Assembly: GCA_001303785.1 (NCBI GenBank)
Contig: LJUJ01000020.1
Coordinates: 1 to 34,299, forward strand
Reading direction: 5' to 3'
Length of the DNA: 34,299 nt
Origin: Caldifarciminota bacterium SM23_42
GTDB lineage: Bacteria > Hydrothermota > Tepidihabitantia > SM23-42
In this document: positions 1-34,299 of the stretch, piece after piece
Layout: each line of letters starts with the position of its first letter
Position numbering within the stretch: the first letter of the stretch is position 1
Position numbers and translations under genes: made by a program
Notes under the pieces: generated by a model
Told to the model about the DNA's origin: nothing
The model's database searches: none
The model's input: only the letters and a program-made list of their open reading frames with translations

Positions 1-212
1 GCACCGGCCGGAATCACTAACTTCTCCATCACACGCGGCACCCTCGGAGCACCCGCCTTCAATAATACCGAATGCCCCCTGATCTCAACCACATCATAAT
101 CATCCACCTCGCTCAACACCAAATCCTGTGGTGAAAAGCTTATTGTTCTGGTTATCGTACCAGCAACAAGCGGTAGAATTGCACAAAACCAGAGCATCAA
201 GAATCTCTTCAT
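1..212 (-). CDS. Secreted protein N-terminus, probable peptidase C25 (gingipain-like) propeptide, cut by window edge
   Basis: Only the first 70 codons are in the window. The ATG at 212-210 follows a strong ribosome binding site (GAGGAGG, 5 bases upstream). The protein begins MKRFLMLWFCAILPLVAG, a clear signal peptide, followed by a stretch with the pattern ISFSPQDLVLSEVDDYDVVEIRG and then GAPRVPRVMEKLVIPAG. That pattern is what I know from the propeptide of gingipain-like C25 cysteine peptidases, in which a hydrophobic strand and a 'G.P.LP' segment precede the catalytic domain. The catalytic part lies outside the window, so the family call is an inference. It sits 46 bp downstream of the M14 carboxypeptidase gene on the same strand and is probably co-transcribed, giving a pair of secreted proteases. 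Confidence 0.6.
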   Translation of the reverse strand, partial: MKRFLMLWFCAILPLVAGTITRTISFSPQDLVLSEVDDYDVVEIRGHSVLLKAGAPRVPRVMEKLVIPAG

Positions 213-258
213 GTTACCTCCTCATTCTTGCTCTGAATACAGAAAAAGCTGTCTAAAT

Positions 259-2499
259 TCATCTTAAGATAATGGCTTTCTTAACCTGTCTGAAATCATC
301 ACTGACGAAGTGCACGAAATACACACCATTAGGAACAATGTCGCCCGAATCATCTGCACCATCCCAAACAGTAGACGAGGGACGCCCAACAACGGACAAT
401 TGATCGGACAAGTTTTTCACCAAGCGTCCAGTAGCATCATAAATATGTAACTGAACTGACTGTGGATCGGCACTACCCGTGACATAATCGATACGCAACC
501 GATCAGCACAAGGAGTCGGTATTAGAGATATCGAAGGAACGATTTTTGTAGGCGCAACGACCCCACCCTCATCAACACCGAGCAGAACATCGGCGCGCAC
601 CAGATACGAATAGTCACCCCAACCCCAATCAACGTTATGACCTCGCACCATGTAGTAGAACTCACCGCTCGGATGTCCGGTGAACTGATAGAGTGTATCA
701 GTAATGTTCGACGAAACCGTATCGACATTTGCAAACAAGCAGCCCGGATATACATCATCGACATAGAAACCATTATTCAGCTCTGCACCATCGGTCATCG
801 CCCGAAACCTTATGTACACGGACTTGCCGAACCAATCTTCGAGTGAATAGGCCTTGCGAATCCAACCGCCGGAATTGCCGTTGAAACGCGTGGTGTCGAG
901 ATTAAACCATTCCTTGGTATTTTCAGACACCTCAACGACCGCGACATCATAATTGGTTTCCAGATCGTACCAGCACCAGAACGTAACCGAATCTCCGGAT
1001 TCAACCGGGTACGGGTGAACCGTACGCACCGCGTGATTCATATCATTGCTGCTACCCGAGTAAAGACTGTGGCTCCCCGAATGTGCTTCGGTCGTTGATA
1101 AAGTGAAGCCCTGTAGTACCCAGCGGTCAGTGCCTGATTCTAATTCGTCTTCGACGATCGAGGGATTGGATAACTCCAACAACTCCCAGTGTGTTGGGTG
1201 GTTATCATCGACGTTCTTGGCATGCCAGGCCACTGGATAATCTGCACTTACCGAACCGAGTGAATAGACCATAGGCGGCGGCACCACTGCATCCAGTAAC
1301 AGAACGACTGAATCACAGAACCCGGCCAAGTATTTCAGTGCTTTAAAGTTCTGATGCACGATATGGTCAAGGTCGCCCACCGATTGATAAAACCAGGTAC
1401 CGAGTTCTGTGGTAAAGGAGAGATTAGACATACCTCCTACCCAATGACACCAACTGTAGAACCAATCACAACTCGACCCGCTCACCGCATAAATGGCTGA
1501 ATATATTGGACCGCGGTCGTAATAACCGCCACTCAAACACTGCACCTGATTTGCCATATGGTTGCCGACCTGATCATAGAGTACTGCATCCGGTGCTGGC
1601 TCGCCGGTCCAGCCCCAGGGCCACATGACCAATTCGCCGGAGCTATGATAGCTCATATATGCATTGATAATACGCTCCTTCACGTAGAGCGTGAGCGCCC
1701 TGGTTTCATCACCTGAATTCACATAGGCGCCGCAGAAAGTCGCGCTGCTCGGTCGATGCCTTGCCTGATATTCATCCACTGCACCCCAATCACCTTCGAT
1801 ATTTGGCGAACAGCCGCCATAATTACGATTCGGGTCCGTACCGATTTCTCCGCCGAAGGGCTCACGATTCTTGCGCCACATATAACCCCCTGGATAATCG
1901 TATAGATATCCGTCGACATTGATCACTGGAAAACAATACATCTCGGTATTGTTGATGATATCTGTTATCTCCGGTACGACATTATAGGCGCTGAGCATGG
2001 AATCGGCAAAGAACATGACTACGGGAACACATGCCCACTCACGTGAATGATGTGTGCCGTCAATCAAGAAACCCGGTTCATCATCCTCCTCCAGGTACGG
2101 GTTATCAGATATCTTCAGCCCATAGATCCAGTTGCCTTCATAGGTAGGAATGGGTAGTGAATCGAACTTGCATATCATGGGAAAGTCTTGCGCGAGTTGT
2201 CTCAGGCTGTCCTCTACTTGTGCATACGACAGATATTCTGCACGCACGCCTTCTTTGGCCAACGCCAGGTCATGCACGACCACCTCATAGCTAAGACCCG
2301 AGCTTCTAATTTTGTCTAACATCGCGTCATCAGCCACGATATCGTAGTATACACCGGTGCGCACTCCCGCAATATCGAACTCTTGTTTAGCCGAAATCCT
2401 CTTCAACTCATGCCAGTTTCGTACATAGACGCGCACCACCTGCTGCTGGGCCGCTATTAGACCCATTAAACAAAACAGAAGAATCAACGATTTCTTCAT
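259..2499 (-). CDS. Secreted M14 family zinc carboxypeptidase with C-terminal sorting domain
   Basis: Predicted to remove C-terminal residues from peptides outside the cell or at its surface. I start it at the ATG at 2499, because this gives a signal peptide (MKKSLILLFCLMGLIAAQ) with GGAG 5 bases upstream; earlier in-frame ATGs fall on the promoter. Residues about 20-100 look like a propeptide. The M14 domain shows the zinc HxxE as HHSRE (H151, E154), the substrate-binding NRN in DPNRNYGG (224-226), the third zinc ligand in YHSSG (H285) and the catalytic glutamate in TTELG (E365). A jelly-roll region of about 140 residues follows (DDNHPTHWELLE to GFYVDDV), as in immune-inhibitor-A-type proteins. 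The last 80 residues form a FlgD-like/type IX-style sorting module (IYDATGRLVKN, WDGADDSG, PNGVYFVHF). All catalytic residues are present. Confidence 0.93.
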   Translation of the reverse strand: MKKSLILLFCLMGLIAAQQQVVRVYVRNWHELKRISAKQEFDIAGVRTGVYYDIVADDAMLDKIRSSGLSYEVVVHDLALAKEGVRAEYLSYAQVEDSLRQLAQDFPMICKFDSLPIPTYEGNWIYGLKISDNPYLEEDDEPGFLIDGTHHSREWACVPVVMFFADSMLSAYNVVPEITDIINNTEMYCFPVINVDGYLYDYPGGYMWRKNREPFGGEIGTDPNRNYGGCSPNIEGDWGAVDEYQARHRPSSATFCGAYVNSGDETRALTLYVKERIINAYMSYHSSGELVMWPWGWTGEPAPDAVLYDQVGNHMANQVQCLSGGYYDRGPIYSAIYAVSGSSCDWFYSWCHWVGGMSNLSFTTELGTWFYQSVGDLDHIVHQNFKALKYLAGFCDSVVLLLDAVVPPPMVYSLGSVSADYPVAWHAKNVDDNHPTHWELLELSNPSIVEDELESGTDRWVLQGFTLSTTEAHSGSHSLYSGSSNDMNHAVRTVHPYPVESGDSVTFWCWYDLETNYDVAVVEVSENTKEWFNLDTTRFNGNSGGWIRKAYSLEDWFGKSVYIRFRAMTDGAELNNGFYVDDVYPGCLFANVDTVSSNITDTLYQFTGHPSGEFYYMVRGHNVDWGWGDYSYLVRADVLLGVDEGGVVAPTKIVPSISLIPTPCADRLRIDYVTGSADPQSVQLHIYDATGRLVKNLSDQLSVVGRPSSTVWDGADDSGDIVPNGVYFVHFVSDDFRQVKKAIILR

Positions 2500-2532
2500 C
2501 CATACTCCTCTCATAGACTTAAATCTAATCAT

Positions 2533-2560
2533 ATTATAGTCCCATGCCAAAACTTGTCAA
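2533..2560 (-). promoter_or_regulatory. Promoter of the M14 peptidase gene (TTGACA-16-TATAAT)
   Basis: On the minus strand TTGACA (2560-2555) and TATAAT (2538-2533) are both perfect and are separated by 16 bp. The expected start of transcription is near 2526, giving a leader of about 25 bases that contains the ribosome binding site of the gene starting at 2499. Confidence 0.8.
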
Positions 2561-2644
2561 CATAGATTCGTCCCCTCAAAGAGACGTCATTCGGTTCAAC
2601 AATATCCAAGAACGAGTGATGGACATGTGTTAGGCTTAATATCT

Positions 2645-3358
2645 TTATATGACCTCACCTATTCTGCCTATGCGTACGGATTTCCATTGCCAGACCTTGA
2701 AGACCTCGAAGAAGTTCGAGACTTCACCGCCCGGGTCAAAAGAGAAGTAAATGAACAGAGGCTTGCCTTTCAAATACCTCTTATGCAAGGGACCCCAAAA
2801 TCTAGAGTCCGCCGAATTATCGCGATTATCGCCCATCGCAAAGATGCAGTCTTTTGGAACAACCACTGGCCCGAAGTTATCGCGCACTTGTACCCCGATC
2901 AGTTCAAACAGTTGAGCCTTTTCCCATTTCTGTTGATAGGTACGGTTATCAGCGATGACACCGCGGAATGTTTGTCCGCTAGCATGTCGAACATAGGACT
3001 CAACAACCTCTGTTCCGTTTACGTAGAGAACCTTGTTAATAATCTCCACTGTATCGCCTTGCACCGCCACGCATCGCTTCACAAAATCCTTGTTCTCAAA
3101 GGGATACCTGAAGACAACAATCTCACCGCGCCGCGGCATGCGACCAGGAATAATCGGAATCTGTTTGGTCGAGAAAGGTATGGGAATCTTCACCCCATAT
3201 ATGAATCTGTTCACGAGTAGCGCGTCGCCGATGAGCAGAGTCTTCTCCATAGAAGCGGTTGGAATAACGTAAGCTTCGACGAAAATCGCGCGCAGGATCA
3301 AGACGACAATTATCACAATTGACCACGAATATAGTTCTCGTCTCAACTTGTCCTTCAT
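2645..3358 (-). CDS. lepB: Signal peptidase I
   Basis: Cleaves signal peptides from proteins exported by Sec or Tat, acting on the outer face of the inner membrane. The start at 3358 gives 237 residues with one N-terminal membrane anchor (about 11-28, SWSIVIIVVLILRAIFV). The catalytic serine lies in IPTASMEKT (S36) and the general-base lysine in DFVKRC (K94). Box E is clear (FAMGDNRDNSADSRFWG). A longer reading frame extends upstream to 3523, but it would run through the promoter and adds non-family sequence, so I reject it. No ribosome binding site precedes the ATG, and the promoter suggests a leaderless mRNA. The gene stands alone, yet its likely clients, the secreted peptidases, lie immediately downstream on the same strand. 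Confidence 0.95.
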   Translation of the reverse strand: MKDKLRRELYSWSIVIIVVLILRAIFVEAYVIPTASMEKTLLIGDALLVNRFIYGVKIPIPFSTKQIPIIPGRMPRRGEIVVFRYPFENKDFVKRCVAVQGDTVEIINKVLYVNGTEVVESYVRHASGQTFRGVIADNRTYQQKWEKAQLFELIGVQVRDNFGPVVVPKDCIFAMGDNRDNSADSRFWGPLHKRYLKGKPLFIYFSFDPGGEVSNFFEVFKVWQWKSVRIGRIGEVI

Positions 3359-3365
3359 AGCATAG

Positions 3366-3393
3366 ATTATAGCGCCATTCAATGAAAAGTCAA
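3366..3393 (-). promoter_or_regulatory. Promoter of lepB, leaderless configuration
   Basis: On the minus strand TTGACT (3393-3388) and a perfect TATAAT (3371-3366) are 16 bp apart. Only 7 bases (3365-3359) separate the -10 box from the ATG at 3358, so transcription is expected to begin at or within a base or two of the start codon. No Shine-Dalgarno sequence is visible. Confidence 0.8.
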
Positions 3394-3531
3394 CCGCGAC
3401 GCTTGACGCTGCACGCCTTGCGCCTTCTGCAAGGAACCGATTATCAAAGGATTTATGAACAGAATTGTCATTCTGTAATCTGCCATTGGGGCGGAGAGTC
3501 ATAAACGTCCCACGCGCAAGCACTAATCTCT

Positions 3532-3643
3532 AAATCCTGAACAAATCCAAACGTCCAAATTCCAATGTTCTAAACACTGTTTTGAGTTTAGGTAATTTGG
3601 CATTAGATATTGTTTCGGATTTCGTGCTTAGGATTTCGGATTT
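3532..3643. repeat. Intergenic hairpin repeat, copy A
   Basis: This gene-free stretch between lepB and tRNA-Val contains nested imperfect inverted repeats. AAATCCTGAACAA (3532-3544) is complementary with two mismatches to TTGTTTCGGATTT (3610-3622). CCAAATT (3555-3561) pairs with AATTTGG (3594-3600), and CTAAAC (3570-3575) with GTTTAG (3586-3591). The end GGATTTCGTGCTTAG followed by GATTTCGGATTT (3617-3643) recurs at 9174-9200 with two differences in 27 bases. The left arm is rich in C/A words and the right arm in their complements. It has no transposase. It may be a mobile-element-derived or RNA-forming repeat. Confidence 0.65.
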
Positions 3644-3729
3644 TGCTAAATGTGTAATCGTACCATTTGTCTCAAAGACATAGATCGTCAATTTGTAATC
3701 TGATATGCTGATACGCTGCTCTGTTCCCC

Positions 3730-3757
3730 TTGACTTCATGACAATTATAGCTAAAAT
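3730..3757 (+). promoter_or_regulatory. Promoter upstream of tRNA-Val (TTGACT-16-TAAAAT)
   Basis: TTGACT (3730-3735) and TAAAAT (3752-3757) are separated by 16 bp and end 17 bp before the mature tRNA. No other promoter of this type is seen before the genes at 3906-8738, so it may drive the tRNA and the whole downstream row. Confidence 0.7.
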
Positions 3758-3774
3758 TGTCCATGTCCAATTGC

Positions 3775-3850
3775 GGGCGGTTAGCTCAGCCTTGGTTAGA
3801 GCGTCTGCTTGACATGCAGGAGGTCACCCGTTCAAGTCGGGTACCGCCCA
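3775..3850 (+). tRNA. tRNA-Val (GAC anticodon)
   Basis: A complete cloverleaf of 76 bases can be drawn. The acceptor stem is GGGCGGT/ACCGCCC with discriminator A. The D arm is GCTC...GAGC. The anticodon stem CTGC/GCAG carries the loop TTGACAT, so the anticodon is GAC and reads valine codon GUC. The T arm is ACCCG-TTCAAGT-CGGGT. The 3' CCA is not encoded and must be added by a nucleotidyltransferase. A protein gene starts 55 bp downstream. Confidence 0.96.
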
Positions 3851-3905
3851 TTTCCCAAAACACTACACATCTATACATCCCCGAACCGATCCAAGAAAGG
3901 CTTCT

Positions 3906-4616
3906 ATGGAAAACGTACTGGATCTCCTGGTAAAGATCCAGGGTTTTGATTATGAAGTTGAGGAAACCAGGGCACGATTAGCACAAATACCACACGAGAT
4001 AGAAAAACTCGAGAAACAAATAAAGGCGCAAGAACAAGAACTAACAGAACAAGAAACGAGAATTCAGGAATTGAAAAAAGACTACAAGCTAAAGGAAATC
4101 GAAATCGCGGATAATGAAGACAAGATGAACAAACTAAATGCCCAAACCTTTGCCGTCAAAACAAATGAGGAATATCGCGCCATACTTAATGAGGTGGATT
4201 TCTTGAAAAAGAAAAATGGCGAAATAGAAGATTCCATGCTTGCCCTACTCGAGGAAGAAGAAAAACTAAAGAATTCGATTGGTACAATACGCAATGCGGC
4301 GAAAGAATATATCACAAAAAAGAAAGAAAAAATAAACGAGTTGAAGAAAGAAGGGGAGTCTGCATTAGAGAAACAGACCAATGCACAAAACAACTTTGAA
4401 AATAGCTTTGCGACTCTGCCTGACGATCTGAAAGAATTGTATAACAGAATCGCCAAAGTCCGGGACAAAGCCGTCTGCCTCATTTCCGACAACACGTGCA
4501 CCGGGTGCTACGCTAACTTAACCCATCAATTTCTGAACGAACTCAAGAAACGCAACAAGATATTACTCTGCGACAACTGCGGTCGCATTCTCGTTTATAC
4601 GCCTCCAAGCAAATAA
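3906..4616 (+). CDS. C4-type zinc-ribbon coiled-coil protein (CT398/DUF164-like)
   Basis: The 236-residue protein has a long, highly charged coiled coil at about residues 15-165, with Lys/Glu-rich heptads. A zinc ribbon follows at the C-terminus, with Cys198-x2-Cys201 (CTGC) and Cys222-x2-Cys225 (CDNC). This layout matches the widespread family of putative nucleic-acid-binding zinc-ribbon proteins (the Chlamydia CT398 / H. pylori HP0958 type). HP0958 is reported to act in flagellar regulation, and CT398 to bind sigma-54 and secretion components, but no general function is established. Here it is followed after 3 bp by an RNase HI-like gene, a common pairing that hints at an RNA-related role. 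AAAGG about 6 bases upstream serves as ribosome binding site. Confidence 0.85.
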   Translation: MENVLDLLVKIQGFDYEVEETRARLAQIPHEIEKLEKQIKAQEQELTEQETRIQELKKDYKLKEIEIADNEDKMNKLNAQTFAVKTNEEYRAILNEVDFLKKKNGEIEDSMLALLEEEEKLKNSIGTIRNAAKEYITKKKEKINELKKEGESALEKQTNAQNNFENSFATLPDDLKELYNRIAKVRDKAVCLISDNTCTGCYANLTHQFLNELKKRNKILLCDNCGRILVYTPPSK

Positions 4617-4619
4617 TCA

Positions 4620-5072
4620 ATGCCCGGCACCCAAAAAGAATTGTGCATCTTTGTCGACGGTTCATCAAGAGGCAATCCCGGTCCAGCCGGGGTCGGCATT
4701 GCCGTATTCGAACCGGACAACGCTGATGCGACGGCGGAAATATCAAAATACATTGGCAGAACAACCAACAATGTTGCCGAGTACGAAGCGGTAATCCACG
4801 CGCTTCGTTGGATGATACACACGGGAGCGAAGCGGGCCGTTCTGAAACTCGACTCAGAACTTGTATATAAGCAGATAAACGGCACATACCGAGTGAAGTC
4901 TCCACACATCACCTTCCTCATGAAAAGAATCAAATCGCTCAGGGCACGGGTCGACGATGTCTCCTTTGTCCTTGTCCCACGCGATGAAAACAAATTAGCG
5001 AACCGCTTAGCCCAAAGGGCATCAAAGAAAGTAAAGGTTAAACACAAAACATTCAAACAATTAGCCCTGTAG
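4620..5072 (+). CDS. rnhA: Ribonuclease HI-like protein
   Basis: An RNase H fold of 150 residues, expected to cut RNA in RNA-DNA hybrids. The first acidic ligand is in CIFVDGSSRGNPGPAG (D13), the second in NNVAEYEAVI (E54) and the third in LKLDSELVY (D78). In related proteins the fourth acidic residue lies in a motif like ENKLADRLA. Here that position reads Asn (N128, codon AAC at 5001-5003). The protein lacks the basic protrusion of E. coli RNase HI and resembles the short 'reverse-transcriptase-like' RNase HI proteins of many bacteria and archaea. The start codon is 3 bp after the zinc-ribbon gene with no obvious ribosome binding site, so translation is probably coupled. Confidence 0.88.
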   Translation: MPGTQKELCIFVDGSSRGNPGPAGVGIAVFEPDNADATAEISKYIGRTTNNVAEYEAVIHALRWMIHTGAKRAVLKLDSELVYKQINGTYRVKSPHITFLMKRIKSLRARVDDVSFVLVPRDENKLANRLAQRASKKVKVKHKTFKQLAL

Positions 5073-5075
5073 ATA

Positions 5076-6425
5076 ATGAAAGGCTCGAGGGAAATAAACG
5101 CACCCAGGATGCTTATCTTTGGCTACCTGGGCATTATCACCATTGGAACGGTACTGCTCCTTCTGCCGAACGCTACACGTAACGGCATCAGCCTCATCGA
5201 TGCGGTATTCACAGCCTCTTCGTCTCTATGTGTAACCGGTCTTATCGTTAAAAACACGGCTCTCGACTTCACCCTTTTCGGCAAGTGTATAATACTCACC
5301 CTCATTCAAATCGGCGGCCTCGGCTACATGACGCTGTCAACGACATTTTTCTTCTTCATCGGACGGAAGATCTCTCTGCGTGACCGGTTGTTGTTCAAAG
5401 AATCAATAAATTTTCTCACCTTCGCAAACCTGCGACGCTTTGCATGGCGGGTATTCAGGATAACCATCTTTGTTGAATTACTGGGAACCGTCATCCTGTA
5501 TTCTGTCTTTGCATCTAGATTCAGCCCGCCCGTCGCGCTCGGTCAAGCTTTTTTTCACGCTGTATCCGCATTCTGTAACGCCGGGTTCTCCACGTTCTCG
5601 GAAAACATGACGCTCTTTTCATCTTCAATACCAGCCCCGTTGGTTGTCGCCGCGCTGTTCATATTAGGTGGTATTGGTTTTGTCGTGATATCAGATTTGT
5701 ATACAACACTCGTAAAACGAGAAAAGAAAAAACTCGCCCTACACACGACGCTAGTACTGAGAACAACAATCGCTCTCATCGCCATCGGTTCTCTCTTCAT
5801 TTTGATTGTCGAATATGACCGCAGTCTCGTTGGTTTATCACTTCTTCAGAAAATCGTGCTGTCCTTTTTTCAGGCCGTCACGCCTAGAACAGCTGGCTTC
5901 AATACGATACGGGTCGCCGTGTTTTCACCCATCACACTCATGCTTCTCATGGCTTTCATGTTCATTGGAGCCTCACCAGGTGGTACCGGTGGTGGTATAA
6001 AAACAACCACTCTTGTATTGCTGGTCAGATGGGCAAAAGATTTAATGTTAGGTAGGCATGGCAAGGATATAACCGCTCTGAAAAAAAGAATTCCCATTGA
6101 ACAGGCATACCGAGCTTTCTTGATTTTCATATTATCTTGCGGCACCATCATCGTCGCTTTTTTCATTATCATGATTGCCGAGAATCAAGCACCCCTTAAG
6201 ACCATGTTTGAAGTTTTCTCGGCATTTGGCACCGTAGGCCTGTCGTTAGGCTCAGCAACGAATCCATTCTGCAGCTTTGCCTACGATCTATCGGCATTCG
6301 GTAAATCGGTGATTATCTGCGTGATGATTGCCGGCAGGGTAGGAACCATCACGGTGGGTAGTGCAATTCTCAAGCCGCATCCATTGGAATATTCATACCC
6401 CGAAGAAGCAATCGTGATCGGGTAA
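5076..6425 (+). CDS. ktrB: Potassium uptake channel subunit, TrkH/KtrB family
   Basis: An integral membrane protein of 449 residues that conducts K+ (sometimes Na+-coupled) inward. The four pore repeats of the superfamily are visible: TASSSLCVTGL, SAFCNAGFS, TPRTAGFN and FGTVGLSLG, each supplying the filter glycine. The sequence ASPGGTGGGIKTTT, typical of KtrB/TrkH, is also present. The length fits KtrB (about 450) better than TrkH (about 480). The cytoplasmic nucleotide-binding partner (KtrA/TrkA) is not in the window. The ATG lies 3 bp after the RNase H stop with no clear Shine-Dalgarno, consistent with coupling in the same operon. Confidence 0.93.
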   Translation: MKGSREINAPRMLIFGYLGIITIGTVLLLLPNATRNGISLIDAVFTASSSLCVTGLIVKNTALDFTLFGKCIILTLIQIGGLGYMTLSTTFFFFIGRKISLRDRLLFKESINFLTFANLRRFAWRVFRITIFVELLGTVILYSVFASRFSPPVALGQAFFHAVSAFCNAGFSTFSENMTLFSSSIPAPLVVAALFILGGIGFVVISDLYTTLVKREKKKLALHTTLVLRTTIALIAIGSLFILIVEYDRSLVGLSLLQKIVLSFFQAVTPRTAGFNTIRVAVFSPITLMLLMAFMFIGASPGGTGGGIKTTTLVLLVRWAKDLMLGRHGKDITALKKRIPIEQAYRAFLIFILSCGTIIVAFFIIMIAENQAPLKTMFEVFSAFGTVGLSLGSATNPFCSFAYDLSAFGKSVIICVMIAGRVGTITVGSAILKPHPLEYSYPEEAIVIG

Positions 6426-6445
6426 ACTTAACATAATAGCCGAGC

Positions 6446-7933
6446 ATGGAAACATTCACATTGGAGAATGTCAATTGCGTTAACTTCACCGCGCGCAGAA
6501 TAAATCGCTATGCCCTGCTGATTGAAAAAGGTTACATTACGGCGAAAATCGCAGACCCAAGACGCTTACCAAAAGGCATCCCGAGATTCGATCTCAAGAA
6601 GAAATATGTCATACCGGGGTTCACCGATTGTCACACTCACCTCGTTGCTACTGGAATCGAAATGCAGCGGCTCGACCTGAGTACTTGCCGCTCGCTGGAT
6701 GATTGTCTCCAGAGAATCAGTGCACAAGCAAAAAAAAGAAAGCTCGTGTTCGCATCAAACTGGGATGAAAACTCGTGGCGGTTTGACGACAGCACACGAT
6801 TAAACCGCCGTACGCTCGACAGGATTTCGAGGAGCAAACCGATAATCATGCGGCGCATTTGCGGACATTACGCCGTCGTCAACACATGCGCCCTGCAGCG
6901 TATTCCCAGAAATTGGAAAATTGTTGACCGTCGGAACGGTCTGCTGTATGAAGATGTCGCCCTCAATTTGAACGACATCTTCATGCCGACCGACGAAATG
7001 CTGACGAAGGCAGTCAGACTCGGAACAAATAAAGCATTGCAGTTGGGGATTACTTCGGTGCATGAAATATCAATACCAAGACGTTTTAGGATACTACAAA
7101 AATTGAGGCATAAACTCCGGGTGCGCTTCGCCGTGTACCTACCTGAGAAGCACCATAAGAGCGTGATCGAAACAGGATTGCGGACCGGTTATGGGGACGA
7201 TTGGCTTAAGTTCGCAGGTACAAAGATCTATGTCGATGGTTCCCTGGGTGCCCGCACTGCCGCACTCTGGCACTCCTTTACCAATAGCCGCCGACGGGGT
7301 AACATTCTAGTATCCAAGAACGCACTATCCAAGCTGCTACAGAGTGCCGAGAACAATGGTATTCAGTTAATGATACATTCGATTGGCGACCGAGCAACGT
7401 CGACGGTTCTTGATGTATTAAGAAAACATACTCAGTCCGGCAATCCGCTGCGACACAGAATCGAACATCTCGAAATACTTGCAGCGGAATCGGTTGCGGA
7501 CATTGCTGGCCTGAAAATAATCGCTTCTATGCAACCCAATTTCGTGCACCGTTGGCAAAATCCTGAAGGGATGTACCACCGAATCCTTGGTAATAGGTAT
7601 CTAAGAATGAACTGTTTTAAGTCCCTGCTGAACGCACACGTCAAAGTAGTATTCGGCTCGGACTGCATGCCCCTTGGTCCAATTTACGGCGTTAAGGGAG
7701 CGGTGGGACATCCCTCAGAATGCGGAAGACTCCATATCGCTGATGCCCTTCGCTTGTACACCGAAGCCGGACCTTACGCCACGTTCGACGAAAAAAAGAA
7801 AGGTAGAATAGAACCAGGTCACTTCGCCGACCTCGTGATACTCAACAAGAACCCACTCGAAGAACAAAATTTGAATAGCCTTCAGGTGGAAGCGGTCATG
7901 GTTAACGGCCGCTTCGCCTACCGACACAAATGA
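6446..7933 (+). CDS. Metal-dependent amidohydrolase, YtcJ-like (amidohydrolase_3)
   Basis: A 495-residue enzyme of the amidohydrolase superfamily, predicted to hydrolyse an amide or related bond of an unknown small substrate in the cytoplasm. The metal-binding HxH is in IPGFTDCHTHLVATG (H63, H65). Further hallmarks of the YtcJ group are the KIYVDGSLGARTAAL strand, the LMIHSIGDRAT and RHRIEHLEI histidine motifs, and the catalytic aspartate in FGSDCMP. The C-terminal end (GRIEPGHFADLVILNKNPLE) completes the small beta domain. The substrate cannot be read from sequence. It follows ktrB by 20 bp and precedes the YihY gene by 16 bp, so it belongs to the same transcription unit, but no functional link to potassium transport is evident. 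Confidence 0.9.
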   Translation: METFTLENVNCVNFTARRINRYALLIEKGYITAKIADPRRLPKGIPRFDLKKKYVIPGFTDCHTHLVATGIEMQRLDLSTCRSLDDCLQRISAQAKKRKLVFASNWDENSWRFDDSTRLNRRTLDRISRSKPIIMRRICGHYAVVNTCALQRIPRNWKIVDRRNGLLYEDVALNLNDIFMPTDEMLTKAVRLGTNKALQLGITSVHEISIPRRFRILQKLRHKLRVRFAVYLPEKHHKSVIETGLRTGYGDDWLKFAGTKIYVDGSLGARTAALWHSFTNSRRRGNILVSKNALSKLLQSAENNGIQLMIHSIGDRATSTVLDVLRKHTQSGNPLRHRIEHLEILAAESVADIAGLKIIASMQPNFVHRWQNPEGMYHRILGNRYLRMNCFKSLLNAHVKVVFGSDCMPLGPIYGVKGAVGHPSECGRLHIADALRLYTEAGPYATFDEKKKGRIEPGHFADLVILNKNPLEEQNLNSLQVEAVMVNGRFAYRHK

Positions 7934-7949
7934 CCGGTTGTCTAGCAAT

Positions 7950-8738
7950 ATGAAAAAACTGCCCTGGATTTTCTCAAAGGCATATAAGAAGTTCAATACC
8001 GACCGCTGTCCGCTCCTCGCATCAGCACTGGTACACGCTACCGTGTTTAGCCTCTTCCCACTGCTGATCGCCTTACTCTCTCTTTCGGTATTTGTGCTCG
8101 GGTCTTCTGAGGGCATCATAGAGAAACTAATGCCCATCTTCCAACAAGTCTTTCCCGTCGGCATCGACAAGCTCATAAGAGACATAACGGCGGTCAAGCA
8201 AACGTCGATAATTATCGCAGTGATTGGCTTCGTTGGATTTACCTGGGCGGCGGCAACCATCTTCAGAGCGATTGAATCAACCCTGAACGTGATATGGAAG
8301 GTAAAAAAGGACCGCCCCTTCTTTCGCAAGAGTTTGATCACAATCGGCTCCGCTTTTCTTGTCTTCATCGGGCTGTTTGCATCTTTCGGCCTCACCATCT
8401 GGGGCACGGCAGCTGGCGGCACAGGGTTAGCAAGCTTCTTGCCTGAAATCAGCTTCGTTGCCAGCATTGCACTGTTTGGTCTCATCTACAAATTCTTTCC
8501 GAATCGCCCCGTGTTGTGGAAGGAAGCCTACTTCGGTGCGCTATTCACCGGCGTTTTCTGGGAACTGGCAAAGATTCTGTTCACGGTGTATATTGTCAAT
8601 GTTGTTGACTACACCAAAATCTATGGCTCATTATCGGCACTTATCATTTTGTTTTTGTGGGTATACTATTCGGCATACATATTTCTATTTGGTGCCGAAC
8701 TCTCTTACGTGTACGCCCGACGAAAAAAACTGAAATAA
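7950..8738 (+). CDS. YihY/BrkB family inner membrane protein
   Basis: About 262 residues with some six hydrophobic membrane segments. It contains the family features CPLLASALVHATVFSLFPLLIALL near the N-terminus, GFTWAAATIFRAIESTLNVIW in the middle, and the C-terminal FLWVYYSAYIFLFGAELSYVYARR. Members were once annotated as ribonuclease BN, but this is obsolete, and their role in the envelope is unclear. I chose the ATG at 7950, since a TTG at 7938 would add only four unlikely residues. It is the last gene of the plus-strand row that starts at the tRNA, and no convincing terminator follows it. Confidence 0.85.
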   Translation: MKKLPWIFSKAYKKFNTDRCPLLASALVHATVFSLFPLLIALLSLSVFVLGSSEGIIEKLMPIFQQVFPVGIDKLIRDITAVKQTSIIIAVIGFVGFTWAAATIFRAIESTLNVIWKVKKDRPFFRKSLITIGSAFLVFIGLFASFGLTIWGTAAGGTGLASFLPEISFVASIALFGLIYKFFPNRPVLWKEAYFGALFTGVFWELAKILFTVYIVNVVDYTKIYGSLSALIILFLWVYYSAYIFLFGAELSYVYARRKKLK

Positions 8739-8744
8739 ACCACC

Positions 8745-9010
8745 AGATTAAACTCTAAACCCCAAACATCAAATCACAAACAAATCCCAATGACCAAAAG
8801 TCCAAACAACAAATTCAGTGTGTACGCTATCAGATCATCAGAGTATCAGATTGCTTCCCAATTAGATTACACCTCAACATTATAGTCACTATGTCACCTT
8901 GTTATTGTGTCATTCGCCACAGGCATAAGTGGTCGTTTTGTAACCTGATATGCTGGTAGTCTGATATCCTGCACGCTGGTACCCTAATCATCTGATATAC
9001 TTCTTGTTAA
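8745..9010. repeat. Gene-free DNA with C/A-rich words and a CTGATAT word cluster
   Basis: No coding potential is apparent. The first 70 bases repeat words such as AAACTCTAAACC, CAAATC and TCCAAAC, like the left arms of the hairpin repeats. From about 8826 to 9000 the words ATCAGA/TCTGAT and CTGATAT recur (8830, 8844, 8945, 8961, 8991 regions). The piece GTAACCTGATATGCTG near 8940 resembles GTAATCTGATATGCTG near 3695 in the other gene-free region. It is not a CRISPR, as neither spacing nor repeat is constant. Confidence 0.45.
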
Positions 9011-9058
9011 GACAGCGTAGGGGGTGGGGCGTGGAGTAAAGCCTTCAGGTCTAATGAA

Positions 9059-9202
9059 ACCCAAACCCTAAATCCTAACATCTAAACTCTAAACAATCTC
9101 AAAGTTCAAAATGCAAATGGCCAAAACTCTCTTACGGTTTTGGATTTTGATATTAGTATTTCAATATTGTTTAGGATTTCGTGCTTAGAATTTCGAATTT
9201 GA
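9059..9202. repeat. Intergenic hairpin repeat, copy B
   Basis: A second copy of the element at 3532-3643. A perfect inner hairpin is formed by CCAAAAC (9121-9127) and GTTTTGG (9137-9143). Outer arms are CTAAACAAT (9089-9097) with ATTGTTTAG (9166-9174), or alternatively AAATCCTAA (9070-9078) with TTAGGATTT (9171-9179). Its right end (9174-9200) matches copy A with two differences in 27 bases. Both copies lie upstream of a plus-strand promoter and in the same orientation. Confidence 0.65.
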
Positions 9203-9299
9203 GATGCAGTTGTTGCTGCCTATCACGATTATTTCAATTGTCGGCGCATCCTCACAGCGCTCGCCAAAGTGAGACGACGGATGTTGCGTTCCTTCCCCC

Positions 9300-9327
9300 T
9301 TGACAAAATTCATATTGTGGTTATAAT
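9300..9327 (+). promoter_or_regulatory. Promoter of nrdR-nrdD (TTGACA-16-TATAAT)
   Basis: Perfect -35 (9300-9305) and -10 (9322-9327) boxes with a 16-bp spacer. Transcription should begin near 9334, about 35 bases before the nrdR start. Two NrdR-box-like sites flank and overlap the -10 region. Confidence 0.85.
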
Positions 9328-9352
9328 TGTCTAATGACTCTACATATAGTGT
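9310..9352 (-). promoter_or_regulatory. Pair of NrdR boxes at the nrdR promoter
   Basis: The known NrdR box is ACACWATATNT. Read on the minus strand, 9352-9342 is ACACTATATGT, a full match, and 9320-9310 is CCACAATATGA, matching 9 of 11. The two sites have the same orientation and start 32 bp apart, about three helical turns, the usual spacing of functional NrdR box pairs. One lies in the -35/-10 spacer and the other just past the start of transcription, so bound NrdR would block RNA polymerase. This predicts autoregulation together with nrdD. Confidence 0.75.
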
Positions 9353-9368
9353 TCTTTTGGAGCGAATA

Positions 9369-9845
9369 GTGAAATGTCCGAGATGCGGTAAGGATTCAGA
9401 CCGCGTCCTCGAAACAAGGACCTCTCAGGCAGGGTCGGTCGTCCGGAGGAGAAGAGAATGCGGCAAATGTCACTTTCGATTCACGACATACGAAACGGTC
9501 GAGCACGTTCCGCTCGTGGTCATCAAACGCGACAGGACAAGAGAACCTTACGACCGTGCCAAGTTATTAAACGGAATCGCGACCGCATGCCGCAAGCGTC
9601 CGGTTGCGGCGGCGAAAATCGAGTTGATTGTTAATGACATCGAAGACATTCTGTCCGACCGATATCAGACTGAGATTAAATCGGCGGATATCGGCAGAAT
9701 GGTCCTGGATCGTTTACTGGATATTGACGAAGTCAGTTATGTTCGCTTCGCCTCAGTCTATCGGAAATTCACTAACGTCGACAAGTTTGCCAGCGAGTTG
9801 AAAACAATAAAAAAGGAGCGAAGATGGAGGAAAAAACAACGGTAA
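9369..9845 (+). CDS. nrdR: Transcriptional repressor NrdR
   Basis: Represses ribonucleotide reductase genes in response to dATP/ATP levels. The start is GTG at 9369, preceded by GGAG 6 bases upstream. This yields MKCPRCGKDSDRV, the conserved N-terminus, and 158 residues, close to the family's usual 150. A TTG at 9327 would lie inside the promoter. The zinc finger has CPRC and ECGKC pairs within the first 35 residues. An ATP-cone follows (VVIKRDRTREPYDRAKLLNGI), and the end is rich in Lys/Arg. Its last 22 bases overlap the nrdD start in another frame, so the regulator and its target enzyme are translationally linked. Confidence 0.95.
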   Translation: MKCPRCGKDSDRVLETRTSQAGSVVRRRRECGKCHFRFTTYETVEHVPLVVIKRDRTREPYDRAKLLNGIATACRKRPVAAAKIELIVNDIEDILSDRYQTEIKSADIGRMVLDRLLDIDEVSYVRFASVYRKFTNVDKFASELKTIKKERRWRKKQR

Positions 9846-12250
9846 GGATCGGTATCTCTGAAGAGATTCCGCGCGAGAATATTTTCCAGCACGTCAAAAA
9901 AAGAGATGGCGAAATTGTCATATTCGACAAGTCAAAAATTGCAAATGCAATCTACCTGGCGGCGAAGGCCGTGGGTGGTGATGACAGCATATTAGCTGAC
10001 AAATTGGCCAATGAAGTGGTCCTTTACTTGTACACCAAGAAAGGTCACGAGACTCCCGAAGTAGAAGAAATTCAAGACGCAGTAGAGAAAACCTTGATTG
10101 AAAACGGCCATGCACGTACCGCCAAGGCCTACATTCTCTACCGAAAGCAGCGCGAAATCCTGCGCAAGAAACAGCTGCTGTTGCGCAAACCAGAAGAGAG
10201 AGAAACAACCGATTACGCGCTTTTTGTGCGCACTTCTGACGATGATTTCGTGGCCTGGGACCGCGGGCGAATAATCAAAGCCCTGAAGAACGAAACAGGG
10301 CTGGAACAGGAAATCGCAGAGAAGATTTCTTTGGAAACCGAAGAAACGATCCTTAATTCCAATGTTCATCTCGTAAGTTCTTCGCTCATTCGCGAAATTG
10401 TCAACGTCAAACTGATCGAGCACGGCTTAGAGAACTCGAGACTACGCCATACCCGATTGGGCATACCACTCTACGATGCTGACAAAATCATTCTCTTTGC
10501 GAATCGAGAGAACGCAAACATACCACACAATCCAGAAGCGACAAATATGACGCTGGCGGAAACCGTGAAAAAGCAGTATATGCTTTCCGAGGTTTTTAGT
10601 CGCGACGTGGCCGATGCCCATATTCGGGGTGACATACATTTACACGACCTCGGTTTTGGCGACCGTCCGTATTGTTCTGGTCAATCGCTGGAATACGTTA
10701 AAAAATTCGGTTTGAATCTGCCGAATGCCTTATCAATTGCCCGACCTGCACGCCATCCGGACACCCTGCTGGCACATATGGTCAAATTCTCGGCGGCGCT
10801 ACAGGGACACTTCGCGGGCGCAATTGGGTGGGACGCAATAAATATTTTCTTCGCTCCTTTCTTAACGGGGATGTCTGACCGCGACATCCATCAGCTGGCC
10901 CAGATGTTGGTTTTCGAATACTCCCAGCAATCGGTGGCGCGCGGTGGACAGGCGATATTCTCCGATCTGAATGTTTATTGGGAAATTCCGAAACACTTCC
11001 GCGATGTTCCGGCAATCGGCCCGGGTGGCGAGTACGACGGCAAAAAATATGGTGACTATGCCGCCGATGCGCAGCGTTTTGCCTGGGCGCTTTTTGATGT
11101 CTACATGGATGGCGATGGAACCGGTCGCCCCTTCTTCTTCCCAAAGCCGCTGGTACACATAACCGAGGATTTCTTCACGACTCCGGGCTGGGAAGAATTC
11201 CTGAATCATATTGCTGATGTGTCATCCAAGCGCGGCAACACCTACTATGTTTTTGACCGTGGTCAGACGGCAAAGATCTCCGAGTGTTGTCGGTTGTCCT
11301 TCAAACTCGACGAGCACGACTTGAAAGATGCGCACACGCCCTGGAAAATGCGCTACACCGCAATGCAAAATGTCACCCTGAATCTACCGCGTGCGGCGTT
11401 CTTGGCTAACGGCAGCGATGATCGGTTGTACGAAAAACTTGATGAATTACTCGATCTAATCGTCAAAGCACACGAACAGAAGAAAACCTTCATTGAGAAA
11501 CTGATTTCCCTGAAGGAAGAGGGTCCGCTCGCTCTCTTGACGATGGAGCGTGACGGTGAAGCATACCTTAGGCTCTACCGTGCTACATATCTGGTTGGCT
11601 TACTCGGTTTGAACGAGCTCGTACAATTTCATACAGGCAAGGAAATGCACGAAGACGAAGACGCCTTGCGTTTTGGACTCAAGGTGTTATCATATCTCTA
11701 TCTGCGCATAAAGGAATTGTCGAAAAAATACAATATCAGACTAGTCATGGAACAGACTCCGGCCGAGTCTGCAGCCCATCGTCTTGCGCGCCTTGATCTC
11801 GAGCATTTCCCTGATCAAGCAGCAGATATTGTGAAGGGGAACCACGAAAATAACGCTGTCTACTACACCAATTCAACCTACCTGAACGTCGGCACGTCGC
11901 TCGACCCGATCACCAGGGTACAGTTGGAAGGCAAATTCCATGATCTAATCGAGGCCGGCGCCCTTACCCATATCTGGCTCGGCGAGGTGCAACCACCAAA
12001 GGAATCGATCGCCAATTTTGTGGTCAAGACATTTCGTAAGTCACGTAACGCACAGATCGCCTTTTCCCCAGAATTCACCACGTGCAACAGTTGTTTCAAA
12101 ACGACCCGTGGACTCAAGGAACAATGTCCCAATTGCGGCGGCAAGAAGGTCGACCATATTACCAGGGTCACCGGCTACTTTACGAAGGTATCGGGTTGGA
12201 ATAAGGGCAAGAAGGCCGAACTCAAGGACCGTTACCGTTCAAGATTATAG
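9824..12250 (+). CDS. nrdD: Anaerobic (class III) ribonucleoside-triphosphate reductase with two ATP-cones
   Basis: Makes deoxyribonucleotides for DNA synthesis using a glycyl radical, and is inactivated by oxygen. The ATG at 9824 has AAGGAG 5 bases upstream inside nrdR. The 808-residue protein starts with an ATP-cone (about 22-110, HVKKRDGEIVIFDKSKI) and then a second, more diverged one (about 130-220, FVRTSDDDFVAWDRGRII). The barrel carries the probable thiyl cysteine in RPYCSGQS (C284) and a further cysteine pair (SECCRL). Four zinc cysteines (754, 757, 768, 771) precede the radical site TRVTGYF, with G784 as the radical glycine. The activating radical-SAM protein NrdG is not adjacent and must be encoded elsewhere. 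Tandem ATP-cones usually mean layered allosteric control. Confidence 0.95.
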   Translation: MEEKTTVRIGISEEIPRENIFQHVKKRDGEIVIFDKSKIANAIYLAAKAVGGDDSILADKLANEVVLYLYTKKGHETPEVEEIQDAVEKTLIENGHARTAKAYILYRKQREILRKKQLLLRKPEERETTDYALFVRTSDDDFVAWDRGRIIKALKNETGLEQEIAEKISLETEETILNSNVHLVSSSLIREIVNVKLIEHGLENSRLRHTRLGIPLYDADKIILFANRENANIPHNPEATNMTLAETVKKQYMLSEVFSRDVADAHIRGDIHLHDLGFGDRPYCSGQSLEYVKKFGLNLPNALSIARPARHPDTLLAHMVKFSAALQGHFAGAIGWDAINIFFAPFLTGMSDRDIHQLAQMLVFEYSQQSVARGGQAIFSDLNVYWEIPKHFRDVPAIGPGGEYDGKKYGDYAADAQRFAWALFDVYMDGDGTGRPFFFPKPLVHITEDFFTTPGWEEFLNHIADVSSKRGNTYYVFDRGQTAKISECCRLSFKLDEHDLKDAHTPWKMRYTAMQNVTLNLPRAAFLANGSDDRLYEKLDELLDLIVKAHEQKKTFIEKLISLKEEGPLALLTMERDGEAYLRLYRATYLVGLLGLNELVQFHTGKEMHEDEDALRFGLKVLSYLYLRIKELSKKYNIRLVMEQTPAESAAHRLARLDLEHFPDQAADIVKGNHENNAVYYTNSTYLNVGTSLDPITRVQLEGKFHDLIEAGALTHIWLGEVQPPKESIANFVVKTFRKSRNAQIAFSPEFTTCNSCFKTTRGLKEQCPNCGGKKVDHITRVTGYFTKVSGWNKGKKAELKDRYRSRL

Positions 12251-12263
12251 ACACAATCCTATT

Positions 12264-12295
12264 GGGCATCAGGCAAATCTAAACGCCTGATGCTC
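12264..12295 (+). terminator. Hairpin after nrdD, possible terminator
   Basis: A perfect 9-bp stem, GCATCAGGC (12266-12274) and GCCTGATGC (12285-12293), can be extended by two pairs and has a 10-base loop. It starts 14 bp after the nrdD stop. The following TCTCGCTTC is only weakly T-rich, so termination may be partial, or the hairpin may act as a 3' stabiliser. Confidence 0.5.
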
Positions 12296-12330
12296 TCGCT
12301 TCATCGCTCCATAAATCTCGACCAATAAAT

Positions 12331-13722
12331 ATGCCAGCCTATATCAAATCCCGTGAACTTGTTTTCAGACAACTAGTCACACTTGCCTGGCCCATCGTGC
12401 TCGCCTTCATGATGCAGACGAGTTACCATCTAGTTGATCTCTTCTGGGTCGGCAAACTGGGGGCGACCGCAATTGCTGCGGTATCGCTCGCCGGAAACGT
12501 CTTCTATGTTATCCTTGCAGTTGGACAAATCCTGGGCTCGGGCACCGTGGCACTCGTTGCTCACTCCTTCGGTGCCGGATTGGTCGACCGTGCGAATGGC
12601 GTTGTTCGGCAATCCTTATCCATGGCGTCAATAATCGCATTCGTGGTCTGCGTATTTGGATTTCTATTCACAAAACAGATCATGCTTTTTCTAGGTGGCC
12701 GTGGTGACGTTCTCGTGTCAAGCACGGCATATTTGAAGATTGTCTTCTTGGGTTTCTTTTTTCAGCTGCTCTCATTCAGCATAAACTACGCATTCCGAGG
12801 CGCGGGTGACATGAAAATCCCAATGGTCATCATGCTCATCGCCACGACCATCAACCTCATACTCGATCCGTTACTCATTCTCGGTATCGGAATCTTTCCC
12901 AGACTCGAAGTACAAGGAGCAGCAATCGCGACCGCTATCGCTAAGGCCGCCAGTTTTTTGGTGGGGTTTGCTATTCTAGTCAAAGGGCGATCAGGTATAA
13001 AACTGATTATTAAGCCGCCGTGGCACCTGGAGTGGAATATCATAAGAAAAATCTTCGTTGTCGGCATTCCGGTTGGTATCTGGTATGGCCTCATGGCAAC
13101 AAGCATCATGGTCGTATTCGGCATTGTTGCTGCCTTTAGCAAGTATGCGCTCGCCGCTCTGGGAATCGGTGTCCGCATATTCCAATTTGCCAGCCTGCCC
13201 GTAGTCGGCATTGGTATCGCAACCACCACCCTTGTCGGACAAAAATTGGGTGCCCGCGATCCCCTGGGTGCGGAACAAGTGGGCAAAACATCGGTCACGG
13301 TCAACACAATCATCATGATTTTATTTAATATTTTCTTTCTGTTGAACGCACGGGCATTGATCGCAATATTCACTAATAGCCCTTTATCAATCGAGCACGG
13401 CATACAGTTTATGCACATCGTCGCTAGCTATTTGATTTTCGTTGGTATCACCACAAGCCTGGTCGGCGTATTTCGCGGTGCCGGCTACACCCTGCCACCC
13501 ATGTTTGCCGGACTCATGAAGGTTGCCTTGCTGTACTCGTGCGCCATGCTACTTTCCCGAACGCTAAAGCTCGGTGTGGTCGGAGTATGGTGGTCAATGC
13601 TCATAGCGTACGGTATCGAGACCCTAGTCATGCTAGTTTGGTATCGTCGCCGAACCTGGCGGCAAAAAGGGCTTGAGCTTTTGGATGGGCTAGGGGATCC
13701 TGGAAAACCTTCACTCAAATAG
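12331..13722 (+). CDS. MATE family efflux transporter
   Basis: A 463-residue inner membrane exporter that uses a Na+ or H+ gradient to expel cationic compounds. About 12 membrane segments occur in two similar halves. Typical features are LAWPIVLAFMMQTSYHLVDLFWVGKLGATAIAAVSL at the N-terminus and the repeat-equivalent GIGVRIFQFASLPVVGIGIATTTLVGQKLGA in the second half, plus FRGAGDMKIPM and FRGAGYTLPP. The substrate cannot be deduced. No Shine-Dalgarno is seen before the ATG, and no recognisable promoter lies between the nrdD hairpin and the gene, so read-through from nrdD is possible. Its 3' end overlaps the convergent PAP2 gene by 12 bp. Confidence 0.92.
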   Translation: MPAYIKSRELVFRQLVTLAWPIVLAFMMQTSYHLVDLFWVGKLGATAIAAVSLAGNVFYVILAVGQILGSGTVALVAHSFGAGLVDRANGVVRQSLSMASIIAFVVCVFGFLFTKQIMLFLGGRGDVLVSSTAYLKIVFLGFFFQLLSFSINYAFRGAGDMKIPMVIMLIATTINLILDPLLILGIGIFPRLEVQGAAIATAIAKAASFLVGFAILVKGRSGIKLIIKPPWHLEWNIIRKIFVVGIPVGIWYGLMATSIMVVFGIVAAFSKYALAALGIGVRIFQFASLPVVGIGIATTTLVGQKLGARDPLGAEQVGKTSVTVNTIIMILFNIFFLLNARALIAIFTNSPLSIEHGIQFMHIVASYLIFVGITTSLVGVFRGAGYTLPPMFAGLMKVALLYSCAMLLSRTLKLGVVGVWWSMLIAYGIETLVMLVWYRRRTWRQKGLELLDGLGDPGKPSLK

Positions 13723-14391
13723 CGTGACCGCCAGCAAGCCGACCACTACTCCCAGCACCGCACCCCCCAGTACATCTGTCGGATAGTGTTTTCCTAAATA
13801 TATTCTGGAAAACCCCACTGTCGCTGCATATATGTACATAGGAATTCTTATCTTCGAACAATAGCGTGAATAAATCACGGCTTGTGTGAAAACGAATGTA
13901 GTATGACCAGAGGGAAAAGATGAGTGTATCCGACGGGTCTCATGCTCGGGTCGCTTCCGATTTACCAGAAATTTCAAAGGGATCACCGTAGCACAATCTC
14001 CAATGAAACCGGCCATACCGGTACGGGCAACATCTTTTTTATCACAAAGATAGAGACCGATCGGCGATAAAACATCCAAAGCCGGATATGATATCACGTT
14101 AAGGCCACGCATGAAACATGAAACGGGTTTGGATTGCCAATCCCTGCTGATTGTTTCATATATGTCTTGTTCACAGCTACCAATTGCCTGACCATATATA
14201 GTCCCACCATTGTCACTCGATCTGTTCCCGACTGGTGCCGACACCGACAAGTCCATCTGATAGTAGGAAATCATCTCGGGGGTCTGCATGAAACGTCTCA
14301 TACACTCTAAGCGGTCCTCCCCACTGAGCGATTCGTACAGGCATTGCTCGTTGCTATTGATAATCTGACATATTAGCAATAGCAGTAACAT
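13711..14391 (-). CDS. PAP2 family membrane phosphatase
   Basis: A 226-residue phosphatidic acid phosphatase type 2 protein, likely acting on a lipid phosphate or pyrophosphate (for example undecaprenyl diphosphate or lipid A) at the periplasmic face. The three-part phosphatase signature is complete: K140-x6-RP (KFLVNRKRP), PSGH (160-163, SFPSGHTT) and SR-x5-H-x3-D (SRIYLGKHYPTD, with H202 and D206). A hydrophobic start (MLLLLLICQII) may be a signal or anchor, and residues 20-90 have no recognised fold. The start at 14391 has no Shine-Dalgarno and lies only 5 bases after the -10 box. It ends convergently over the MATE gene. Confidence 0.9.
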   Translation of the reverse strand: MLLLLLICQIINSNEQCLYESLSGEDRLECMRRFMQTPEMISYYQMDLSVSAPVGNRSSDNGGTIYGQAIGSCEQDIYETISRDWQSKPVSCFMRGLNVISYPALDVLSPIGLYLCDKKDVARTGMAGFIGDCATVIPLKFLVNRKRPEHETRRIHSSFPSGHTTFVFTQAVIYSRYCSKIRIPMYIYAATVGFSRIYLGKHYPTDVLGGAVLGVVVGLLAVTLFE

Positions 14392-14396
14392 ATCGG

Positions 14397-14424
14397 ATTC
14401 TAGCAGATTTCATCTACCTGTCAA
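14397..14424 (-). promoter_or_regulatory. Promoter of the PAP2 gene, leaderless configuration
   Basis: On the minus strand TTGACA (14424-14419) and TAGAAT (14402-14397) are 16 bp apart. Only 5 bases lie between the -10 box and the ATG at 14391, so the mRNA should have no 5' leader. It is back to back with the promoter of the small ribosomal gene. Confidence 0.75.
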
Positions 14425-14435
14425 TAACCCTTCAC

Positions 14436-14463
14436 TTGACATGTCAGAGAATTACCGTATAAT
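14436..14463 (+). promoter_or_regulatory. Promoter of the bS22-like gene (TTGACA-16-TATAAT)
   Basis: Both boxes are perfect (14436-14441 and 14458-14463), with a 16-bp spacer. The predicted start is near 14470, and a strong ribosome binding site follows. Only 11 bp separate its -35 box from that of the divergent PAP2 promoter. Confidence 0.85.
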
Positions 14464-14492
14464 ACAACAACAGAATTCAAGGAGGTCACAAC

Positions 14493-14588
14493 ATGCCTTG
14501 CGGAAGAAAGAGAAAGAGGAAAAAGATTAAGAAACACAAACTAAAGAAAAGACGAAAACGAGACCGCCACAAGAAAAAGTTAAGATAA
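14493..14588 (+). CDS. 31-residue bS22/mS38-like small ribosomal protein (AURKAIP1/COX24 domain)
   Basis: A very short gene that length cut-offs would miss. The ATG at 14493 follows AAGGAGG at a good distance, with a perfect promoter upstream and a strong terminator downstream. The product starts MPCGRKRKRKKIKKHK and is almost entirely Lys/Arg plus His. This pattern (MP.GRKRKR..I..HK.KKR.R..RHK) matches the tiny AURKAIP1/COX24-domain proteins annotated in Bacteroidota and other phyla. That domain is shared with mitochondrial mS38 and mycobacterial bS22, which sit on the small ribosomal subunit and contact 16S rRNA. The family assignment rests on memory of the pattern. As a single-gene unit with its own strong signals, it should be highly expressed. 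Confidence 0.85.
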   Translation: MPCGRKRKRKKIKKHKLKKRRKRDRHKKKLR

Positions 14589-14590
14589 CG

Positions 14591-15388
14591 TTAGGAAAGG
14601 GAAATTATTCCCGGTAGTATCGTGGTATCTTCCTTAAGGAGGATACCACGTTTTGATTTTTTCAAGAAATGCAGAAACTCATTTGCGTAACATGAGTGTC
14701 TTTTCTCCAACCGCTGCGTGCATTCGGTCAGATTGTAGTTGGATCGATAGAGCAACCTCACAGTATCCTTAATCTCTTCGATCTCGTCCCATGAAAAAAG
14801 GTTGCGCACTAGGCCGGTGGTGTTGAGACCACATACTCTTGCTTTGTTCCCGCTCGCGAGCAGATACGGCGGCAGGTCTTTATTCAAATAGGACTTTGCA
14901 CCGAGCATGGCATACTTGCCCACACGGCAGAATTGATGTATACCTGCGTGCCCACCTATACTTGCATAATCATCAATCTCAACGTGGCCGCCTAGCTGTG
15001 CGATACTCGAAATCACTATGTTATTGCCAATTCTTATATTGTGTGCGACATGAACATAGGTCATAATAAAATTGCTATTCCCCACGACGGTCTCATTACC
15101 CTCACCAGTGGCTCGTGAGATCGTTGCATATTCTCTTATGATGTTATTATCACCAATAACACAACGCGACCGTTCGCCCTTGAAATGATAGTCTTGTGGT
15201 TCAACGCCGATCTGTGCGCCTGAGCATATGACATTGCCTTTGCCGATCACTGTCCCGTTTCGGATTATCACGTGACTATCGATCTTTGTGTGTGCGCCAA
15301 TCACGACATCATCCTCGATCACGGAAAAGGGTCCGATGGTCACCGACCCGTCAATACGCGCCTTCTTACTTACAAAACAGGATGACAT
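14591..15388 (-). CDS. lpxA: UDP-N-acetylglucosamine acyltransferase
   Basis: Catalyses the first step of lipid A synthesis, transferring a 3-hydroxyacyl chain from acyl carrier protein to UDP-GlcNAc. The start at 15388 gives 265 residues (E. coli has 262), and a longer frame would overlap fabZ. Residues 8-185 are hexapeptide repeats of a left-handed beta helix (IDGSVTIGPFSVIEDDVVIG, INSNFIM, IRIGNNIVISS). The probable catalytic histidine lies in YVHVAHNIRIG, and GGHAGIHQFCRVG is typical of the family. A helical C-terminal domain follows. The start is directly after the fabZ stop (TGATATG), the classic fabZ-lpxA pairing. Its final codons contain a terminator for the opposite gene. It implies a lipid A outer membrane. 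Confidence 0.94.
   Translation of the reverse strand: MSSCFVSKKARIDGSVTIGPFSVIEDDVVIGAHTKIDSHVIIRNGTVIGKGNVICSGAQIGVEPQDYHFKGERSRCVIGDNNIIREYATISRATGEGNETVVGNSNFIMTYVHVAHNIRIGNNIVISSIAQLGGHVEIDDYASIGGHAGIHQFCRVGKYAMLGAKSYLNKDLPPYLLASGNKARVCGLNTTGLVRNLFSWDEIEEIKDTVRLLYRSNYNLTECTQRLEKRHSCYANEFLHFLKKSKRGILLKEDTTILPGIISLS
14621..14662 (+). terminator. Strong intrinsic terminator of the bS22-like gene, inside the lpxA 3' end
   Basis: CGTGGTATC (14621-14629) pairs perfectly with GATACCACG (14642-14650). The inner bases extend the stem to about 13 bp around a TTAA loop, and TTTTGATTTTTT follows directly. The T-run is only on the plus-strand side, so it terminates the small gene. It lies within the last 24 codons of the convergent lpxA coding sequence. 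Confidence 0.9.
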
Positions 15389-15389
15389 A

Positions 15390-15803
15390 TCACTCTCTGA
15401 TGCCCGCGAGAATTGTCGCCTCACAAGCAATCTCACCGCCCACTTTTGCCGTACCCGCAATCTTCACAATCCTACCGCGGTCCTGGAGCAGCTCAACTTC
15501 AAGGATGAGCTCATCCCCGGGTTTCACAATCTTCCGAAACCTTGCCTTGTCTATCGCCATGAACAATGGAATCGCATCCTTACGGTTACGCAGAAGCAGC
15601 ACTCCGCCTGCCTGAGCAATGGCTTCCACCATCAACACACCAGGCATTATCGGTTCGCCAGGAAAATGGCCGGCAAAGAAATACTCGTCTGACCGAACAT
15701 TCTTTTTTGCTACAATTCTCTTCTCACTGACTTCCAGGACCTCATCGACAAACAAAAACGGTGAACGATGAGGCAATATCTTCTTTATCTCATCAATATC
15801 CAT
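15390..15803 (-). CDS. fabZ: 3-hydroxyacyl-[acyl-carrier-protein] dehydratase
   Basis: Dehydrates beta-hydroxyacyl-ACP in fatty acid elongation, drawing on the same hydroxyacyl pool as LpxA. I start at the ATG at 15803, which has GAGG 6 bases upstream (137 residues, normal for the family); an ATG at 15806 and a GTG at 15815 are also possible. The hot-dog fold signatures are clear: [17 protein letters not shown] at the start, then the catalytic histidine in [24 protein letters not shown] with the catalytic glutamate in MVEA. It lies between the PHP gene (40 bp upstream) and lpxA (stop and start nearly touching). Confidence 0.94.
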
Positions 15804-15842
15804 CATACACCTCACTCACACTTGACTGTCGATATTCTGACT

Positions 15843-16694
15843 CTATTCGTACCGGAAGTTGTGCTTGTAGTTTTTGAGCATCTGCACCTCTTTCTGGCTG
15901 CACCCGCATTTACCAATCTGTAGACTAGAACGTCGGTGACCGTGACAGTCCGAGCCTCCGGTCATCAACAATCGTCTCTGCAAAGCCATTTCGTGCAGTC
16001 TCTGTTGACACGTTAGGGAGTGATCCGGATGCCATACCTCAATGCCAACCGCACCTTCATCGATCAGGCGTTCTATCAGGGTATCATCGTCAAATATCCC
16101 CGGATGAGCGACGACCGGTATGCCCTGCCATTGCTTAATTCTACCTATCAACCGCTTTGGCTCGACACTCAATTTAGGTTCGTAGTAGGGCGAATGGTAA
16201 CTCAGAAACCGCACGAAGGCCTCTCTAATGGATTGCACGTAGCCCTGCTCCCGTAAAGCTTCGGCAATATGTGGGCGTCCCAGAGTGCTATTCTTGGCTA
16301 GCTCCCTCATGCGTTCGAAATCGACCTTGATGCCATCATGAGAGAGATTCTCGACAATCTTTTTCGCCCGTTTTATACGGTGATCGCGTAGTTCCGACAG
16401 ACAAGAAAGGAAATCAGCATCATCACCATCAACATAATACGCGAGTATATGTATATCAAGATGGCCAAGATTTGAACTCATCTCGACGGCAGGTATTATA
16501 TCAATATCCTCATGTTCTATATTCCTCAATTCTTCAGCGGCTAGAATCGAATCATGGTCGGTGATCGCGATGGTCTTGAGGGCAATATCCCTACAATAAT
16601 GAACTATTTCTGATGGTGAAAGCAATCCGTCCGAACAATTTGAATGTATGTGAAGGTCGGCGTAATGCTGATTTTGCGGGATCGCTGAGATCAA
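15843..16694 (-). CDS. PHP domain phosphoesterase (TrpH/RNase AM-like)
   Basis: A 283-residue polymerase-and-histidinol-phosphatase-type metal-dependent phosphoesterase. Motif I is YADLHIHSNCSDG (H15, H17), motif II is AITDHDS, motif III is VVAHPG and motif IV is GGSDCHG, so the trinuclear metal site appears intact. It resembles the TrpH/YciV group, for which 3',5'-nucleoside bisphosphate phosphatase and 5'-3' exoribonuclease activities are described, but the substrate here is not certain. The start is a TTG at 16694 that overlaps the stop of the upstream ATPase (TTGA), so translation is probably coupled. There is no in-frame ATG before motif I. Confidence 0.88.
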   Translation of the reverse strand: MISAIPQNQHYADLHIHSNCSDGLLSPSEIVHYCRDIALKTIAITDHDSILAAEELRNIEHEDIDIIPAVEMSSNLGHLDIHILAYYVDGDDADFLSCLSELRDHRIKRAKKIVENLSHDGIKVDFERMRELAKNSTLGRPHIAEALREQGYVQSIREAFVRFLSYHSPYYEPKLSVEPKRLIGRIKQWQGIPVVAHPGIFDDDTLIERLIDEGAVGIEVWHPDHSLTCQQRLHEMALQRRLLMTGGSDCHGHRRSSLQIGKCGCSQKEVQMLKNYKHNFRYE

Positions 16695-17515
16695 GTTTCT
16701 TTCGTAAGGAGGCCAAGGTCTTGTACTACATCGTCAATGATCTTCACACTAATCGCTTCTCGTTTTAGTAAGTAACCCTCAAGCAATGCATTGTCACAGA
16801 TCGCATTGATAGTCCTTGGATTTCCCTTTGAATAGAGAAAGATAGCCTTCATCGCCTCACGGTAAAAGAGACTTCTCACGCAGCCAGCAACACGAAGACG
16901 GTGCAATATGTAATTGTAGGTCGCCTGCTCATCGAGTGTCTCCAACACACAACGGATAGCGATGCGCTGATATAGCGGTGGATCTAGCTTCAAGTAGTCT
17001 TCAGTTTCAGGTAGACCAAAAAGGAGGAAATTCAGCAGCTTGCCATGTTCTGATTCGAGATTCAACAATCCCCGTATCTCCTCCATTATCTCCTTGCTGC
17101 GCAGCATATTGGCTTCATCGATCAGAATCACGACCTTCTTATTCTTCTTGGCAAACTCAAGGAGACGATGATACACAGCGGTAATGATTTCAATCTTGTT
17201 TTCCGAGCCATTACCGGCTTCTAACATCAGGGCGATCTTTTTCAAGAACCACAAGGATGTTATCTCTGAGTGTATGATTACCAAGAGTGTTGCCTCTACT
17301 TCTTGGTCAATCAACTGATCCAGCAGACGCCGGGACAATGTGGTTTTGCCCGTACCAATGGCTCCCACCAATAGAGCAAGACCCTTTTCCGTTTCCACTG
17401 CATGTGATAACTTTAGCAAAGCTTTTGAGTGCTGCGGCGAACTATAGTAGAATTTCTCATCTGCCGCGAAACTGAAGGGATGTTCCTTCAATTTATAAAA
17501 TGATTCGTAACCCAT
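16691..17515 (-). CDS. ExeA/MshM-type AAA ATPase, copy 2
   Basis: A 274-residue AAA ATPase. Residues 1-32 show the family's N-terminal signature (YESFYKLKEHPFSFAADEKFYYSSPQH). Walker A is GAIGTGKTT (51-59) and Walker B ends in ILIDEAN (D133, E134). Further blocks are EEIRGLLNLE, PLYQRIAIR and CDNALLEGYL. Family members include ExeA, which helps assemble type II secretion pores, and MshM of the MSHA pilus. Unlike ExeA it has no membrane segment or peptidoglycan-binding domain, so it is cytoplasmic. It follows the second TPR gene by 7 bp and is closely similar in layout to the ATPase at 19319-20140. The role is inferred: energy for assembly or handling of an envelope machine. Confidence 0.85.
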   Translation of the reverse strand: MGYESFYKLKEHPFSFAADEKFYYSSPQHSKALLKLSHAVETEKGLALLVGAIGTGKTTLSRRLLDQLIDQEVEATLLVIIHSEITSLWFLKKIALMLEAGNGSENKIEIITAVYHRLLEFAKKNKKVVILIDEANMLRSKEIMEEIRGLLNLESEHGKLLNFLLFGLPETEDYLKLDPPLYQRIAIRCVLETLDEQATYNYILHRLRVAGCVRSLFYREAMKAIFLYSKGNPRTINAICDNALLEGYLLKREAISVKIIDDVVQDLGLLTKET

Positions 17516-17522
17516 GCGGATT

Positions 17523-19319
17523 CTATAGGTAGGTGATCTTTGACTTTTTGTCCGCTTTGCTTGAGTCTGAAGAACTTTTATCTTCCAATTTATCTCCCGA
17601 CGCGCTCTTGCGTCTTTTTTTCAATGCATCAGTGACTTTCTGTTTTAGCTGCAATATCTTCTGATTCAAAGCAGGAACTTTCTTGTCTATATTGTAGGCA
17701 TCAACATAGGCCTTCAGAGCGTTCTTGAGGTCAGCCTTCTTCTCGTGGCAATTGCCTAAAAGGAAATAGATACCGAAATATTCCTGATCATCGTGTCCCT
17801 CTGCTGTCAGGCCTTCGTTCAACACGCGGATCGCATCATCGATTTTGTCATATTCTAGATAACAAGATCCAGTCATCTCTAAGGCTTTAAGTCGAAGCCC
17901 TTCGTCTTTTGCCGCAATTTCAAACTCCTCGATCGCTTCTTGATAAAGGCCCATACCTTTATAAGCGACACCGAGGTCATAGTGGGAACGAAAGTCTCCC
18001 TCACCAATTGATTCAAAAACCTCGCGCCGAAATTCCGAGACCAGCTCTTCAATGCTTTGAATCGTCTCGGCCCGCGCTTCACTCTGTTCAATCCTGAGCA
18101 CCTCACCGAGGTCGACCGTGGCGGCGGTCTTTTCCGGAGGCACATACCGCTCTTTTGCCACCGCGTTGTCCGGATCGATCTTCAAAACATCCCGGTACAC
18201 CTTTTGGGCCTCGCTCTTGGCCTCCCGCCTACTCAACGCTTCGGCCAGCTCCAGCATGTAGGCGACTTTCAACTCATCATCATCTCTCGTGCGCGCTATT
18301 TCAACAAGATGCTGTCGGGATTTAAGATCAAACGGTCTCAACTCGGCAATCCTCTTATTCAGATCCATCGCTTTATCGTAGTCCTTTTTCTGCCAGGCAT
18401 CCTGTTCAGCGTCGCGGAAACAGTCAATTGCCTCCTCAGTGGAATCCAGTTTCAAATACAGTTCCCCCAGTTCAATCGTTTTGTCGATCTCCGAGAGACT
18501 TGCGGCAACATCGAGTCCTGCTGAAGGGCGCTCTTCGTCTTTCAGTAATTCTGCCACTTCTGGAGAAACAATATCTTCGATCGAGATCTTCTCTTTCTCA
18601 GCGCTTTCATCGACCCTCTCCTGCACCTCTTCGGTTACCACCGGCTCTTCGACTTCTGCTACCTCTTCCTTTACTGCCTCTTCTTCTTTTGCTCGTACCT
18701 CCCCTTGCTCCGTTGGAGAAGTTTTCTGCGCCTCGCGTTCAATCTTTTCCTTTTCCTCTAAAATCGTTTCCTTGAACTTTTCATGCTTTGTTTCGATCTC
18801 CTTTGCCTCTTCCAACAACTCCGAACCGCGATCCTTCTGTCCAACCTGTTCGTATATTGCTGAAATGGTCTTGAGGATTCTCGGATTATTGGGCACCAAT
18901 TCCTTTATCGTGTCATACGTTTTCAGTGCCGTATCCAGATCGTCTGCTTTTCGCTTACGGTCGGCATATTCAAGGAGATAATTTGCCGCCTCCCCTCGCT
19001 GATCGAGTTCCTTATGCAATTCACCCAGTAGACCGTAGATCTCGGTACGATTCTTATCGAAACGAAGAATCTTCTTGCACAATGCAATCGCATTTGGATA
19101 GTATGTTTCGTCCTTGAATACCCTTGCGCCCTTCTCGTAGGTCTTAAGAGCATTTTTCTGGCGATTCGCCTTCACATACAAATCACCCAGTTTATTGTAC
19201 AATGAACCCTCTTTGGGGAATTCATTAATCGCGGTTTCCAACTCCGCTATCGCATCTTCGATCGCGCCCTTAGCCTCTAACTCGGCAATCTTTCTTTTTA
19301 CGTCAACTAGATCAGCCAT
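17523..19319 (-). CDS. Large TPR-repeat protein, copy 2, partner of ExeA-type ATPase
   Basis: A cytoplasmic 598-residue protein built of tetratricopeptide repeats. Repeats are evident at about 14-170 (GSLYNKLGDLYVKANRQKNALKTYEKG and the following ones), 275-395 (ELYLKLDSTEEAIDCFRDAE) and 450-560 (YDLGVAYKGMGLYQEAIEEFEIA). A strongly acidic, Glu/Val-rich linker at about 190-260 separates the first two blocks, and the C-terminus is Lys/Ser-rich. There is no signal peptide or membrane segment. Its ATG overlaps the stop of the preceding ATPase gene by one base (TAATG), so the genes are coupled. TPR proteins act as scaffolds; in the MSHA pilus locus a TPR protein (MshN) is next to the ATPase MshM, which is the nearest analogy I know. 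Confidence 0.85.
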   Translation of the reverse strand: MADLVDVKRKIAELEAKGAIEDAIAELETAINEFPKEGSLYNKLGDLYVKANRQKNALKTYEKGARVFKDETYYPNAIALCKKILRFDKNRTEIYGLLGELHKELDQRGEAANYLLEYADRKRKADDLDTALKTYDTIKELVPNNPRILKTISAIYEQVGQKDRGSELLEEAKEIETKHEKFKETILEEKEKIEREAQKTSPTEQGEVRAKEEEAVKEEVAEVEEPVVTEEVQERVDESAEKEKISIEDIVSPEVAELLKDEERPSAGLDVAASLSEIDKTIELGELYLKLDSTEEAIDCFRDAEQDAWQKKDYDKAMDLNKRIAELRPFDLKSRQHLVEIARTRDDDELKVAYMLELAEALSRREAKSEAQKVYRDVLKIDPDNAVAKERYVPPEKTAATVDLGEVLRIEQSEARAETIQSIEELVSEFRREVFESIGEGDFRSHYDLGVAYKGMGLYQEAIEEFEIAAKDEGLRLKALEMTGSCYLEYDKIDDAIRVLNEGLTAEGHDDQEYFGIYFLLGNCHEKKADLKNALKAYVDAYNIDKKVPALNQKILQLKQKVTDALKKRRKSASGDKLEDKSSSDSSKADKKSKITYL

Positions 19320-20140
19320 TACTCAAACTTCAAACCTAGGTTACTGACTACTCTCTCGATCAGAAATTCATCGATTTCCTGTTTGCGCTGTAGATACCCT
19401 TCCAACAATGCGTTATCACAGATGATATTCACGAGCCGCGGTCTACCTTCAGAATACCGACAGATCAGATCCAATGCCCGCGGACTAAAGATCTCGCGCT
19501 CACTGCCGGCAACATTCAACCGGTGACTGATGTAGGATCGCACAGTATCACTGCCCATTGATTTTAGCCTGATCTTGACGGCGATACGCTGATACAGCGC
19601 ACGATTCGAGGCAAGGAAACTCTCGAGGTCGGGCAGACCACTGAGAATGAACGACAGAAGCCTTGTATCCCCGATCTCCAGATTCAACAATCCTCTGATT
19701 TCTTCCAAAACATTAGGGTTGTCTATTTTGTTTGCCTCGTCAATGATTATTACCGCTTTCTCATTGCGATGATATATTTCACTCAGCCGCTGCGAGATGC
19801 GCGATATGATCTCGGTGGTCGAATCAGTGAGGTCTCTCAAACCAATGAGATTTGCAATCCTCGTATAGAGCCATGCCGGAGAGAATTCTGAATGAGTTAA
19901 CACAATAAGCCCGATCTGAAACTTCCCCAGCGCGTACAGCTCACTCAGAATCTTGCGTGACAGTGTCGTCTTCCCCGTTCCGATATCTCCGAGCAGCACA
20001 GCCAATCCCCGCGCCCCGCGTGCGGCATGCAGCAAATACTCCCTCGCCAACGCATGCTGAGGTGAATTGAAGTAGAATTTCGGATCCGGGTGGTTAGCAA
20101 ATGGCTCTAATCCAAATGCGTAATACTCTTGATATCCCAA
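19319..20140 (-). CDS. ExeA/MshM-type AAA ATPase, copy 1
   Basis: A 273-residue protein with the same plan as the ATPase at 16691-17515. It has the N-terminal signature YQEYYAFGLEPFANHPDPKFYFNSPQH, Walker A GDIGTGKTT (51-59) and Walker B IIIDEAN (D134, E135). It shares the blocks EEIRGLLNLE, ALYQRIAVK and CDNALLEGYL. The matching Walker A coordinates and shared blocks point to an old gene duplication. The start is a TTG at 20140 with GGAGG 4 bases upstream, 13 bp after the stop of the first TPR gene. No membrane anchor is present. The function is inferred as a cytoplasmic motor or switch for an envelope assembly that works with the adjacent TPR scaffolds. Confidence 0.85.
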   Translation of the reverse strand: MGYQEYYAFGLEPFANHPDPKFYFNSPQHALAREYLLHAARGARGLAVLLGDIGTGKTTLSRKILSELYALGKFQIGLIVLTHSEFSPAWLYTRIANLIGLRDLTDSTTEIISRISQRLSEIYHRNEKAVIIIDEANKIDNPNVLEEIRGLLNLEIGDTRLLSFILSGLPDLESFLASNRALYQRIAVKIRLKSMGSDTVRSYISHRLNVAGSEREIFSPRALDLICRYSEGRPRLVNIICDNALLEGYLQRKQEIDEFLIERVVSNLGLKFE

Positions 20141-20153
20141 TCAGCCTCCCGTG

Positions 20154-21920
20154 TCAGAGAAAAGAAATATTCTCGCCCTCGTCCTCGGGCATTTTCTCTG
20201 GTTCCTTTTCCTCAGTTGGTTCCTGAGCAGGTTCTTCAGACCGCGGTTCCATTTTTTGTTCCTCAGTTGGCTCATACGGTTCGACGATTTCAATCTTCTC
20301 AGCAGCCCGCTCACTCGGAATTGTTTGCATTTCTTCCGGGACTCGCTCGGGCGTTGGAGTAACAGTCTTGCCCCCCAACAATTCATACATCTCCCTGACA
20401 TCTCGATAGTCGGGATTAGTCGACATTATGTGTTCGATTTCCCTAAGGGCGTTTTCGAAATCGCCGAGCCCCTCGTAAGCCGAAGCGAGAAGGTAGCGCA
20501 GTTCGACTTTCTCGGCCTGCGGAATATCCTCGAGAAGAATTGCCGGACCCACTGTCTTTATCGCATCACTGTACTTACCCAACTTTATCAATGATGCCCC
20601 GGCTATTTCAAGTGACAAAGGCCATGTGTTCTTGTTGATTTTCAGCTCGCGAGCATGGGTGAGGGCTGTTTCATACAACTCGGCATCATATGCCATGCGC
20701 GCCAGCTCTAATCTTTTGTTGATATTTTCCTCTTCCCAAACGATATTGCCCCGGAATTCATCAAACTCAGTCGCAAATTCAAAACTCGGGGCAGGCGGAG
20801 TTTCCATTTCTTTCAAGAGAAATTCAATGTCGGCGATCTGTCCTTCAAGGGTCTGAGGTTCTTCGGTTTCGGTAACCGGAGTTTCTGCTTCCGCTTTGCC
20901 TTGAGCACTGTCAACGTAGGTTTCCACTTCGCGAATGAGATCATCGAATATGTCGGTCCCAACTTCAGCCGTTTCAGACACCTGCTCAGCAGGTTCCGCG
21001 GCCTCAGCACCAACTACCTCACTAGGTGCCTCGACCGGTGTTTCTGCTGTTGTCATCTCTTCGGTCTTCTCGGTTGCCTCTACAGTCTCCTTTTCTTCAG
21101 TAGCAGCGGGGACCGCTCCGCCCTGGAGTTCTTGTAACTTGCTTTGGACAACCTCGTTAGCCGGATCTATTTCCACGATTCGGTTCAGAACGTTAATCGC
21201 TTCGCCAACATCACCCTGCTCAATTAAATCACTTACTGCCTTGTTGAATTCAACAACTGCCTCATCCCTGGATCCAATCTCGTAGAGTAGATTACCAAGC
21301 TCGATGCGGCTCTTCGGGTCAAGTTCCTCCTCCCCACCATCGGTTTGAGGAAGCAACTTGCTGATTTCGTCGAGTATCGCCTGCTCATTCTGCTCGGCAG
21401 CCACTTTCTTCAGACGCTTCAGTTCTTCCTCGGCCTGTTCGGAACGATTCATCGATCTCAAAATACGGGCATAGGATAGCGCCAAACGCAGATTCAGAGG
21501 TTGTAATTCAACAATTTTACGCAGTCCGGTAAGGAATGTTGTCTCATCTTTATTTTCGATTGCCCACGCGCACAGTTCAATAATCTTCTGTACCCCTTGA
21601 TTAGGAAGACCATACTGCTTATAGAGATGTGCAAGATTCACAAATCTGTCGCTATTCGTGCTTTCGATTTTGGTGATCTTTTCGAGACAGATAATCGCCT
21701 GGAGCTGCCGATTGTTTCCTGTATAACGCTCAACAGCCTGCTCGTAATATCCCACTGCTTCCTCTTTTTTGCCCGTTTTTTGGGCAAGATCACCCGAAAG
21801 TTCCAGAGCCCTTGCCGAGTTTGGATTATCATGTAGAATGCGCCGGATGAGAACCTGTGCCTTCTCATACTGCCCTTCCTGCATGTAGCTCCTACTTTTC
21901 TCTAACACATCATATTCCAT
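20154..21920 (-). CDS. Large TPR-repeat protein, copy 1, partner of ExeA-type ATPase
   Basis: A cytoplasmic protein of 588 residues. The ATG at 21920 has AGG 6 bases upstream and is preferred to the TTG 3 bases earlier. TPR units are clear at about 10-130 (YMQEGQYEKAQVLIRRILHDNPNSARALELSGDLAQKTGKKEEAVGYYEQA), 200-265 (LGNLLYEIGSRDEAVVEFNKA) and 400-500 (LEIAGASLIKLGKYSDAIKTV). Two low-complexity Glu/Thr/Ala-rich segments lie at about 270-350 and at the C-terminus (545-588). It heads the five-gene run TPR, ATPase, TPR, ATPase, PHP and has its own promoter. It differs enough from the second TPR protein that only the architecture, not the alignment, is obviously shared. Confidence 0.85.
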   Translation of the reverse strand: MEYDVLEKSRSYMQEGQYEKAQVLIRRILHDNPNSARALELSGDLAQKTGKKEEAVGYYEQAVERYTGNNRQLQAIICLEKITKIESTNSDRFVNLAHLYKQYGLPNQGVQKIIELCAWAIENKDETTFLTGLRKIVELQPLNLRLALSYARILRSMNRSEQAEEELKRLKKVAAEQNEQAILDEISKLLPQTDGGEEELDPKSRIELGNLLYEIGSRDEAVVEFNKAVSDLIEQGDVGEAINVLNRIVEIDPANEVVQSKLQELQGGAVPAATEEKETVEATEKTEEMTTAETPVEAPSEVVGAEAAEPAEQVSETAEVGTDIFDDLIREVETYVDSAQGKAEAETPVTETEEPQTLEGQIADIEFLLKEMETPPAPSFEFATEFDEFRGNIVWEEENINKRLELARMAYDAELYETALTHARELKINKNTWPLSLEIAGASLIKLGKYSDAIKTVGPAILLEDIPQAEKVELRYLLASAYEGLGDFENALREIEHIMSTNPDYRDVREMYELLGGKTVTPTPERVPEEMQTIPSERAAEKIEIVEPYEPTEEQKMEPRSEEPAQEPTEEKEPEKMPEDEGENISFL

Positions 21921-21938
21921 CAATAGCCTTCCGCAAAA

Positions 21939-21966
21939 ATTATAGTTGTTTTCAAAATGTTGTCAA
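21939..21966 (-). promoter_or_regulatory. Promoter of the TPR/ATPase operon, inside the ftcD 3' end
   Basis: On the minus strand a perfect TTGACA (21966-21961) and a perfect TATAAT (21944-21939) are 16 bp apart. The -35 box lies within the last codons of ftcD. The predicted start near 21932 leaves a leader of about 12 bases before the ATG at 21920. It separates control of the TPR/ATPase genes from the histidine-degradation pair. Confidence 0.85.
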
Positions 21967-23457
21967 GAATATTTTCTCAATTTCCTTGAATAATTTCTCT
22001 TCTTGCTTGGTGAGAGAGTCTACTGTAGTATTCATGGAACTGTTAAATTCACTGTCGGCTATCGATTTCAGATTGATGAGCACATTCAGGCGAGCTCCGA
22101 TGAATCCGCTGTGTAAAGCATGCAGCGCGACACCGACATCGGAAATCGCACTCTTCAATCCTTTTTGAGCCAATGTCTTGGCATATGGATAGACGAGAAG
22201 AATCTTCTTACAGACCTCAAGCGGCACGTGGGCGGCGTGTTTTGTTGCCTCTTGTACCGCAGCTTCTTTTTTCTTCTTCTCCTCGGTTGAATCATCGGGC
22301 AGCTTGAATGATTCCATTACTTTGTCGAACGCCTGCTTGTCTTTTTCGATATACTTATAGAATTCGTACATCTCGAGTTTCAAGTGGCCGTGAAAATCCT
22401 TCAACTCCTCATCCTTTGTCTTCTTCCACGTGATACCAGTCACCATGGCCAACAGTCCGGTACCTAATCCGGCTTCCAGGGCGGCAACACTACCGCCACC
22501 CGGGGTCGGTCGTGACAGAGCAAGATCATTCAAGAATTCCAGAATCGACTGCTTGCCTGCCTTGCCTCGTAGCCGATATTCGAGAATTTGATTTTCATTG
22601 AAACGGTCTAGCTGCAAGTAGTATCTTGCGGCATCAATCAATGCTTGCTCCGGAACCAAGCCGACAATTTCTGATTCCCTTATGTTCACGCCGTAACGCG
22701 TGGCTTCTCGCTTTGCAGTCTCAAACACACGGTACAGAGGCGTCTTCGTGTACTCGGTCATATTAATCGAGACCTGAGCAATGCCTTCGTCCTTCAATTC
22801 AAAACCGAGTGCCTTACAATATCTGAACCCGCCACTCATGAAGCGAATCGCCTTAGCAACTTTCTGCGCAATCCCAACATCAGCTGTGTTAAGGTTCAAA
22901 TTGAATGCAATGAGTGGAAACCGCGCACCCACTACAGTAGCACCTGCGGTCGGATGTATTTTTGCTTCGCCAAAATCGGGGCGTCGGTCAGGATTGGTCT
23001 CAATCTCGTCTCTGATGCCCTCAAACTCGCCTCTTCTGATGTTTGCAAGATTCGTGCGGTCAGGCCTGGTTGCTGCCGCTTCATACAGGTAAACCGGGAT
23101 TCTCAACTCGTCGGCAATCCTCTTCCCCAAGCGTTTTGCCAGTTCCACACACTCACGCGTCGTCGCATTGCTGATCGGTACAAAAGGAATGACGTCGGTC
23201 GCGCCCATACGCGGGTGCTCGCCCTTATGTTTTGTTAAGTCGATCAACTCCGCCGCTTTCTTTGCCCCCAGGAACGCGGCCTCGAGTACTGCTTCGGGTT
23301 CACCCACAAACGTCACGACCGCACGGTTATGGCTCGAGTCCATTTCCCGGTCAAGCAACTCGACGCCCGCACTCTCAATCTCCGAAAGTATCTGATTCAA
23401 CTTGTCTTCGTTGCGTCCCTCACTGAAATTCGGAATACATTCAATGATTTTTTCCAT
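21952..23457 (-). CDS. ftcD: Bifunctional glutamate formimidoyltransferase / formimidoyltetrahydrofolate cyclodeaminase
   Basis: A 501-residue fusion, as in the animal enzyme FTCD. The first part (1 to about 300) is the formimidoyltransferase, which moves the formimino group from N-formimidoylglutamate to tetrahydrofolate: IIECIPNFSEGRN, SSHNRAVVTFVG, HKGEHPRMGATDVIPFVPI. The second part (about 310-501) is the cyclodeaminase, which releases ammonia to give methenyl-tetrahydrofolate: FLNDLALSRPTPGGGSVAALEAGLGTGL. Many bacteria encode these as two genes. The ATG overlaps the end of hutI by 17 bp, so they are translated together in histidine breakdown, feeding one-carbon units to folate. The remaining pathway genes (hutH, hutU) are not in the window. 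Confidence 0.94.
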   Translation of the reverse strand: MEKIIECIPNFSEGRNEDKLNQILSEIESAGVELLDREMDSSHNRAVVTFVGEPEAVLEAAFLGAKKAAELIDLTKHKGEHPRMGATDVIPFVPISNATTRECVELAKRLGKRIADELRIPVYLYEAAATRPDRTNLANIRRGEFEGIRDEIETNPDRRPDFGEAKIHPTAGATVVGARFPLIAFNLNLNTADVGIAQKVAKAIRFMSGGFRYCKALGFELKDEGIAQVSINMTEYTKTPLYRVFETAKREATRYGVNIRESEIVGLVPEQALIDAARYYLQLDRFNENQILEYRLRGKAGKQSILEFLNDLALSRPTPGGGSVAALEAGLGTGLLAMVTGITWKKTKDEELKDFHGHLKLEMYEFYKYIEKDKQAFDKVMESFKLPDDSTEEKKKKEAAVQEATKHAAHVPLEVCKKILLVYPYAKTLAQKGLKSAISDVGVALHALHSGFIGARLNVLINLKSIADSEFNSSMNTTVDSLTKQEEKLFKEIEKIFLTTF

Positions 23458-24637
23458 AGATAACCTTTCCTTTTTTAATTGTGTATCTTACCATATCTTC
23501 CCCAAATTGGTAAGGAATTTTCTTATAATTATCAACATCAAGAACAACCAGATCTGCCTGTTTGCCCTCTTCTATACTGCCTATACGTTCATCTAGTCCA
23601 AGCGCCTTAGCACCGTTCTTGGTTGCGCCAATCAGCGCTTCCTCAACGTGCATACCATAGGCAAGACAGGCTAACGCAATAATCTTCAACATCGAATAGA
23701 TCATGCACGAACCCGGGTTGAAGTCGCTAGCAATCGCCACCGCTGATTTGGCAGCCCGGAATGCCGCCACGTTGGGCTTTTTTGTGAGGCGCAGAAAAAC
23801 CGAAGTGCCGGGCAACAGCGTCGGAATCACGCCCGCTGTCTTCATCGCCATGATATCGAGCCTTGTCGAGACAAGCAAATGGTCAGCCGATGTGCACCCA
23901 AGCTCGGCCGCAAGTTTTGACCCACCCAGGTTCGCGAATTCATCAGCATGGATTTTGAGCTTGAAGCCGTAATCCCTGGCCACGGAAAGAATTTCTTTGC
24001 TCTCTGTCCTGGTGAATGCGATGTTGTCGCAGAACACATCACAGAACGAAGCCAGCTTTTGTTTGGCAACATAGGGAATCATCTCCCGGGTGACGAGTTT
24101 AATGTAATCTCGACGCTTCATTTTCCTCGGAACCGCATGCACGAGCAAGGTTGATACTACATCAATTGGCGCACGTTTTTTCAGACGGTTGATGGCACGC
24201 AGCATCTTGTATTCAGTATCAGGCATGAGGCCATAGCCGCTCTTACTCTCGACCGTGGTCGTGCCATGCTTCATGATATTTCTCACGCGCTTCAAGCCGA
24301 GTTCGTAAAGTTCGCTCTCACTCGCCCGCATGGTTTTTCTTACTGTATTGGCGATGCCGCCGCCTGCTCGGGCAATTGCTTCATATTTCATGCCTTTCAT
24401 GCGCATTGCGAATTCATTCTCGCGGCTTCCACCAAAGACAAGATGCGTGTGAGAATCGACAAAACCAGGGCAAACCACACATCCTTGTGCATCAATAGTA
24501 CGGACCTTTGTTGAGGCTTTGATTGCTCCAATTTTCTTAATCGTTCCGTTCTCGATCACAACTGAGGTGTTTTTCACGACACCAATACCCCGTTTCATGG
24601 TCAGTACTTCTGAAGCGTCACGAATTAACGTCAACAT
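23441..24637 (-). CDS. hutI: Imidazolonepropionase
   Basis: Opens the ring of imidazolonepropionate to N-formimidoylglutamate, the substrate of the next gene, in the third step of histidine degradation. The 398 residues are typical in length. It has the amidohydrolase metal motif PGFVDSHTHLVFGGSR (H63, H65), the substrate loop ESKSGYGL, the HADEFAN metal/catalytic segment and IASDFNPGSC near the end. The start at 24637 gives the usual N-terminus (LIRDASEVLTM). There is no Shine-Dalgarno, and the promoter lies 7 bases upstream, so a leaderless mRNA is predicted. Confidence 0.95.
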   Translation of the reverse strand: MLTLIRDASEVLTMKRGIGVVKNTSVVIENGTIKKIGAIKASTKVRTIDAQGCVVCPGFVDSHTHLVFGGSRENEFAMRMKGMKYEAIARAGGGIANTVRKTMRASESELYELGLKRVRNIMKHGTTTVESKSGYGLMPDTEYKMLRAINRLKKRAPIDVVSTLLVHAVPRKMKRRDYIKLVTREMIPYVAKQKLASFCDVFCDNIAFTRTESKEILSVARDYGFKLKIHADEFANLGGSKLAAELGCTSADHLLVSTRLDIMAMKTAGVIPTLLPGTSVFLRLTKKPNVAAFRAAKSAVAIASDFNPGSCMIYSMLKIIALACLAYGMHVEEALIGATKNGAKALGLDERIGSIEEGKQADLVVLDVDNYKKIPYQFGEDMVRYTIKKGKVIYGKNH

Positions 24638-24644
24638 AACATCT

Positions 24645-24672
24645 ATTTTACCTCAAATTGACTACATGTCAA
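24645..24672 (-). promoter_or_regulatory. Promoter of hutI-ftcD, leaderless configuration
   Basis: On the minus strand TTGACA (24672-24667) and TAAAAT (24650-24645) are 16 bp apart. Seven bases (24644-24638) separate the -10 box from the hutI ATG, the same arrangement as at lepB. Confidence 0.8.
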
Positions 24673-24719
24673 CAACACACAGTTTATGCGCCAGGATATC
24701 GTTATCGTTGAGGCAGGAA

Positions 24720-24840
24720 TGCACTTGACTGTCATCTCTGAGATTTGCGCCGTCATCGCGAACAGTCGTGCGTATCCCGAGCAAAGCCGAGCGGGAACAT
24801 TAATTAGTGGTATTCTTCGAGCAAAGGAGGTGAAGCCGAC
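24720..24840. repeat. Degenerate intergenic repeat between hutI and the exchanger gene
   Basis: Gene-free DNA with pieces such as GTCATCTCTGAG, ATCCCGAGCAAAGCCGAGCGG and TTCTTCGAGCAAAGGAGGTGAAGCCGAC split over the stretch. These resemble worn copies of the 'GTCAT..CGAGC.AAGCGA' dispersed repeat seen between genes in many bacteria. The resemblance is loose. Confidence 0.35.
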
Positions 24841-24848
24841 GGGAGAAA

Positions 24849-25814
24849 CTACGTTATATTGAACAATCGCCCAATGAAATAGATATAGAATAGGATCAAT
24901 AACCAACCCTCCCATTGCGTAATTTCCTTATCTTGGGTCATGAAGAAAAACAGCAATGTCGCGATCAACATCACGGGTAGGGCGAAGAGCACGATGTTGT
25001 ACGGGATAACCAGAGGTCCGATCAATGCCGGTATTCCCATAACCATCAAGGTGTTAAAGACATTCGAACCCAGCACGTTACCCACCGCGATCTCTGGTTT
25101 ACCTTTCCTCGCGGCGGTGATTGTCACCACCAATTCGGGCAGTGAAGTACCCAAAGCAATCGCACTAGCCGCCAGCACCTCGGTACCGATGCCTAAGGAT
25201 TCCGAGATGTTGATGACCGCCTCAATCGTATACTTGCCGCCCAAGAAAATGAAAAAACCGCTCAAAACGAGTGTCAAGAGCGTCCTTGCACCGATTTTCC
25301 TCAAAGCACCGGTGGCCTTCAATTCCTTCTTGATCTGGAAATCTATCCGGCGCTTTCGCTCAGACACCGCGTGCAACATGTAGACAAGAAACCCGGCGAG
25401 TGCCAGGATGGCTTCGAAAATACTGAATGTACCGTCGACGATTGTAATCGCAAGAAAAAGAGCCGAGCCCATGAGTAAGGGAAGATCGATGTGAATAAGT
25501 TCGTAGCCGATCCTCAATTTCTTGCCGAAGATCGCTGCGATACCCACGATCAAGAAGATATTTGTAACATTGGAACCTACCACATTTCCGATAACGATCT
25601 GCGATGAATTCTCGAGCACCGCGAACAAGGAGGAAACAATCTCGGGCAAAGAGGTACCAATCGCAACAATGGTAACACCGACAATGAAATCAGGGATGCC
25701 GAAGGCAAGCCCTATGTGCTCAGCCGCATCGGTGAACCGGTCGGCCGCCCTTATCAAAACGTACAAACTGGCGACAAAAACGAGTATCCAGAAAAGCAAT
25801 GGGGAAATAATCAT
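24849..25814 (-). CDS. Calcium/sodium antiporter, CaCA family (YrbG-like)
   Basis: An inner-membrane exchanger of 321 residues with about ten membrane segments. The two inverted alpha repeats carrying the ion-binding residues are intact: AIGTSLPEIVSSLFAV with GNVVGSNVTNIFLIVG, and ALGTSLPELVVTITAA with GNVLGSNVFNTLMVMG. The GTSLPE and GNxxGSN motifs are diagnostic of the family. Bacterial members exchange Na+ (or K+/H+) for Ca2+; the exact ions here are unknown. It lies 33 bp downstream of a methyltransferase gene on the same strand and is probably co-transcribed with it. GGAG is 14 bases before the ATG, rather far for a ribosome binding site. Confidence 0.93.
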   Translation of the reverse strand: MIISPLLFWILVFVASLYVLIRAADRFTDAAEHIGLAFGIPDFIVGVTIVAIGTSLPEIVSSLFAVLENSSQIVIGNVVGSNVTNIFLIVGIAAIFGKKLRIGYELIHIDLPLLMGSALFLAITIVDGTFSIFEAILALAGFLVYMLHAVSERKRRIDFQIKKELKATGALRKIGARTLLTLVLSGFFIFLGGKYTIEAVINISESLGIGTEVLAASAIALGTSLPELVVTITAARKGKPEIAVGNVLGSNVFNTLMVMGIPALIGPLVIPYNIVLFALPVMLIATLLFFFMTQDKEITQWEGWLLILFYIYFIGRLFNIT

Positions 25815-25847
25815 CGAACTTCGATGATCTCCTGTGGCATTCCCATA

Positions 25848-26600
25848 CTACTTACGCGCTACAGCAATGAGAACATCACTCCCTTTCTTAGTGTACGGCT
25901 CAAACTTGTAGGAGCCGTAAAATCTAATGTTGCTGAAACCAGCTAACTGCAGAAGCTTGCTATAGTCATCTTTTAACAACATCTGTTCATAATCGACATA
26001 CCACACTTTAAGGTCTTGCTTCGGCTTGCCGTGTGGGATATCCAAGACATGATACCGCGCTCCTCTTTCGGTGTAGTCAATCACGAAAAGCCTTGAAAAG
26101 TCCTCTTTGCTGGAGGAAAGAATAAACCGCGGCTTCAACTTCCACTGTTTGTCGGTTGTACCCTGGGTTAAAACCAACATGCCGTTTTCACACATAACTC
26201 GGCGCATACTCAGAAAAGCTCTGATGACTTCTTTCTTGTCGGACATATGCAATATCGAACTCGATAGACAGGCGACCGCGTCAAACTTCCGCTTCAGATG
26301 CTTGTGTAAAACCCGGTAGTCTATTTTGTGCAAGGGGATCTTTATGTTAAGTCCTTTGAGATTTTTCCTCGCTCTGGCGAGCATGGAGTCGGATACGTCC
26401 GAGCCGACAACTTCACATCCTAAAGAATGAAACAGATGGAGGTCATGTCCAGTACCACAAGCACAATCGAGAACTGAATGGATCTTATTCTCGACAAACA
26501 ATTTCTGGAAAAACGTTCGGTAGACTGGTTTGTGCTCACCGAATTTTTCATGAAACAAGTCGTACCGTTCGGCAAAATCCTGATATCGGTCTTTAGCCAT
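25848..26600 (-). CDS. Class I SAM-dependent methyltransferase
   Basis: A 250-residue Rossmann-fold methyltransferase. The SAM-binding motif I is VLDCACGTGHDLH (43-55), followed by the acidic motif II in VVGSDVSDSM and the post-motif FDAVACLSSSILHMSD and MLVLTQGTTD. It resembles the small-molecule type (UbiE/glycine methyltransferase-like) and has no nucleic-acid binding domain. The substrate is unknown. It starts at ATG 26600 with AGG upstream and an 85-base leader from a good promoter. It heads a two-gene unit with the Ca2+/Na+ exchanger, with no obvious functional link. Confidence 0.87.
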   Translation of the reverse strand: MAKDRYQDFAERYDLFHEKFGEHKPVYRTFFQKLFVENKIHSVLDCACGTGHDLHLFHSLGCEVVGSDVSDSMLARARKNLKGLNIKIPLHKIDYRVLHKHLKRKFDAVACLSSSILHMSDKKEVIRAFLSMRRVMCENGMLVLTQGTTDKQWKLKPRFILSSSKEDFSRLFVIDYTERGARYHVLDIPHGKPKQDLKVWYVDYEQMLLKDDYSKLLQLAGFSNIRFYGSYKFEPYTKKGSDVLIAVARK

Positions 26601-26691
26601 TACGCACCTGCCTTATGTGACTAGGAAGATTTGAATTCTTCAATATCCATAGAGTGTTGGAGCCTGAAGGTGGGATACAAAACACTGTGAC

Positions 26692-26719
26692 ATTATACAC
26701 AGATTTTGGTAGAAGTCAA
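26692..26719 (-). promoter_or_regulatory. Promoter of the methyltransferase-exchanger unit (TTGACT-16-TATAAT)
   Basis: On the minus strand TTGACT (26719-26714) and TATAAT (26697-26692) are 16 bp apart. The expected start near 26685 gives a leader of about 85 bases, the longest of the promoters found here. Confidence 0.8.
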
Positions 26720-27066
26720 CTGGTTTTTTGGATTAGTATAACAGCACGCGCGCCGTCAAGAATCAAACAGACAATTGGGAGAACAAATGAACTCCGTAGT
26801 GTTTCGAGAAATTCAGCCTGCGATTTTGAGAGAACCTGTTTATGCTAAATCTATATATCACCGAAATTGCTCATTATCACTCATTTGTAGGCATTTTGTT
26901 TTTTCTCTCCATCCGCCACGAACCCAAGCAGCTACTTGTGTTCTAAGCCGACTTATCCTCTAGTAGAACTTGGAATTGTTGAAAGAATTTATCGGAGTGA
27001 GATGGATCAAATAAAAAGAGTAGAGTGATTGTCGAAATCGCCCCTTTTTTTTCTCAATTCGTTCTC
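26720..27066. other. Intergenic region with no recognised gene
   Basis: About 350 bp upstream of the methyltransferase promoter and downstream of the esterase. Short reading frames here have no recognisable family, no good ribosome binding site and unremarkable composition. CCCCTTTTTTTT at 27041-27052 is a T-run on the plus strand but lacks a convincing stem. The sequence becomes visibly AT-richer from here rightward. Confidence 0.4.
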
Positions 27067-28737
27067 TTACCTTATCAAAAGCAACTTCTCTGTGGTACTG
27101 TAATCTCCTGCCCTGAACTTCAGGAAATAGACACCGCTTGGTACTCCTCTGCCCGAATTATCTTGACCATCCCAACGAACATTATGGTATCCAACTTGTG
27201 TTTTACGATTGACCAGGGTTTTCACTAACCGACCGTTCACATCGTAGATTTCCAGCTCAGTTGGAGAGCTTGTGGGTAGCGCATAGCTGATAGCTGTATG
27301 GAATTTAAATGGATTGGGTGAAATTTCATAGAGGCTAATACTCTTGGGAATATCTCCTTCTCGACCTGCTGCAATACCCCGGTCTCCAAAACGACCAAGC
27401 ACATATATGCTACCATTCCCTTCGAATGCAATGCCTCCATTGAGTTGTCCACTCACTGTAAAATCGTAGTAGCCACACTCTTCAATTATTTCTCTACAAA
27501 TTGATACAAGATGGCGTCTGTTAAATCTTACCATCAAGTCCGGAATACCATCACAATCATGGTCCCCAACGCGGGTGTAGCCTTTCCTGTATAGTGGATC
27601 AATAGGTTCACCCCCGATTGCTGTTATTGCTACCGTACTTTCGTCTATATCTCCAACGTCATAGCCACATGGTAGTTCGACATAACAACGAAGCCACCTG
27701 ATGAAACATCCTCCACCCCATCCGATCCATAACCAATTAGGACAATAATCTGCCGTTGCTTCAATTCCAACAAGGAATGCTATCGAAATGGGAAACCGAT
27801 CAGGTAATTGACTAGAGTGATCACCGACATATGACTGAAACTCATAGTCCAATCCTAATTGATCAAGACAAGCTGCAAATGCAGTGTTCTGCGGGTAGCA
27901 GCCCATTTCGTCCATTGTGCCGCAATCGAAATATATCGCTAAGTCAGAATTTGGAGGCAGCATTGCGGCATATGTTGGTGGGTTATGCAGCAACCATTTG
28001 TCCCAAACCGAATCAATGATATTTGCTGGCGTATCGAGTGGGAGATCAACAAAGTATGGTGGATTTGTGAGATTTGGTGAGAAAGCAGCGCCTAAGGAGA
28101 AAAACACTCCTGAAAAGAACCCAGCAGCGGGGTTCCAGTAGTATGGGGGCCCAGCCGGGTATTCTGCTAAGAGATAAGGAAACGCAGCAACCAGCATTAC
28201 GTTGTATTCAAGAGTTCCACTGTGGGCTGCAAGACGCGCAGAAATATCAGGACGTTTCAGGCCTAATGTCATTGAACCATAGGCACCCGCCGAATGTCCC
28301 ATGAGGTATCGTTTCTCTCGTGTTGGGATTACTCGATAATTCGCCTCGACGAAGTCAACCAGGTCATTGATAATATAATCTTCAAATGCACCATTGAGTA
28401 TAGAATTTGTGTACCAGCTCACCAAGTAAGGAGCGCTCCTTCCATCAGGTTTAACGACAATGACCGATTCAATAATCTGGTTTTCGATCAACGAATCTAG
28501 GATATCGATAATAAAAGGATACCCTGTATGATCGTCAAGTGCCCCATGCAGAAAATAGATTACCGGATAATCAATGCTGCCAACAGGGTCATATCCTTCT
28601 GGTAGGTAGATCTGAACGAGACGATCGCTACCTAGTGCGGCGCTGTAAAAAGACGTTTCTATTACTGTTCCCTGGGCGTAGCTGCTTCCTGATAGACACA
28701 AAAACAATACGAGTACAACTGGTACAGATTTGCTCAT
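27067..28737 (-). CDS. Secreted esterase (esterase D/antigen 85-like) with C-terminal sorting domain
   Basis: A secreted alpha/beta hydrolase of 556 residues; the substrate is an unknown ester, perhaps of a polysaccharide. A signal peptide (1-21, VPVVLVLFLCLSGSSYAQ) is followed by the esterase domain (about 25-325). This has the oxyanion region VIYFLHGALDD, the nucleophile elbow MGHSAGAYG (S149), the probable acid in FDCGTMDE (D276) and the probable catalytic histidine in VGDHSSQ (H307). Residues about 350-440 form a small domain with GDIDESTVAIT and VGDHDCDGIPDLMVRFNR, a module I associate with secreted proteins of this lineage. The last 80 residues are a sorting module (YEISPNPF, IYDVNGRLVKTL, WDGQDNSG, PSGVYFLKF). 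GGAGG precedes the ATG. No clear 16-bp-spaced promoter was found. Confidence 0.9.
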   Translation of the reverse strand: MSKSVPVVLVLFLCLSGSSYAQGTVIETSFYSAALGSDRLVQIYLPEGYDPVGSIDYPVIYFLHGALDDHTGYPFIIDILDSLIENQIIESVIVVKPDGRSAPYLVSWYTNSILNGAFEDYIINDLVDFVEANYRVIPTREKRYLMGHSAGAYGSMTLGLKRPDISARLAAHSGTLEYNVMLVAAFPYLLAEYPAGPPYYWNPAAGFFSGVFFSLGAAFSPNLTNPPYFVDLPLDTPANIIDSVWDKWLLHNPPTYAAMLPPNSDLAIYFDCGTMDEMGCYPQNTAFAACLDQLGLDYEFQSYVGDHSSQLPDRFPISIAFLVGIEATADYCPNWLWIGWGGGCFIRWLRCYVELPCGYDVGDIDESTVAITAIGGEPIDPLYRKGYTRVGDHDCDGIPDLMVRFNRRHLVSICREIIEECGYYDFTVSGQLNGGIAFEGNGSIYVLGRFGDRGIAAGREGDIPKSISLYEISPNPFKFHTAISYALPTSSPTELEIYDVNGRLVKTLVNRKTQVGYHNVRWDGQDNSGRGVPSGVYFLKFRAGDYSTTEKLLLIR

Positions 28738-28897
28738 TTTACACCTCCATCTTTTCCCCTCCTCATTGCTCTGCGAACCTCGCAGGGCGTTATACTATGG
28801 CGTTGCTAGTCAAAAAATTACCTAAACATTCTACACAATTTCCAATAATGGTAGCAAACTATCGACAGATATCAAGGGCTCTGAAGGGGTGACCCCA

Positions 28898-29743
28898 CTA
28901 TGAGTACTTGATTCCTTTAAACACTGTGTATGTATAGAAACCATAGTAATGTTGATTATTCAGAATATAATCATTTGAATCTGGGTCGCGTAGCCTTTTG
29001 AAATCTTTCCAATCAACCTCAGCAACTTCAGTCTCAGAATCTCCCCAAAACATTTGAATCAGCATATTTAATGCATTTCGATCATTTTCACTTAGTGGGG
29101 CAACAATATCTCGCAGGTAAGTTTTTACTACAACATCCTTGAAGTTGGCTTTTTTCAACCAATGTTTACCATTTAGTATGTGATTTGTAGGTTTCATTCC
29201 ATTCCTGAATGGTGCAGTTGCAGAAGATGTTGTATTGAGTCGAGCTTCAAGTAATGGGTGACCTGCAAGCAATTTTTGTGAAGACCAAAATAGTAAGACA
29301 ACAAAACCACCTGGTCTAATTACGCGATAAAATTCTTCGATTATCGGTACCGGATCTTCAGCCGGATAACCTAATTCTTTTGGACCTGGCCATACTGTAT
29401 CAGCACTCCATAGCCAATCAAAAGAATTATCACTAAAGGCCAGCGAATTAATGTCTCCTTCTTTGAATTGAATGTTCGTTGTCTGATAGTTATTCTTGGC
29501 ATATTGGATAAAATCTTTTGATAGATCTAGACCGATTATCTTTCCAGGTTCTCCGACGAATTCAGCAAGTAATTTTGTACAAGAACCAATTCCACATCCA
29601 GCATCCAGTCCGATGCTACCAGTAGGGATATCAATTGACTCAATTATCGAACGAATTAACGGTTCTCTGAACTTAGAAAGACATTCATAAGTATGTATTT
29701 CTGCTTCATGATTCTGGACACCGTATTCCTTTCCATTTTTCAT
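28898..29743 (-). CDS. SAM-dependent methyltransferase (UbiE-like)
   Basis: A 281-residue class I methyltransferase. Motif I is SIGLDAGCGIGSCTKLL (43-59), motif II is IIGLDLS, then GDINSLAFSDNSFDWLWSADTVWPG and the motif RVIRPGGFVVLLFW. This is the UbiE/COQ5-type plan for small-molecule methylation, and the substrate is unknown. GGGGGG lies 5 bases before the ATG. The codon and base composition is distinctly AT-rich compared with the genes left of 26 kb, which suggests more recent acquisition or a different part of the genome's composition range. It is in line with the HIT gene upstream, 84 bp away. Confidence 0.87.
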   Translation of the reverse strand: MKNGKEYGVQNHEAEIHTYECLSKFREPLIRSIIESIDIPTGSIGLDAGCGIGSCTKLLAEFVGEPGKIIGLDLSKDFIQYAKNNYQTTNIQFKEGDINSLAFSDNSFDWLWSADTVWPGPKELGYPAEDPVPIIEEFYRVIRPGGFVVLLFWSSQKLLAGHPLLEARLNTTSSATAPFRNGMKPTNHILNGKHWLKKANFKDVVVKTYLRDIVAPLSENDRNALNMLIQMFWGDSETEVAEVDWKDFKRLRDPDSNDYILNNQHYYGFYTYTVFKGIKYS

Positions 29744-29827
29744 TACATCCCCCCACTGTTATGTATTGATACTAGGTGAACCGAAGATTTAAGATTTGGA
29801 TTACCTTCATTAAGATTATACTGCGCA

Positions 29828-30307
29828 CTAAACGACAACTTCACCTTCAGACACTATTTTTCTCGCCTTTGCAGCAAATTCTTCAATCTCATCTCGAGGT
29901 AGTAATTCATCTTCTTTGAACATGTCGACTTGCATAAAAGGACCAGATTTAATGTGTTTCTTCTTGAAGCCATTACATGATGGTTGGAGTACAAAATGGA
30001 TATGTACTGGCTCCCAGTTACGGTTCGACCATAAGCAAACGTATATTTGGTCGGGTCTTAGAATATCACTGATGGTGTTCGAAACTTTGTGCAACAACGG
30101 TCCCAATTCCTGAATTTCTTCGTTATTTAATTCCCAAAAATGTGTACAATGACGGAACGGTTTGACGATGAGCGTACCAACACCCAGGGGTCCAATGCAG
30201 TGCTCAACAACCCAGTGCTTTGTGGCATATATTCTACCACCGGGTAATTCTTGCTTTCCGTTGATTATATTACAAGCAATGCAATTATTTATTTTTCCCC
30301 CTGGCAA
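29828..30307 (-). CDS. HIT (histidine triad) family protein with altered triad
   Basis: A protein of about 159 residues from the histidine triad group of nucleotide hydrolases/transferases. It starts with a Cys pair (C9, C12 in NCIACNII), has the typical LPGGRIYATKHWVVEH and GTLIVKPFRHC segments, and its active site reads PVHIHFVLQP. The canonical triad is HxHxH: here H102 and H104 remain (the middle one is the usual nucleophile), but the third histidine is Val106. The start is uncertain. TTG at 30307 is the only usual start codon before the Cys pair, only 8 bases after a -10 box, while a purine-rich GGGGG lies just inside the frame. Confidence 0.8.
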   Translation of the reverse strand: MPGGKINNCIACNIINGKQELPGGRIYATKHWVVEHCIGPLGVGTLIVKPFRHCTHFWELNNEEIQELGPLLHKVSNTISDILRPDQIYVCLWSNRNWEPVHIHFVLQPSCNGFKKKHIKSGPFMQVDMFKEDELLPRDEIEEFAAKARKIVSEGEVVV

Positions 30308-30315
30308 ATTTGATT

Positions 30316-30344
30316 ATTATATCTGGCAATGTAATTAAAGTCAA
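30316..30344 (-). promoter_or_regulatory. Promoter of the HIT gene (TTGACT-17-TATAAT)
   Basis: On the minus strand TTGACT (30344-30339) and TATAAT (30321-30316) are 17 bp apart, the only spacing other than 16 among the clear promoters. The -10 box ends 8 bases before the TTG taken as start, so the leader would be 0-2 bases. Confidence 0.7.
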
Positions 30345-30387
30345 CCGATGGCAGGATGACGCGGTGATGAGGTACATGCAAATCACC

Positions 30388-30415
30388 TTGATATTCTCAG
30401 CAAAATGCTTATATT
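30388..30415 (+). promoter_or_regulatory. Promoter of the VOC protein gene (TTGATA-16-TATATT)
   Basis: TTGATA (30388-30393) and TATATT (30410-30415), each one mismatch from consensus, with a 16-bp spacer. The predicted start near 30422 is only about five bases before the first ATG (30427). Confidence 0.6.
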
Positions 30416-30426
30416 TTATGTAACGG

Positions 30427-30882
30427 ATGATGAAAGTGATGTACAAACACACGAATATTATTGCACAGGATTGGCGTGCGTTAGCTCGCTTTTACGAAAA
30501 AGCCTTTGACTGCGTGCGCGTTCCCCCAGTGCGTCGATTGTCTGGCTCATGGCTGGAGAAAGGCACAGGTATATCTGCAGCAAAGCTATCCGGAGTACAC
30601 CTCCGCTTACCCGGTCATGGCTCCAAAGGGCCAACGCTAGAAATATTCCAGTTTGCACAAAACGAAGCCAGAATACAGCCCACACAAGCGAATCGTGAGG
30701 GGCTCGCCCATATTGCATTCGAAGTCGATGATATCGAACACGCAATGTCAGAAGTTCTAAGGTACGGCGGGAAGAAAGTCGGTAATTTGGTCACTCATGA
30801 TGTCGAAGGTGTAGGGACCTTATCCTTTGTTTATATGGCAGATCCGGAAGGCAACATCATCGAACTGCAGAGATGGAAATGA
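30427..30882 (+). CDS. VOC family (glyoxalase/bleomycin resistance-like) protein
   Basis: A metal-dependent vicinal-oxygen-chelate fold protein of 151 residues, or 147 if the ATG at 30439 is used. Two beta-alpha-beta modules are visible. Candidate metal ligands sit in the expected strands: His in YKHTNIIAQDW, Glu in TLEIFQF, His in GLAHIAFEVDD and Glu in GNIIELQRW. These are the positions used in glyoxalase I-like enzymes. The reaction is unknown (lactoylglutathione lyase-like, methylmalonyl-CoA epimerase-like or resistance protein are all possible). No proper Shine-Dalgarno precedes either ATG. It is a single-gene unit divergent from the HIT gene. Confidence 0.85.
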   Translation: MMKVMYKHTNIIAQDWRALARFYEKAFDCVRVPPVRRLSGSWLEKGTGISAAKLSGVHLRLPGHGSKGPTLEIFQFAQNEARIQPTQANREGLAHIAFEVDDIEHAMSEVLRYGGKKVGNLVTHDVEGVGTLSFVYMADPEGNIIELQRWK

Positions 30883-30993
30883 CCTCGCGGACAGGCGTGA
30901 ACTTCTAAGCCTCTGATCAACACAATATTGGTGTGAGGTCTCGAAATCATAGATTATGTTCTGCCGGTTTCCTCCATCTTCACCCTCATCACA

Positions 30994-31021
30994 TTGACAA
31001 GTATTTTTGCTAATCTATAAT
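30994..31021 (+). promoter_or_regulatory. Promoter of the HAD hydrolase gene, leaderless configuration
   Basis: Perfect TTGACA (30994-30999) and TATAAT (31016-31021) with a 16-bp spacer. Six bases (31022-31027) separate the -10 box from the ATG at 31028, placing the expected +1 on the A of the start codon. Confidence 0.82.
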
Positions 31022-31027
31022 GTGGAC

Positions 31028-31642
31028 ATGAAAAAGTACCAAGCCATCATCTTTGATTGTGGCGGTGTCATCTTTGATTTCTCACCTGATAATGTATTTA
31101 ATCATTGGGCAATGGTAAGTGGCGAGGACGTTGATGTAATCAGACAAAGATTCGTTCTTGACGAAAAGTATCATAAATTTGAAAAAGGGGAAATCGATGC
31201 TGTTTTATTCAGAAAGCATACCTTGAATATGCTCGAACTGAAAATCAGTGATGAGGATTTTGATAATGGTTGGAATAGTATATATATGGATTCAGTACAC
31301 GGTATCGAACAACTGCTTCAAGAATTGAAATCACAATACAGACTCGTTGCTTTGACAAACACTAATGAAATACATGCGAGAAAGTGGCCTATTCTCTATG
31401 CATCTCTACTTCGCCATTTCGAGAGAGTGTTTAGCTCTCATGAAATTCAGGCACGAAAACCAGAGAGAAAAGCTTTCGAAATAGTACTAGAACACCTTGA
31501 ATTGAATGCTGATGATGTGATATTTCTGGACGATAACCCCGAATACGTTCAAGCAGCATCGAACATGGACATAGCCGGCATTCACGTAACATCATTCAAG
31601 CAAATGGTCGAAGAACTAAGAAACCTCGGTGTTAGGATATAA
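31028..31642 (+). CDS. HAD-superfamily hydrolase (subfamily IA, YihX-like)
   Basis: A 204-residue haloacid-dehalogenase-type phosphatase. Motif I is IIFDCGGVIFDF with the nucleophile Asp at residue 10. Motif II is ALTNTNE, motif III lysine is in ARKPERKAF and motif IV is VIFLDDNPEYVQAA, so the active site is complete. The cap is alpha-helical, as in subfamily IA (YihX/alpha-D-glucose-1-phosphatase-like). The substrate is unknown. I start at ATG 31028. A TTG at 31007 would lie inside the promoter spacer, and a GTG at 31022 is in the discriminator. A leaderless mRNA is expected. Confidence 0.9.
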   Translation: MKKYQAIIFDCGGVIFDFSPDNVFNHWAMVSGEDVDVIRQRFVLDEKYHKFEKGEIDAVLFRKHTLNMLELKISDEDFDNGWNSIYMDSVHGIEQLLQELKSQYRLVALTNTNEIHARKWPILYASLLRHFERVFSSHEIQARKPERKAFEIVLEHLELNADDVIFLDDNPEYVQAASNMDIAGIHVTSFKQMVEELRNLGVRI

Positions 31643-31873
31643 GATTTAGCTGACAAGATAGCAGAACTTAGCCTTGATTGCAGTAGCCTCAAATCGCTAA
31701 ATTCAACAGCGGGGACGGGGGTTGACTTTTTGGCATAAGTTGCAACCTCTGGCTACGTGGGTTCGTTCGAAAAACTACAATTAGCTATAGTTCGAAAATG
31801 TCGATTCCACTCAGCGTCTCGACTCATCCGCCTTCGTTGAAACTACGGCGGATTCGCTTGAAGAGAAAATACT

Positions 31874-31908
31874 GAGATTGCATAGTCGCTTCGCTCCTCG
31901 CAAAGACC
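31874..31908 (-). repeat. Dispersed intergenic repeat piece (GCGAGGAGCGAAGCGAC type)
   Basis: Read on the minus strand it contains TTTGCGAGGAGCGAAGCGAC followed by ATGCAATCTCAG. This closely resembles the repeat 'TTGCGAGGAGCGAAGCGAC...GCAATCTC' that I know from between genes in many unrelated bacteria. Only this one good copy is in the window. Confidence 0.55.
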
Positions 31909-31980
31909 CCGTACATGTTCGATTTACGGAGCAAGCGCTGACGTATCATATCTCCGTCATCTGTCTTCTATCGCCGTCAC

Positions 31981-32017
31981 GATTTTTGTTCAAATCTGTG
32001 ATTTGAGATCAAAAATC
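31981..32017. repeat. Long inverted repeat (hairpin)
   Basis: GATTTTTG (31981-31988) pairs with CAAAAATC (32010-32017). Inside it TCAAATC (31990-31996) pairs with GATTTGA (32000-32006) around a TGT loop, with one asymmetric bulge. There is no adjacent T-run, so it is not a standard terminator. Confidence 0.6.
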
Positions 32018-32029
32018 AGTGTATCGAGC

Positions 32030-32067
32030 GGCAGCGAGATGAATCCAAGCGACTTATGATCGCTGCC
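32030..32067. repeat. Inverted repeat (8-bp perfect stem)
   Basis: GGCAGCGA (32030-32037) and TCGCTGCC (32060-32067) are perfect complements around a 22-base loop. It lies 50 bp from the end of the YifB fragment. Confidence 0.5.
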
Positions 32068-32119
32068 AGTGAATAATATCACCGTAATCTATTATTCTAT
32101 CACTGCCATCGACGCGGCG

Positions 32120-32620
32120 TCACAGCCGCTGCCAGACGTTCTTATCCAAGCTCCGATACTGTATTGCCTCAGCGACGTGCTGGGTTTTGATTTTGTCGAC
32201 ACCTTCGAGGTCGGCAATGGTGCGGGCGACTTTTAATACTTTGTCATAGGCGCGCGCGGAAAGGCCAAACCGCTCGATCGCGGTCTTGAGTAAGGATTGT
32301 GATTCATCGTCTATTACACAATGCTTGCGGATATCCTTTGAGCCGAGATGAGCATTGCAGTAAATCTTCTTCTTACCCTTGTAACGAGAGAGCTGAATCC
32401 CACACGCACGGTTCGCGCGGGCGCGAATATCTTCCGACGACTCACCCGGTGTCGTCGATTTGAGCTCATCGTATTTGAGTGCCGGTACCTCGATATGAAT
32501 ATCGATCCGGTCGAGCAAAGGACCAGATATCTGTGAGTGATACCGCTGGATCGCAGTCGGCGTGCATCGGCATTCATGATACGGATCCGTGAAATAACCG
32601 CACGGACATGGATTTATTGC
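32120..32620 (-). pseudogene. YifB/ComM Mg-chelatase-like ATPase, C-terminal fragment
   Basis: The reading frame carries the last third of a YifB/ComM protein. It has the zinc-binding AINPCPCGYFTDPYHECRC, the sensor region ISGPLLDRIDIHIEVPAL, and the C-terminal domain with FGLSARAYDKVLKVARTIADLEG and the family ending QYRSLDKNVW. Intact members are about 500 residues and begin with a Lon-like domain and Walker motifs, all absent here. Homology stops abruptly just before AINPCPCG (about 32620); the few codons upstream (MYSKIDFWFCK) do not fit the family. The domain order within the fragment is undamaged, so the loss looks like one recent truncation. ComM works as a branch-migration helicase in natural transformation; this remnant could not. 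Confidence 0.85.
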
Positions 32621-32656
32621 AATTTCTTTACAAAACCAAAAATCAATCTTACTGTA

Positions 32657-32812
32657 CAAAGACCCGAAACACTCCCCATCGGCTATCCAATAGGACCAAG
32701 GACCATGGGTGAACGAATCAAGAAAAAAAGGATGGATATGGGTTTGTTCCAGAAGGATGTTGCTAGAAACGTAGGCGTTGCGGATTGTGCTACAACTATT
32801 ATCTCTATCTGA
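32657..32812 (+). pseudogene. XRE-type helix-turn-helix fragment
   Basis: On the plus strand the frame reads RPETLPIGYPIGPRTMGERI and continues KKKRMDMGLFQKDVARNVGV before degenerating to ADCATTIISI and a stop. I recognise the first part as the small XRE-like regulators with the pattern 'GYP.EP.TLGE.IRKRRLDLGLLQKDVA..LGV'. The recognition helix that should follow (typically ending in a W-E) is lost. It starts about 35 bp from the break in the YifB fragment and overlaps the orphan sorting-domain tail. I see no usable start and call it a remnant. Confidence 0.7.
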
Positions 32813-32875
32813 CTTTCACCACCTTCTGCGTCACCACGCCGTCAACCTCAATAAAGTAGATACCTTTGCTTCGCA
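32805..32875 (-). pseudogene. Orphan C-terminal tail of a sorting-domain protein
   Basis: On the minus strand a frame reads RSKGIYFIEVDGVVTQKVVKVR and then TAG at 32807-32805. This is the exact ending of the secreted-protein sorting module. The serine hydrolase gene just upstream ends RGIYFIEIDDRIVQKVIKVR, a near copy. The 11-base string ATAAAGTAGAT occurs in both. The rest of the gene that owned this tail is missing. It could be a duplicated tail or the last piece of a deleted gene. Confidence 0.75.
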
Positions 32876-32919
32876 ATCGATTACAGAGATGTAAAACACT
32901 GATTACAACGATAAAGAAC

Positions 32920-34219
32920 CTACCTTACCTTGATTACTTTTTGCACGATTCTATCATCTATTTCTATAAAGTAGATGCCGCGTGTCATCTTATTCGGTTG
33001 CACAACCCTGCCTGTGATGTCAAAGACCTTGCATTGTTTATCTTTGGGCAGTTGCAGCGGGCCGCTGAAAATAGTTGGACCAGAATTCTCTACCTTGATT
33101 GGCCGAGCCAGGTTTTCATCAATACCATATTCCTGCGCATAGTCCATGAGCGCCCAGGCAATTGGAATTGTACCTGTGTAGTCTGCTTCACCATTAGTTA
33201 GAACAATAAAGGCGGAACTTTCCGCAGGACAGAAACCATAAAATGTACGAAACCCAGCAATTTCACCACTATGAAACCATATCCATCGACCTTGATCATA
33301 ATAGAAGTGCCACGTAAGGTCCAGAATTCTTGTAGAATCAACAATACCATATTGTGTTATTGCAGCAAGATGCTGAGCCAGACTGGACGTGGTTGCTCTA
33401 AGTGTTGCGGCAGGATAATATGGCATACCCCACAGACCCGTACTATCATAATGTGAACCGTTCCAATGATACCCCATGGCAACGTTATTGAGATTCAGAT
33501 TGGCAATAAACCATGAAGTTGCATCCATATCCAGAGGTTGAAAAATCGAGTCCTGGCAATGTATTGGAAAACTGTCTTCCATTGCTTCGACTAGGCAACC
33601 TAATAGTGCAACAGCAACGTTACAATAGTCATATTCTGTGCCTGGCACAGCGCTGCTATAATTGTTGGGGTTGTAGTATGTCCCACCGGGAACCAAATAA
33701 CCGCCCACGAATTCACCCAGTGCTATAGGAGAATCACCATGAACCAAATATTGACCCAAGCTATAGTCTTGTATACTTGATGTATGCGTCATCAGCATGC
33801 GAAATGTGATGGCTGAATCTGGGTGACTAGGGTTGCGAACGTTAAAGGACAGATAGTCATTGACATCATCGTCCAAGCCAAACTCACCACGTTCCCACAG
33901 TTGCATGATGGCTGTTCCAGTAATGGTTTTTGAAATCGACATGAGCGATAGCCTGTCCATTTTTGCCGCACCAGGTTGCTACGCCAGGGATATGCTCGCT
34001 TTGCATTGTTGCCCGAATAAAGGAATCTAGACCTACAGAATCGTAGCACACAGATGGGTAGTAAGGTTGGATACGGGCCATATCTTGCAAGGGATTCAAC
34101 TGCCGTAATTCAGATGGGATGATTTCTATACTTAATGCAGCCGACTGCGTCTCACTTGTTTGCGCACTGCTACCCACAAACAGTAATAAGATCGTTAAGA
34201 TTACTACATAGTTCTTCAT
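32920..34219 (-). pseudogene. Secreted serine hydrolase (beta-lactamase/class C-like) with sorting tail, frameshifted
   Basis: Two frames together make one protein. The first (from ATG 34219, GGAGG upstream) has a signal peptide (MKNYVVILTILLLFVGSSAQ) and then the family start IRATMQSEHIPGVATWCGKNGQ. In family members about 25 residues should follow before the catalytic SxxK. Here the sequence jumps directly, in another frame (near 33950), to DRLSLMSISKTITGTAIMQLWE with the SxxK (SISK). The rest is intact: TYHNP-like YNPNNYS, the Tyr motif YDYCNVA, the FHSGEIAG motif replacing KTG, and a short sorting tail. So a deletion of roughly 75-85 bases plus frame change seems to have disabled it. A sequencing error alone would not explain the missing residues. 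The -10-like TATAAT at 34299-34294 may belong to its promoter. Confidence 0.8.
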
Positions 34220-34299
34220 ACCCACCTCCTCATCTTTATACAGCATCTTGAGTCTTTGCGAACTATTGCGAAAGATTTGCTGAATACTATTACATTATA

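Follow-up and report, generated by a model that had tools for sequence, protein, structure and literature searches.

A doubled TPR/ATPase cassette of candidate division WOR-3 and its likeness to the SgmX module of type IVa pili

An uncultured candidate division WOR-3 bacterium carries two tetratricopeptide (TPR) genes and two AAA+ ATPase genes, arranged as a doubled cassette in a single operon, and the question raised by this locus is what such a duplicated pair might do. An earlier note on the window (the whole 34,299-nucleotide stretch of DNA that was analysed) had read the cassette as a possible undescribed envelope machine. Our analysis points elsewhere. Pair B (TPR-B and ATPase-B) is probably a regulatory module of type IVa pili (T4aP) resembling that of SgmX, an activator of these pili in Myxococcus, with pair A (TPR-A and ATPase-A) as an old WOR-3 duplicate that has a separable role.

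Architecture and conservation of the cassette

All four genes lie on the minus strand and are transcribed in the order TPR-A, ATPase-A, TPR-B, ATPase-B. The features of the locus are:

23441-24637: hutI-like gene, upstream neighbour along with the ftcD-like gene
21952..23457, minus strand: ftcD-like gene, conserved upstream neighbour of TPR-A
21939..21966, minus strand: promoter TTGACA-N16-TATAAT preceding the operon, 12/12 consensus match
20154..21923, minus strand: TPR-A, 589 aa (588 from an in-frame ATG at 21920), predicted cytoplasmic tetratricopeptide protein of pair A, matching TPR families in Pfam/NCBIfam
20157..20174, minus strand: C-terminal tail of TPR-A, E-N-I-S-F-L-stop
19319..20140, minus strand: ATPase-A, 273 aa, TTG start, soluble AAA+ protein with the ExeA-like core only (AAA_22, 8.8e-20), WOR-3 clade A
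17523..19319, minus strand: TPR-B, 598 aa, SgmX-like, three TPR blocks with acidic linkers between them and a disordered tail
17526..17549, minus strand: C-terminal tail of TPR-B, K-K-S-K-I-T-Y-L-stop
16691..17515, minus strand: ATPase-B, 274 aa, soluble AAA+ protein with the ExeA-like core only (AAA_22, 7.9e-19)
15843..16694, minus strand: PHP-domain phosphoesterase (PF02811, 3e-8; NF041577/NF047791 below cut-off)

The intergenic gaps are 13, -1 and 7 bp, as described in the earlier note, the -1 being one base common to the stop TAA of ATPase-A and the start ATG of TPR-B. The single promoter reported ahead of the operon is a perfect TTGACA-N16-TATAAT with its -35 box within the final codons of ftcD, and it was found at 11/11 loci checked in the family and order of the window (f1/f2), the window itself counted among them. 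PHP, fabZ and lpxA genes do follow the cassette, the PHP gene overlapping ATPase-B by 4 bp (start over stop). Synteny extends to both flanks: the PHP gene keeps its place right after the cassette in many WOR-3 families, and a hutI-like and/or ftcD-like gene is found upstream of TPR-A at most loci, distant families included. Por_Secre_tail/FlgD_ig proteins are also encoded in the window.

The cassette is real and its adjacency conserved, the four-gene order being kept across candidate division WOR-3, with TPR-A upstream of ATPase-A throughout. Such an arrangement goes far past what chance would give: across the phylum, two ATPase copies are met repeatedly at a spacing of about 2.6 kb. Identity between the two ATPases is 44-45%. 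As had been noted, Walker A falls at residues 51-59 in each, and EEIRGLLNLE and CDNALLEGYL are the same in both to the letter; a genome search found these two ATPases of the A/B type only. In the tree, A-type and B-type ATPases fall into separate clades, each spanning many families, and the duplication is therefore old; the paralogy of the pairs proposed earlier is thus confirmed and ancient.

Pair A was observed in WOR-3 only, and pair B is also present in genomes of Nitrospirota, Methylomirabilota and deltaproteobacteria, without pair A and with no consistent third partner among its gene neighbours outside WOR-3. Nine WOR-3 genomes (families f3 and f4) retain pair A but have neither pair B nor PilT, PilM or a T2SS-type ATPase; MglA/MglB are kept in both of these genomes that were checked. 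Since pair A persists alone there, the pairs are separable. ATPase-B is located away from the cassette in families f30 and f15, and one f1 genome (G075, 97% complete) has T4aP and neither pair. An apparent natural fusion at ATPase-A in genome G076 (a 921-aa frame) proved to be a scaffold gap of N and was rejected.

The C-terminal tail of the TPR proteins

The two TPR proteins had been thought to keep only their plan and acidic linkers, which is too narrow: each also carries a short conserved tail at its C-terminus, ENISFL in TPR-A and KSKITYL in TPR-B. The motif is E-N-I-x-F-L for A and K-x-[KR]-[IV]-[ST]-Y-[LIVM] for B. In the common form [IV]x[FY][LIVM]-COOH, it ends 26/33 proteins upstream of A-type matches and, in several phyla, 73/78 upstream of B-type matches, and was seen in 0/1,040 background ORFs. 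ATPase-B has been lost in three families. In two (f20 and f29), the B tail is absent as well and the TPR blocks are retained; in the third (f28), the tail is kept, yet ATPase-B was not found. That the B tail vanished together with ATPase-B in two of these three families suggests that this tail docks the ATPase. A same-genus genome (G084) has ATPase-B and a TPR-B without the tail. For pair A, the longest ATPase branches accompany the most divergent tails. To liken the tail to the N-terminus of PilN, or to FtsZ or SSB tails, is speculation.

C-terminal peptides are commonly bound by TPR domains such as those of PEX5 and HOP, and the tail could instead bind a TPR groove, either in its own protein or in the other TPR protein, with TPR-A and TPR-B polymerising into a scaffold and the ATPases acting elsewhere. 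PEX5 is among the weak profile matches, the tails of A and B resemble each other, and SgmX forms a stable dimer when purified (PMC7519303). However, the pattern of tail loss in families with retained TPR blocks and the tracking of ATPase-A branches by divergent A tails both argue against this reading. The AlphaFold2 model of TPR-B likewise shows N-terminal, middle and C-terminal TPR blocks and a disordered tail (pLDDT below 50), although a model of one chain says nothing about docking between two. We regard groove binding as possible but rather improbable.

Likeness to SgmX and occurrence with type IVa pili

The closest known systems to pair B are SgmX/MXAN_5765 of Myxococcus xanthus and Bd2492 of Bdellovibrio. 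Binding of MglA to SgmX and recruitment of PilB are established in Myxococcus only. In M. xanthus, MXAN_5766 (SgmX) is followed by MXAN_5765, described as a secretion-type ATPase, with TamB and Omp85 in the MXAN_5766-5763 order (PMC3983030), and SgmX is described with three TPR blocks (PMC11580455). Pair B similarly consists of an apparently cytoplasmic multi-block TPR protein and then a secretion-type ATPase, in a genome with MglA and T4aP. In contrast, TPR-B of the window is shorter and WOR-3 has two paralogous pairs in tandem. The best NCBIfam match of TPR-B is NF052243 SgmX (90 bits, 1.2e-25), followed by MamA at 73 bits. The SgmX model was also best for five outside B-type TPRs (353, 247, 225, 212, and 110 bits), with the next family at 79-132 bits for the first four and 104 for the fifth, and its match covers their N- and C-terminal blocks. 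The curated cut-off of this model is 1800 bits, which was reached neither by TPR-B nor by the best outside member scanned (353), nor by any genome in the sampled phylum. At one locus (L124), an SgmX-like TPR gene, ATPase, TamB, and Omp85 reproduce the MXAN_5766-5763 gene order; downstream of the window cassette, PHP, fabZ and lpxA stand in place of TamB/Omp85.

Bearers of pair B almost always have T4aP. The source genome encodes PilMNOPQ, PilB, PilT and PilC, together with two MglA proteins, one of them encoded beside a Roadblock (MglB-like) gene. The earlier remark that no pilus genes are adjacent is correct in that the cassette (contig C11) lies outside a T2SS/T4P locus, but this does not deny a pilus link, as the T4aP set is elsewhere in the genome (contigs C18 and C41). 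PilT is present in all ~50 B-bearing WOR-3 genomes, and PilM in 64/65 B-bearing Nitrospirota genomes vs. 107/131 without B. Many genomes with T4aP have no pair B, and the family-level association within WOR-3 is not significant (p about 0.19).

The resemblance to SgmX might be generic TPR similarity, with an unrelated cytoplasmic role for the pair, as TPRs match promiscuously and the score of the window TPR-B is modest beside that of MamA. We consider this unlikely in view of the 110-353 bits of the outside members across both terminal blocks, the ATPase gene that follows the TPR gene in the SgmX locus and pair B alike, the TamB-Omp85 synteny at L124, and the near-exclusive occurrence of pair B alongside T4aP.

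By hydropathy, no membrane segment was evident in the four cassette proteins, which all look cytoplasmic from their sequences. TPR-A has no hydrophobic segment (maximum 19-aa hydropathy 0.86), neither TPR partner has an N-terminal membrane anchor, and the ATPases, at 273-274 aa, are an AAA core without a transmembrane segment or peptidoglycan-binding C-terminus (maximum 1.45). This, and the resemblance of pair B to the already described SgmX and neighbouring ATPase of M. xanthus, speaks against an undescribed envelope machine. Of the proposed distinct system, the conserved double cassette with ATPases off the ordinary pilus/secretin clade stands, and the envelope machine is not supported. A single heteromeric machine in which both pairs work together to assemble the envelope or surface proteins, perhaps serving nearby sorting-domain proteins, would fit the single operon with its ATPase-A/TPR-B start-stop overlap, the Por_Secre_tail/FlgD_ig proteins in the window, and the TamB and Omp85 genes at L124. 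It is nevertheless quite unlikely: membrane parts are lacking, f3/f4 have only pair A, other phyla have only pair B, and in f30 and f15 ATPase-B is encoded away from the cassette.

The best NCBIfam model for the ATPases is the XrtA/PEP-CTERM ATPase (TIGR03015), matched over its full length, but their scores (181 bits for A, 185 for B) are under the cut-off of 324.5 and no PEP-CTERM neighbours were seen. The nearest solved folds to the AlphaFold2 model of ATPase-B (pLDDT 92.5) are the AAA+ ATPases Orc/Cdc6, TnsC and MuB, although identity is only 13-18% and the window ATPases have no DNA-binding context. ExeA/GspA and MshM share the TIGR03015-like AAA core, whereas the window ATPases lack the membrane/peptidoglycan-binding part and lie outside a pilus or T2SS locus; the phylogeny called for in the earlier note places both in a separate clade, split 100/100 from the usual ExeA-like ATPases found in WOR-3 pilus/secretin loci (L169, L166). 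That tree already disfavours, as very improbable, the reading that these are pilus assembly ATPases of the ordinary ExeA/MshM type which, along with MshN-like TPR partners, drifted from a pilus locus. The shared broad family and the T4aP of the genome lend this reading some support; the lack of a transmembrane or peptidoglycan-binding part in the ATPases, and of a membrane anchor in the TPR partners, speaks against it.

A proposed module and its meaning

The explanation we favour, an SgmX-like T4aP module in pair B and a separable pair A, builds on the conserved pairing, tail, duplication, T4aP co-occurrence and MglA/MglB presence observed here. By analogy with SgmX, TPR-B would be recruited by GTP-bound MglA via its C-terminal TPR block, and its N-terminal block would aid the extension motor PilB in engaging the T4aP base. 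Soluble ATPase-B may dock on the tail that TPR-B leaves free at its C-terminus and, once docked, may use ATP to remodel or reset the TPR assembly. In M. xanthus, deletion of MXAN_5765 leaves T4aP motility unaffected and SgmX truncation near the C-terminus even removes the need for MglA (PMC7668184), so ATPase and tail are dispensable there.

Pair A would act likewise with its own E-N-I-x-F-L tail and its own ATPase, probably downstream of MglA and on a target other than T4aP. Because it survives in relatives without pili, pair A probably serves a different process from the pili of pair B. More tentatively, it is conceivable both that pair A works as an MglA-effector module independent of T4P, its AAA+ ATPase docked on the TPR tail and the module acting on a polar or surface process of WOR-3, and that this tail represents an AAA+-docking motif, so far undescribed, shared by several phyla.

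The tail kept across phyla offers a short peptide handle on SgmX-PilB recruitment and on the role of the ATPase gene after sgmX. Genomes with one pair but no pili indicate that the module can act on another target. Taken across phyla, the findings suggest that T4aP control of the SgmX kind reaches further back, and spreads more widely, than Myxococcota.

The TPR/ATPase cassette and its distribution in WOR-3

The cassette holds up as a real and conserved unit, distinct from the ordinary ExeA systems. The four genes lie in transcription order as proposed in the earlier note, with gaps of 13, -1 and 7 bp:

20154..21923, minus strand, TPR-A
19319..20140, minus strand, ATPase-A
17523..19319, minus strand, TPR-B
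16691..17515, minus strand, ATPase-B

The promoter described ahead of the cassette was confirmed as a perfect TTGACA-N16-TATAAT, with PHP, fabZ and lpxA behind the four genes, and it was found at 11 of 11 family or order loci examined (window counted in). ATPase-A and ATPase-B share 44-45% identity, and in both the Walker A (residues 51-59) and Walker B motifs are intact. The genome contains no third A/B-type ATPase, and a membrane segment is unlikely in each of the four cassette proteins. The start of the PHP phosphoesterase gene and the stop of ATPase-B share 4 bp (window 16691-16694), and PHP follows whichever ATPase is last, A-only families included. Upstream of TPR-A are hutI-like and/or ftcD-like genes for histidine breakdown (window 21952-24637), also in distant WOR-3 families.

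ATPases matching the A/B profiles occur in 73 of 147 WOR-3 genomes, many with two copies spaced about 2.6-3.2 kb apart. The usual order, from which some loci deviate, is hutI, ftcD, TPR-A, ATPase-A, TPR-B, ATPase-B, PHP. A tree of 57 sequences places A and B in separate clades (support 95/92 and 97/93); since each covers many WOR-3 families, the duplication is old, and the A half of the cassette is an old WOR-3 duplicate. The A sequences stay grouped after outside sequences are added, with weak support (86/75). By the earlier note, the idea of a distinct system would fail if the pairs were confined to this genome or if the ATPases were most similar to those of ordinary pilus or type II secretion loci. 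Neither is the case: pairs occur in other genomes, and support of 100/100 separates A, B and outside relatives from the remaining ExeA-like ATPases, among them the ones located in WOR-3 pilus/secretin loci.

Elsewhere in the window, the strongest promoter-like sites between 13500 and 27200 (14436+, 21966-, 26719-, 24672-, 14424-) all have a 16-bp spacer, perhaps the preferred spacing of this lineage. Peptidase M14 and esterase proteins (259-2550 and 27067-28737) carry C-terminal FlgD_ig/Por_Secre_tail domains, suggesting a T9SS-like sorting route. At 32120-32659, only the C-terminal part (179 aa) of a Mg-chelatase/ComM-like protein is present, and the gene is probably truncated.

Pair B, SgmX and type IVa pili

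The B half is widespread and related to a known regulator of type IVa pili (T4aP). Among the best 80 hits of a B query against GTDB genomes, ATPase-B relatives outside WOR-3 (51-58% identity) were labeled Nitrospirota, Methylomirabilota, Deltaproteobacteria, FCPU426 and Goldbacteria, and a TPR protein directly precedes nearly all of them. A-type sequences were seen in WOR-3 only; with the scan covering the best 80 hits to a B query, A-type pairs may exist elsewhere. Two near-identical loci, L144 and L150, are labeled Methylomirabilis and Goldbacteria, so one of the contigs is probably misbinned; in both, patatin-like, TPR and ExbB/ExbD-like genes come after the pair.

The best NCBIfam match of TPR-B is SgmX (NF052243, 90 bits), and the model scores 110-353 bits on five outside B-type TPRs. 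Since no protein here reached the curated cut-off of 1800 bits, we call TPR-B SgmX-like rather than SgmX. In Myxococcus xanthus, the cytoplasmic TPR protein SgmX binds MglA-GTP, and polar PilB and T4aP formation require it (PMC7519303, PMC7668184, PMC11580455). Three TPR blocks have been described in SgmX (PMC11580455), as in the AlphaFold2 model of TPR-B. The gene after sgmX in M. xanthus is MXAN_5765, described as a putative Sec system ATPase, and TamB- and Omp85-type genes come next (PMC3983030); the same four-gene order occurs at locus L124.

In the cassette's own genome, PilM, PilN, PilO, PilP and a secretin are encoded together on another contig, and PilB, PilT and PilC together, also off the cassette contig. 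An MglA homolog (L193:2715-3296; 1e-79 to M. xanthus MglA) adjoins a Roadblock (MglB-like) gene, and a second MglA lies at L192:2826-3422. In genome G001, an MglA-like gene directly follows pilT (L196:2893-4609).

PilT is present in all of about 50 B-bearing WOR-3 genomes, and B in none of 25 lacking PilT (p about 1e-5 by genome, 0.19 by family; 51 genomes were taken as B-bearing, including G073, whose single copy, close to the end of a contig, is of type A). B was called from the tree for sequenced representatives and from synteny and family for remaining hits. In Nitrospirota, where hits of at least 300 bits counted as B-level, PilM occurs in 64 of the 65 genomes with such a hit vs. 107 of 131 others (p 0.0004, uncorrected for kinship), and 26 of 27 B genomes outside WOR-3 have PilM. 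The association is one-way, as many T4aP genomes have no B. In the WOR-3 survey, most families with the cassette had a PilM frame of about 350 aa and most of the remaining families one of about 540 aa, perhaps reflecting a different or fused T4P type.

Pair A without pili

Families f3 and f4 (nine genomes, counting G057, whose A gene is a fragment only) have A only. With the thresholds applied, neither PilT nor PilM was found in any of the nine, and no T2SSE match exceeded its cut-off, so pair A is not dependent on T4aP. MglA and MglB are kept in both f3/f4 genomes examined (G058 and G065). In G058, which is without T4P, four MglA-like genes lie beside an MglB-like gene (L195).

A shared C-terminal tail

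The ATPase model (pLDDT 92.5) has Orc/Cdc6, TnsC and MuB as its nearest folds, from which the ATPase would be expected to act as an ATP-dependent ring or filament, remodeling the TPR protein it is paired with. A short motif missed in the earlier note forms the C-terminus of each TPR protein, K-x-[KR]-[IV]-[ST]-Y-[LIVM] in TPR-B and roughly E-N-I-x-F-[LIV] in TPR-A, preceded by a variable, disordered linker. Among proteins directly upstream of ATPase hits, a C-terminal [IV]x[FY][LIVM] was found in 73 of 78 B and 26 of 33 A proteins, some exceptions being non-cassette proteins or cut or misread ORFs, and in none of the 1,040 other ORFs counted. In G084, of the same genus, TPR-B is truly without the tail (L165:9328-11046) and ATPase-B is present.

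No ATPase-B was found in families f20, f29 and f28; TPR-B has a clean end lacking the tail in the first two and keeps the tail in f28. By family, the B tail is present in 12 of 12 with ATPase-B vs. 1 of 3 without, a small sample (Fisher p about 0.03). The A tails that diverge most (f20, f21) coincide with the longest ATPase-A branches. Tail loss alongside ATPase-B absence, and tail divergence alongside ATPase-A branch length, suggest that the tail may dock the ATPase. In M. xanthus, the role of the ATPase and of the tail seems regulatory and not essential, since loss of MXAN_5765 leaves S-motility unaffected and truncated SgmX bypasses MglA (PMC7668184). Of the new features, the shared tail offers the most useful handle on these pairs.
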